Shown here: positions 1 through 40,457 of the stretch, piece by piece | How the letters are laid out: the number at the start of each line of letters is the position of its first letter | How positions within the stretch are numbered: position 1 is the first letter of the stretch | Origin: an uncultured Bacteroidota bacterium | GTDB lineage: Bacteria > Bacteroidota > Bacteroidia > Chitinophagales > Chitinophagaceae | Reading direction: 5' to 3' | Assembly (NCBI GenBank): GCA_903877645.1 | Contig: CAIRES010000049.1 | Coordinates: 1 to 40,457, forward strand | DNA: 40,457 nt | Program-made: the position numbers and the translations under genes | The notes under the pieces: generated by a model | What the model saw: the letters and a program-made list of their open reading frames with translations, nothing else | The model's database searches: none | What the model was told of the DNA's origin: nothing

Positions 1-1
1 A

Positions 2-181
2 GTGCCACAGGGCACAGCGGTGACGGTCAGGATACTGTCGATGGATGGCAGGGTAGTGATCGGGGACACAGAGAACAAGGACATCAACGTGAGCCACCTG
101 GCCAACGGCGTCTACCTGGTGCAGGTCTACGACACCACCGGCCTGCTCATCAAAACAGCTAAATTTACTAAGACAGAATAA
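2..181 (+). CDS. C-terminal end of a T9SS-secreted protein (partial)
   Basis: The window opens inside a gene. Frame 2 reads 59 codons to a TAA at 179-181. The visible residues form the end of a type A T9SS sorting domain: a short beta strand (VTVRILSMDGRVV), an acidic turn, then the typical LANGVYLVQVYD strand and a basic end (KTAKFTKTE). Such domains direct Bacteroidota proteins through the type IX secretion system to the cell surface and are then removed. The cargo part lies outside the window, so the function is unknown. A strong hairpin follows 23 bases downstream. Confidence 0.85.
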   Translation: MPQGTAVTVRILSMDGRVVIGDTENKDINVSHLANGVYLVQVYDTTGLLIKTAKFTKTE

Positions 182-204
182 AGACAACTAAAAATCTCAA
201 TCGC

Positions 205-232
205 ACAGCCGCCCATTGGGCGGCTGTTTGTA
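205..232 (+). terminator. Intrinsic terminator after the first gene
   Basis: A perfect 10-bp stem (205-214 with 218-227, core cagccgccc/gggcggctg) and a 3-base loop, followed by a T-rich stretch (ttgtattg). It sits just after the stop codon at 181 and would end transcription of the T9SS cargo gene. The remaining sequence up to 448 is AT-rich and holds no gene that I can see. Confidence 0.8.
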
Positions 233-448
233 TTGTATGATGTGAAAGGTATATAGTTGGTCAATAAATCACCGTTGAAAAAAAGCAACATTTTACGGCA
301 ATATGTATGCTATGTGTTGTTTGTGATATTTATTACTCCTTGATTGTCTTTATGATTCATTTCTAAGCAAGACTGGTGGCACAATTTTAGTTACTGAGAA
401 GTTAATACTCTTTTGAAAAGGATAAAGCGAACTATTAAACACAATGTT

Positions 449-3400
449 ATGAACAAAAATCTATGTCTGTTTTTTTGCGGATTTATTATGCTTGCATTTT
501 CAGGTGCATGTTATGGGCAGTTGCAAGTCATCTCTACAATAGCCGGGAATCCTTCTGTATCCCCGGGTTATACCGGTGATGGGGGACCTGCGTCTGTGGC
601 CTTGCTGCACAGCCCTGCCAGTGTAGCTACGGATGCTGCAGGCAATCTTTATGTTGCCGACTTTGCCAACCACGTTGTACGAAAAATAAACACTGCAGGT
701 GTGATCAGCACATTTGCAGGAAACGGGACCGCTGGCTATAGTGGAGATGGCAGTTCTGCTACAGCCGCTATGCTCAACGGACCTACAGGGCTTGCAGTTG
801 ATGCTGCAAACAATGTATACATCGCAGATGCTACAGGTAATGTGATCCGCATGGTTACTGCTTTGGGCACTATCAGCACTTTTGCCGGAACCGGATCTGC
901 CGGCTTCAGCGGTGACCTTGGCCCTGCTACAGCCGCAAGTATTAGTTCTCCTTATGGGGTTACTACAGATGCCGTTGGCAATGTGTATATAGCAGACTAC
1001 GGTAATGCAGTGGTTCGTAAAGTAACGGCTGGTACTATTAATACTATTGCCGGAACTCCAGGTGTCGGAGGCTATAGCGGGGATAATGGCTCTGCTACAG
1101 CTGCCATGTTGAATGGTCCTACTGATGTTGCCGTAGACAATATAGGTAATACATATATAGCAGACAATGGCAACCATGTAGTTAGAAAAATAGATGCTTT
1201 AGGCACGATCACAACTGCCGCGGGCAATGGCACATTTGGCAATACAGGTAACGGCATTGCCGCTACTGCGGCTGAATTAAGCAATCCTTATGGTATCGCA
1301 GTTGATGCCTTGGGCAATGTTTATGTGGCGGATCAGTTAAATAACCTCGTTCGTAAAATAAGTACGGCAGGTATCATCACCAATTTTGCAGGTACAGGTT
1401 CTTTTGCCGAAACTGGTAACGGTGAATTGGCCACCAATGCAGATATTGCTACTCCTACAGATGTAACTGTTGATGCTTTCGGGCATACCTACATTGCTGA
1501 TTTTAACAGTAATGTAATACGTATGCTGACACCCGACAACCCGCCTGGATTCATTTATGGGGCAACACAACATTTATCTGTGTGTGAAAACTCAGGTACA
1601 ATAAGTATGGACACAATGCTTTCAGTGATAGACTCTGACATTGCCCAAACTGAAATATGGTCGGTTAATTTTGCTCCTGCTCACGGCTTGCTTGCCGGTT
1701 TTAATGATACGCTTCTTTCCACGGGAGACACACTAACGCCAGTAGGGCTGCGCTACACACCAGCAACCGGGTTCAGCGGGACTGACAGCTTTAAAATCGC
1801 TGTGTCTGATGGACCTGCTACTACTATAGCCACGGTCTTTGTTACGGTAAATCCTACACCTGTTGTGGTTCCTGTTTCCAGCCAGGCAGTTTGTAATGGC
1901 GATACAGCTTCTTCTATAATGTTCACAGGTTTTGTAGTAGGTACAGTGTTTAACTGGACGAATACAGATACCAGCATTGGGCTCGCAGATACAGGTACAG
2001 GTAATATAGATTCATTCGCGGCGCGCAACAGCACTTCAGCACCTGTGGTAGCTACCATAGTTGTAACACCTTCTGCAAATAGTTGTGTGGGCATTGCTCA
2101 AAGCTTTATGGTTACAGTGAACCCTACGCCAATGCTCACGGTAGTTGCTACTCCCGGAAGTATATGTGACAGCACATTATACAGTTATGTGCTCACCAGC
2201 CCTACAGCAGGTACTACATTTACGTGGACGCGTGCTGCAATAACGGGAATCAGTAATCCTATGGCTTCAGGCACAGACACGATCAATGAAATCCTCACCA
2301 ACACAACAGTGAGCCCAATTGTAGTTACTTATGCAGATACTTTGCAAGCTAACGGTTGCATGAACAGCCAGGTAACCAGTATTACTGTTAATCCCAGGCC
2401 GGTACTTACATCTACGCTTGCACCTTCGTCAGTTTGTGACAGCATGACATTTACATATATACCAACCAGCGCGACAAGTGGTACCACATTTGCCTGGAGT
2501 CGCGACTCGGTGATAGGTATCCGTAATTCGCCGGTTACGGGTACAGATACGATCAATGAAACTCTGGTGAATTATACGGCCAACCCGCTGACTGTAAATT
2601 ACATATATGCACTTAGGGCGAACGGCTGCACAGATACACAGACTGTTTCCTTCCAGGTGTTTCCAAACCCTATGCTGAACAGCGTACTTTCTCCACTGGC
2701 TGTTTGCGATAGCACATTATTTATGTATGTTCCAACAAGCGGAACCGCTGGTACTACTTATACATGGAACCGGCCATTCACACTCGGTATCGGTACTGCG
2801 CCTAATAATGGCACAGATACCATTCGTGAATATCTCGATAACATCGTATCCGATCCTGTAGTGGTTACTTATACTTATACTTATACTTTGACAGCCAACG
2901 GCTGCTCTAACACGGAAGATCTTACTGTTACGGTAGATCCAACGCCCGTGCTGAGCAGTCCGCTCACGGCATCAACTTGCGACAGCACCTTATTCACTTA
3001 CACATTTGCCAGCGCAACGGGTGGTACTACTTATACATGGACCAGGGCCGTTGTTGCAGGTATTAATGATACTGCATCGAGCGGTACCGGCGATATTAAT
3101 GAAGTGCTGGTAAATACCACCGCCAATCCGCTGGTTGTTACGTATGTGGCTACACTTACAGCAAATGGATGCACCAATACTCAAAATATAAATGTTACGG
3201 TCAATTCAAGGCCGGTACTGAGCAGCACACTCACGCCACCCGCCATTTGCGATAGCACCTTATTTACTTATATCCCTACCAGCAATAGTGATGGAATCAT
3301 ATTCACATGGGTAAGGCCTTTTGTGCCGGGTATCGATGATACTGCGGTTGCCGGCAGCGATACCGTCAGTGAATACCTGGTGAATACGACAACTGCGCCA

Positions 3401-4522
3401 ATAACTGTAACCTATATCTATACATTGAACGAAAGTGGCTGTACCAATACACAAGATGTAACGGTATCGGTAAATCCGAAGCCCCTGTTGACCAATAGTA
3501 CCAGTGGTTTTGCGATTTGTAATGGAGCAACTTTCTCCTATACACCCCTGAGTGCGACAACAGGTACTGTATTTACATGGACAAGGTCATCCGTAGCGGG
3601 TATTACCCCAGCTACCGGTGCGGGAAACGGGGCGATCAATGAAGCATTGGAGAACAGCACTTCATCACCAATAGGAGTTGTATATGTGTACACCCTGACA
3701 GCTAATGGGTGTGTCAACAATGAGGACGTGATGCTCACTGTAAATCCAAAACCAGCTATACCTGCCATTACCCTTGGCGCACCATCTTCTGTATGTGATG
3801 TTACTTATTTCTGGAATTTCGGTGCCTCTGCGCCGCCTGCAGCAGGTATTTTGTATAAATGGAGCGCTACGAATGCTGTCATTTCCGATACGGGCAGCAC
3901 CAAACAATATGCATTAGTGAATTTTAAGACATCCGGCGATGCAATTGTGATGCTGACCGCGACATCTACAAGCACCGGCTGCTATAACACCGCTAGCTAC
4001 CCGGTAAACGTAGGCTCTACGGATGCTGATGCACCTGCCGTTGTGACCTACTTCAATCATTCTTTTGTATGTCTTCAGAACGATGAAGAGGCTTACCAGT
4101 GGGGATATGATGATGCCGCTACACTTGCTCCGACTACGATCGCCGGCGCTATCAACCAGGATTATGTAGACAGCATGCCCGATTACACTACTCACAACTA
4201 CTGGGTAATGGTGACCCATAACGGCTGCACACAAAAGGCGTATTACAACAAGCCATCGAACGCAACAATGAAGATAGCAGCAACTGAAATATCTGTATAT
4301 CCAAATCCTGCACATGACAATGTAAGCGTGGAAGTTAACACCACTGTTACCGGCAATATGAGCGTAGAGTTAGTGAACATGCTCGGGCAAAAGCTGGTTA
4401 CCGAGCCAATGACCGATACTAAGGTGCAAGTGAGTATGGCAGGCCTGCCCACAGGTATGTACCTCGTCAACTGCTATAGGGATGGCATCAGATTATCAAC
4501 AACAAGGGTGATCAAAAACTAA
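449..4522 (+). CDS. Large secreted NHL-repeat / PKD-like repeat protein with T9SS sorting domain
   Basis: About 1357 residues. The ATG at 449 is preferred over a TTG at 413 because it puts a signal peptide (MNKNLCLFFCGFIMLAFSGA) directly at the N-terminus. Residues about 25-355 hold six NHL-type repeats of roughly 56 residues, each with a GNGTAGYSGDG-like turn and a D-x-x-GN-x-Y-x-AD core; this fold makes a beta-propeller. A cadherin-like linker follows (DTDSFKIAVSDG type). About eight Ig/PKD-like repeats of ~88 residues come next, each starting near a [SA]xCDSTxF[TS]Y motif with one late Cys (NGC). The last ~80 residues are a type A T9SS sorting domain (ISVYPNPA...GLPTGMYLV). It is probably surface-exposed or released; the ligand is unknown. 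The downstream beta-barrel gene starts 25 bases later and may be co-transcribed. Confidence 0.9.
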   Translation: MNKNLCLFFCGFIMLAFSGACYGQLQVISTIAGNPSVSPGYTGDGGPASVALLHSPASVATDAAGNLYVADFANHVVRKINTAGVISTFAGNGTAGYSGDGSSATAAMLNGPTGLAVDAANNVYIADATGNVIRMVTALGTISTFAGTGSAGFSGDLGPATAASISSPYGVTTDAVGNVYIADYGNAVVRKVTAGTINTIAGTPGVGGYSGDNGSATAAMLNGPTDVAVDNIGNTYIADNGNHVVRKIDALGTITTAAGNGTFGNTGNGIAATAAELSNPYGIAVDALGNVYVADQLNNLVRKISTAGIITNFAGTGSFAETGNGELATNADIATPTDVTVDAFGHTYIADFNSNVIRMLTPDNPPGFIYGATQHLSVCENSGTISMDTMLSVIDSDIAQTEIWSVNFAPAHGLLAGFNDTLLSTGDTLTPVGLRYTPATGFSGTDSFKIAVSDGPATTIATVFVTVNPTPVVVPVSSQAVCNGDTASSIMFTGFVVGTVFNWTNTDTSIGLADTGTGNIDSFAARNSTSAPVVATIVVTPSANSCVGIAQSFMVTVNPTPMLTVVATPGSICDSTLYSYVLTSPTAGTTFTWTRAAITGISNPMASGTDTINEILTNTTVSPIVVTYADTLQANGCMNSQVTSITVNPRPVLTSTLAPSSVCDSMTFTYIPTSATSGTTFAWSRDSVIGIRNSPVTGTDTINETLVNYTANPLTVNYIYALRANGCTDTQTVSFQVFPNPMLNSVLSPLAVCDSTLFMYVPTSGTAGTTYTWNRPFTLGIGTAPNNGTDTIREYLDNIVSDPVVVTYTYTYTLTANGCSNTEDLTVTVDPTPVLSSPLTASTCDSTLFTYTFASATGGTTYTWTRAVVAGINDTASSGTGDINEVLVNTTANPLVVTYVATLTANGCTNTQNINVTVNSRPVLSSTLTPPAICDSTLFTYIPTSNSDGIIFTWVRPFVPGIDDTAVAGSDTVSEYLVNTTTAPITVTYIYTLNESGCTNTQDVTVSVNPKPLLTNSTSGFAICNGATFSYTPLSATTGTVFTWTRSSVAGITPATGAGNGAINEALENSTSSPIGVVYVYTLTANGCVNNEDVMLTVNPKPAIPAITLGAPSSVCDVTYFWNFGASAPPAAGILYKWSATNAVISDTGSTKQYALVNFKTSGDAIVMLTATSTSTGCYNTASYPVNVGSTDADAPAVVTYFNHSFVCLQNDEEAYQWGYDDAATLAPTTIAGAINQDYVDSMPDYTTHNYWVMVTHNGCTQKAYYNKPSNATMKIAATEISVYPNPAHDNVSVEVNTTVTGNMSVELVNMLGQKLVTEPMTDTKVQVSMAGLPTGMYLVNCYRDGIRLSTTRVIKN

Positions 4523-4547
4523 TTAACTCATTTTAAAAGACATAACT

Positions 4548-5156
4548 ATGAAACGAATATTATTACTGATGGCCGGTTTTGCGGCAATATCTGCAGGTGC
4601 GCAAGGTCAAAAGCCATATACTAGGGACAGCAGTTTATCCCGCTGGGTGATAGATGTAAACTTCCTGGGTGGTGGCGTAACACAAACCTACACCGCTGCA
4701 AATACCAGCGCCAATTACCTCAATAGCCTGAATGCCAATACAGGCAAGCTGGGGTTTGCGAATGGTGCAGCATTTGGCGGCGATGCACAACTTGGCTTCT
4801 TCTTTGGCCACAATCGTCACTGGGGTATAGGAACCGGTGTTCTTTACCTGAGAGAAACAGGGAATACAACGCTGGATAATTTTCATGTAGAATACCAGTC
4901 AACTGATGCCAATGGTAATACGTTCAGGCAGTTGGTAACCGGGAGCGGCATCAACGAGAAAATGACTATTGATAATTTCAACATCCCGTTGGTATTGAAA
5001 TACAAAGCCCGTTTTTCAAAACATTGGGGCTTTGCTGCCGATGCGGGCGCTTTGTTCAACCTTCAAATGAAGAATGGTTACAAAACCAATGCTGCGTTTG
5101 ACTATGAAGCGATATACAAGCTCAATCCAAATGGCATTAAACAACTTCTTCGGTGA
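4548..5156 (+). pseudogene. Outer-membrane beta-barrel protein, 3' end lost by fusion to a pgl fragment
   Basis: The ATG at 4548 starts a protein with a clear signal peptide (MKRILLLMAGFAAISAGAQG) and alternating beta-strand segments (FGGDAQLGFFFG, WGIGTGVLYLRETG, NIPLVLKYKARF, WGFAADAGALFNLQM) typical of Bacteroidota porin-like barrels. The barrel reading ends around residue 194-196 (YKLNPNG). The DNA from about 5125 onward is instead the 3' half of a 6-phosphogluconolactonase gene in another frame, so the barrel ORF runs into a stop at 5154-5156 after a few foreign codons. The C-terminal strands needed for membrane insertion are missing, so a functional barrel is unlikely. The break could be a genomic deletion or an assembly mis-join. 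Confidence 0.75.
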
Positions 5157-5487
5157 TGCCCCGCCCTCCTTCGACCTTATACTGCTGGGGCTGGGGGATA
5201 ATGGCCACACGGCATCCCTGTTTCCCGGTACTGATGTACTTAATGAGCAGGTAAGGTGGGTAAAAGAGGTGTATGTAGAAGAAGTGAAAATGTACCGCAT
5301 CACCATGACAGTGCCATTGATCAACAAGGCTACTAATATTCTTTTCCTGGTGAGCGGCACGGGTAAAGCCGGTATTCTTAAAGAAATCTTTAGCGCCGCA
5401 ACGCCTCAATATCCTGCACAACTGATAGTACCCGAAGCCGGCAGCCTGTATTGGTTTGTAGATAAGGCCGCCGCCGGGGGTGTTTAA
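5131..5487 (+). pseudogene. 6-phosphogluconolactonase, C-terminal half only
   Basis: From about 5125 a frame encodes the second half of 6-phosphogluconolactonase, the enzyme that hydrolyses 6-phosphogluconolactone in the oxidative pentose phosphate pathway. Visible family landmarks are FDLILLGLGDNGHTASLFPGT with its active-site His, the ITMTVPLINKA strand, the VSGTGKA loop and the end PAQLIVPEAGSLYWFVDKAA. The family is normally ~230-250 residues; only ~118 remain, and the N-terminal phosphate-binding half is absent. An in-frame ATG at 5131 could start translation, but the product would lack part of the active site. The upstream DNA belongs to the beta-barrel gene. No zwf or gnd is nearby. 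Confidence 0.8.
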
Positions 5488-5577
5488 AGCCCCGCAAAAT
5501 ACATATCTGCAAATTGTACGGTTATAAAGATGGCAACAATATTTTGATACCTGCATCTTAAAGAAGAAGCCTTATTT

Positions 5578-7299
5578 TTGCCGCTCAAACAATACAAACC
5601 GTACTTGGGCAGCGTTGATCAGAATAGGGTATCCTATTTTACCGATAGTGTGATAAAGGAGTTTGCCCCACCGGTGCGGTTCACTTTTCCTTTTTATTAC
5701 GAGCCGCATCCGTTGGCAAAGATCGCTGCTGCCGAACTGCAGCATTACCTCGAAACACATACCGGCCTTGGCCATAATTTCGGCCTCGATGCCGATGATA
5801 CCGGTTTAGCCATCGGCAAGATGTTTGGCGTACTGGTGGTGCGCGATGGGGAGGGTAAGCTCGGCTACCTCTCCGCTTTCTCCGGCAAGCTGGCCGACTC
5901 CAACGATCACCCCACATTCGTTCCGCCGGTCTTTGATATGCTGGTGGAGGATAGCTTCTTCCTGAAGGGGCAGGAAGTGATCAGTGCCGTCAATACGGAG
6001 ATCGAAGAGATCGAGTCGGGCGAAAACTATCACCGCCTGAAACTGGACCTCGAACAACTCACTGCCCAAGCCTCTGACGAAATAGCCTCCTTCAAAAAGC
6101 AATTAAAGACAAATAAGGAGACCCGCAAACTGGCCCGTGAAGCGAACCTCAGCCGGAACAGCAACGATGAAACTGCCTTTGCGCTCATCGAAGCCGACCT
6201 CGCCAAACAAAGCCACTACGACCGGCACCGCCTGCGCTTGCTTACCGACGAATGGAAGCAGCGACTGGAAGACATACGATCCAAATGGGCCGCACTGGAA
6301 TCCCGTATCGAAGCGCTGAAAAACGAACGCAGGGAAAGATCAGGCGCCCTGCAGCAGCAGCTTTTCGAGCAATATGCCTTTCTCAATATAGCCGGCAAAA
6401 GCAAAAGCCTTTATGATATTTTTACTCCCACAGCATTTGGCAGGCCGCCATCGGGGGCGGGGGAGTGCGCCACCCCCAAGCTATTGCAGTATGCCTTTAC
6501 CCATGGGTTCGAGCCACTGGCTATGGCTGAATTCTGGTGGGGCGCGTCGCCCAAATCAGATATCAGGAAGCACCGGCAGTTTTACCCGGCCTGTGCCGGC
6601 AAGTGCAAGCCCATACTGGAGCACATGCTGGAAGGAATGCCTGTGGACGACAACCCGTTCCTGCTGCCCGCCGAAGAAAGCATCAAGCTGGCGATCGTTT
6701 ATGAAGACGACTACCTGCTGGTGGTCAATAAGCCTGCCGGCCTGCGCTCTGTGCCGGGCGTGAATATCGACGACTCGGTATATAGCCGGCTCAAATACCT
6801 ATTGGTGGATACCGAGCCATTGCTTGTACACCGGTTGGATATGGGCACCTCCGGCCTGCTGGTGGTAGCCAAAACCCCCGAGGTACACAGGCACATTCAA
6901 AAGCAATTCCTCAACCGCACAGTGAGCAAGCGCTACACAGCACTGCTCTCTAAAGCCATTAGCCAACAAGAGGGAGAAATAGCGCTGCCCCTATGTGCCG
7001 ACCCTTATGACCGGCCACGGCAAATGGTGTGCTTGACCACCGGTAAAAAAAGTGTGACCCGTTTTAAAGTAATAGCAACCACAGGCACCGTAACCAAAGT
7101 CCATTTCTGGCCACTCACCGGCCGCACCCACCAGTTGCGCATGCACGCCGCACATGAGCAGGGCCTTAATGCCCCCATTGTAGGCGATGACCTTTATGGC
7201 ACAGCCTCCACGAGGTTGTACCTGCATGCTGCCTATCTTGCGTTTACCCATCCCAAAACAAAAGAGAAGATCATCTTCGAGGTTGCCGAAGATTTTTAG
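5578..7299 (+). CDS. RluA-family pseudouridine synthase with N-terminal extension
   Basis: 573 residues if the TTG at 5578 is the start; the frame is closed by a stop at 5545 and has no early ATG. RluA enzymes isomerise uridine to pseudouridine in rRNA or tRNA. The catalytic domain is C-terminal: VYEDDYLLVVNKPAGLRSVPG near residue 375, HRLDMGTSG with catalytic Asp ~421, and the R-T-H-Q-L-R-x-H segment near 520. The N-terminal half has the FTFPFYYEPHPL block, a charged coiled-coil (about residues 160-265) and GAGECATPKLLQYAF, an extension seen in the long RluA-like branch in some Gammaproteobacteria and Bacteroidota. The target uridine cannot be read from sequence. A TATTTTTG box (5573-5580) overlaps the chosen start; if it is the real -7 element, initiation would be at a later codon such as TTG 5605 or GTG 5650. 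Confidence 0.88.
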   Translation: MPLKQYKPYLGSVDQNRVSYFTDSVIKEFAPPVRFTFPFYYEPHPLAKIAAAELQHYLETHTGLGHNFGLDADDTGLAIGKMFGVLVVRDGEGKLGYLSAFSGKLADSNDHPTFVPPVFDMLVEDSFFLKGQEVISAVNTEIEEIESGENYHRLKLDLEQLTAQASDEIASFKKQLKTNKETRKLAREANLSRNSNDETAFALIEADLAKQSHYDRHRLRLLTDEWKQRLEDIRSKWAALESRIEALKNERRERSGALQQQLFEQYAFLNIAGKSKSLYDIFTPTAFGRPPSGAGECATPKLLQYAFTHGFEPLAMAEFWWGASPKSDIRKHRQFYPACAGKCKPILEHMLEGMPVDDNPFLLPAEESIKLAIVYEDDYLLVVNKPAGLRSVPGVNIDDSVYSRLKYLLVDTEPLLVHRLDMGTSGLLVVAKTPEVHRHIQKQFLNRTVSKRYTALLSKAISQQEGEIALPLCADPYDRPRQMVCLTTGKKSVTRFKVIATTGTVTKVHFWPLTGRTHQLRMHAAHEQGLNAPIVGDDLYGTASTRLYLHAAYLAFTHPKTKEKIIFEVAEDF

Positions 7300-7322
7300 T
7301 GTTACTTATTAAATGCTTTCTG

Positions 7323-8117
7323 CTAGAAGATACGATCGTTGGGTGTGAATTTGTACTCAACGGAGCGCTTCATGACTTTGCGGCCTGCGGGTTTTGGAGC
7401 GGGAATGTCACATTGTGCTGCAATATTTTTTGTGGATAACTCTGTATTGTCATTTTGTGCAGGTGTGAGGTCTGTAGCGGGTTTTGGGGTGTTTTCGGGG
7501 TTGGCGGATGTCACATTGGATGTCTCGTTTTCTTCCGCGCTTATTTGCTCGTCGTGAGTATCTACCCCATCCCTGAAGGGAGATGTTAAGTCACCCTGCG
7601 AACCGCCTCCTGTAGGTGGTGTTGGTGGTAATGGTTCAGGAGTTGGGGATGAGGCTTCGCCATCTTCGGGCGGCAGGTCCTCCTTCGCTGAAGCTTCGGC
7701 GGATGAAAGATTCTGACTGCACCACTGTTCGTATTCTTTGTCGAAGGTGTCTTGTTCGTATCGGTAGTGGGAATAGTTGAGGAAGCGGCCGTCTTGCGCG
7801 AGGCTTTTGATGTATTGGGTGATGTGGGGCAATACATCGGCAAGGAGGGCCATGTCTTTTTTGCGGAGCTTCTCGGTGAAGCCCATGAATACTTCTACGC
7901 TTTCGGCGCAGGTGGCGTGACCGCTACGCATTTGCTTAATAGTTGCAGTAATGCGGCGGATGGTCTCGGATTCCTCCTTGGTGGGGTATGGCTGCTCTGT
8001 GCGCTGCGCTATTTTCAGGTTCATTTGGCCGAGTTGCTCGTAGTATTGCTCGATCAGTACGCCTGGGGCGTGGCTTGCAGCATACTTTGCCCTTTTCCAT
8101 CCGCCTTCTTTCATCCA
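7323..8117 (-). pseudogene. Phage-like protein (terminase small subunit-like), 5' end missing
   Basis: On the minus strand an open frame of ~265 codons starts at the junction near 8117 and ends at TAG 7323. Its first part (WMKEGGWKRAKYAASH) looks like the end of a helix-turn-helix followed by the 'GWKRAK' linker of phage terminase small subunit/DUF1804-like proteins. A helical segment then runs to about residue 130 (IRRITATIKQMRSG, MALLADVLPHITQYI). After that comes a Pro/Glu/Ser/Thr-rich low-complexity tail and a basic end (GRKVMKRSVEYKFTPNDRIF). The expected N-terminal HTH is absent because the preceding DNA is a metallo-hydrolase gene. The family call is by general resemblance only; it could be another phage or mobile-element DNA-binding protein. 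No other phage genes are adjacent. Confidence 0.45.
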
Positions 8118-8118
8118 C

Positions 8119-8472
8119 CTTAGGGAATGCACTTACGGCCAGGCCACCTATGTGTACCGGCTCATGCGCGGTGAATGGCCTTACCAGCTCAGCGGGTATG
8201 CACAGCCTGCCGGAGATGAGGGTAGGGGACGTTATATATACGGGCATGCGGTAGCGGGTAGCAATGGCCTCTATGCCCCGTATATGGTCGCCATGCTCGT
8301 GGCTGATGAAGATGGCCTTTACTTGCTCCATACTCAGCTCCAGCCGCCTCATGCGTTTCTCGGTTTCGCGAAGGGACAGGCCGGCATCTACCAGCACAGC
8401 TTCGTGGCCATTGCCCACATAGTAGCAATTGCCATTACTGCCCGAATTGAGTGATGCGATAAACAGAGACAT
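8119..8472 (-). pseudogene. WalJ/YycJ-type MBL-fold metallo-hydrolase, 3' half lost
   Basis: The ATG at 8472 (minus) begins MSLFIASLNSGSNGNCYYVG, the characteristic start of the single-domain MBL-fold hydrolases related to WalJ/YycJ. The metal-binding motif SHEHGDHIRG is present near residue 57. The family sequence continues to VSAFPK at residue ~118, just before the expected FHDA motif, and then stops matching. The frame reads on to 7936 only as an out-of-frame translation of the phage-like gene. Full family members have ~255-265 residues, so more than half, including the later metal ligands, is missing. TTATTTTGCAGC directly before the ATG resembles the leaderless -7 arrangement of other genes here. 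Confidence 0.8.
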
Positions 8473-8579
8473 GCTGCAAAATAACCGCATTTACGTCATT
8501 TTATAATGAATATAATTTGTTGCCATTAGGCTGGCGGAGATTTAAAAACAATGATTAATTTGTACCCAAATGATGGTGT

Positions 8580-9326
8580 ATGGCCCGCAAGTATTTCAGC
8601 AATTTTAAGCAATCGAAAAAGGAGGTGATCCAATGGCGCAGCCACGAGGTGACGCGCATAGAGGCATTCAGCGATGCGGTATTTGCCTTTGCGGTAAGCC
8701 TGCTCATTATTTCGCTGGAAGTACCTAAAAACTCAACTGAGCTGCTGGAGAGCCTTCGTGGCTTTATACCGTTTACTTTTTGCTTTGGCTTTATAGCCAT
8801 GATCTGGTACCGGCAATACTGCTTTTTCAGGCGTTATGGTATGCACGATGTGGCCACTATCTTTCTCAACTGCACCCTTGTGCTGGTTGTGCTGTTTTAT
8901 GTATACCCGCTTAAGTTTATGATATCTGCATTGATGATGAAGGAAGCTTTTACAGTAAAGGTTGGCGATACTTTGCAATTGCTCTGTTTCTATACCGGCG
9001 GATTTGCGGCTATCTATTTCTTGTTTGTACTGATGTATATGAATGCCCATGCCAAGCGGGAGGAATTGCATCTTACCGATGTGGAGGCCTTCGAAACCCG
9101 TACACAGATATACCTCAACCTGCTCCTGTCGGCGTATGCCCTTGTGATGATGGCTGTGGGTATCTGTTTGAACAGGATAGCACCGGAAAGCACTTTTGCC
9201 GGCCTCGTCTTATTTTCGTTCATAGGTATACCAATAGGTATCATGATGAGCAAGAGAAAGAAGACATTTAAGCAAAAATTTGGTCAGGTGCCGATGGCAG
9301 AGATCGCTCATAATCCGGAGGGATAA
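8580..9326 (+). CDS. TMEM175 (DUF1211) family cation channel-like membrane protein
   Basis: 248 residues from the ATG at 8580. The hallmark RxxxFSD motif of TMEM175 potassium channels is at residues 26-32 (RIEAFSDAVFAFAVSLL), at the start of TM1. Further hydrophobic segments near residues 60-78, 95-113, 130-152, 178-198 and 205-225 give about six TM helices, the size of bacterial single-repeat TMEM175 proteins that form tetramers. The C-terminus is short and basic (KRKKTFKQKFG). Potassium-selective leak conduction is known for some family members; selectivity here is inferred. A paralogue follows 18 bases downstream. Confidence 0.85.
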   Translation: MARKYFSNFKQSKKEVIQWRSHEVTRIEAFSDAVFAFAVSLLIISLEVPKNSTELLESLRGFIPFTFCFGFIAMIWYRQYCFFRRYGMHDVATIFLNCTLVLVVLFYVYPLKFMISALMMKEAFTVKVGDTLQLLCFYTGGFAAIYFLFVLMYMNAHAKREELHLTDVEAFETRTQIYLNLLLSAYALVMMAVGICLNRIAPESTFAGLVLFSFIGIPIGIMMSKRKKTFKQKFGQVPMAEIAHNPEG

Positions 9327-9344
9327 CCTATTAATATAGTTGAA

Positions 9345-10093
9345 ATGATCAGAAAATATTTAAACAATATCGCCCAATCAAAGAAGGAGAAGATCACGTG
9401 GCGCAGCCATGAAGTGACGAGGATAGAGGCATTCAGTGATGGGGTACTTGCGTTCGGGGTCAGTTTGCTGGTGATCTCGCTGGAAGTACCCAAAGATTCA
9501 AAAGCATTGATGGACTCGCTGGAAGGGCTGATACCGTTTGGGTTCTGTTTTTTTGGTGTTTTCTGGATATGGAAATCGCAATATCGTTTTTTCAGAAGGT
9601 ATGGCCTGCATGATGATGTGACACTGGGGCTCAACGCTGCATTGCTTTTTGCGACGCTGGCCTATCTCTACCCGCTCAAGTTTTTGTTCAATTCGGCTTT
9701 AATGCCGAATGGGTCGTATGTGATACAGTCGGGCGATGAGATAAAAATATTCGTATTGTACATGACAGGTTTTGGATTCATTAACCTGCTTTTTGTCTTT
9801 ATGTATCTAACAGCATTGTACAAGCGCAAAGCGATCAAATTAACAGAAGCGAGGTATTTGAAACGAAAACTACCTTGTGGTTCTTTCTATTTCCTGTCAT
9901 TATTACAATAGCCGTTATTGCCTATATCTATTCTGTTATTTCGATTGATCCCAAATATCTACAGGTGTCTTATTATATTCTTGGTTTGCAGGTAATCCTT
10001 CCACGCTGGTTCAAGCGAAAGAGGGAGCGTCTCTTCAAAAAGAAATTCGGTGACATCCCTGAGGTGGAGATCAATCATAACCAGGAAGGGTAA
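9345..10093 (+). pseudogene. Second TMEM175-family gene with a -1 frameshift
   Basis: The ATG at 9345 opens a protein closely similar to its upstream neighbour (RSHEVTRIEAFSDGVLAFGVSLL; both share an ILNN/SNF...QSKKE-like N-terminus). The frame is correct to LTE (codon 9846-9848) and then shifts; the original frame ends in a stop at 9909-9911. Aligning with the neighbour's LTDVEAFETRT shows that the sequence resumes in another frame as EVFETKT from 9851 and runs to TAA 10091-10093 (GDIPEVEINHNQEG). One base is missing at about 9849-9851. Either the last two TM helices are lost or this is a base-calling error. Without the shift the product would be ~249 residues, the same length as the paralogue. 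Confidence 0.8.
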
Positions 10094-10255
10094 GCTTCTG
10101 CCAGGAATAGTCAATATCTGATTGGCCCTTTCAGGGTAGTTAATGACCGGTTAATCTGCCCATGTTGGTACGGTTGTGTATAAACTTCTTTTGTTGTCCC
10201 AAAAGAATACCGTTTTTTTGTATCGCTATATACCTTATTAGAGATAATTGATAAT

Positions 10256-10954
10256 ATGAGTGGAGTTAACAAGTATGCTGTAATAGTAGCCGGTGGTAAA
10301 GGAACGAGGATGGGAACGGATGTGCCCAAACAATTTCTGCCATTGCATGGCATGCCTATGCTTTGCTACCCCGTTCGGGCGTTTGCCGAGGCCGTGCCGG
10401 GCATACACCTTATACTGGTGCTCCCTGCCGACCAAGTGGGTAGCGCACACACTGTACTACGGTCTTATCTTGGGGGCATCAATGTATCTATAGTGGCAGG
10501 GGGAGAGACCCGCTACCACAGCGTGCAAAACGGCCTGAAGCTGATCGCCGATGATGGTATCGTATTCGTACACGATGGTGCAAGGCCCGTCATTTCAGGT
10601 AAGCTCATACAGCATTGCCTGGCGCACACTATTATACATGGCAGCGCCATACCCGCAGTGCCCGTGACCGAAAGCATGAGGCTGCTGGATGGCGAGGGCT
10701 CAAAGCCGGTAGTGCGCGAGCATCTTCGGATCATACAAACACCGCAAACATTCAGTACGGGTATCATACTCCCCGCATTCAGGCAGGAGTTCCAGCATTA
10801 CTTTACCGACGAGGCTACCGTGGTAGAAGCCTCAGGCCAGAAGGTGCACCTTGTAGACGGGGAACGGGAAAACATAAAAGTGACCACCCCCGAAGACATG
10901 ATCGTAGCCGAGGCCCTGCTGAAACAACACCGGGAGCTATTGCCAAGGGATTGA
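10256..10954 (+). CDS. ispD: 2-C-methyl-D-erythritol 4-phosphate cytidylyltransferase
   Basis: 232 residues. IspD makes CDP-methylerythritol from MEP and CTP, the third step of the non-mevalonate isoprenoid pathway, in the cytosol. Visible motifs are the CTP-binding loop AGGKGTRMG (residues 12-20) with a Lys at 25, FVHDGARP near 103, IPAVPVTESMR, QTPQTF near 161, DEATVVEA and the C-terminal ENIKVTTPEDM. The length is normal. The stop TGA (10952-10954) lies 14 bases before the likely start of the next gene. No other mep-pathway genes are adjacent. The start at 10256 gives the usual few residues before the nucleotide loop. Confidence 0.95.
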   Translation: MSGVNKYAVIVAGGKGTRMGTDVPKQFLPLHGMPMLCYPVRAFAEAVPGIHLILVLPADQVGSAHTVLRSYLGGINVSIVAGGETRYHSVQNGLKLIADDGIVFVHDGARPVISGKLIQHCLAHTIIHGSAIPAVPVTESMRLLDGEGSKPVVREHLRIIQTPQTFSTGIILPAFRQEFQHYFTDEATVVEASGQKVHLVDGERENIKVTTPEDMIVAEALLKQHRELLPRD

Positions 10955-10956
10955 AT

Positions 10957-10964
10957 TATCTTTG
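10957..10964 (+). promoter_or_regulatory. Bacteroidota -7 box (TATCTTTG)
   Basis: A perfect match to TANNTTTG lies 4 bases before a GTG (10969). No good TTG -33 box at the usual 17-19 base spacing is seen (a TTG at 10940 leaves only 14). The position implies an mRNA starting at or next to the GTG. Confidence 0.45.
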
Positions 10965-10968
10965 TGTG

Positions 10969-11886
10969 GTGAATAGGATATGCTGTTTGTTATTCTGCCT
11001 TTTGTATATGCACTCTTCAGTGTGCACAGCCCAGCAATATGATACTGCAAGTACATTTAAGGTGCCTATAGAGCTCGATTCCTTTACTGTGCACACGGGA
11101 TTTGATGTCAACGCATTTATCCGCAGGGTGCGCAACGATACTACGTTTTATAAGGCGTTCAAGAATATGAGGTTTGTGCCTTATGATGCCGTGAACGACA
11201 TTAGAGTATTGGACAAAGAGGGTAGTGTAGCGGCTTCATTGCACAGCAAAACACACCAAAACTATAAAGACCGCTGCCGGAATACACAGGTATTGGAACA
11301 ATCTGTAACAGGGGATTTCTTTGACCGGCATGGCGACTACAACTACTATACCGCAGAACTGTTTGCTTACCTGTTCTTTGCAAAGGACCCGGTGTGCAAT
11401 GAAAGCGACGTGGTGGCAGGTGCTATGGATACAAAGGCCGGTGGTAAAATGGGCAAAAGCAAGTACCAGTTGCAGCAGCTCATCTTCAACCCCGGGTCGC
11501 GTGTGAACGGCGTACCTTTCATGGGCGACAGGGCATCGGTGTTTGATGAGGGCGAGGCAGAGAAATACGATTTCAAAATAACGCAGGAGCAGTGTGGAGG
11601 TGAGTCGTGCTTTGTATTCCGCATCAAACCGAAGGCAGGGGAGGAACGTCATGCATTGTATAACGAGCTCACTACCTGGTTTCGCAAGGGTGATTACAGC
11701 ATTGTGGCGCGCGATTACTCGCTGTCGTACAGCAACCTGCTTTATGACTTTGATGTGCGGATGAAGGTGCGTACACAGCAGGTGGGGACTAAGCTATACC
11801 CCACGCACATAGAGTACGATGGCAACTGGCATGTAGTGACTAAGAAACGGGAGCGGGTAAGGTTTAGTGTAGATGTTACTTACTGA
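10969..11886 (+). CDS. Secreted protein of unknown function
   Basis: About 305 residues. The start is chosen at GTG 10969 (GTG 10966 is equally possible) because it yields a signal peptide (MNRICCLLFCLLYMHSSVCTA, cleavage before QQYD). The open frame extends further upstream into ispD, but that part is only the shadow of ispD. The mature part has no motif I can name. It has four Cys (DRCRN, DPVCNES, EQCGGESCF) and a beta-rich second half ending YPTHIEYDGNWHVVTKKRERVRFSVDVTY, reminiscent of lipoprotein-carrier or carboxypeptidase-regulatory-like envelope proteins, but this is not firm. Likely periplasmic or outer-membrane associated. Confidence 0.75.
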   Translation: MNRICCLLFCLLYMHSSVCTAQQYDTASTFKVPIELDSFTVHTGFDVNAFIRRVRNDTTFYKAFKNMRFVPYDAVNDIRVLDKEGSVAASLHSKTHQNYKDRCRNTQVLEQSVTGDFFDRHGDYNYYTAELFAYLFFAKDPVCNESDVVAGAMDTKAGGKMGKSKYQLQQLIFNPGSRVNGVPFMGDRASVFDEGEAEKYDFKITQEQCGGESCFVFRIKPKAGEERHALYNELTTWFRKGDYSIVARDYSLSYSNLLYDFDVRMKVRTQQVGTKLYPTHIEYDGNWHVVTKKRERVRFSVDVTY

Positions 11887-11956
11887 TGTTGCAATTATGC
11901 CAAATAGACATCTGTCTTATTTGTGGATTTTCGGAACAGATAGGTGTTATTTATGG

Positions 11957-12069
11957 CCACCACATAGGCACATAGACCACATAGGTGCAGTAATTGAGCT
12001 AATGTGGTCTTATAATTTATGAGTATAGACCACATAGACTATGTGACGTATGTGCCTCCTATGTGGTGG
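11957..12069. repeat. Dispersed ~112-bp repeat with inverted ends, copy 1
   Basis: 113 bases between two convergent genes. The ends are inverted repeats: CCACCACATAGGCACATAG at the left, and a right end that reads the same on the other strand with small gaps (ATGTGCCTCCTATGTGGTGG). Internal blocks ATAGACCACATAG and ACTATGTG add further symmetry. A second copy lies at 22699-22810 in the opposite orientation, with about four of five positions equal by eye. No coding sequence is inside. It looks like a short palindromic intergenic element (REP/MITE-like). Confidence 0.8.
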
Positions 12070-12111
12070 AAAATATCGCGCTATTCACTGTGTGATTTGA
12101 TTGTATAAGTA

Positions 12112-12561
12112 TTAGGCTCCGAACTGGCGCAAATGGTGGTCCATATGCTTGTAGTTGAGTGAGTTCCATTCGCTTTCCGTCATTTTGCCAAAGAAGGGGT
12201 GGGGGTTCTTGGCAAGGTTGGCGGGTGCGGTGGCAGATAAGCGGCTCAGCATAGTAGTGAGCCTTTGCTTTTCCTCTTGAAATTCTTTGGCCCCAATGAT
12301 CACAAAGCTTTTATCTGTTGGCAATCCTTGTTTGAAAGGTTCCTCTGAAACAACACTCTTTTTAGCCATCTTACCAAATATCCTGCCCAGCAATCCTTGC
12401 TTGCCAGCTCCTTCGCCCAGGTTGGCCTCGATGGCTGCGCTGCAATGAGCCATCATTTGTGCCACATCCATTTTGCCCCACTGGCGTTGCGAGTTTGGCG
12501 TCAGTGTATTGATCCTTGTTATCAGCTCGTTCAATACTTCGGGGGTGTGGATGTTCTTCAT
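12112..12561 (-). CDS. DUF1569 (DinB-like) protein
   Basis: 149 residues from the ATG at 12561; an in-frame TTG 24 bases upstream adds a non-conserved tail. The sequence matches DUF1569: LITRINTLTPNSQRQWGKMDVAQMMAHCSAAIEAN at the N-terminus, KMAKKSVVSEEPFKQGLPTDKSFVI in the middle and HPFFGKMTESEWNSLNYKHMDHHLRQFG at the end. The His at MAHC and the two His at DHHLRQF are in the places of the metal ligands of the DinB/YfiT fold. No substrate is known. It has its own -7 box. Confidence 0.85.
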   Translation of the reverse strand: MKNIHTPEVLNELITRINTLTPNSQRQWGKMDVAQMMAHCSAAIEANLGEGAGKQGLLGRIFGKMAKKSVVSEEPFKQGLPTDKSFVIIGAKEFQEEKQRLTTMLSRLSATAPANLAKNPHPFFGKMTESEWNSLNYKHMDHHLRQFGA

Positions 12562-12582
12562 GTCATTATCGGTTGAGAGTGG

Positions 12583-12590
12583 CAAATATA
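12583..12590 (-). promoter_or_regulatory. -7 box for the DUF1569 gene (TATATTTG)
   Basis: On the minus strand TATATTTG matches TANNTTTG perfectly and lies 21 bases before the ATG at 12561. A TTT, one base off the TTG -33 box, is found 18 bases further upstream. Confidence 0.5.
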
Positions 12591-12711
12591 CAATCCGTAT
12601 CGTTATATAAAGCAGTGTTATAGCAAACTTTGTAAAACGTTAAAATGGAAGATCTTAGGTTCTTTTTATTGCCGATTATAGCTAACTTTACATACAAATT
12701 TTAAGACCAAT

Positions 12712-13476
12712 ATGGATAATTATAATCAGAATTTCTCTAACTACACGGTTATTGACAGTCAGCCTGCATCAGGTTCAGGCGTTGTGGCCAAGAAATTTAT
12801 GGCCGGTGTTTTTTTATGGATGTTTGTGGCGCTTGCGGTATCTACACTTTTTGCGGTGCTGTATTCCACTAATCAATCGCTCTTTTCAGAACTCTACACA
12901 CAAAATGAGCATGGTATGCTACGCCCAAGTGGCCTGGGATGGCTGGTTACCTTAGCGCCTTTTGGTTTCATCCTGATCATGCAGTTCGGTATGAACAAAC
13001 TTTCACCCGGTGCGCTCACCTTCCTGTTCCTGGCCTTCGCCGCGGTACTGGGTATCAGTCTTAGCTACATACTGCTCGTATATACAGCTGGATCGGTTAT
13101 CGGATGCTTTGCTGCTGCATCGGTTATGTTTGGCGTAATGGCAGTTATGGGTTATACAACTGATAAAGACCTTACTTCTTTCGGGCGCATACTTTCTATG
13201 GGGCTTATAGGTATTGTTGTGGCTATGCTCATCAATATGTTCCTGCACAGTTCCGGCCTGGAGTACCTCATCAGCATTATTGGTGTTGCAGTGTTCACCG
13301 GCCTTACCGCTTATGATACACAGAAGCTGAAACGCATAGGCGCCGGCCTTGAATTCGCAGGTACATCTGCCGGAGACACTAAGAAGCTGGTATTGATGGG
13401 CGCTTTAAGCCTCTACCTCGACTTCCTGAACCTGTTCCTTATGCTGCTCAGGTTGTTCGGCAACAGGAGAAACTAA
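12712..13476 (+). CDS. Bax inhibitor-1 / YccA family membrane protein
   Basis: 254 residues. After a ~30-residue cytosolic N-terminus there are seven hydrophobic helices. The family signature GLTAYDTQKLKRIG is in the loop after TM6, and further Asp near the end (YLDFLNLFLMLLRLFG) fit the pH-sensing di-aspartyl region of the TMBIM/BsYetJ calcium-leak fold. Family members act as inner-membrane calcium channels or bind FtsH; the role here is inferred only. It is followed by a strong terminator and so is likely monocistronic. Confidence 0.92.
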   Translation: MDNYNQNFSNYTVIDSQPASGSGVVAKKFMAGVFLWMFVALAVSTLFAVLYSTNQSLFSELYTQNEHGMLRPSGLGWLVTLAPFGFILIMQFGMNKLSPGALTFLFLAFAAVLGISLSYILLVYTAGSVIGCFAAASVMFGVMAVMGYTTDKDLTSFGRILSMGLIGIVVAMLINMFLHSSGLEYLISIIGVAVFTGLTAYDTQKLKRIGAGLEFAGTSAGDTKKLVLMGALSLYLDFLNLFLMLLRLFGNRRN

Positions 13477-13496
13477 TACAGATCGAAAAAATACAG

Positions 13497-13525
13497 CGGC
13501 TGCTCGATTGTGAGCAGCCGTTTTT
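13497..13525 (+). terminator. Intrinsic terminator after the Bax inhibitor gene
   Basis: Perfect 9-bp stem cggctgctc (13497-13505) with gagcagccg (13512-13520), a 6-base loop and five T directly after. It lies 20 bases after the stop codon. Confidence 0.9.
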
Positions 13526-13623
13526 GGTTATATTTGATACAGTATAGCATTCTGAATAGAACTGCTTTTAAAGCCATTATCCCGTGGGATTTGGAATTTG
13601 TAAACTTTGGAATTTAGCCACTT

Positions 13624-14187
13624 ATGCTCAACCTTAAAATAATCATTGCCAGTACCCGCCCCGGCCGCAAGGGCCCGGCTATTGCTTCCTGGTTTTACGA
13701 TATAGCAGTAAAGCACCCGGAATTCAATGTGGAGCTGGTAGACCTTGCAAAGATCAACCTGCCCTTTCTTGATGAGCCGGAGCATCCCCGATTTCAAAGA
13801 TACCAGCACCAGCATACTAAGGACTGGAGCGGCCTGATCAATGCCGCAGATGCTTTTGTTGTGGTGACATCTGAATACAATTATGGCTACCCGGCTACTA
13901 TTAAAAATGCACTGGATTTCCTGTCGAAAGAATGGGCCTACAAGCCAATGGCCTTTGTGAGCTATGGCGGTGTTTCGGGTGGCACCCGTGCTGTGCAGAT
14001 GCTGAAGGGGGTAATTACAGCATTGAGCATGATGCCTTTGTCTGAGGCGGTGCATATCCCGGCATTCACCAAACACATAGATGAGAGCGGTAAATTCAAT
14101 GGCGAACCGGGCCTCGATAAATCAGCAGATGTAGTGCTCAATGAGCTCTATCGCTGGGCGGTGGCTTTGAAGACGATGAGGAGTTAA
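13624..14187 (+). CDS. NADPH-dependent FMN reductase family protein
   Basis: 187 residues with a flavodoxin-like fold. The FMN phosphate-binding loop is IIIASTRPGRKGPAIA at the N-terminus. The second signature is VVVTSEYNYGYPATIKNALDFLSKEW, where the Y/N-rich loop packs on the flavin ring. Length and motifs fit the NAD(P)H-dependent FMN/quinone reductase family (ArsH/ChrR/YieF-like), cytosolic. The substrate (quinone, chromate, azo dye) cannot be told. A second, diverged family member is at 27746-28291. The gene is convergent with mutS2. Confidence 0.9.
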   Translation: MLNLKIIIASTRPGRKGPAIASWFYDIAVKHPEFNVELVDLAKINLPFLDEPEHPRFQRYQHQHTKDWSGLINAADAFVVVTSEYNYGYPATIKNALDFLSKEWAYKPMAFVSYGGVSGGTRAVQMLKGVITALSMMPLSEAVHIPAFTKHIDESGKFNGEPGLDKSADVVLNELYRWAVALKTMRS

Positions 14188-14228
14188 TGAGGGTTTTTGT
14201 GTATATATTTATGAAATTTCACTATTAG

Positions 14229-14366
14229 GTAGGTGTCATGGTGAGCCTCGTCGAACCATGGCGCCGTTGAGTATTATTAGATATTGAGGTTTGGAAGTGT
14301 AATATATTACGTATTACCTGTTCAGCAACGGTATCATGGTTCGACGAGGCTCACCATGACACCTAC
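14229..14366. repeat. Long intergenic inverted repeat (32-bp perfect arms)
   Basis: Arms at 14229-14260 and 14335-14366 are perfect reverse complements over 32 bases (core GGTGAGCCTCGTCGAACC). A loop of 74 bases separates them, and a further 6-bp pair inside (14264-14269 with 14326-14331) extends the stem. It lies between the convergent FMN reductase gene and mutS2 and contains no ORF. It resembles the dispersed palindromic repeats with a GAGC..GTCGAACC core seen in many environmental bacteria, and could act as a bidirectional terminator. Confidence 0.85.
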
Positions 14367-14441
14367 TTGTATATGTTTAGTCGACTCTTGCAAAGAATTT
14401 ATGAGCTTTGCATCCTTAGAGGACATTGATAATTCGTAGCT

Positions 14442-16550
14442 CTACACCTTCTTATCCTTTTTGTGCACCACTACCACCCAGTCGTCAATATTTACGTTGA
14501 ACGGCATATTGCCGATCTTTACTATGGCGCGTTTGTCGCGTAGTTCGGATAATGTGCCTACCTGGTGGTTCTCTTTGTTGCGCACCAGGTCACCTACCTT
14601 TGGCTGGCCGCCACGCAGGTCATAGTTTTTGTCGGCTTTCTTTGCTGCAGCGGCATTGCCCTGCACCTGCTTTTTCCTGAACAATACATTCTCTGCGGCA
14701 TCTATCACCTCTTGTTTGTTCTCTGCCTTTTTCCAGTCCTGTATGATCTGTTTGAACTTGCGCTCTGTGTCCCGCAGGTAATCGAGTTCTTCCTTCTTTA
14801 TCTGGTTTTGCAGATGCAGTATTTCGCGTTCCTGCTTTAGTTTTTCTTTGTTGGTGAGCTCTTCAAAGTTCTTCTTCAGCTTTTGGTTCTCTTTCAGCAG
14901 TTTGTCCAGTTCCTTTTCCTTGTCACCCAGCCGTACAGATTGCTGCTCGGTTTGGTGCAGCATCTTATCCAGCTTGAAGTGTTCTCGCTGAGTGAGTTGT
15001 TTAGCTCTTTCTATTACAGCCGTAGGCAGGCCGCTACGCTGTGCTATGGCAAAGGTGTACGAGCTGCCCGGCTTGCCTATGCCCAGTTGGTACAGAGGTT
15101 CCAGCTTTTCTTCGTCAAAGGCCATCGCCCCGTTAAAGATGCCTTTCACTTTGCCGGCCATTACTTTCAGGTTCAGGTAGTGGGTGGTGATGATGCCGAT
15201 GGCGTGTTTTGCTGCCAGGTCTTCCACTATCGCCTCTGCGAATGCCCCGCCCAGGTTGGGGTCACTTCCGCTACCCAACTCATCAATGAAGAAGAGCGTC
15301 TTGCCATTGGCAAAGTCCATAAAATGCTTCATATCGCGCAGGTGCGCACTGTAAGTGCTCAGCTCATGCTCTATAGATTGTGTATCGCCTATCTGCACCA
15401 TCAGTTGTTTGAAGATGCCTATCTCTGATCGTTCATCGGCAGGTATCAGCAAGCCGGCCTGCACCATCAGTTGCAGCAGGCCCACAGTTTTCATGGATAC
15501 GGTCTTTCCACCTGCATTAGGCCCGCTAATGATGAGGATGCGTTGCTGCCTGTCCAGTGTTATGTTCAGTGGTATGGTTGGCTTACCGGCTGCTTTATTG
15601 TGTAAGTACAATAAGGGGTGGCATGCCTTTACCAATTGCACCAAGGGGTGGGGGCTAAGGCGGGGTATATTACCATTCATGTCTACTGCGAGGAGTGCCT
15701 TTGCCCTGATATAGTCATAGATACCACACAGGTGGTAATAGGCCTCCAGTTGTGGTGCGAAAACGCCCAGGTCTTTGGTTACCTGCACCAGTATGCGGTG
15801 TATCTCCCGGCCTTCGGCACGCTCCAGCGAGAAGATCTCATTATTCAGTTCTATTGTTTCTTCCGGCTCTATGAATACCGTTTTTTGGGTATCACTTTCG
15901 CCGTGCAATATGCCCTTTACTATGCGCTTGTATTCCGCAAGCACAGCGGCGGTGCGGCGCCCATTCATAAAACTCTCCGAGATATCTGCGAGGTAGCCAT
16001 TCTTACTTAGTTTGCGCAGCACACTCTCAAAGGTGCGCCTGGCCTCATACCTCGCCTTGCCCAACTCTGAGCGGATGCGCATCAGCTCAGGCGATGCATT
16101 GTCGCGCACTATGCCGCTATCGTCTATCACTGCATTGATGAGCTCTGTTATTGCCTTTTCATAGGTTACACGTTCGGTTATCGTTCGGAGGGCAGGGAAT
16201 AGCTCATTGTTCTTTTTGAACCATTGCAGTATATCTTTTATGTTCAGCGCCAGTTGTTTGAACGCCACCAGTTGCTCGCCTGAAAGTACCCCATTGATTA
16301 CCACCAGCAGCTTTAGTTCTTTCTGCATGTTGCGGGTGAAGTCATTGGGAAAATGCTCGCCGCCACCCAGTATATTTTTGAATTCATTGGTCTGCTGCAA
16401 CTCCCGCTCCATGTGGTCCATGCGGGTATGAAAGCGGATATTGACCACACGCTCCCTTGCCGCATCAGTGCGGCACTTCTGTATCAGCAGATCACAAATT
16501 TTATTGAACTCCAGGGCTTCGGCGGCATGCGCCGGGTATAACTGCATCAT
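14442..16550 (-). CDS. mutS2: MutS2-family ATPase lacking a C-terminal Smr domain
   Basis: 702 residues. MutS2 proteins act on branched DNA and, in some bacteria, on collided ribosomes. Seen here: the N-terminal core/clamp region, Walker A GPNAGGKT (about 343-350), a Q-loop region (IGDTQSIEHELSTYSAHL), Walker B FFIDELGSGSDP (about 420-431) and the switch His in GIITTHY. A long coiled-coil follows (about 520-620, QREHFKLDKM...KKNFEELTNKEKL). The end is a KOW/TRAM-like beta domain (PKVGDLVRNKENHQVGTLSEL). Full MutS2 is ~780-800 residues and ends in an Smr nuclease domain; that domain is absent here. The ATG abuts the TAG of the small upstream gene, which suggests coupled translation. Confidence 0.92.
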   Translation of the reverse strand: MMQLYPAHAAEALEFNKICDLLIQKCRTDAARERVVNIRFHTRMDHMERELQQTNEFKNILGGGEHFPNDFTRNMQKELKLLVVINGVLSGEQLVAFKQLALNIKDILQWFKKNNELFPALRTITERVTYEKAITELINAVIDDSGIVRDNASPELMRIRSELGKARYEARRTFESVLRKLSKNGYLADISESFMNGRRTAAVLAEYKRIVKGILHGESDTQKTVFIEPEETIELNNEIFSLERAEGREIHRILVQVTKDLGVFAPQLEAYYHLCGIYDYIRAKALLAVDMNGNIPRLSPHPLVQLVKACHPLLYLHNKAAGKPTIPLNITLDRQQRILIISGPNAGGKTVSMKTVGLLQLMVQAGLLIPADERSEIGIFKQLMVQIGDTQSIEHELSTYSAHLRDMKHFMDFANGKTLFFIDELGSGSDPNLGGAFAEAIVEDLAAKHAIGIITTHYLNLKVMAGKVKGIFNGAMAFDEEKLEPLYQLGIGKPGSSYTFAIAQRSGLPTAVIERAKQLTQREHFKLDKMLHQTEQQSVRLGDKEKELDKLLKENQKLKKNFEELTNKEKLKQEREILHLQNQIKKEELDYLRDTERKFKQIIQDWKKAENKQEVIDAAENVLFRKKQVQGNAAAAKKADKNYDLRGGQPKVGDLVRNKENHQVGTLSELRDKRAIVKIGNMPFNVNIDDWVVVVHKKDKKV

Positions 16551-16757
16551 CTATCTACCGCTCACATTTAGCATATAATCCGTAAATTCTTCCAATGTTG
16601 TATTAAAATCACCGGTTACCTCAGAAGAAACGTTTGGATATTTGCCATTACGTTTATTTTCTTCTCTCCATAACAGGAAAGTAACAAAATCAGCCACCTT
16701 CGCCTTTTGGTCGTCAGTTAGAGCTTCGATCTGTGTTTTAAGTTCTTCGCTGATCAT
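16551..16757 (-). CDS. Small protein, DUF2281/antitoxin-like, coupled to mutS2
   Basis: 68 residues. MISEELKTQIEALTDDQKAKVADFVTFLLWREEN resembles the short helix of DUF2281/VapB-like proteins (leucine/phenylalanine heptads around LPxxxxxEVxDFxxFLL). The second half is polar, and there is no clear DNA-binding domain. Its stop TAG (16551-16553) directly touches the mutS2 ATG, so the two are almost surely one transcript. No toxin gene is next to it, so an antitoxin role is not supported. A -7 box precedes it. Confidence 0.65.
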   Translation of the reverse strand: MISEELKTQIEALTDDQKAKVADFVTFLLWREENKRNGKYPNVSSEVTGDFNTTLEEFTDYMLNVSGR

Positions 16758-16776
16758 TATCTACTTTTTTCGTTCA

Positions 16777-16784
16777 CAAATTTA
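16777..16784 (-). promoter_or_regulatory. -7 box for the small gene-mutS2 operon (TAAATTTG)
   Basis: A perfect TANNTTTG on the minus strand, 19 bases before the ATG at 16757. The -33 region is weak (a TTA at 16 bases). It predicts a short 5' leader of about a dozen bases. Confidence 0.5.
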
Positions 16785-16821
16785 GCTAAAAGCCGACATT
16801 TAAGACTTTTCGGAATAAATC

Positions 16822-18135
16822 TTAATTAGTAAACAAGCTCACCAAAAAATGCAACATACTAATGATTATGGGCAGCCCGATCAGCAGGAGGCCCTTTAAT
16901 ATGCCTGCTATATCCAGCGGGTGATCGGCGGGGTCGCTTTCATTAAATGCCTTATTTATCTTCCGCTCTATGTCCCGCAGCCTCAGCTTTGCCGGGATCA
17001 TGAACAAGGACAGCAGTAGGCTGCTGAGCACTGCTATCAGTAGTACATACCTGTAAGCAAATGGCGAGTAGCCAAGATCATCTGTTATCTTTTGCACGAA
17101 GTCCATACTATTGATGGAAGTGTAAAGCACCCCGGTGGTCAGCACAATGAGACTCAGTGCTACCGATGCCACTATGAGCAATGCTGAGAAAAGAGAATTG
17201 AGCTCACCGAGCATTTTTTTATAGTACAGAGCGTCTCGTTCTTTGGTACTGTCATTTATGGATATGTTGGATATGAGCATGAACCCGGTAAAACAGCAGA
17301 CGCCTGTTATCGCAGTAATACTTGCGATAACACCCAATGCCACATACATATTTTTATAAAACAGGCCATTGGTCATCAGGTTGGGGTGGAAGAACGCGAA
17401 GAAAGATATGATGACAAAGGAACTTGTGACCAGCATAGCCAGCACCACATTAATGATCATTTTGCCGGTCCTGTTCACATCAGCCTCGGGGTATAACCTT
17501 CTGAAATTGCGGATGGCCACACAAGCAAAAACAGCGAGCACCGGGAACAGGCAGTACTGGATAATGAGCAGCAGCACCCACAATACAAAGCCCGGGTATG
17601 CTGTAAAGAAATCCATGTTCTGCGGATAGGTAGTGGCAAAATTGCGGACATGTCGCTGGTAATGGCCGGGGGAGACATCCCGGCTAAACAAAAAAGAATG
17701 GGTAATGTAGTAATCCCACACAATGGGACGTGTTATTTGCCGGGTACTGTCAATAACGCTGAAATCGATAAGGCACTCATTAGTGAATGAATCAGCGTTG
17801 ATGAATAACTGCTTGTCGATGAGCATGCACTTGATCATGGAGTCTGACAATTCTGTTATCAAATGTCTCCGGTAGTGAATTTCCTGTAGCATGGTATCTT
17901 GCTGGGCAGAATGAAAAGAGGTATCACGCGCTGCCTCAGCTTCATAAAACGATAAAATAGAGTCCACAACTATTGCCGGCTGGTATTCGATCTCATGAAA
18001 GGCATCGTGCTGAGACAGCAGTATGGAAACTCCGGCCATAAAACCGATCAATGCCACAAAGGTGAGCAAGACGGTCTTTACAGACCCGGTTATGATCACT
18101 TCTTTTTTTTGAGATGTATCTGCCATATTGGTCAT
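16822..18135 (-). CDS. Polytopic membrane protein of unknown function
   Basis: 437 residues if ATG 18135 is used (ATG 18126 is also possible; the longer frame to 18174 adds an unlikely leader). One TM helix is near the N-terminus (VKTVLLTFVALIGFMAGVSILL). A ~150-residue likely periplasmic domain rich in Asp, Ser, Thr and His follows. At least six more TM helices come after it (e.g. YPGFVLWVLLLIIQYCLFPV, MIINVVLAMLVTSSFVIISF, FSALLIVASVALSLIVL), and the protein ends on a helix (PIIISMLHFLVSLF). I do not recognise a family. It is divergent from the DUF4175 gene, with ~180 bases between the two starts. Confidence 0.75.
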   Translation of the reverse strand: MTNMADTSQKKEVIITGSVKTVLLTFVALIGFMAGVSILLSQHDAFHEIEYQPAIVVDSILSFYEAEAARDTSFHSAQQDTMLQEIHYRRHLITELSDSMIKCMLIDKQLFINADSFTNECLIDFSVIDSTRQITRPIVWDYYITHSFLFSRDVSPGHYQRHVRNFATTYPQNMDFFTAYPGFVLWVLLLIIQYCLFPVLAVFACVAIRNFRRLYPEADVNRTGKMIINVVLAMLVTSSFVIISFFAFFHPNLMTNGLFYKNMYVALGVIASITAITGVCCFTGFMLISNISINDSTKERDALYYKKMLGELNSLFSALLIVASVALSLIVLTTGVLYTSINSMDFVQKITDDLGYSPFAYRYVLLIAVLSSLLLSLFMIPAKLRLRDIERKINKAFNESDPADHPLDIAGILKGLLLIGLPIIISMLHFLVSLFTN

Positions 18136-18313
18136 TTTTACGGCCCTTTGGCCAATGCTACTACAGAATAGCATTAGCGATAAATTTAATTAAAAGATTA
18201 ACAGATAGTATATAGCGGTTCAAAATCGTTTTGCACATAGCGTTTTATTGTCCAGAAGCGATGATTTTAACCTTTTTTACATCATAAAAACAGTTAAATT
18301 GCGTACTACTTCT

Positions 18314-21300
18314 ATGAACAACTACGATCGGCTGATAGAGCGGTTAGATGCTTTTATACGGAAATACTATGCAAATAAAGTGATCAGGGGCAGCCTTGTT
18401 TTTTTAAGTTGCCTGTTATTCTATATCCTTACGGTAAGTGTGAGCGAATATTACCTGTATATGCCGGTTTGGCTGCGCGTTACGGTGATGTCGTTATTTG
18501 TGGTACTTGGGTTATCTGCGTTGGTGGTTTGGATCATTGTTCCGCTGTCTAAAATGTGGCGGCTGGGCAAAGTCCTCTCTCACGAGCAGGCTGCCAATAT
18601 CATAGGCCGTCATTTTCCCGAGGTTAGCGACCGGCTGCTGAATATCCTCCAATTGAAGAACCAGCCCGATTCCCATTCCAGCCGTGAACTCATAGAGGCC
18701 AGCATTAACCAGAAGATCAGCCGCATATCCGTAGTGCCTATCACCAATGCGATAGACCTCTCCAGGAACAAAAAATACCTGCCCTACCTTTTGCCATTGG
18801 TATTGGTTGCTGTATTTATATTGGTGGCCGCGCCCAATGTATTCAAAGAAGGTTCATCGCGCCTGCTACAGCCTACAAAAGCCTTTGAAAAGCCTGCACC
18901 CTTCAAATTCGTTATTAAAAACCCTTCGCTTACGGCCATCCGTAATGCGGATTTTGTACTCACCTTGCAAATGACAGGCGCTACCATGCCCGCCGAAGTA
19001 TTTGTAGAAACAGGTACAGAGCGTGTGCCGATGCAGCCAATGGATAACCATAGCTTTCAATATACCTTCCGTAATGTGACCGAGGCGGTCAGCTTTCGGT
19101 TCTTTGCGGCGGGCTTTTATTCTTCTTCCAATACTTTGCGGGTGGTGCAGCGGCCAGTGCTTAAAGCCTTCAAAGTACAGGTAAGCTATCCGACATACAC
19201 CGGTAAGAAAAATGAATCGCGCAATAGCCTCAGTGATATGACCGTGCCTGTGGGTACCCTCATCAGTTGGGCACTGCTTACCGATCATACCGATGCGGCC
19301 AATATACATTTTGGCAATGGTGCGCCTATTGCGCTCACCAATACTGCATCCATGTTTGGTTTCCAGTACCGGTTCATGAATGATACTGCGTATACCATCA
19401 CTCTTCAGAATCAAAAAGAAGGCATTGCAGACAGCTACAAATACCAGGTGCAGGTGATACCCGATCAATACCCGGTGATACAGGTGCAGCAGATAAAAGA
19501 TACAGTATCGGGCAAGCAGGTATTGCTCACCGGTACTGCCGGTGACGACTATGGCATTACGCGGGTTACGTTTAATTATGAAATAAGCGATAAGAACAAA
19601 ACGATAGATAAGAAAAGTTTCCCTTTAAAAACCACACCGGGGTCGCTCACTACTTTCGAGCATTACTTTGATATGCTGCCTCTCAACCTGCAGCCGGGCC
19701 AAAAGGTATCTTACTTCATAGAGGCCTGGGACAATGACGGGGTGCATGGCAGCAAGGCATCGCGCAGCGAGGTGATGACCTACCTCATGTACAACGATAA
19801 GCAGATAGACTCTGCCATCAATGAGAATTCAAAGCAGATCAACTCGGGTATCAGTAATGGCGCACAGCGCACCCAGCAGTTGCAGAATGAGTATAAGGAT
19901 ATGCAGTCGAAAATGTTGCAAAGCAACAGCATGGAATGGGACCAGCAGGAATCATTGAAGGAAATGATGAAGAAGCAGACCGATCTCAAAACTAACCTGG
20001 AAAACATCAAGCAGCGGTTTGAAGAGCAGATGCAGCATAGCGAGCAAAAGCAGCACAGCGACGAGCTCAAAGACAAACAAAAAGACCTGGACAAGCAACT
20101 GGATAACCTGCTGAATGAAGAACTAAAAGAAGAGATGAAGAAGCTGCAGGACCTCATGCAGAAGCTGAATAAAGAAGATGCGGTAGAGGCAATGCGCAAA
20201 ATGGAGCAGGACAATAAGCTCTTTAAAATGGATATGGAGCGCATGCAGGAGCAGATGAAGCAGATGGAGATGCAGATGCGCATGGAAGACCTTGCGAATA
20301 AAATGGAGGACCTTGCTAAAAAAGAAAACAACCTGGCCGACCAAACCGACAAACTGGATAAGAAAGAACAGGCTGATAGTAAGCAAGGAGACAAGCAGGA
20401 TAAGGATGCCGGCAAGGACAACAAAGACACGAAAGACAGCAAGGATGGTAAAGATGGCAAAGACAGTAAGGATGCAAAGGACAAGAAGGAATCAGACGCG
20501 CTGAGCAAAGAGCAGAAAGACCTGAAGGACCAGTTGGAAAAGGCGATGAAGGATGACATGAAAGAATTGCAGAAGCTGGCCAAAGAAACAAAGCAGGATG
20601 ATAAGGTGGCCGATGAGGCACAGGATGCCGGCGATGCTGACCAGGACATGCAGGACAGCAAGGACGCGCTGGACAAGCAACAGAACAGCAAAGCATCAAA
20701 ATCGCAGAATAGCGCGGCGAAGAAAATGGATAAGATGGCCAAATCGCTGAAGAAAAAGGCAGGAGGAATGGGTGGCGATGAGATCGAGATAGACATTCGG
20801 GCTACGCGCCAGGTACTGAGCAACCTGATCAGGCTGTCCTTCGACCAGGAAGACCTGATGACCAAGGTCGCAGTCACCTCGCCCGCCAGCCCTGTTTATC
20901 TTGCCAACCAGGAGGAGCAGACAAGGCTGTACCGAAATTCAAAAATGATCAAAGACAGTTTGTTCGCACTGAGCAAGCGGGTGGAGAAAATGTCTGTGCA
21001 TGTGAACAAGGAAACTTCTGAGCTGGAGTACAATATGCAGAAATCGATGGATGCACTTGATAAACGCAACATCGCAGGTGCGCGCACCGATGAGCAATAT
21101 GTAATGACACATACCAACAATCTGGCCCTGATGCTCAATGAGCTGCTGGCCAACCTGATGCAGATGCAGGCAGAAGGCAAAAAGCCAAGCGAGGGAGAAG
21201 GGGAGGGGTCATGCCCTAAGCCGGGCTCCAAGCCTGGTAAGGGTTCCAAGCCTGGCTCCGGGGTGCAGCTTGCAGATATCATCACTCAGCAAAAGCAACT

Positions 21301-21871
21301 TGGGCAATCGATGGGCGGATTGAAACAGGGACAGAAGCCAGGCCAGCAACCGGGAGGAAAACAAGGGCAGAAGCCAGGGCAAGGACAGCCGGGCAGCGGC
21401 GCACAGGGCAACCAGGGCGATCCTCAGAATTCAGAATATGGCGATGCCGAGCAATTGGCACGCCTTGCCGCACAGCAGGCCTCACTGCGCCGCAAGATAC
21501 AGGAGCTGATGAGCGAGCTGAACAGCAAAGGCCTAAGTGGCGCTAAAGAACTTAGGGAGATAGAGCAGAAGATGGACAAGAACGAGACCGACCTCGTGAA
21601 CCGCAAAACAGGTGCGGAACTGATGCTGCGCCAGAAAGACATTGAGACCCGAATGCTGGAGGTGGAGAAATCATTGCGGGAGCAGGAGCAGGACGATAAA
21701 CGATCTTCTAAAAGCGCGCAGGATATGAGCAGGCCAATACCCCCTGCTTTGCAGAAGTATGTCACCGATCAGAAACAACTACTCGAATTGTATAAAACAG
21801 TGCCTCCTTCACTCAAACCATACTACCGCGAAATGGTGGAAAACTACTTCCACATCATTGGTAATAAGTAG
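18314..21871 (+). CDS. DUF4175 family giant membrane-anchored coiled-coil protein
   Basis: 1185 residues from ATG 18314 (MNNYDRLIERLDAFIRKYYANK). The N-terminal region has two TM helices (about 25-45 and 50-75) and a third near 160-175, then beta-rich Ig-like parts to about 520 (VQVSYPTYTGKKNESRNS; GTAGDDYGITRVTFNYEI). A long coiled-coil with many Met/Gln/Lys follows (~540-680), then a Lys/Asp-rich repetitive tract (~690-760), another helical part, a Gly/Pro/Gln/Lys-rich linker (~995-1060) and a final helical end. This matches the DUF4175 family of Bacteroidota, whose function is unknown; an envelope-spanning scaffold role is inference. Confidence 0.9.
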   Translation: MNNYDRLIERLDAFIRKYYANKVIRGSLVFLSCLLFYILTVSVSEYYLYMPVWLRVTVMSLFVVLGLSALVVWIIVPLSKMWRLGKVLSHEQAANIIGRHFPEVSDRLLNILQLKNQPDSHSSRELIEASINQKISRISVVPITNAIDLSRNKKYLPYLLPLVLVAVFILVAAPNVFKEGSSRLLQPTKAFEKPAPFKFVIKNPSLTAIRNADFVLTLQMTGATMPAEVFVETGTERVPMQPMDNHSFQYTFRNVTEAVSFRFFAAGFYSSSNTLRVVQRPVLKAFKVQVSYPTYTGKKNESRNSLSDMTVPVGTLISWALLTDHTDAANIHFGNGAPIALTNTASMFGFQYRFMNDTAYTITLQNQKEGIADSYKYQVQVIPDQYPVIQVQQIKDTVSGKQVLLTGTAGDDYGITRVTFNYEISDKNKTIDKKSFPLKTTPGSLTTFEHYFDMLPLNLQPGQKVSYFIEAWDNDGVHGSKASRSEVMTYLMYNDKQIDSAINENSKQINSGISNGAQRTQQLQNEYKDMQSKMLQSNSMEWDQQESLKEMMKKQTDLKTNLENIKQRFEEQMQHSEQKQHSDELKDKQKDLDKQLDNLLNEELKEEMKKLQDLMQKLNKEDAVEAMRKMEQDNKLFKMDMERMQEQMKQMEMQMRMEDLANKMEDLAKKENNLADQTDKLDKKEQADSKQGDKQDKDAGKDNKDTKDSKDGKDGKDSKDAKDKKESDALSKEQKDLKDQLEKAMKDDMKELQKLAKETKQDDKVADEAQDAGDADQDMQDSKDALDKQQNSKASKSQNSAAKKMDKMAKSLKKKAGGMGGDEIEIDIRATRQVLSNLIRLSFDQEDLMTKVAVTSPASPVYLANQEEQTRLYRNSKMIKDSLFALSKRVEKMSVHVNKETSELEYNMQKSMDALDKRNIAGARTDEQYVMTHTNNLALMLNELLANLMQMQAEGKKPSEGEGEGSCPKPGSKPGKGSKPGSGVQLADIITQQKQLGQSMGGLKQGQKPGQQPGGKQGQKPGQGQPGSGAQGNQGDPQNSEYGDAEQLARLAAQQASLRRKIQELMSELNSKGLSGAKELREIEQKMDKNETDLVNRKTGAELMLRQKDIETRMLEVEKSLREQEQDDKRSSKSAQDMSRPIPPALQKYVTDQKQLLELYKTVPPSLKPYYREMVENYFHIIGNK

Positions 21872-22047
21872 CTGAATTTCATTATGTTAAGGTTAAATTG
21901 TTGCGTCTTAACAACCGGTTATAATATCTGGCACGATTGTTGGATATAAATTATTTCAAGTTAATTGTTTGTATTGTATGAAAATACTTTATAGTTTTAA
22001 CTCACAGTTAGTTTGAAATTAGTTCTTAACCATTAAAAACGTAGCAT

Positions 22048-22539
22048 ATGTTTTTTACAAGAACGCATAACTTTCATTTCTCCGTTCCTAAGGACGACCT
22101 TAAGAACCGCCTCATCGGCGAACATGTACAGATCCACAATTTAGATTTCGAGATCCTCGACAAAGGGGAGCGGAAGCTGAGTATTGTGCCTCATGCCGAG
22201 CAGGTAGACGCCATCAAAACGCTGCCGATCACTAATGTGGATCTGCAGGAAGATGGTGATCACACAAGGGTTGTAGTCACCTCCCGCATCCGCGCAATTG
22301 ATTCCGGTGGGCCAATGCTCATCATGATCATTTGCTCGATGCTCATCGGTGCATCAGCGGTGCTGATGTTCGTTGGTGGAGAGCCGGTCATTACCTATGC
22401 AGCGCTTGGTATAGGTGTGGGTATACTGGCCATATTCATGGTGCGGATGCAAATGGGCTACTTTGATTATGTGCGCAAGGTGCGTGCATACGTCAAATCC
22501 AAGGCCCTGGCGAATGAAGCAGGCGTGTCTTACTCATAG
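22048..22539 (+). CDS. Small two-TM membrane protein of unknown function
   Basis: 163 residues. An N-terminal soluble part with alternating strands (FHFSVPKDDLKNRLIGEHVQIHN, FEILDKGERKLSIVPHAEQ, HTRVVVTSRIRAIDSGG) is followed by two adjacent TM helices (PMLIMIICSMLIGASAVLMF and VITYAALGIGVGILAIFMV) and a basic end (YVRKVRAYVKSKAL). No family is recognised. It stands alone: the 176 bases upstream are AT-rich without a clear promoter match, and a GAGCGG/CCGCTC hairpin follows the stop but lacks a T run. Confidence 0.8.
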   Translation: MFFTRTHNFHFSVPKDDLKNRLIGEHVQIHNLDFEILDKGERKLSIVPHAEQVDAIKTLPITNVDLQEDGDHTRVVVTSRIRAIDSGGPMLIMIICSMLIGASAVLMFVGGEPVITYAALGIGVGILAIFMVRMQMGYFDYVRKVRAYVKSKALANEAGVSYS

Positions 22540-22698
22540 TATCCGGGAGCGGTTCTGATCCGCTCATTATGGCCAGCCCTGTCAAAATCCTCCACCGCTT
22601 GGAGGCTGGGAATTGTCACATCAAAAGGCGGCATATTATACCAATTATAAGTCATCGAAATCATGCACGAGATTGGCAGATTATTCGCGCGAGATTTG
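22540..22698. other. Non-coding stretch with two hairpins
   Basis: Between the small membrane protein gene and the second copy of the 112-bp repeat. Two short hairpins are visible: GAGCGG (22547-22552) with CCGCTC (22560-22565), and CTCC/GGAG pairs near 22589-22605. A minus-strand frame of 64 codons (22530-22724) covers it but has no coding character and enters the repeat. No gene is supported. Confidence 0.4.
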
Positions 22699-22810
22699 CT
22701 ACCACATAGGCACATAGAGCACATAGTCTATGTGGTCTGCACTCATATGTTTTAAGATCACATAGGCAGACTTACTCCCACCTATGTGGTCTATGTGCCA
22801 ATGTGGTGGC
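22699..22810. repeat. Dispersed ~112-bp repeat with inverted ends, copy 2 (inverted)
   Basis: Read on the minus strand it begins CCACCACATTGGCACATAG and follows copy 1 (11957-12069) almost base for base: the ACCACATAGG block, the AT-rich centre with ATGAGT, then AGACCACATAGACTATGTG and a final ATGTGCC..TATGTGGT. Both copies are intergenic and nearly equal in length. Confidence 0.8.
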
Positions 22811-22884
22811 CTTGAATAGCACAAGATCATACCTGAAACTTGCACGACGAATAAGTGTCTAACTAGTATAGTCCGATCGGAATA

Positions 22885-23523
22885 TTACTCTATATACTGT
22901 TTCAGGCTATCTATTGCTACTTCCCCTGAAAATATCCTGATCAGTTTCCTGTCGGCATCATAGATATTGATCTGTGGCAATGCCTGGTACAAAAAAGCTT
23001 TATCGATGAAGCCTGAACTATCTGTGCCTACTGTAATGGTAGGGTATTCAGCGGTATGAAAGTTTTTTACAAAGTTCGGTATGTATTGCCGCATCTGTGG
23101 TGTGGATATCAGTATCAATTTCGACTTGGAGAAATACGAGATATTTTTTTCCATCCGTTCTGTTTGGTCTTCGCAGTGCGAGCAGGTGGGGTTGAACATC
23201 ATCACAAAAAGGTTATTGCCATCATTGATATCTTTGTCAGTGATCTCCACTTTGCTTTTGTCTTGTATTACTTCTTTGTTGTGTTTCTTGTTTTTTTTGT
23301 GGGCTATGCTGTCTTTGATCACCTGTTCTGTGTTTGCAATATAGCTGCTGGTATCATAGTATGGCATCAGCCGCATAGGTGGCATAGGAGCGCCCGTTTT
23401 TTTATAGTCAAATATAACTTCGTCCTTCTTATCTATTACTTTTAAGGATGCCGTATTTTTTTGCTGTGCAAGGGCAGGAATAGCCAATGCAAGTAATGCC
23501 GGTAAAAATAATCTGCTTAACAT
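22885..23523 (-). CDS. Secreted thioredoxin-fold protein, copy A of a tandem pair
   Basis: 212 residues with signal peptide MLSRLFLPALLALAIPALAQ. A conserved linker (GAPMPPMRLMPYYDTSSY; KDSIAHKKNKKH) leads to a thioredoxin-like domain: strand NLFVMMFNPTCSHC with the redox CxxC as C-S-H-C, FSKSKLILIST, and the cis-Pro loop ALPQINIYDADRKL. This fits a periplasmic thiol-disulfide or redoxin-like protein; the substrate is unknown. The second copy upstream (23589-24227) has the same length and ~60% identity by eye. The upstream ~45 bases are also duplicated (see findings). Confidence 0.85.
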   Translation of the reverse strand: MLSRLFLPALLALAIPALAQQKNTASLKVIDKKDEVIFDYKKTGAPMPPMRLMPYYDTSSYIANTEQVIKDSIAHKKNKKHNKEVIQDKSKVEITDKDINDGNNLFVMMFNPTCSHCEDQTERMEKNISYFSKSKLILISTPQMRQYIPNFVKNFHTAEYPTITVGTDSSGFIDKAFLYQALPQINIYDADRKLIRIFSGEVAIDSLKQYIE

Positions 23524-23588
23524 GCAGCTAATTTAGGAAATTAAGTGAAAAAATGGTCATAAAATTTGTCAACGTTGCTTATCCTCTA

Positions 23589-24227
23589 CTACTGTATGTA
23601 TTCTTTCAGGCTATCTATTTCCACATCGCCTGTAAATGTTTTGATCAGTTTCCTGTCGGCATTATAAATATTGATCTGCGGGAGGGCCTGAAATAAAAAT
23701 ACTTTATCGCTGAAATTAGAACTGTCTGATCCTACTATAATACTCGGATATTCGGCGGTATGGAAAGCCTTTATAAAGCCCGGCAGGTATTCCCGCATGT
23801 GGGTTGTGGAAAGCAGCAATAATTTAGATCTATTGAAATATGCGATATTTTTTTCAAAAAGCATTGTTTCATCTTCGCAGTGAGAGCAGAGCGGGTTAAA
23901 GGTCATTACTAAGAGGTTGGCACCATTATTTACATCTGCATTGGTAACAGCCTTTTTGCCCGTGTCTTGTATTACGTTCCTGTCCCTCTTCTTAATTTTT
24001 TTGTGGGCAATGCTGTCCTTTATGGCCATCTCTGTATTGGGTATGGCCATGTTGCCGGTATCGTAATAAGGTATGAGCCGCAGGGGGGGCATTGGCGCTC
24101 CCGGTTGGGTATATTCTATTTGAGTATCCTTCTTCTTTTCTGTAGCTTTGGATAGCGGGGTCTTTGTTTGCGAGAACGCATTTAAAGAACCGGTGAGCAA
24201 CGAGAACAGTAACAGTTTTCTTAACAT
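23589..24227 (-). CDS. Secreted thioredoxin-fold protein, copy B of a tandem pair
   Basis: 212 residues, signal peptide MLRKLLLFSLLTGSLNAFSQ. It has the same layout as copy A: GAPMPPLRLIPYYDTG, KDSIAHKKIKKRDRN, NLLVMTFNPLCSHCEDE with the C-S-H-C redox pair, and ALPQINIYNADRKLIKTF with the cis-Pro. It is divergent from rarA, with only 44 bases between the two starts, so both genes must share a very short promoter region. Copy A lies 65 bases downstream on the same strand. Confidence 0.85.
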   Translation of the reverse strand: MLRKLLLFSLLTGSLNAFSQTKTPLSKATEKKKDTQIEYTQPGAPMPPLRLIPYYDTGNMAIPNTEMAIKDSIAHKKIKKRDRNVIQDTGKKAVTNADVNNGANLLVMTFNPLCSHCEDETMLFEKNIAYFNRSKLLLLSTTHMREYLPGFIKAFHTAEYPSIIVGSDSSNFSDKVFLFQALPQINIYNADRKLIKTFTGDVEIDSLKEYIQ

Positions 24228-24271
24228 GCAGCTAATTTAGGGGATTAACTGAAAAAACGATCATAAAGTTT

Positions 24272-25540
24272 ATGCCTGCATTGAACATGCCGCTTGCGGA
24301 ACGGGTACGGCCACAAACATTAGGCGAATTTATAGGGCAGGAGTACCTGGTGGCACCGGGCAAGGTACTGGAGCAGATGATCAGGAGTGGTAAAGGCCAT
24401 TCCATCATTTTCTGGGGGCCTCCGGGTGTTGGAAAGACTACTCTTGCCCAGATCATTGCTCATTCGCTTCACATGCCGTTCTTTACCCTTAGCGCAATAG
24501 ATAGCGGTGTGAAGGATGTGCGGGCGGTCATAGAACTGGCACGTAAAAGCGGCCATGCGCTATTGTTCATAGATGAAATACACCGGTTCAATAAGGCGCA
24601 GCAGGATAGCCTTCTTGGTGCAGTAGAGAAGGGTATTATTACACTCATAGGCGCGACTACAGAGAATCCTTCATTTGAGGTCATTAGTGCGCTACTCAGC
24701 CGTTGCCAGGTATATGTGTTGAAGCCGCTTAATGAAGAACACCTGATGGCATTGGTAATGCAGGCTATACAGCACGATGAGTGGCTGTTCAATCAGCACC
24801 TGCAGATCAAAGAATGGGAAGCCCTCATGCAGCTTAGTGGCGGCGATGCCCGGCGCCTGCTCAACCTGGTAGAACTGGTAGCATCTTCGCTGCCGGATGA
24901 TGATAAGACAGTCACGAACAATATAGTGCAGGACATTGTACAAAGCAAGATGGCCCTGTATGATAAATCGGGTGAGCAGCACTATGACATCATCTCGGCG
25001 TTCATCAAGTCGTTGCGGGGCAGCGACCCTAATGCTGCCGTATACTGGCTGGCCCGCATGATAGAGGGTGGGGAAGACCCTAAATTCATAGCGCGCCGCA
25101 TGGTGATACTGGCGAGCGAAGACATAGGAAATGCCAATCCTAATGCCCTGTTGCTGGCTACTGGCTGCTTCCAGGCGGTAGAGCTTATAGGCTATCCTGA
25201 GTGCAGGATCATTCTTTCGCAGTGCGCAACTTATCTCGCTTCATCGGCCAAGAGCAATGCAGCCTACATGGCCATCAATAATGCGATGTCGCTGGTGCAA
25301 AAAACCGGCGACCTGCCCGTGCCGCTGCCTATACGCAATGCGCCAACAGGACTGATGAAGAAAATGGATTATGGCAAAGGCTATAAATATGCCCACGATT
25401 TCCCCGGCAACTTTGTAGACCAGGAATTTCTGCCCGAAAAGATAGCGGGAACCAAACTCTATGACCCTGCCAACAACGCTACCGAAGCCCGCATACGCGA
25501 GTACCTGAAGAACTGCTGGAAGGAAAAGTATGGGTATTGA
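24272..25540 (+). CDS. rarA: Replication-associated recombination protein A (AAA+ ATPase)
   Basis: 422 residues, the normal length for RarA/MgsA (WRNIP1 family), which acts at stalled replication forks. Motifs: LAERVRPQTLGEFIGQ at the start, Walker A GPPGVGKTT (49-57), Walker B LLFIDEIHRFNKAQQD (DE at 101-102), sensor 1 GATTENPSFEV and the arginine finger in LLSRC. The C-terminal half carries the SDPNAAVYWLARMIEGGEDP and RRMVILASEDIGNANPNAL blocks of the tetramerisation domain. It is cytosolic, stands alone, and is convergent with the CAP-domain gene 23 bases downstream. Confidence 0.96.
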   Translation: MPALNMPLAERVRPQTLGEFIGQEYLVAPGKVLEQMIRSGKGHSIIFWGPPGVGKTTLAQIIAHSLHMPFFTLSAIDSGVKDVRAVIELARKSGHALLFIDEIHRFNKAQQDSLLGAVEKGIITLIGATTENPSFEVISALLSRCQVYVLKPLNEEHLMALVMQAIQHDEWLFNQHLQIKEWEALMQLSGGDARRLLNLVELVASSLPDDDKTVTNNIVQDIVQSKMALYDKSGEQHYDIISAFIKSLRGSDPNAAVYWLARMIEGGEDPKFIARRMVILASEDIGNANPNALLLATGCFQAVELIGYPECRIILSQCATYLASSAKSNAAYMAINNAMSLVQKTGDLPVPLPIRNAPTGLMKKMDYGKGYKYAHDFPGNFVDQEFLPEKIAGTKLYDPANNATEARIREYLKNCWKEKYGY

Positions 25541-25563
25541 CGGTAATGATGCTGTTTAGAAAG

Positions 25564-26040
25564 CTACTTGCCGCTGTTCACAAACAGTTCAGTATAATAT
25601 ATGGTACCATCAGCGCTTTTGGCGATGGCTATACCGGTGAGGTCATAATTGCCTTCTATATTCTTTTTATGCTCGGGGCTGCGTAGCCACATATCTACCA
25701 CATTTTTAGCCGTATGCGGGCCTTCGGCCACATTTTCGCCCCAGCCATTCGCTCCTTTTATTTGTTTATTGATGATGGCCACCCTGTCGTCAAACCCGTC
25801 ATGGCTGAAAGGTACTTTACCGCTCGCCATATTTGCGCTGTGTGTGCCTGCAACCTTTGCGATCATGGGGCTCATCTTTAATGCAGGCAGTTTCATTTCC
25901 GTCCTGTGCTTGTTTACCAGTTGTAATACCTCTGTAGCCAGTTGGCTGTAGTCGGTGCTTTTTTTCTGGGCAGTTGCATCTGCAACGCAGAAAAACGAAA
26001 GGAGAATAACACTGAATAATGATAAGAAAGTTTTTTGCAT
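25564..26040 (-). CDS. Secreted CAP-domain (SCP/PR-1) protein
   Basis: 158 residues with a signal peptide (MQKTFLSLFSVILLSFFCVADATAQ). The CAP fold is complete: VLQLVNKHRTEMKLPALKMSP, HSANMASGKVPFSHDGFDDRV with the conserved His, GWGENVAEG, and VDMWLRSPEHKKNIEGNYDLTGIAIA with the second His, like YkwD-type bacterial members. These are exported proteins of uncertain biochemical role. The start codon is 12 bases after the stop of the phospholipase C-like gene upstream, so the two form an operon. Confidence 0.93.
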   Translation of the reverse strand: MQKTFLSLFSVILLSFFCVADATAQKKSTDYSQLATEVLQLVNKHRTEMKLPALKMSPMIAKVAGTHSANMASGKVPFSHDGFDDRVAIINKQIKGANGWGENVAEGPHTAKNVVDMWLRSPEHKKNIEGNYDLTGIAIAKSADGTIYYTELFVNSGK

Positions 26041-26052
26041 CGTGTTTCCAGG

Positions 26053-27063
26053 TTAGTTCTTAAATTCCTTTTCCGATTTGCAGCCTCTCACCTTGCCCGT
26101 TTTCCAGGCTTTCATATCTTCTTTGTAGGCTGCTTTGTTTCGGTCGGTTACATAATCAGGATCGAGTGTACTTAGGTCGGGCTTGCCTGCGTTTACCCAG
26201 GCAGTGTACCAGAGATCCGCGGTCAGTCTGATAGAGGCCCTCATTTGTTGCTCCACCATGCCATCCAGTAATTCGTGATACACATGGGCGTACTCAAAGG
26301 TATGCACCGGCGCTCCGAATTTATTCTTTGCAGGTTGTCCGTCTGCGCCCATTACATACTGCTTGTCCATTGGATTGTCTTTCTTTAGCTTGGCTTCTAT
26401 TCGCAACAGGGTGGGGGCCTTGCTATGGCTGCTGTCTATCGCATCCCATACGGCCTTGTCAATATTGCTGATGTATTGCACATCGCCCACATACAGCTTG
26501 TAGTTCTTGCCAAACAGCTCAGGCAGTTGAGCCTCCCAAAAAGCGTGTATCCCCTGCTGGCCGGTCTGTTGTCCATCGTGGTTGATGCTGGTATGCAGTG
26601 GCATATAGGCATCGGCTACATAATGCCCCAGGTCGGCGGCGAGGTATAGTATCTCTGTTTTTCTTTTGTTCTTAAATGCATCGGTCAGCTTCGCCATCAT
26701 GTCCTCTATGGCCCATGGCAGTACACCATACTTTTCCAGCGTGTCCTTTCCGTATTGCTGCAGGGCTGCGCTCATGCTCGCGGGCATACCGGAGCGGCCG
26801 GCGTAGTTATATCGTTCCAGGTCTATGAAGTGTCTTGCGCCTTCAGTCCTGTCGTTATTCATGTGCTTGCGGATATCGGGCACAGTAGACTCCTCGGTAA
26901 TAAAATCGGCATGGTTGTAAAAGAACATACCAATTTCTCTGGGCAATGCCAGCACAGCCCCTTTATTGATATGGTTGTGTCCCCATACGCCCCACGCATA
27001 TACCGCAGATGCCCCACCTGCCAGCAATGCCATTACCGAAAATGCTATGAACAACTTTTTCAT
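26053..27063 (-). CDS. Secreted zinc-dependent phospholipase C / S1-P1 nuclease-like protein
   Basis: 336 residues with a signal peptide (MKKLFIAFSVMALLAGGASAVYA). The mature N-terminus WGVWGHNHINKGAV supplies the N-terminal Trp and first His ligand of the zinc PLC/S1 fold. ARHFIDLERY and LAADLGHYVADAYMPLHTSINHDG carry the further His and Asp that bind the trinuclear zinc, and HAFWE supplies the last ones. It is likely a periplasmic or secreted phosphodiesterase; lipid versus nucleic acid substrate is undecided. A taaacata stretch (27082-27089), TATGTTTA on the minus strand, is one base off a -7 box and may drive this gene and the CAP gene. Confidence 0.85.
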   Translation of the reverse strand: MKKLFIAFSVMALLAGGASAVYAWGVWGHNHINKGAVLALPREIGMFFYNHADFITEESTVPDIRKHMNNDRTEGARHFIDLERYNYAGRSGMPASMSAALQQYGKDTLEKYGVLPWAIEDMMAKLTDAFKNKRKTEILYLAADLGHYVADAYMPLHTSINHDGQQTGQQGIHAFWEAQLPELFGKNYKLYVGDVQYISNIDKAVWDAIDSSHSKAPTLLRIEAKLKKDNPMDKQYVMGADGQPAKNKFGAPVHTFEYAHVYHELLDGMVEQQMRASIRLTADLWYTAWVNAGKPDLSTLDPDYVTDRNKAAYKEDMKAWKTGKVRGCKSEKEFKN

Positions 27064-27155
27064 TGTACCGGATTATATCCTGTAAACATAATAATTTGGC
27101 CTGAATAAGGAGGTTATCTAAAAGACAAAATATCCGGACAGCAGGAGAACTTCTA

Positions 27156-27674
27156 TTAGGGGTTTGGGGTTGTCACTACTTTATCCTCCACGGTCTTAAA
27201 CGTAAACATGCGCTGAGAGATATAGCTGAGGATAGCCGTTACTATACAAATACACGTGTATCGAACAGTCTGGTTGATCATTGGTAGGTATACCCTGCAT
27301 ACTTTGATCAGTATATAGGTAAGAAGGATAAAGGACACAGTGGTTAAAAAGTATCTGAATAACTGTATGCGGCCATGCAGATTCGATTCAGGAAACACGA
27401 TATGCCTCGACATAATAAAACCAGCAGGAAAGCTGATGGCAAATGCCACTATCCAGGCAACCACTTCAGGCGCGATCGTCATACCTCCAAATATTGGCAT
27501 GGGCTGCCCGTGTAGAATATGATTGAATGTAAGCGATTCGATCACTATATTGAGTACAGTATTAGACCCACCACAGGCAAGGTACCGAAAGGTCTGTGTA
27601 GGTATCCACTTGGCGAATGGCCGGTGGAAAAAATCGATGAAGCCTACGATGATATGTCTTGCTGCGGTAAACAA
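27156..27674 (-). CDS. GtrA-like membrane protein
   Basis: 172 residues, TTG start at 27674. Four TM helices of the GtrA family are seen: FRYLACGGSNTVLNIVIES, VVAWIVAFAISFPAGFIMSRHIVF, FLTTVSFILLTYILIKVC and TCICIVTAILSYISQRMFTF. GtrA proteins are proposed flippases for polyprenyl-linked sugars used in glycosylation of surface polymers. The F-R-Y-x-x-x-G start and the RxFxF end are typical. No glycosyltransferase is next to it. A good -7 box precedes it. Confidence 0.88.
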   Translation of the reverse strand: MFTAARHIIVGFIDFFHRPFAKWIPTQTFRYLACGGSNTVLNIVIESLTFNHILHGQPMPIFGGMTIAPEVVAWIVAFAISFPAGFIMSRHIVFPESNLHGRIQLFRYFLTTVSFILLTYILIKVCRVYLPMINQTVRYTCICIVTAILSYISQRMFTFKTVEDKVVTTPNP

Positions 27675-27690
27675 TAGCTAAAATCAGGTG

Positions 27691-27698
27691 CAAAGGTA
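27691..27698 (-). promoter_or_regulatory. -7 box for the GtrA gene (TACCTTTG)
   Basis: Perfect TANNTTTG on the minus strand, 16 bases before the TTG start at 27674. No clear TTG at -33 spacing. Confidence 0.5.
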
Positions 27699-27745
27699 CG
27701 CCATTTTATTAAATATATGCACGCTGTCAAGGCCTAAAGTGTATT

Positions 27746-28291
27746 TCAATGACTATCAGCTTCCTGTTCTGAAATTACTCTTATCAGGGCATCCGCAATG
27801 CTATATATTGCCTGTAGCGTTGCCGGCTCGGTAACAATGCCATCGGCGCTCATTTTTGCCCGTATGAACGGGATCAACAACTTAGCATCGTCTGCCACAT
27901 TTGAGGATAGGGCAGTGAGGGTAAGTAGCAAAGAAGCATGGGCCTTATCACCGCCGGTCGAGGCTGTGATCAATGCCACCGGTTTATAAACCAGCTCTCC
28001 GGTAGATACGGTCCACTCCAGCGCGTTCTTCAGTACACCCGGCACCCCAAACGCATATTCGGGACTACAGATGAGTATGCCATCGGCCCACTTTAGTATA
28101 TCCCTGAAGTTGGTGACCTCAGGTATGTCCTCTTTGCTGTCGTTGAAAAAAGGGAGTTTATCAATGCCATGGTACACAGTGAAATTTACCCGGTCGTCCA
28201 GGTAGGCTTTCGCTGCTTCTATCACAGCCATGTTGGACGAGTGCGGCCTGATGCTGCCGGATATAGCTACTATATTGATCTTCTTATCCAC
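27746..28291 (-). CDS. NADPH-dependent FMN reductase family protein
   Basis: 181 residues from a GTG at 28291. FMN-binding loop IVAISGSIRPHSSNMAVI at the N-terminus; flavin-ring loop ILICSPEYAFGVPGVLKNALEWTVSTG near residue 75-100. This is the same family as the protein at 13624-14187, but clearly diverged from it. It is a likely cytosolic NAD(P)H:FMN or quinone reductase. The -7 box ends only 4 bases before the GTG, so the mRNA is probably leaderless. Confidence 0.9.
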   Translation of the reverse strand: MDKKINIVAISGSIRPHSSNMAVIEAAKAYLDDRVNFTVYHGIDKLPFFNDSKEDIPEVTNFRDILKWADGILICSPEYAFGVPGVLKNALEWTVSTGELVYKPVALITASTGGDKAHASLLLTLTALSSNVADDAKLLIPFIRAKMSADGIVTEPATLQAIYSIADALIRVISEQEADSH

Positions 28292-28295
28292 GCTG

Positions 28296-28325
28296 CAAAA
28301 CTAAGCCGCAGGCTGTGGCATGCAA
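28296..28325 (-). promoter_or_regulatory. Full Bacteroidota promoter, TTG-N19-TAGTTTTG
   Basis: On the minus strand a TTG (28325-28323), 19 bases, then TAGTTTTG (28303-28296), matching the sigma-ABfr consensus TTG-N17-19-TANNTTTG. The start codon GTG follows after 4 bases. The TTG touches the T run of the terminator of the preceding gene. Confidence 0.7.
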
Positions 28326-28360
28326 AAAAGCGTTACGCACAGGCCGTGCATAACGCTTTT
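28320..28360 (-). terminator. Intrinsic terminator after the TlpA-like gene
   Basis: Stem of 15 pairs with one mismatch: 28326-28340 with 28346-28360 (GCGTTA..GCAC/GTGC..TAACGC), loop of 5. On the minus strand it ends in a run of six T. It lies 33 bases after the stop at 28393. Confidence 0.85.
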
Positions 28361-28392
28361 ATTGGTTTCGGTATCAGTAAATGAGGCTACTT

Positions 28393-29862
28393 TTACTTAG
28401 CTGTCGTCTTTTTGTCTTTTGCTGCCTTTGCTTTTTTCTCCAGCATCTCTATTACACTGCCAATATTAGAGTGGTCGAGGCGTTTGCCGCGGATGATCTT
28501 CTTGTTGTCCAGCAGGTAGATGGTAGGTGTGCTGTACACATCGTACTTGTTGTGGTAGTCGCTGGTATGGTCAGGATCGTAAGTGTTGGTCCATGTTTCC
28601 ATATTGTTCTTCTTGATGAAGTCGCTGATCGCTTTTTCATCTCCTTCAGTAGCTACAGTGTATATCTTCAGGCCTTTAGCTTTCAGTACTTCTTTGTATA
28701 CTGAGTCCAGCTTTGGTATCTCGTGCTGGCAATGGCCGCAGTTAGGAGAGTAGAACACCACCAGTGTATAGTCACCTTTTTGTGCCATCAGGCTTTCTTC
28801 CTTCTTGGTCAGTACGTTAGGCAGCTTCACTTCAGGGGCTAAGTTGCCTATTACGTTCGGCGCAATTTTCTTGGCCCTGTCTTCATATTTTTCGAGCTCG
28901 TCAGGTGTCAGCCAGAAGGCATCACCCTTCATGTAGTAGTTCTCTACAAGGTAGACAAACACTTCGTCCATACCCATTACCTTGCTGTTCTCCACGTCGC
29001 GGGTGAGCCACCATAGGGTGTAATGGAACATATCGCGTGTGCCGTTTGCTTTCTTCAGCAACCAGTCTGCTTCTTTTTCTACGCTGTCGGTCCATGGCAA
29101 TACCAGCTTGCTCATGTACTCTTCTATCTTGGCATCGTAGAGTGGGGTATAGATCAGGCGGTCGTCCTTGAAATCCCAGCCATCCCAGTAGTGTGATTTG
29201 TAGTAGTGATAAGCGAAGGTAGAATCCTTGGTCACGCCGTCCTCAAGCATGTGCGGGCCTTCCGGTACTTCCGGTACTTCCATTGCGCTGAATACGTTAG
29301 CCAGCAATGAGTGCGGATGTGCTTTGATATAATCCCTCCTGTAGGTGGTCAATACCTTGGTATCAGCTATAGATTCTTTGCGGATAGCATCAGTATCAGA
29401 AGTGGTTGTTGCATTCTTCAGCCTTTCCTTCAGCTTTTCCTGCTTGCCTGCATATCCTTTCAGGTAGTTGATGTAATCCAGGAAGCGGTCATTCTCAGGT
29501 GAGTTCTTGAACTTGATGTCATCAGGCAGCTTGCTCTTGGTAGCTGTGATGGTCATATTATCGCCCTTATTAAGCAGGAACTCAAAATTGGTTCTTTCCT
29601 TATCTCCTATTAATATAATGTATATACCGCCTACAAACGTAGAGTCATTGCCTACAAATGTGGCATTGCCCTTGCTGTCGAGCCTCATTGAGTCAGAGAT
29701 GAAGATGGTGGGGCGGTTCTTACCATAGTAATGTACCAGGTAAATGAGTGAATCCTTTACGTCGGTCATGTGAACCTGAACGTGATAGTTGGCTTCGCGG
29801 CCAATTGATCGGGTGGCCATACATAAAAACAGTAGTACAGCAATGAGTGAAAGTCGCTTCAT
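28393..29862 (-). CDS. TlpA-like thiol-disulfide protein with DUF4369/DUF5106-type N-terminus
   Basis: 489 residues from ATG 29862, chosen because it starts a signal peptide (MKRLSLIAVLLFLCMATRSIG). The N-terminal part is a beta-rich DUF4369-like domain (VQVHMTDVKDSLIYLVHYYG...ISDSMRLDSKGNATFVG). The middle is helical and DUF5106-like. The C-terminal thioredoxin fold shows VVFYSPNCGHCQHEIPKLD with C-G-H-C and STPTIYLLDNKKII with the cis-Pro. Such proteins are periplasmic disulfide reductases or isomerases of Bacteroidota. The basic tail (KKAKAAKDKKTTAK) is unusual. Transcribed alone, with a strong terminator. Confidence 0.9.
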   Translation of the reverse strand: MKRLSLIAVLLFLCMATRSIGREANYHVQVHMTDVKDSLIYLVHYYGKNRPTIFISDSMRLDSKGNATFVGNDSTFVGGIYIILIGDKERTNFEFLLNKGDNMTITATKSKLPDDIKFKNSPENDRFLDYINYLKGYAGKQEKLKERLKNATTTSDTDAIRKESIADTKVLTTYRRDYIKAHPHSLLANVFSAMEVPEVPEGPHMLEDGVTKDSTFAYHYYKSHYWDGWDFKDDRLIYTPLYDAKIEEYMSKLVLPWTDSVEKEADWLLKKANGTRDMFHYTLWWLTRDVENSKVMGMDEVFVYLVENYYMKGDAFWLTPDELEKYEDRAKKIAPNVIGNLAPEVKLPNVLTKKEESLMAQKGDYTLVVFYSPNCGHCQHEIPKLDSVYKEVLKAKGLKIYTVATEGDEKAISDFIKKNNMETWTNTYDPDHTSDYHNKYDVYSTPTIYLLDNKKIIRGKRLDHSNIGSVIEMLEKKAKAAKDKKTTAK

Positions 29863-30061
29863 AATTTCTAAATAGTTAGTTTTTCTGTAAAACGATGATG
29901 TAGTTGCGAAAATACTCCTTAAACGGCAATAGCCAAGTGCTAAGGTCAAAATTCACAAATTTTTATATTTTTATTAAACGACAGTTTATTGTTTGTTTAC
30001 CCCTACGCCGGCCACAGCAAAATTTACGTTAATTTGCGCCTCCAATCAAAATCCCCAAGCT

Positions 30062-31486
30062 TTGTCGCGCAAGAAAAAAAGAGTACAACCCCTCGAAAAC
30101 CTGACCATTGAAGCCTATGCCGCCGAAGGCAAGAGCATAGTGCACCTCGAAGACGGCAGGGTACTCTTTGTAGACAATGCCATACCCGGCGATGTGGTGG
30201 ATGCCCTCATCATCAAAGACAAGAAGACCTGGGCACAGGGGCGCACCACACGGCTGGTAACGCCATCCCCACAGCGGATCGATGCCTTTTGCCAACACTT
30301 TGGCACCTGTGGCGGCTGCAAATGGCAGATGCTGCCCTACAGCCAGCAACTAGTATACAAGCAGCAGCAGGTACACGACCAGCTCACCCGCATAGGGCAT
30401 ATAGAACTGCCGGAGATGCTGCCCATAGTAGGTAGCCCGCGTGAGCGCTACTACCGCAACAAACTGGAGTTTACCTTCTCCACCAGCCGCTACCTGACCA
30501 TAGACGAAGTAAAGAACCGCGAAGAGAAATACACCCCTGTGGCGGCCCTGGGCTTTCATGCTCCCGGCCTGTTTGATAAAGTGGTAGAGATACATACCTG
30601 CTACCTGCAGGATGAGCCTACTAACACGCTACTTAATGCCCTGCGCACTTATACCGAAGCACACAACCTGCCTTACTACGACTTCAAAGCCCAATATGGC
30701 TGGCTGCGCAATGTCATCATCCGTGTGGCCAGTACCGGCGAGGTGCTCATCAACCTGGTGATGCACCACGAGGATGAGGCCAACCGTATAGGCATACTGG
30801 AGCACATACTGCAAAACGTGCCCGGCATTACCTCGCTCAACTACACCCTGAATGGCAAGATGAACGACACCATCTACGACCAGGATGTGATCAACTATTC
30901 AGGCAAAGCATACATAGAAGAAAAGCTCGAAAACTTTCGTTTCAAAATATCACCTAAATCATTCTTTCAGACCAACACCTACCAGGCCGAGGCGCTGTAC
31001 CGCATCACCCGCGACTTCGCAGGCCTTACCGGTAGCGAGGTGCTGTACGACCTATATTGCGGCACAGGTAGTATTGGTATATTCTGCTCTGCCGGCGCTA
31101 AGAAAGTAATAGGTATAGAAGTGGTGGAAGATGCCATAAAGGATGCCTACGAGAATGCCGCTATGAACGGGCTGGAGCATTGCAGCTTCTTTGCCGGTGA
31201 TGTGGAGAAAGTATGCACTGATGCCTTCTTTGCCGAGCATGGCCGCCCCGATGTGATCATCACCGATCCGCCACGTGCAGGTATGACCGAAAAACTCATC
31301 AACCAACTGCTAAAGATGCGCGCACCCAAGGTGGTATATGTGAGCTGTAACCCCGCCACACAGGCCCGCGACCTGCAACTGCTGGACCCCGCCTACAAGA
31401 TCACCCGCCTGCAACCGGTAGACATGTTCCCGCATACCCACCACATAGAAAACGTAGCCCTGCTGGAGTTGAGAAGCAGCGAGTAG
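30062..31486 (+). CDS. rlmD: 23S rRNA (uracil(1939)-C(5))-methyltransferase RlmD-like
   Basis: 474 residues with TTG 30062 as start (SRKKKRVQPLENLTIEAYAAEGKSI is the usual beginning); the longer frame to 29993 adds a non-conserved stretch. The TRAM domain is N-terminal. Four Cys for a 4Fe-4S cluster are at about 77, 83, 86 (FGTCGGC) and 180 (HTC). The SAM fold has YDLYCGTGSIGIFC and IGIEVVEDAI, then ITDPPRAGM, and the catalytic Cys ~429 in VYVSCNPAT. It methylates uridine in 23S rRNA; other TrmA/RumA relatives modify U747 or tRNA U54, so the exact site is inferred. A TAATTTG, one base short of a -7 box, lies near 30035. Confidence 0.88.
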   Translation: MSRKKKRVQPLENLTIEAYAAEGKSIVHLEDGRVLFVDNAIPGDVVDALIIKDKKTWAQGRTTRLVTPSPQRIDAFCQHFGTCGGCKWQMLPYSQQLVYKQQQVHDQLTRIGHIELPEMLPIVGSPRERYYRNKLEFTFSTSRYLTIDEVKNREEKYTPVAALGFHAPGLFDKVVEIHTCYLQDEPTNTLLNALRTYTEAHNLPYYDFKAQYGWLRNVIIRVASTGEVLINLVMHHEDEANRIGILEHILQNVPGITSLNYTLNGKMNDTIYDQDVINYSGKAYIEEKLENFRFKISPKSFFQTNTYQAEALYRITRDFAGLTGSEVLYDLYCGTGSIGIFCSAGAKKVIGIEVVEDAIKDAYENAAMNGLEHCSFFAGDVEKVCTDAFFAEHGRPDVIITDPPRAGMTEKLINQLLKMRAPKVVYVSCNPATQARDLQLLDPAYKITRLQPVDMFPHTHHIENVALLELRSSE

Positions 31487-31497
31487 TTTAGCGAGAA

Positions 31498-31594
31498 ACA
31501 ACCCCGACCCTAAAGGGAGGTGTTATATGCCTTTTGCGAGAATACTTATAGGTAATGCTTATCAATCCACACCCCCCTTTAGCGTAGGGGTTGT
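31498..31594. repeat. Imperfect inverted repeat between convergent genes
   Basis: Arms 31498-31523 and 31569-31594 (26 bases, three mismatches; cores CTAAAGGG and CCCTTTAG) with a 45-base spacer. It lies between the ends of rlmD and lpxD. It may serve as a bidirectional terminator or belong to a dispersed repeat family. The following ~60 bases contain CTTAGTG repeated twice but no gene. Confidence 0.7.
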
Positions 31595-31665
31595 ACGCAA
31601 CACAGGCTTCGTGCCCTTAGTGCATCCTTAGTGTCTTGGTTTGAGCCAATAACTACACGAACCTA

Positions 31666-32688
31666 CTACTGCTGGGTTTGTTTCTCCAGTTTGGTCACGC
31701 GCTCCACAATGCTATCGAGGTTGCGGAAGTGAATGAACGCCTTGCGGTACTTATTGGCATCAAATGCCGGTGAGCCCATGAATACCTGCCCCGGCTTGGT
31801 GATGCTCTTGGATATGCCCGACTGTGCTGTAATGATGGTGTCATCGGCTATCTGCAGATGCCCCACAATACCTACCTGCCCGCTGAACATGCAGCGCTTG
31901 CCTATGCGGGTAGAACCTGCTACCACATTGGCGGCAGCTATGTAGCAATTCTCGCCTATCTCCACATTGTGGGCTATGTGTACCAGGTTGTCAAACTTTA
32001 CGCCCTTGCGCAGTATAGTGCTGCCGAGGGTGGCCCTGTCTATGGCGCAGTTGGCGCCTATTTCCACATCATCTTCTATCACTACATTGCCTATCTGTGG
32101 CACCTTGGTATTGCCCTCGTTCTGCGGCTCAAAACGGAAGCCATCGCTGCCGATCACTGTGCCGGAATGTATGATGCAATCTTTGCCCACCACGCAGTCC
32201 GAATAGATCTTCACGCCCGCGAAGAGGGTAGTGTTGTCGCCTATGGTCACATTGTCGCCTATGTATACCTGCGGATATATCTTTACGTTATTGCCGATCA
32301 CCGCATTGTCGCTCACCACCGCAAACTCGCCTGCATATATGTTGCTGCCCACTTTTGCGCTATCGGAGATATACGCCTGCTTGGATACGCCTGTTTTATT
32401 CAGCTTCACCTGGTTATACATTTCCAGCAGCTTGGCAAAAGCCGCCGCCGCGCTCTCTACCCGTATGAGGGTAGCCGCTATGGGGGCAGTGGGCGCAAAG
32501 TCCTTATTCACGATCACCAGCGAAGCCTGGGTATCATAGATATACTGCGTATAGGCAGGGTTGGCGAGGAACGATATAGAGCCAGGTACCCCTTCTTCTA
32601 TCTTAGAGAGCTTAGTGATCTTAATATCTGCATTGCCCTCTATAGTGCCGTTCAATACCCCTGCTATCTGCTGTGCCGAAAATTCCAT
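31666..32688 (-). CDS. lpxD: UDP-3-O-acylglucosamine N-acyltransferase
   Basis: 340 residues. LpxD adds the second 3-hydroxyacyl chain to UDP-3-O-acylglucosamine in lipid A synthesis, using acyl-ACP, in the cytosol. The N-terminal uridine-binding domain ([30 protein letters not shown]) is followed by a left-handed beta-helix of hexapeptide repeats from about residue 100 ([33 protein letters not shown]). The catalytic His is at about 240 in HIAHNVEIG, and VIGSDGFRF is near 178-185. The usual neighbours lpxC-fabZ and lpxA are not here. A near -7 box (TAACTTTA, 32704-32711) lies 15 bases before the ATG. Confidence 0.96.
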
Positions 32689-32756
32689 GTGTTGTGTTTG
32701 GTGTAAAGTTAAAAGGTTAATTGGGTTTTGGGTAGTACCAGTTGCAAAAACGGAAT

Positions 32757-32845
32757 AAGAGGCTTTTTATTGCAGCGGAGCGTATCCTGCACAAACCGGA
32801 GCGTCCATCGCCGAAGGAACGGGAGACTCTCTGGGGACATAAAAC
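32757..32845 (+). repeat. ~88-bp dispersed repeat, copy 1
   Basis: Begins AAGAGGCTTTTTATTGCAGC and ends near GGGGACATAAAACG. The second copy, in the same orientation at 33552-33641, matches at about four of five positions. Both copies keep one frame open that reads RLFIAAE.IL..P..P..K.RETL.G, but no start, signal or known family supports a gene. A small CCG/CGG hairpin is possible in the second half. Confidence 0.75.
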
Positions 32846-32891
32846 GATCTAATCTCATATTTATTGATTAATATTGGCCTGTTTATTTTAT

Positions 32892-33512
32892 ATGGTGGAC
32901 TTTCGGAAAGAGACATTTCTTCAATTTGTTCTGCAAGCAAAACCTTTTCGCTTTATTATTTCCCTATGGTTTGCGCTAATAGTTGGTGTTGTTATTTGTC
33001 TGTTTTTAGGCTGGGATACATACATGGGAATCCTATTCTTGATCATTGCATTTCCATTGGCGTACTTAGCACAAGTCCGGATAAAATACGTTTTTTATGC
33101 GAGTGGACGAAAAGCCTTTTTAGAACTCAATGATAGCCACGCTATTGTTCTAAATGATGTTGATCTATACATCAGAGGATTTGATGGTGTTTCATTGAAT
33201 GATAAGTCAAAAATAGTTCCCCGCCGCACTCCTTTTTATCAGCTTAGTAAAGCCGATCTTATCCTTTCCGGATGCAGTATTATTTTGATGGGAAAAGACA
33301 GGCTAATGGGGTGGGATTTGTATGCGCCGGCTATCGAAATGTCATTGTCAGCATATTCAACCAATGCCCACCGGGCTTGCATCACAAAATGGTATGAAGA
33401 AAGAGATCGGATAATTGTTGAAATTCATGATGCTCATTTTATAAAGCCCTTTAAGATTGAGTTTAAAAACTGTTTCGCAGAGATTAAAGGTTTTTTATCC
33501 GTAAATAGATAA
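32892..33512 (+). CDS. Membrane protein of unknown function between two repeats
   Basis: 206 residues from ATG 32892 (MVDFRKETFLQFVLQAKPFRF). Two adjacent TM helices (FIISLWFALIVGVVICLFLG and MGILFLIIAFPLAYLAQVRI) are followed by a ~130-residue soluble domain (DDVDLYIRGF-like strands, MGKDRLMGWDLYAPAIEMSL). The layout recalls YcxB-like proteins but I cannot name the family. It is more AT-rich than lpxD and engB nearby and is bracketed by two direct repeats, so it may be an inserted gene. Expression signals are unclear. Confidence 0.65.
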   Translation: MVDFRKETFLQFVLQAKPFRFIISLWFALIVGVVICLFLGWDTYMGILFLIIAFPLAYLAQVRIKYVFYASGRKAFLELNDSHAIVLNDVDLYIRGFDGVSLNDKSKIVPRRTPFYQLSKADLILSGCSIILMGKDRLMGWDLYAPAIEMSLSAYSTNAHRACITKWYEERDRIIVEIHDAHFIKPFKIEFKNCFAEIKGFLSVNR

Positions 33513-33551
33513 GCGACATCTCGATTGTAGCTTCAGCAGACTATCTACATT

Positions 33552-33641
33552 AAGAGGCTTTTTATTGCAGCAGAGTATATCCTGCGAGAACCGAAGAGTC
33601 CTCCGCTGAAGAAGCGGGAGACACTTAGGGGGACACAAGAG
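33552..33641 (+). repeat. ~88-bp dispersed repeat, copy 2
   Basis: Same start AAGAGGCTTTTTATTGCAGC as copy 1 and same direction. CCGCT/AGCGG can pair around a GAAGA loop at 33603-33617. It ends directly before the remnant of an ArsR-type regulator gene, so the repeat sits at or near the point where that gene was cut. Confidence 0.75.
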
Positions 33642-33664
33642 GTTTTTTTTGCGTTTCATCCAAA

Positions 33665-33811
33665 CAAGAGCAGAACGGCAGAGAAATTTATTATAGCATC
33701 AACGCGAAAAAGATGAAAGAAGTACAGGACTTTATTGAGCCATTCCGCAAAATGTGGGATGACCGGTTTGATAAACTGGAAACTATAATGAAACAACATA
33801 AAAGCAAATAA
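33665..33811 (+). pseudogene. ArsR-family regulator, C-terminal remnant
   Basis: A frame ending at TAA 33809-33811 reads NGREIYYSINAKKMKEV and then FIEPFRKMWDDRFDKLETIMK. This is the typical end of ArsR regulators located next to SRPBCC genes (wing strand YYSI, then a dimerisation helix with W..RFDKLE). About 47 codons remain; the winged-helix DNA-binding part is absent and the upstream DNA is the 88-bp repeat. An ATG at 33713 could start only a 32-residue peptide. The next gene starts one base after the stop, as in intact ArsR-SRPBCC operons. Confidence 0.75.
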
Positions 33812-33812
33812 C

Positions 33813-34295
33813 ATGGAACAGAAGACAAAGATCAATGCCGAAGACGGCAGGCAGGACTTAGAGATCACGCGGGAATTTGATCTGCCCGTAGAACTTCTTT
33901 TTAAAGCGCATGCAGAGCCGGAACTCTTTGAGCAATGGATGTCGAATCCCTATACTACGGCCAAGGCACTGAAGTTTGACGCGAAGAAGCATGGCAGTTA
34001 TCAAATGGAGTCAAAGGATGCAAACGGGAACGTGGTATTTAGATCCAATGGAACATTCCATGAGTTTATCCCAAACAAAAAGATCACCCGCACATTCGAA
34101 ATGGACGGTACGCCATTCGGGGTGCAGTTGGAGGTGTATGAATTTGAACAATTGACAGCCGATACCAGCAAGCTGAGCATGCATGTGATCTACGAATCTG
34201 CGGCCCATAGAGACCAGGTAATGAAATTGCCATTTGCGCAGGGTATCGACATGGCGCATAACAGAATGCAGGAAATAGTAAGCAAACTACAATAA
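33813..34295 (+). CDS. SRPBCC / AHSA1-like domain protein
   Basis: 160 residues. ITREFDLPVELLFKAHAEPELFEQWM is the classic beginning of AHSA1/activator-of-Hsp90-like SRPBCC proteins, with YQMESKDANGNVVFRSNGTFHEFIPNKKITRTFEM in the middle and a closing helix (HRDQVMKLPFAQGIDMAHNRMQEIV). The fold has a deep hydrophobic cavity; the ligand is unknown. It is the second gene of an ArsR-SRPBCC-DoxX-YdeI cluster (gaps of 1, 6 and 10 bases), a common arrangement. The regulator is broken, so its control may be lost. Confidence 0.92.
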   Translation: MEQKTKINAEDGRQDLEITREFDLPVELLFKAHAEPELFEQWMSNPYTTAKALKFDAKKHGSYQMESKDANGNVVFRSNGTFHEFIPNKKITRTFEMDGTPFGVQLEVYEFEQLTADTSKLSMHVIYESAAHRDQVMKLPFAQGIDMAHNRMQEIVSKLQ

Positions 34296-34301
34296 CAAAC
34301 T

Positions 34302-34688
34302 ATGGAAAAGAGAAACAAAATTATTTATTGGGTAGCTACTGTGTTACTAGCCATTGGCATGTTGCAGAGCGGCATATTTGCAGTGCTGAGAACAAAGCAG
34401 TGGGTGGATCTTATTACTCCTTTGGGTTACCCTGTCTACTTTTTGACCATATTGGGCACCTGGAAAATTCTGGGTGTCATTGCTATTTTAATTCCAAGAT
34501 TTAAGCTGCTTAAAGAATGGGCTTATGCAGGGTTCTTTTTTGCAATGACCGGGGCACTTGCTTCACACTTGGCGTGTGGCGACTATGCCATAAAAGCAAT
34601 TCTTGGTCCTGTTTTTCAGACTATTTTTCTATTATCTTCGTGGTATTTCAGGCCGGCGAGCAGAAAGATCGTTTCAGTTAATCAATAA
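34302..34688 (+). CDS. DoxX-like four-helix membrane protein
   Basis: 128 residues with four TM helices: IIYWVATVLLAIGMLQSGIF, YPVYFLTILGTWKILGVIAIL, WAYAGFFFAMTGALASHLA and AILGPVFQTIFLLSSWYF. GTWKILGV, PRFKLLKEWAYAGF and the ASH motif in the third helix are typical of the DoxX-like family near SRPBCC genes. The function is unknown (quinone- or redox-linked in better-studied DoxX). Six bases separate it from the SRPBCC gene. Confidence 0.9.
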   Translation: MEKRNKIIYWVATVLLAIGMLQSGIFAVLRTKQWVDLITPLGYPVYFLTILGTWKILGVIAILIPRFKLLKEWAYAGFFFAMTGALASHLACGDYAIKAILGPVFQTIFLLSSWYFRPASRKIVSVNQ

Positions 34689-34698
34689 ATTGAGCAGC

Positions 34699-35277
34699 AT
34701 GAATCCAAAAGTTGATTTCTATTTTGATAAGGCCAAAACGTGGAAGGAAGAGATCGAACAATTGCGGCAGATCGTGTTGGACACTCAACTCACCGAAGAA
34801 CTGAAGTGGGGTTGCCCGTGTTATGTGTTTCAGAAAAGCAACATAGTGCTGATACACGTATTTAAGGAGTATTGTGCGTTGCTTTTTTTTAAGGGCGCAT
34901 TACTGAAAGACCCTAAGAAAGTGCTGATACAGCAAACGGAGAATGTGCAGTCGGCCCGGCAGATGCGGTTTACTAACCTTAAGGAAGTAGTGAAGATGAA
35001 AGCTACTATTAAAGCCTATATCTATGAAGCTATAGAAGTGGAAGAAGCCGGCCTGAAAGTGACTTTAAAGAAGACCGCGGAATACACCGTACCTGAAGAA
35101 TTTCAAATAAAATTAGATAAAAGTGCTAAATTAAAAAAAGCCTTTGAAGCATTGACCCCCGGACGGCAAAGGGCATATCTTTTTCATTTCTCACAGCCCA
35201 AACTATCCAAAACCCGGGAGGCGAGGGTAGAAAAGTATATACCGCATATACTGGATGGAAAGGGCTGGGATGATTAA
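34699..35277 (+). CDS. YdeI/OmdA-DUF1801 family protein
   Basis: 192 residues from ATG 34699; an upstream extension of the frame overlaps the DoxX gene and is not conserved. The N-terminal DUF1801 fold: KTWKEEIEQLRQIVLDTQLTEELKWGCPCYVF, with VFKEYCALLFFKGALLKDP. The C-terminal OmdA-like part: VPEEFQIKLDKSAKLKKAFEALTPGRQRAYLFHFSQPKLSKTREARVEKYIPHILDGKG. It is cytosolic and of unknown function; proteins of this type are common partners of SRPBCC/DoxX genes in Bacteroidota. Last intact gene of the cluster. Confidence 0.9.
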   Translation: MNPKVDFYFDKAKTWKEEIEQLRQIVLDTQLTEELKWGCPCYVFQKSNIVLIHVFKEYCALLFFKGALLKDPKKVLIQQTENVQSARQMRFTNLKEVVKMKATIKAYIYEAIEVEEAGLKVTLKKTAEYTVPEEFQIKLDKSAKLKKAFEALTPGRQRAYLFHFSQPKLSKTREARVEKYIPHILDGKGWDD

Positions 35278-35340
35278 GGATTTTTTGAAGCCGGTTGCAA
35301 ACCAAGGGCGGGATCTGTAAACGAAATTAATATCAATCAC

Positions 35341-35472
35341 ATGAGAAAACTGATCTATGCCATCAACATGAGCCTTGATGGCTGCTGCGACCACACGGTA
35401 TTTACTCCCTGTGAAGAGATGTATGACTTGAAAATAATCGGTATCGAACCACAAAAGAGAATCAAGCGGTAA
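35341..35472 (+). pseudogene. Dihydrofolate-reductase-family (RibD C-terminal-like) protein, 5' stub
   Basis: ATG 35341 reads MRKLIYAINMSLDGCCDHT and then VFTPCEEMYD. This is the usual N-terminus of the ~180-residue Bacteroidota DHFR-family/RibD-C-like proteins (first strand, SLDG loop, DH). After about residue 29 the similarity ends and 14 unrelated codons lead to TAA 35470-35472. The remainder of the enzyme is missing. It is probably a deletion remnant, like the ArsR stub at the other end of this cluster. Confidence 0.7.
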
Positions 35473-35508
35473 CGCTGATAACCACGCCAGGAAAGGGTTT
35501 TAAGGAAA

Positions 35509-35549
35509 ATAAAAAAGGAAAGGGAGGAAATAATTCCAACCTTTCCTTT
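35509..35549 (-). terminator. Terminator of tRNA-Leu
   Basis: On the minus strand, AAAGGAAAGG (35549-35540) pairs perfectly with CCTTTCCTTT (35523-35514), followed by TTTATTTT. It starts right after the CCA end of the tRNA. Confidence 0.75.
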
Positions 35550-35550
35550 G

Positions 35551-35637
35551 TGGTGCCCCGAACAGGAATCGAACCTGCACTACCTTGCGATAACCAGATT
35601 TTGAGTCTAGCGCGTCTACCAATTCCGCCATCCGGGC
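35551..35637 (-). tRNA. tRNA-Leu(CAA)
   Basis: 87 bases including an encoded CCA end. On the minus strand the acceptor GCCCGGA pairs (with one G-T) with the 3' TTCGGGGC side. The D-loop has AATTGGTAGACGC, typical of class II tRNA-Leu. The anticodon arm is CTAGA-CTCAAAA-TCTGG, giving anticodon CAA for UUG. A long variable arm (TTATCGCAAGGTA) and GGTTCGATTCC T arm follow. It is the only tRNA in the window. Confidence 0.95.
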
Positions 35638-35721
35638 TTTTTTGAGTAGGCAGCTTTTAGGGGCAGGAGGCAGTGTGTTACTTCCTCCCGGTGGTAGCTG
35701 CGGGCTGCAACTGCCACCTGC

Positions 35722-36267
35722 TTACTGGCGGGCTGCAAATCTATCAATTCTTTCCTTAATGCGCAACAGGTATTTCTTGCGGAAATACATATCTTTTATT
35801 TGCAAAAGTAGGTCCGTATCCTGTTCGCCCTGCGCGTAGCGGTCTGTGAGCAGTTTCATGGCATCGGTCCATAGTTCCAGTTGCTCATTAAGGTCATTGG
35901 TCGCCATATCGCGGGCATCAGTGTTTTCAGGGTCTATCTCGCTTTCGCTCACGGCCTCGTTCAGGTCCATCATCTCCATCAGGAAGGCTGGTGGCAGGGC
36001 GTACTTCTCTTCTTCCTCCATCCCGATACCTATCGGGACCTTCAGCTTCAATATATAGGCCATAGTGGCATCGCTGTCCTTAAGGGTCTTGTAGGCAGCG
36101 TTGTTTTGGGCAGCCATTTGCAGGGCCCCGGTCAGTTCGGGGCCGCCGGCCTGGGCAAAACGGTCGGGGTGGTATTTACGGCTCAGCTCGTAAAATTTGG
36201 TCTTTACCACCGCCTGGTCAGGCGAGAAGGAGACCGGTATATCGTATAATTCGAAGTAATTGGCCAT
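35722..36267 (-). CDS. hscB: Fe-S cluster co-chaperone HscB-like J-domain protein
   Basis: 181 residues. The N-terminal J-domain has YFELYDIPVSFSPDQAVVKTKFYELSRKYHPDRF with the HPD motif at 33-35. The C-terminal half is a three-helix domain of the HscB type (AYKTLKDSDATMAYIL; LEMMDLNEAVSE-like helix; YFRKKYLLRIKERIDRF), which binds IscU and HscA. Length and architecture match HscB rather than DnaJ. It is cytosolic and stands next to tRNA-Leu rather than in an isc operon. The gap to the divergent dehydrogenase gene is 44 bases. Confidence 0.88.
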   Translation of the reverse strand: MANYFELYDIPVSFSPDQAVVKTKFYELSRKYHPDRFAQAGGPELTGALQMAAQNNAAYKTLKDSDATMAYILKLKVPIGIGMEEEEKYALPPAFLMEMMDLNEAVSESEIDPENTDARDMATNDLNEQLELWTDAMKLLTDRYAQGEQDTDLLLQIKDMYFRKKYLLRIKERIDRFAARQ

Positions 36268-36286
36268 GTATTGTGCTTTGGGGCTT

Positions 36287-36294
36287 TATCTTTG
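36287..36294 (+). promoter_or_regulatory. -7 box for the dehydrogenase-like gene (TATCTTTG)
   Basis: Perfect TANNTTTG, 17 bases before ATG 36312. It supports this ATG over the longer frame starting at 36273, which would begin upstream of the box. Confidence 0.6.
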
Positions 36295-36311
36295 CTGCTA
36301 AATTACGAAAG

Positions 36312-37514
36312 ATGCTCCGCATAGGGTTGATAAGGGAACATAAAAAGAATCCGGACAGGCGCGTGGCCTTTACGCCAAAGCAATGTGCCTACATCAATAG
36401 CACCGATGCAGGCATACATATCATTGTCGAATCATCGCCGGATCGTTGCTTTAGTGATGCCGCATACCGCGAAGAAGGCATAGAAGTGGCCACCAATATG
36501 GCCGACTGTGATGTACTCATGGGCATCAAAGAAGTGCCTGCTGATATGCTGATGCCCGGTAAAACATACTTTTTCTTCTCGCACACCAAGAAGAAGCAGG
36601 CGCACAATAAGGGCCTCATGCAGTCGCTCATACAAAAGCACATCCGCATGATAGACTATGAGTGCCTCACCTACAGCGATGAGCAGCGCATACTGGGCTT
36701 CGGGCTGTTTGCCGGCATAGTAGGGGCGCACAATGGCCTGCGCACCTATGGCAAGAAGTATGGTAAGTACGACCTGCCCGCTGCGCACGAAGTAAAAGAC
36801 TTTAAACAGCTCATAGATGCCTACGAGCGTTTCAAACTGCCGAATATAAAGATAGTAATGACGGGCAGCGGCAAAGTAGCCGCCGGTGTGCTGGACGTAC
36901 TGACCAGGCTGGATATAGAAGCAGTAGAACCTACCGACTTCCTCACACACGAATATGAGTACCCCGTATTCACGCACCTGAAGGGAGCTAATCTCTATGC
37001 GCGTAAAGACAATGACCTCTTTCATCGTGATGACTTTCATGCACACCCGGAGGCCTACAAATGCCTGTTCTCTTCTTATGTAAACCAGGCGGATGTACTG
37101 ATGAACGGCATTTACTGGGAGCACCGCATAGCCCGCCTGTTTGAAAAACAGGACATCAGGCGCAACGACTGGCGCTTGAATGTGATTGCCGACATTACCT
37201 GCGATGTGGACGGCTCAGTACCTATCAATATGGGTGCATCTACGATAGCCGACCCGGTATATGGCATAGAGCGGGCTACCCTGGAGCGCACTACACCGTA
37301 TCAGCACACAAGGGAAACCATAGACCTGATGGCCGTAGACAACCTGCCCAATGAGCTGCCCTGCGATGCCTCCCAATACTTCGGTATACACCTGGAGAAG
37401 TATATACTGCCCGAGCTGCTCAGGGCGGAGAGTGATATACTAAAGCGCGCCACCATTTGCGACAATGGCAAGCTCACCAAACGGTATGAGTATTTGGCGG
37501 ATTATGCTTATTGA
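36312..37514 (+). CDS. Alanine/saccharopine dehydrogenase-like NAD(P)-dependent enzyme
   Basis: 400 residues from ATG 36312 (MLRIGLIREHKKNPDRRVAFTP). The N-terminal domain has the AlaDH/PNT signature (RRVAFTPKQCAYI, YREEGIEV, DCDVLMGIKEVP, TYFFFSHTKKKQAHNKG). The Rossmann part has VMTGSGKVAAGVLDVL (GxGxxxxG-like) near residue 190. The C-terminal block ADITCDVDGSVPINMGASTIADPVYGI recalls saccharopine dehydrogenase (lysine-forming) and lysine-ketoglutarate reductase-like proteins. It may act on saccharopine or a related amino acid; no lysine-pathway partner is adjacent, so the substrate is open. Confidence 0.85.
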   Translation: MLRIGLIREHKKNPDRRVAFTPKQCAYINSTDAGIHIIVESSPDRCFSDAAYREEGIEVATNMADCDVLMGIKEVPADMLMPGKTYFFFSHTKKKQAHNKGLMQSLIQKHIRMIDYECLTYSDEQRILGFGLFAGIVGAHNGLRTYGKKYGKYDLPAAHEVKDFKQLIDAYERFKLPNIKIVMTGSGKVAAGVLDVLTRLDIEAVEPTDFLTHEYEYPVFTHLKGANLYARKDNDLFHRDDFHAHPEAYKCLFSSYVNQADVLMNGIYWEHRIARLFEKQDIRRNDWRLNVIADITCDVDGSVPINMGASTIADPVYGIERATLERTTPYQHTRETIDLMAVDNLPNELPCDASQYFGIHLEKYILPELLRAESDILKRATICDNGKLTKRYEYLADYAY

Positions 37515-37545
37515 TAATTAGCGGATGTGTGATTAGCTAATTTGA

Positions 37546-37669
37546 TGATTAGCTGATTAGCTGATTGTGCAGGCGATTAAAATAAAGAGTAAAAATTAAT
37601 GGGGATTTAGTTAATTAGCAGTCTTTTTCTGACATCAGCTAATTACCACATTAGCTAATCAGCTAATCA
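37546..37669. repeat. Intergenic TTAGCTGA repeat with inverted arms
   Basis: TGATTAGCTGATTAGCT at 37546-37562 is a perfect 17-base inverted match to 37653-37669. The neighbouring sequence holds more partial units (GATTAGCTAA at 37531, ATCAGCTAATT at 37634). The 160-base gap between the dehydrogenase and DUF3667 genes consists mostly of this material and has no ORF. Confidence 0.75.
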
Positions 37670-37676
37670 AGAAAAT

Positions 37677-38558
37677 ATGTCGCACAACCACGAACCGATA
37701 ATTTGCCCCAATTGCGGCTATCATGCCACAGATAACTACTGTGCGCAGTGCGGGCAGGAAACGCATCTGCACAACGATACCTTTTGGGGCCTCATCATGC
37801 ATTTTATTGGCCATTACTTTCATTACGACTCCAAGTTCTGGAAAACAATGAAGGCATTGTGGTTCAGTCCCGGCAAGCTCACTATCGCGTATTGGGAAAA
37901 GAAACGCATGCGTTATATAGCACCCGTGTCGTTGTACATTTTTATCAGCGTAACGTTCTTCCTCGTCAATACTATACTTCCGGCGCATTACTTCCATCAT
38001 CAGTCATCTGGTAGTGCACAAACAGATAGTATTGTAAGATCTGTTCGGCTGAAGCTTGATAAATTAGATGACAACACTGCAGGGTTGTCTGCCGAGGAAA
38101 GAATAAAGGTAAATGCTCAGGATAGTCTTGTGAAGAAAAAATTAGCAAAAATCAGTGAGCACAAAAGTGAAATTAATGAGCAGATGAAGCACATGCTGCC
38201 CAAAGTATTTTTCTTTATGATACCCCTGATGGGTTTTATACTGTTATTGCTGTTTGCGAGGAGGAAAGGTACCGGATACGTTAACCATATTATTTTTGCA
38301 CTACACTACCATACCTTTTGGTTCTCTCTGATGCTGGTGTATACGTTGTATCGATTTGACTTAGGGCGAACATATTTGTTGCTTCTAACCATGCTTATTT
38401 CAGTCGTTTACTTCATTATTGCCCTTCGCAACACATATAAAGTAAGCTGGGCTAGGTCAATATCCTATTCTGTCATAACGGCTATTGTGTACGCGCTATT
38501 CTTATTTATCGCGATACTGGCAGCGAGCGCCCTGATAGGAATGCAATACCTCTTTTAG
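37677..38558 (+). CDS. DUF3667 membrane protein with zinc ribbon
   Basis: 293 residues. The N-terminal zinc ribbon is C-P-N-C-G (10-14) and C-A-Q-C-G (22-26). The following block (GLIMHFIGHYFHYDSKFWKTMKALWFSPGKLTIAYWEKKRMRYIAPVSLYIFISV) is the DUF3667 signature. One TM helix is near 85-100, a charged soluble loop at about 110-175, and four TM helices come after that. The function is unknown. The ATG follows the inverted repeat by only 7 bases. It is convergent with ubiE, with 2 bases between the stop codons. Confidence 0.9.
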   Translation: MSHNHEPIICPNCGYHATDNYCAQCGQETHLHNDTFWGLIMHFIGHYFHYDSKFWKTMKALWFSPGKLTIAYWEKKRMRYIAPVSLYIFISVTFFLVNTILPAHYFHHQSSGSAQTDSIVRSVRLKLDKLDDNTAGLSAEERIKVNAQDSLVKKKLAKISEHKSEINEQMKHMLPKVFFFMIPLMGFILLLLFARRKGTGYVNHIIFALHYHTFWFSLMLVYTLYRFDLGRTYLLLLTMLISVVYFIIALRNTYKVSWARSISYSVITAIVYALFLFIAILAASALIGMQYLF

Positions 38559-38560
38559 CG

Positions 38561-39316
38561 TCACTTACTCGCAGTATACAACGTAGTGATTCCAAAAGTC
38601 AATGGCCTTGCCCTGGCTTCTTTAAATCCGCAACTGCCCAATATCTCACAAAACTTTTTTCCCTCCGGGAATGCGTTTACCGATTCAGGCAGGTAAGTAT
38701 AGGCCTTGCTGTGCTTTGATACCATTTTGCCCAGTGTAGGCAGTATATACCTGAAGTAGAACTTATAGCCTTGTTTTATGGGGAAACGGGTGGGGTGGGA
38801 GAACTCCAGTATCACCACCTTCCCGCCGGGCCGCAGCACCCGGCACATCTCTTTCAGGCCTGCTTCCAGGTGCTCAAAGTTGCGTACACCATAGGCACAC
38901 ATCACGGCATCGTACTCGCCGGTGGCAAAAGGTAAGGCCTCGCTATCCCCGGTTTGCAGGGTTATGGTGGCTGCCAGGCCCTCATTGGCTATCTTTTTGC
39001 GGCCCACCTCCAGCATCTGGTCTGCTATGTCTATTCCCGTTATTTTATTGGGATTCAGGGTTTTTGCGGCTGCGATGGCCATATCGCCCGTACCCGTGGC
39101 TACGTCAAGTATGCGCTGGGGGCTTATCTGGCCCACTTCTGCTATCGCTTTTTTGCGCCAGCCCTTGTCTATACCCATCGACAAAAAGTGGTTCAGAAAG
39201 TCGTAGCGGCCGGCTATATTATTGAACATCTCGGCTACTTGCTCTTTCTTGCTTAAATTTGAGGCCGAATCGGGGACTACTTTAGCCGCAGGATTAATGT
39301 TTGACGTAGATTGCAT
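38561..39316 (-). CDS. ubiE: Demethylmenaquinone/ubiquinone methyltransferase (UbiE/MenG)
   Basis: 251 residues from ATG 39316, chosen because a -7 box lies just upstream and MQSTSN...LSKKEQVAEMFNNIAGRYDFLNHFLSMGID is the usual start. SAM-binding motifs: RILDVATGTGDMAI, ITGIDIADQML, LQTGDSEALPF, AYGVRNFEHLEAGLKEMCRVLRPGGK, and the family end SVNAFPEGKKFCEIL and PLTFGITTLYTASK. In Bacteroidota, which use menaquinone, the likely role is methylation of demethylmenaquinol (menG function). Divergent from engB, with 70 bases between the starts. Confidence 0.95.
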   Translation of the reverse strand: MQSTSNINPAAKVVPDSASNLSKKEQVAEMFNNIAGRYDFLNHFLSMGIDKGWRKKAIAEVGQISPQRILDVATGTGDMAIAAAKTLNPNKITGIDIADQMLEVGRKKIANEGLAATITLQTGDSEALPFATGEYDAVMCAYGVRNFEHLEAGLKEMCRVLRPGGKVVILEFSHPTRFPIKQGYKFYFRYILPTLGKMVSKHSKAYTYLPESVNAFPEGKKFCEILGSCGFKEARARPLTFGITTLYTASK

Positions 39317-39323
39317 TGCGATG

Positions 39324-39331
39324 CAAAAGTA
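39324..39331 (-). promoter_or_regulatory. -7 box for ubiE (TACTTTTG)
   Basis: Perfect TANNTTTG on the minus strand, 7 bases before ATG 39316. A TTG lies 21 bases further upstream, slightly beyond the usual 17-19. The transcript would start at or within a base or two of the ATG. Confidence 0.6.
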
Positions 39332-39386
39332 AGGTTTAAGTGAAAACGGCGGCAAGTATATCATAAGAATAGATTTATTGAAGTAA

Positions 39387-40001
39387 ATGGAAATAACCAA
39401 AGCAGAATACCTGATCAGCAGCCCCAATGTGGAGCTTTGCCCCAAGCCCGACAGGCCGGAGTATGCCTTTATTGGCCGCTCCAATGTGGGCAAGTCGTCC
39501 CTCATCAATATGATCACGGGGCAGAGCAAGCTGGCCAAGACCTCCAACAGCCCCGGTAAAACACAGATGATCAACCATTTTATGATCAATAAGGCGTTTT
39601 ATTTCGTGGATCTGCCGGGCTATGGTTTTGCCAAGGTATCACAGAGCCAGCGGGCCAAATGGGAGAAAATGATCTCCAACTACCTGCAGCAGCGCGACAA
39701 CCTGATGACGGTATTTGTGCTTATAGATAGCCGCCATGAGCCCCAGAACCTAGACCTGGAGTTTCTGCGCAAACTGGGTGCATGGGGCATCCCGTTCAAT
39801 ATCATCTTTACCAAGGCCGATAAAGTGACACAACGTGAAGCCTCCAAAAATGCAAAGTGGTTCATAGAAGCCATGAAAAAGGAATGGGAATACATACCCC
39901 GCGCATTTATGACCAGCGCCATAAAATTCCTGGGGCGAAAGGATATACTTAGCTTTATAGAAGAGACCAATGAAACTTTTACTATGCCGGAGAAGGAATA
40001 A
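39387..40001 (+). CDS. engB: Ribosome biogenesis GTPase EngB (YihA/YsxC)
   Basis: 204 residues. GTPase motifs in order: G1 GRSNVGKSS (30-38), G2 Thr in SPGKTQ, G3 VDLPGYGFA, G4 TKAD and G5 TSAI. KVSQSQRAKWEKMISNYLQQR is the family helix after switch II. EngB is needed for maturation of the 50S subunit. The start at 39387 gives a normal short N-terminus (MEITKAEYLISSPN). TAGATTTA, one base off a -7 box, precedes it. Confidence 0.96.
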   Translation: MEITKAEYLISSPNVELCPKPDRPEYAFIGRSNVGKSSLINMITGQSKLAKTSNSPGKTQMINHFMINKAFYFVDLPGYGFAKVSQSQRAKWEKMISNYLQQRDNLMTVFVLIDSRHEPQNLDLEFLRKLGAWGIPFNIIFTKADKVTQREASKNAKWFIEAMKKEWEYIPRAFMTSAIKFLGRKDILSFIEETNETFTMPEKE

Positions 40002-40050
40002 GTGACGGAATATTGGCATGGATATTGCGCATAAGACCTAAATACCACTT

Positions 40051-40457
40051 ATGAAATCGACAATTGCTTTGCTCTTATTATTGGCATTCTATTCGTCTTC
40101 CTTTGCCCAAAACAAGGAAGGAGATCGTGAGTTGAGTTTTGGCTACGGCAAGCTTACTTCAGAAGAGTTATTTGATGGTGCGCACATTGGCATTCTTTCT
40201 GCTTCTACACAGGATTACTCTAATGACTTTGCTTCCGGTATCCTCTCTTTGCATTATAAATACTTCGTGTCAAAGCGGCTTGCAGTTGGTCTTTTTGCCG
40301 GAATAGAATGGCAAACCGGTAATTTCTATTATAATTACTGGGAAGAGCGCGACTACATTATCACCACTCAGTTGGGTACGTTTTCCAGAACAGCGTTCAC
40401 CATCGCCCCTAACCTGACATTTTATTATACTAACCGAAAGAACGCTAGTTTCTATAC
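40051..40457 (+). CDS. Outer-membrane beta-barrel protein (partial, runs off the window)
   Basis: From ATG 40051 the frame is open to the last base. The signal peptide is MKSTIALLLLLAFYSSSFAQ. Alternating amphipathic strands then appear (ELSFGYGKL, SGILSLHYKYFVSKRLAVGLFAGIEWQTG, FTIAPNLTFYY), which suggest a porin-like barrel of the OmpW/OMP_b-brl type. The C-terminus and exact size are outside the window. It lies 49 bases after engB on the same strand. Confidence 0.8.
   Translation, partial: MKSTIALLLLLAFYSSSFAQNKEGDRELSFGYGKLTSEELFDGAHIGILSASTQDYSNDFASGILSLHYKYFVSKRLAVGLFAGIEWQTGNFYYNYWEERDYIITTQLGTFSRTAFTIAPNLTFYYTNRKNASFY

What the first reader, a model, noticed from the sequence alone, without database searches (positions are those of the whole stretch)
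11957..12069. ~112-bp palindromic element in two copies of opposite orientation (copy 1)
Seen: the copy at 11957-12069 and the minus strand of 22699-22810 line up over their whole length with matched ends (CCACCACAT.GGCACATAG). Each copy also has inverted ends and can fold into a long branched hairpin. Both are intergenic. I do not know a named element with this sequence; it may be a MITE moved by an unseen transposase, or a REP-like element.
Basis: seen in the sequence. Interest (0 to 1): 0.7.

Follow-up and report, generated by a model that had tools for sequence, protein, structure and literature searches.

The report
Miniature transposon with a palindromic core
The repeated palindrome is the centre of a roughly 190-230-base "hitchhiker" transposon that carries no gene and is probably moved by another element's transposase, and its short repeated CACATAG words also turn up without that transposon in distantly related bacteria, where their job is unknown.

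Summary
In detail: 11957-12069 and the minus strand of 22699-22810 are two of at least 53 dispersed copies, partial ones included, in this genome. Conserved tails end in terminal inverted repeats (TACCRATTAGRCAYC) flanked by a 3-bp TNA duplication; window copy 1 is TTA|11898-12111|TTA. One copy is missing, base for base, from a same-genus genome, and copy 1's site is empty in four others. So it is a MITE. Eight contig ends of this genome hold an insertion sequence with the same ends and target; a complete relative encodes a DDE_3 (IS630-type) transposase. The REP/RAYT rival fails: none of 35 Y1-transposase loci examined had clustered heptamers within 1.5 kb. The unusual part is the core, with arms of three CACATAG heptamers at 8- and 9-bp spacing. 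That arm occurs in 18 of 395 class-level genomes, own included, control 0; elsewhere without the MITE tails. Linker bases do not covary between arms overall, so the heptamers look conserved as sequence, perhaps protein-binding sites. That function is inferred.

The parts
11898..12111 (+). MITE copy 1, whole element (214 bp)
   Evidence: ends read from the alignment of genomic copies; the right end is decayed and was placed by eye with the TTA in view; site empty in G002, G014, G017 and G019
11895..11897 (.). left target-site duplication TTA of copy 1
   Evidence: identical TTA on both sides
12112..12114 (.). right target-site duplication TTA of copy 1; on the minus strand it is the TAA stop codon of ORF 12112-12585
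11898..11912 (+). left terminal inverted repeat TGCCAAATAGACATC
   Evidence: 11 of 13 positions of TACCRATTAGRCA
12099..12111 (-). right terminal inverted repeat, decayed (TACTTATACAATC)
   Evidence: read; not significant on its own (outer-tail tests for this copy p=0.06 left, 0.37 right)
11957..12069 (+). palindromic core of copy 1 (the reported finding)
11961..11984 (+). left arm: three CACATAG heptamers at 11961, 11969 and 11978 (spacing 8 and 9)
12031..12065 (+). inner CACATAG (12031) and right-arm CTATGTG heptamers (12039, 12059; the one between them is GTATGTG in this copy)
22639..22868 (-). MITE copy 2, whole element (230 bp)
   Evidence: both terminal inverted repeats readable; flanks CTA/TAA, so no identical duplication
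22699..22810 (-). palindromic core of copy 2

Best explanation
The palindrome is the central part of a non-autonomous, gene-less transposon (MITE). Full copies are about 193-233 bp: terminal inverted repeat, tail, roughly 112-bp palindromic core, tail, terminal inverted repeat. Shown: it is repeated at 53 or more loci; its ends match those of an insertion sequence present at eight contig ends of the same genome; both sit in TNA targets; most copies whose ends I could read have identical 3-bp TNA flanks; sites are empty in relatives. Inferred: a DDE transposase of IS630 type (DDE_3), encoded by that insertion sequence or a relative, binds the ends, moves the element and leaves the 3-bp duplication. 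Inferred, less sure: the core is not needed for that (other MITEs with the same ends lack it) but is an array of sequence-specific binding sites, CACATAG/CTATGTG words with arms at 8- and 9-bp spacing, taken up from a repeat family found across the class.
For: Copies: 40 places plus 13 more. Tails: at least one of four tail segments significant (p<=0.02) in 40 of 50 copies, an outer tail in 23 of 50, all four in 8 of 50. Ends: TACCRATTAGRCA scores >=10 of 13 at both ends in 5 of 53 copies scored (own and G029), about 0.06 expected from the null. Target duplication: of 11 copies picked by eye for readable ends (10 own, 1 from G029), 6 have identical TNA flanks as scripted and a 7th (L050) after a one-base shift; L004 (window copy 2) has both ends but CTA/TAA; L009, L012 and L021 lack a clear end. 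Empty site: filled AAAG-TGA-[228]-TGA-TTGC, empty AAAG-TGA-CTGC in G029; copy 1 site continuous in G002, G014, G017 and G019. Partner: 8 of 8 insertion-sequence ends begin TACCAATTAGACATTA and are preceded by TWA. Named genomes: 36 of 38 ends followed by TNA, 7 of 8 short MITEs with identical flanks. L116: complete 1116-bp element, TTA/TTA, with DDE_3 E=7.5e-24.
Against: The insertion sequence's interior is not assembled in this genome: PF13358 finds nothing in the own genome, and only one contig end reads into the C-terminal coding part, with an in-frame stop. So an intact transposase here is not shown. Window copy 2 has no identical duplication, and copy 1's right end is too decayed to be recognised without its TTA. 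27 of 50 copies show no significant outer tail, so they are old or truncated, or core plus inner tails can move without the outer ends. A 3-bp TNA duplication is unlike the TA duplication usual for IS630/Tc1/mariner. The named-genome ends are not independent: 14 of 37 stretches come from one MAG (CAIRTW) and 6 from another (CANFKC), and 6 of the 8 short MITEs are one 159-bp family of the latter. Heptamer conservation is inflated because copies were found by their heptamers; decayed copies exist (L279-L281). Transposition in trans was not tested.
Confidence: 0.86

Rival explanations
1. The palindrome itself is the mobile unit of a class-wide family moved by an unidentified enzyme; in this lineage a copy landed inside an IS630-type MITE and was then amplified with it.
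For: The triple-heptamer arm occurs in 18 of 395 class-level genomes (own included), 13 of 197 genera, control 0. Elsewhere the arms lack the MITE tails: of 66 arm ends, 3 match the left and 1 the right tail at p<=0.02, 1.3 expected each, and one reaches 10 of 13 of the terminal repeat. TGA directly precedes ACCACATAG at 30 of 65 arm ends, 1.2 expected, like a fixed junction. In this genome inner tails (23 and 31 of 50) are found more often than outer ones (14 and 18).
Against: No shared target duplication was evident at the class-wide copies by eye. No autonomous version or enzyme was found. The one base-resolved empty site in this genus removes the whole 228-bp unit.
Confidence: 0.35
2. REP/REPIN-type element processed by a RAYT (TnpA_REP), for example the Bacteroidetes subclass 2.6, whose genes are reported to be flanked by atypical secondary structures.
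For: High copy, intergenic, strong fold. The own genome has a 190-aa Y1 gene with NHVH and YIHNNP, as described for subclass 2.6 (description from passages of PMC6006769).
Against: None of 5 own Y1 loci has a CACATAG heptamer within 1.5 kb. Clustered arms are absent at all 32 Y1 loci scored (2 own plus 30 of the 39 matches from 12 motif-bearing genomes; some flanks cut by contig ends). G631 and G719 carry the motif but have no PF01797 match. One own Y1 gene is flanked by other palindromes, CCCCTTCGGGG. The own copies have target duplications, unlike REPs (recalled).
Confidence: 0.05
3. The palindrome is kept as an RNA structure (terminator, attenuator or RNase III site) at gene 3' ends.
For: Strong fold; 12 of 29 copies lie between convergent ORFs, against 3 of 25 other ORF pairs in the same loci, by a simple ORF heuristic.
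Against: Variable linker bases between heptamers do not covary between arms overall: 98 of 140 identical against 97.0 +/- 2.8 shuffled in this genome, 36 of 85 against 32.8 +/- 4.0 elsewhere, though one linker column elsewhere does exceed the shuffles, 11 of 17 against 7.0 +/- 1.9. No Rfam match at the gathering thresholds.
Confidence: 0.12
4. Two-copy local duplication.
For: Two copies in the window.
Against: At least 53 loci genome-wide, full copies in G029 and arms in G001.
Confidence: 0.01

Closest known systems
RUP (repeat unit of pneumococcus), a MITE attributed to IS630-Spn1 (PMC2229807, passages read)
   Same: Small gene-less intergenic repeat (108 copies reported); terminal inverted repeats match an IS630-type insertion sequence in the same genome; mobilisation in trans inferred from that match
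   Different: Duplication here is TNA (3 bp), target there contains TA; about twice the size; carries an internal heptamer palindrome that also exists outside the MITE; different phylum
IS630/Tc1/mariner family insertion sequences
   Same: The partner relative L116 has an HTH-like ORF (below Pfam's cut-off) and a DDE_3 ORF in two frames, and terminal inverted repeats
   Different: TNA duplication in place of the TA target stated for mariner/Tc1 (start of the abstract of PMC5481204 as listed)
REP/REPIN with RAYT, TnpA_REP subclass 2.6 (PMC6006769, passages read)
   Same: Intergenic, high-copy, hairpin-forming, Bacteroidota
   Different: Not found beside Y1 genes; has target duplications and terminal inverted repeats; linkers between heptamers not paired more than by chance overall
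Correia/NEMIS elements (PMC2229807, passages)
   Same: Size range, terminal inverted repeats, target duplications, base-paired transcripts predicted
   Different: Different organisms; no heptamer array mentioned in the passages read; I did not compare the sequences

Membership tests
MITE (non-autonomous DNA transposon) | Many dispersed copies, short, no gene | tested here: met
   at least 53 loci incl. partial copies; full copies 193-233 bp
MITE (non-autonomous DNA transposon) | Terminal inverted repeats | tested here: met
   TACCRATTAGRCA >=10 of 13 at both ends in 5 of 53 copies scored, about 0.06 expected; decayed or absent in many others
MITE (non-autonomous DNA transposon) | Target-site duplication | tested here: met
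   of 11 copies picked by eye, 6 as scripted, 7 with a one-base shift; 1 clear mismatch (window copy 2), 3 without a clear end
MITE (non-autonomous DNA transposon) | Empty sites in relatives | tested here: met
   of 5 own joined sites searched: L011 empty in G029, base-resolved; L001 (window copy 1) empty in four genomes, not base-resolved; the other three not resolved
MITE (non-autonomous DNA transposon) | Autonomous element with the same ends in the genome | tested here: inconclusive
   Ends at 8 contig ends; interior not assembled
IS630/Tc1/mariner element as mobiliser | DDE_3-type transposase | tested here: met
   in the relative L116 (E=7.5e-24); in the own genome only a 30-aa C-terminal fragment resembling it
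IS630/Tc1/mariner element as mobiliser | TA dinucleotide target duplication | tested here: not met
   TNA, 3 bp; so I say IS630-type transposase, not a canonical IS630 MITE
REP/REPIN of a RAYT | Copies flank the RAYT gene | tested here: not met
   0 of 5 own loci; 0 of 32 loci scored (two own loci are in both)
REP/REPIN of a RAYT | Cleavage by the RAYT protein | not testable with these tools
   biochemical

The most novel reading that the evidence does not exclude
The CACATAG triple-heptamer palindrome is an undescribed repeat family spread over this class of Bacteroidota: a protein-binding array or the ends of an unidentified mobile system, with junction TGA|ACCACATAG-N-CACATAG-NN-CACATAG, that was captured by an IS630-type MITE in this genus and amplified to more than 50 copies.
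Probability: 0.5. Interest if true: 0.7.

Novelty: new variant of a known kind. Interest (0 to 1): 0.5.

Why it matters
It ties an anonymous palindrome to a specific class of transposase and target, so its mobility can be tested directly. It also exposes a heptamer array that recurs in 13 of 197 genera sampled in one class, with fixed arm spacing and no overall arm-to-arm covariation. If the array binds a protein, this is a genome-wide set of ready-made sites that a transposon is spreading; if it forms the ends of its own mobile system, that system has not been identified. The paper searches made here listed no paper that I recognised as describing it, and the main text of the REP survey PMC12306157 does not contain CACATAG; sequences in figures or supplements, and papers outside the library, would be missed.

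Tried and rejected
Local duplication: rejected by copy number. RAYT mobilisation: rejected as above; caveats are that copy L028 lies about 1.6 kb from one own Y1 gene, just outside the flank read, that 9 of the 39 Y1 matches were not read, and that some flanks were cut by contig ends. IS5-type mobiliser, suggested by the TNA target (recalled): dropped once L116 showed DDE_3. The idea that class-wide palindromes sit inside larger inverted repeats (seemed so by eye at L154 and L155): none of 20 elements reached z>4, but the test is weak, since 0 of 8 own copies did either. The idea that core-less MITEs with the same ends exist in this genome: of the 100 places (control 44) I read 13 doubtful ones (L094, L096, L097; L268-L277); none shows an element. 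Phage and plasmid collections: no match; IMG/VR gave 3 stretches. Rfam at gathering thresholds: only a tRNA in the window. Of the 9 joined sites, 4 are class-wide palindromes of G504: the L222 site is filled in G625 and aligned without the arms in G536, but the junction there is too diverged to define the unit; for the other three I drew no conclusion.

Full report
OBSERVATION. The window holds two copies of a palindromic sequence, 11957-12069 (+) and 22699-22810 (-), each between convergent ORFs. All four strands fold well (z -5.6 to -7.8, 0 of 200 shuffles as good in each). In the own genome (3.84 Mb, 88 contigs) the 113-bp query matches 40 distinct places at E<=0.01 (my count). The arm CCACATAGGCACATAG with up to 3 mismatches gives 126 places against 33 for the reversed pattern; the listing is cut, and what it shows adds 13 loci, some of them half or decayed copies (read). 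The exact pair pattern gives 66 places against 0.

TRUE BOUNDARIES. Aligning 38 copies and reading the flanks of 28 showed conserved tails: GTGTTATTCAAGG on one side and AAAATCTCGCGC on the other, then outer tails that end in TACCAATTAGACACC and, reverse-complemented, TACCGATTAGRCATC. Among 50 copies, inner tails are significant (p<=0.02) on the left in 23 and on the right in 31, outer tails in 14 and 18; 10 show none. Some coordinates in that test were set by hand and may understate the counts. Window copy 1 runs 11898-12111 with TTA on both sides; copy 2 runs 22639-22868 with CTA and TAA in element orientation. Copy 1's right end is decayed and was placed with the TTA in view. Its right TTA is the stop codon of the minus-strand ORF 12112-12585.

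MOBILITY. Eleven copies (ten own, one G029) were picked by eye for readable ends: six have identical TNA flanks, a seventh after a one-base shift, one (window copy 2) does not, three lack a clear end. The L011 site is empty in the same-genus genome G029: AAAG-TGA-CTGC against AAAG-TGA-[228 bp]-TGA-TTGC. The copy 1 site is continuous across the join in G002, G014, G017 and G019 at 67-76% identity, so empty there but not base-resolved; in other genomes the listed matches cover one side only. The full-length query finds the family in 3 of 35 same-genus genomes (own, G029, G001); G001 holds arms in a different arrangement. Of 29 own copies with gene context, 12 are between convergent ORFs, 13 tandem, 4 divergent, 0 inside an ORF by a simple heuristic; other ORF pairs in the same loci: 3, 17, 5.

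PARTNER. TACCAATTAGACATTA recurs at eight contig ends, each preceded by TWA; a 198-bp stretch matches eight places, all at contig ends, so the interior looks like a repeat that the assembly could not resolve. One end reads ELNPAEKLWRYFKDRLANEVFKTLDDLSLR and then a stop. PF13358 in the own genome: no match. The terminal repeat TACCAATTAGACATTAAA scanned over named genomes gives 37 stretches, 36 of them titled as Bacteroidota, several as Chitinophagaceae or genera placed there (Terrimonas, Ferruginibacter); 14 are from one MAG and 6 from another, so they are not independent. Of 38 ends, 36 are followed by TNA; the two exceptions (L113, L136) may be chance matches. Eight are 137-159-bp MITEs, 7 with identical flanks, none with the heptamer; six of the eight are one family in one MAG. 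L116 holds a complete 1116-bp element, TTA on both sides, with an HTH-like ORF (below Pfam's cut-off) and a DDE_3 ORF (E=7.5e-24).

THE CORE. In this genome the core is C1 C2 C3 R4 C5 R6 R7 R8 (C=CACATAG, R=CTATGTG), outer arms at spacing 8 and 9. The arm CTATGTGNNCTATGTGNCTATGTGG with up to one mismatch is in 18 of 395 class-level genomes (own included), 13 of 197 genera, reversed-pattern control 0 in the rows listed. Loci read from the 17 other genomes show the same arms, alone or in pairs, with paired arms spanning 56 to about 300 bp. They lack the MITE tails: of 66 arm ends, 3 match the left tail and 1 the right at p<=0.02, 1.3 expected each, and the best terminal-repeat score is 10 of 13, once. 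Comparing the two arms of each element, linker bases are overall no more alike than in shuffles: 98 of 140 against 97.0 +/- 2.8 (28 own elements), 36 of 85 against 32.8 +/- 4.0 (17 others, one of them on a viral contig, some orthologous to each other). One linker column in the others does exceed the shuffles (11 of 17 against 7.0 +/- 1.9), which speaks against my reading. So the words are kept while pairing outside them mostly is not, which favours binding sites over a stem. The elements were chosen by their words, so the conservation itself is biased.

RAYT TEST. Five Y1 genes in the own genome have no CACATAG within 1.5 kb; L034, L035 and 30 of 39 Y1 matches from 12 motif-bearing genomes show no clustered arms; G631 and G719 have no Y1 match. 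Subclass 2.6 TnpA_REP genes of Bacteroidetes are reported to be flanked by atypical structures (PMC6006769, passages), so this rival was serious.

NOVELTY. A gene-less element sharing ends with an IS630-type insertion sequence is a known kind (RUP, PMC2229807, passages). Apparently new here: the 3-bp TNA duplication with a DDE_3 transposase, and an internal heptamer palindrome that exists on its own across the class. Passages were read of PMC6006769, PMC3733652, PMC12306157 and PMC2229807; other papers were seen only as search listings.

Noticed in passing
L020, L029, L038 (own genome): The core is inverted relative to both inner tails in 3 of the 19 copies in which both inner tails are significant, as expected from recombination between the arms or cruciform resolution.
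   Followed up: partly
L060, L063, L072 (G029); L046, L050 (own): The fifth heptamer is replaced or interrupted by CCCGATAGCTATCGGG or a decayed form (in L046 the match is partial), possibly another tiny mobile palindrome.
   Followed up: no
class-wide loci among L145-L227: TGA directly precedes ACCACATAG at 30 of 65 distinct arm ends, 1.2 expected; TTT or AAA precedes 15. The two ends of one element often differ.
   Followed up: partly
L206 near 4475 and L207 near 3000 (IMG/VR contigs): A single arm without partner fills the gap between a stop codon TGA, which its usual junction overlaps, and the next ATG in a phage-like gene cluster.
   Followed up: no
L211, L214, L216 (G724): The 12-mer GTGCTATTCAAG beside class-wide arms equals the inner left tail of some of this genome's MITE copies and may underlie two of the three left-tail hits; chance or common origin is open.
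   Followed up: partly
window 14229-14366: 41-nt inverted repeat (93%) with TCATGGTTCGACGAGGCTCACCA; the same words lie inside an enlarged core in L054: another repeat family.
   Followed up: no
window 37530-37677: Inverted repeats built on GATTAGCTAAT-like words.
   Followed up: no
L094 (G000:C1:8000-11500): An IS200-like gene is flanked by CCCCTTCGGGG-type palindromes.
   Followed up: partly
window 22883-23182 and 23587-23886; 8580-8786 and 9345-9551: Two tandem duplications overlapping ORFs (75% and 71%).
   Followed up: no
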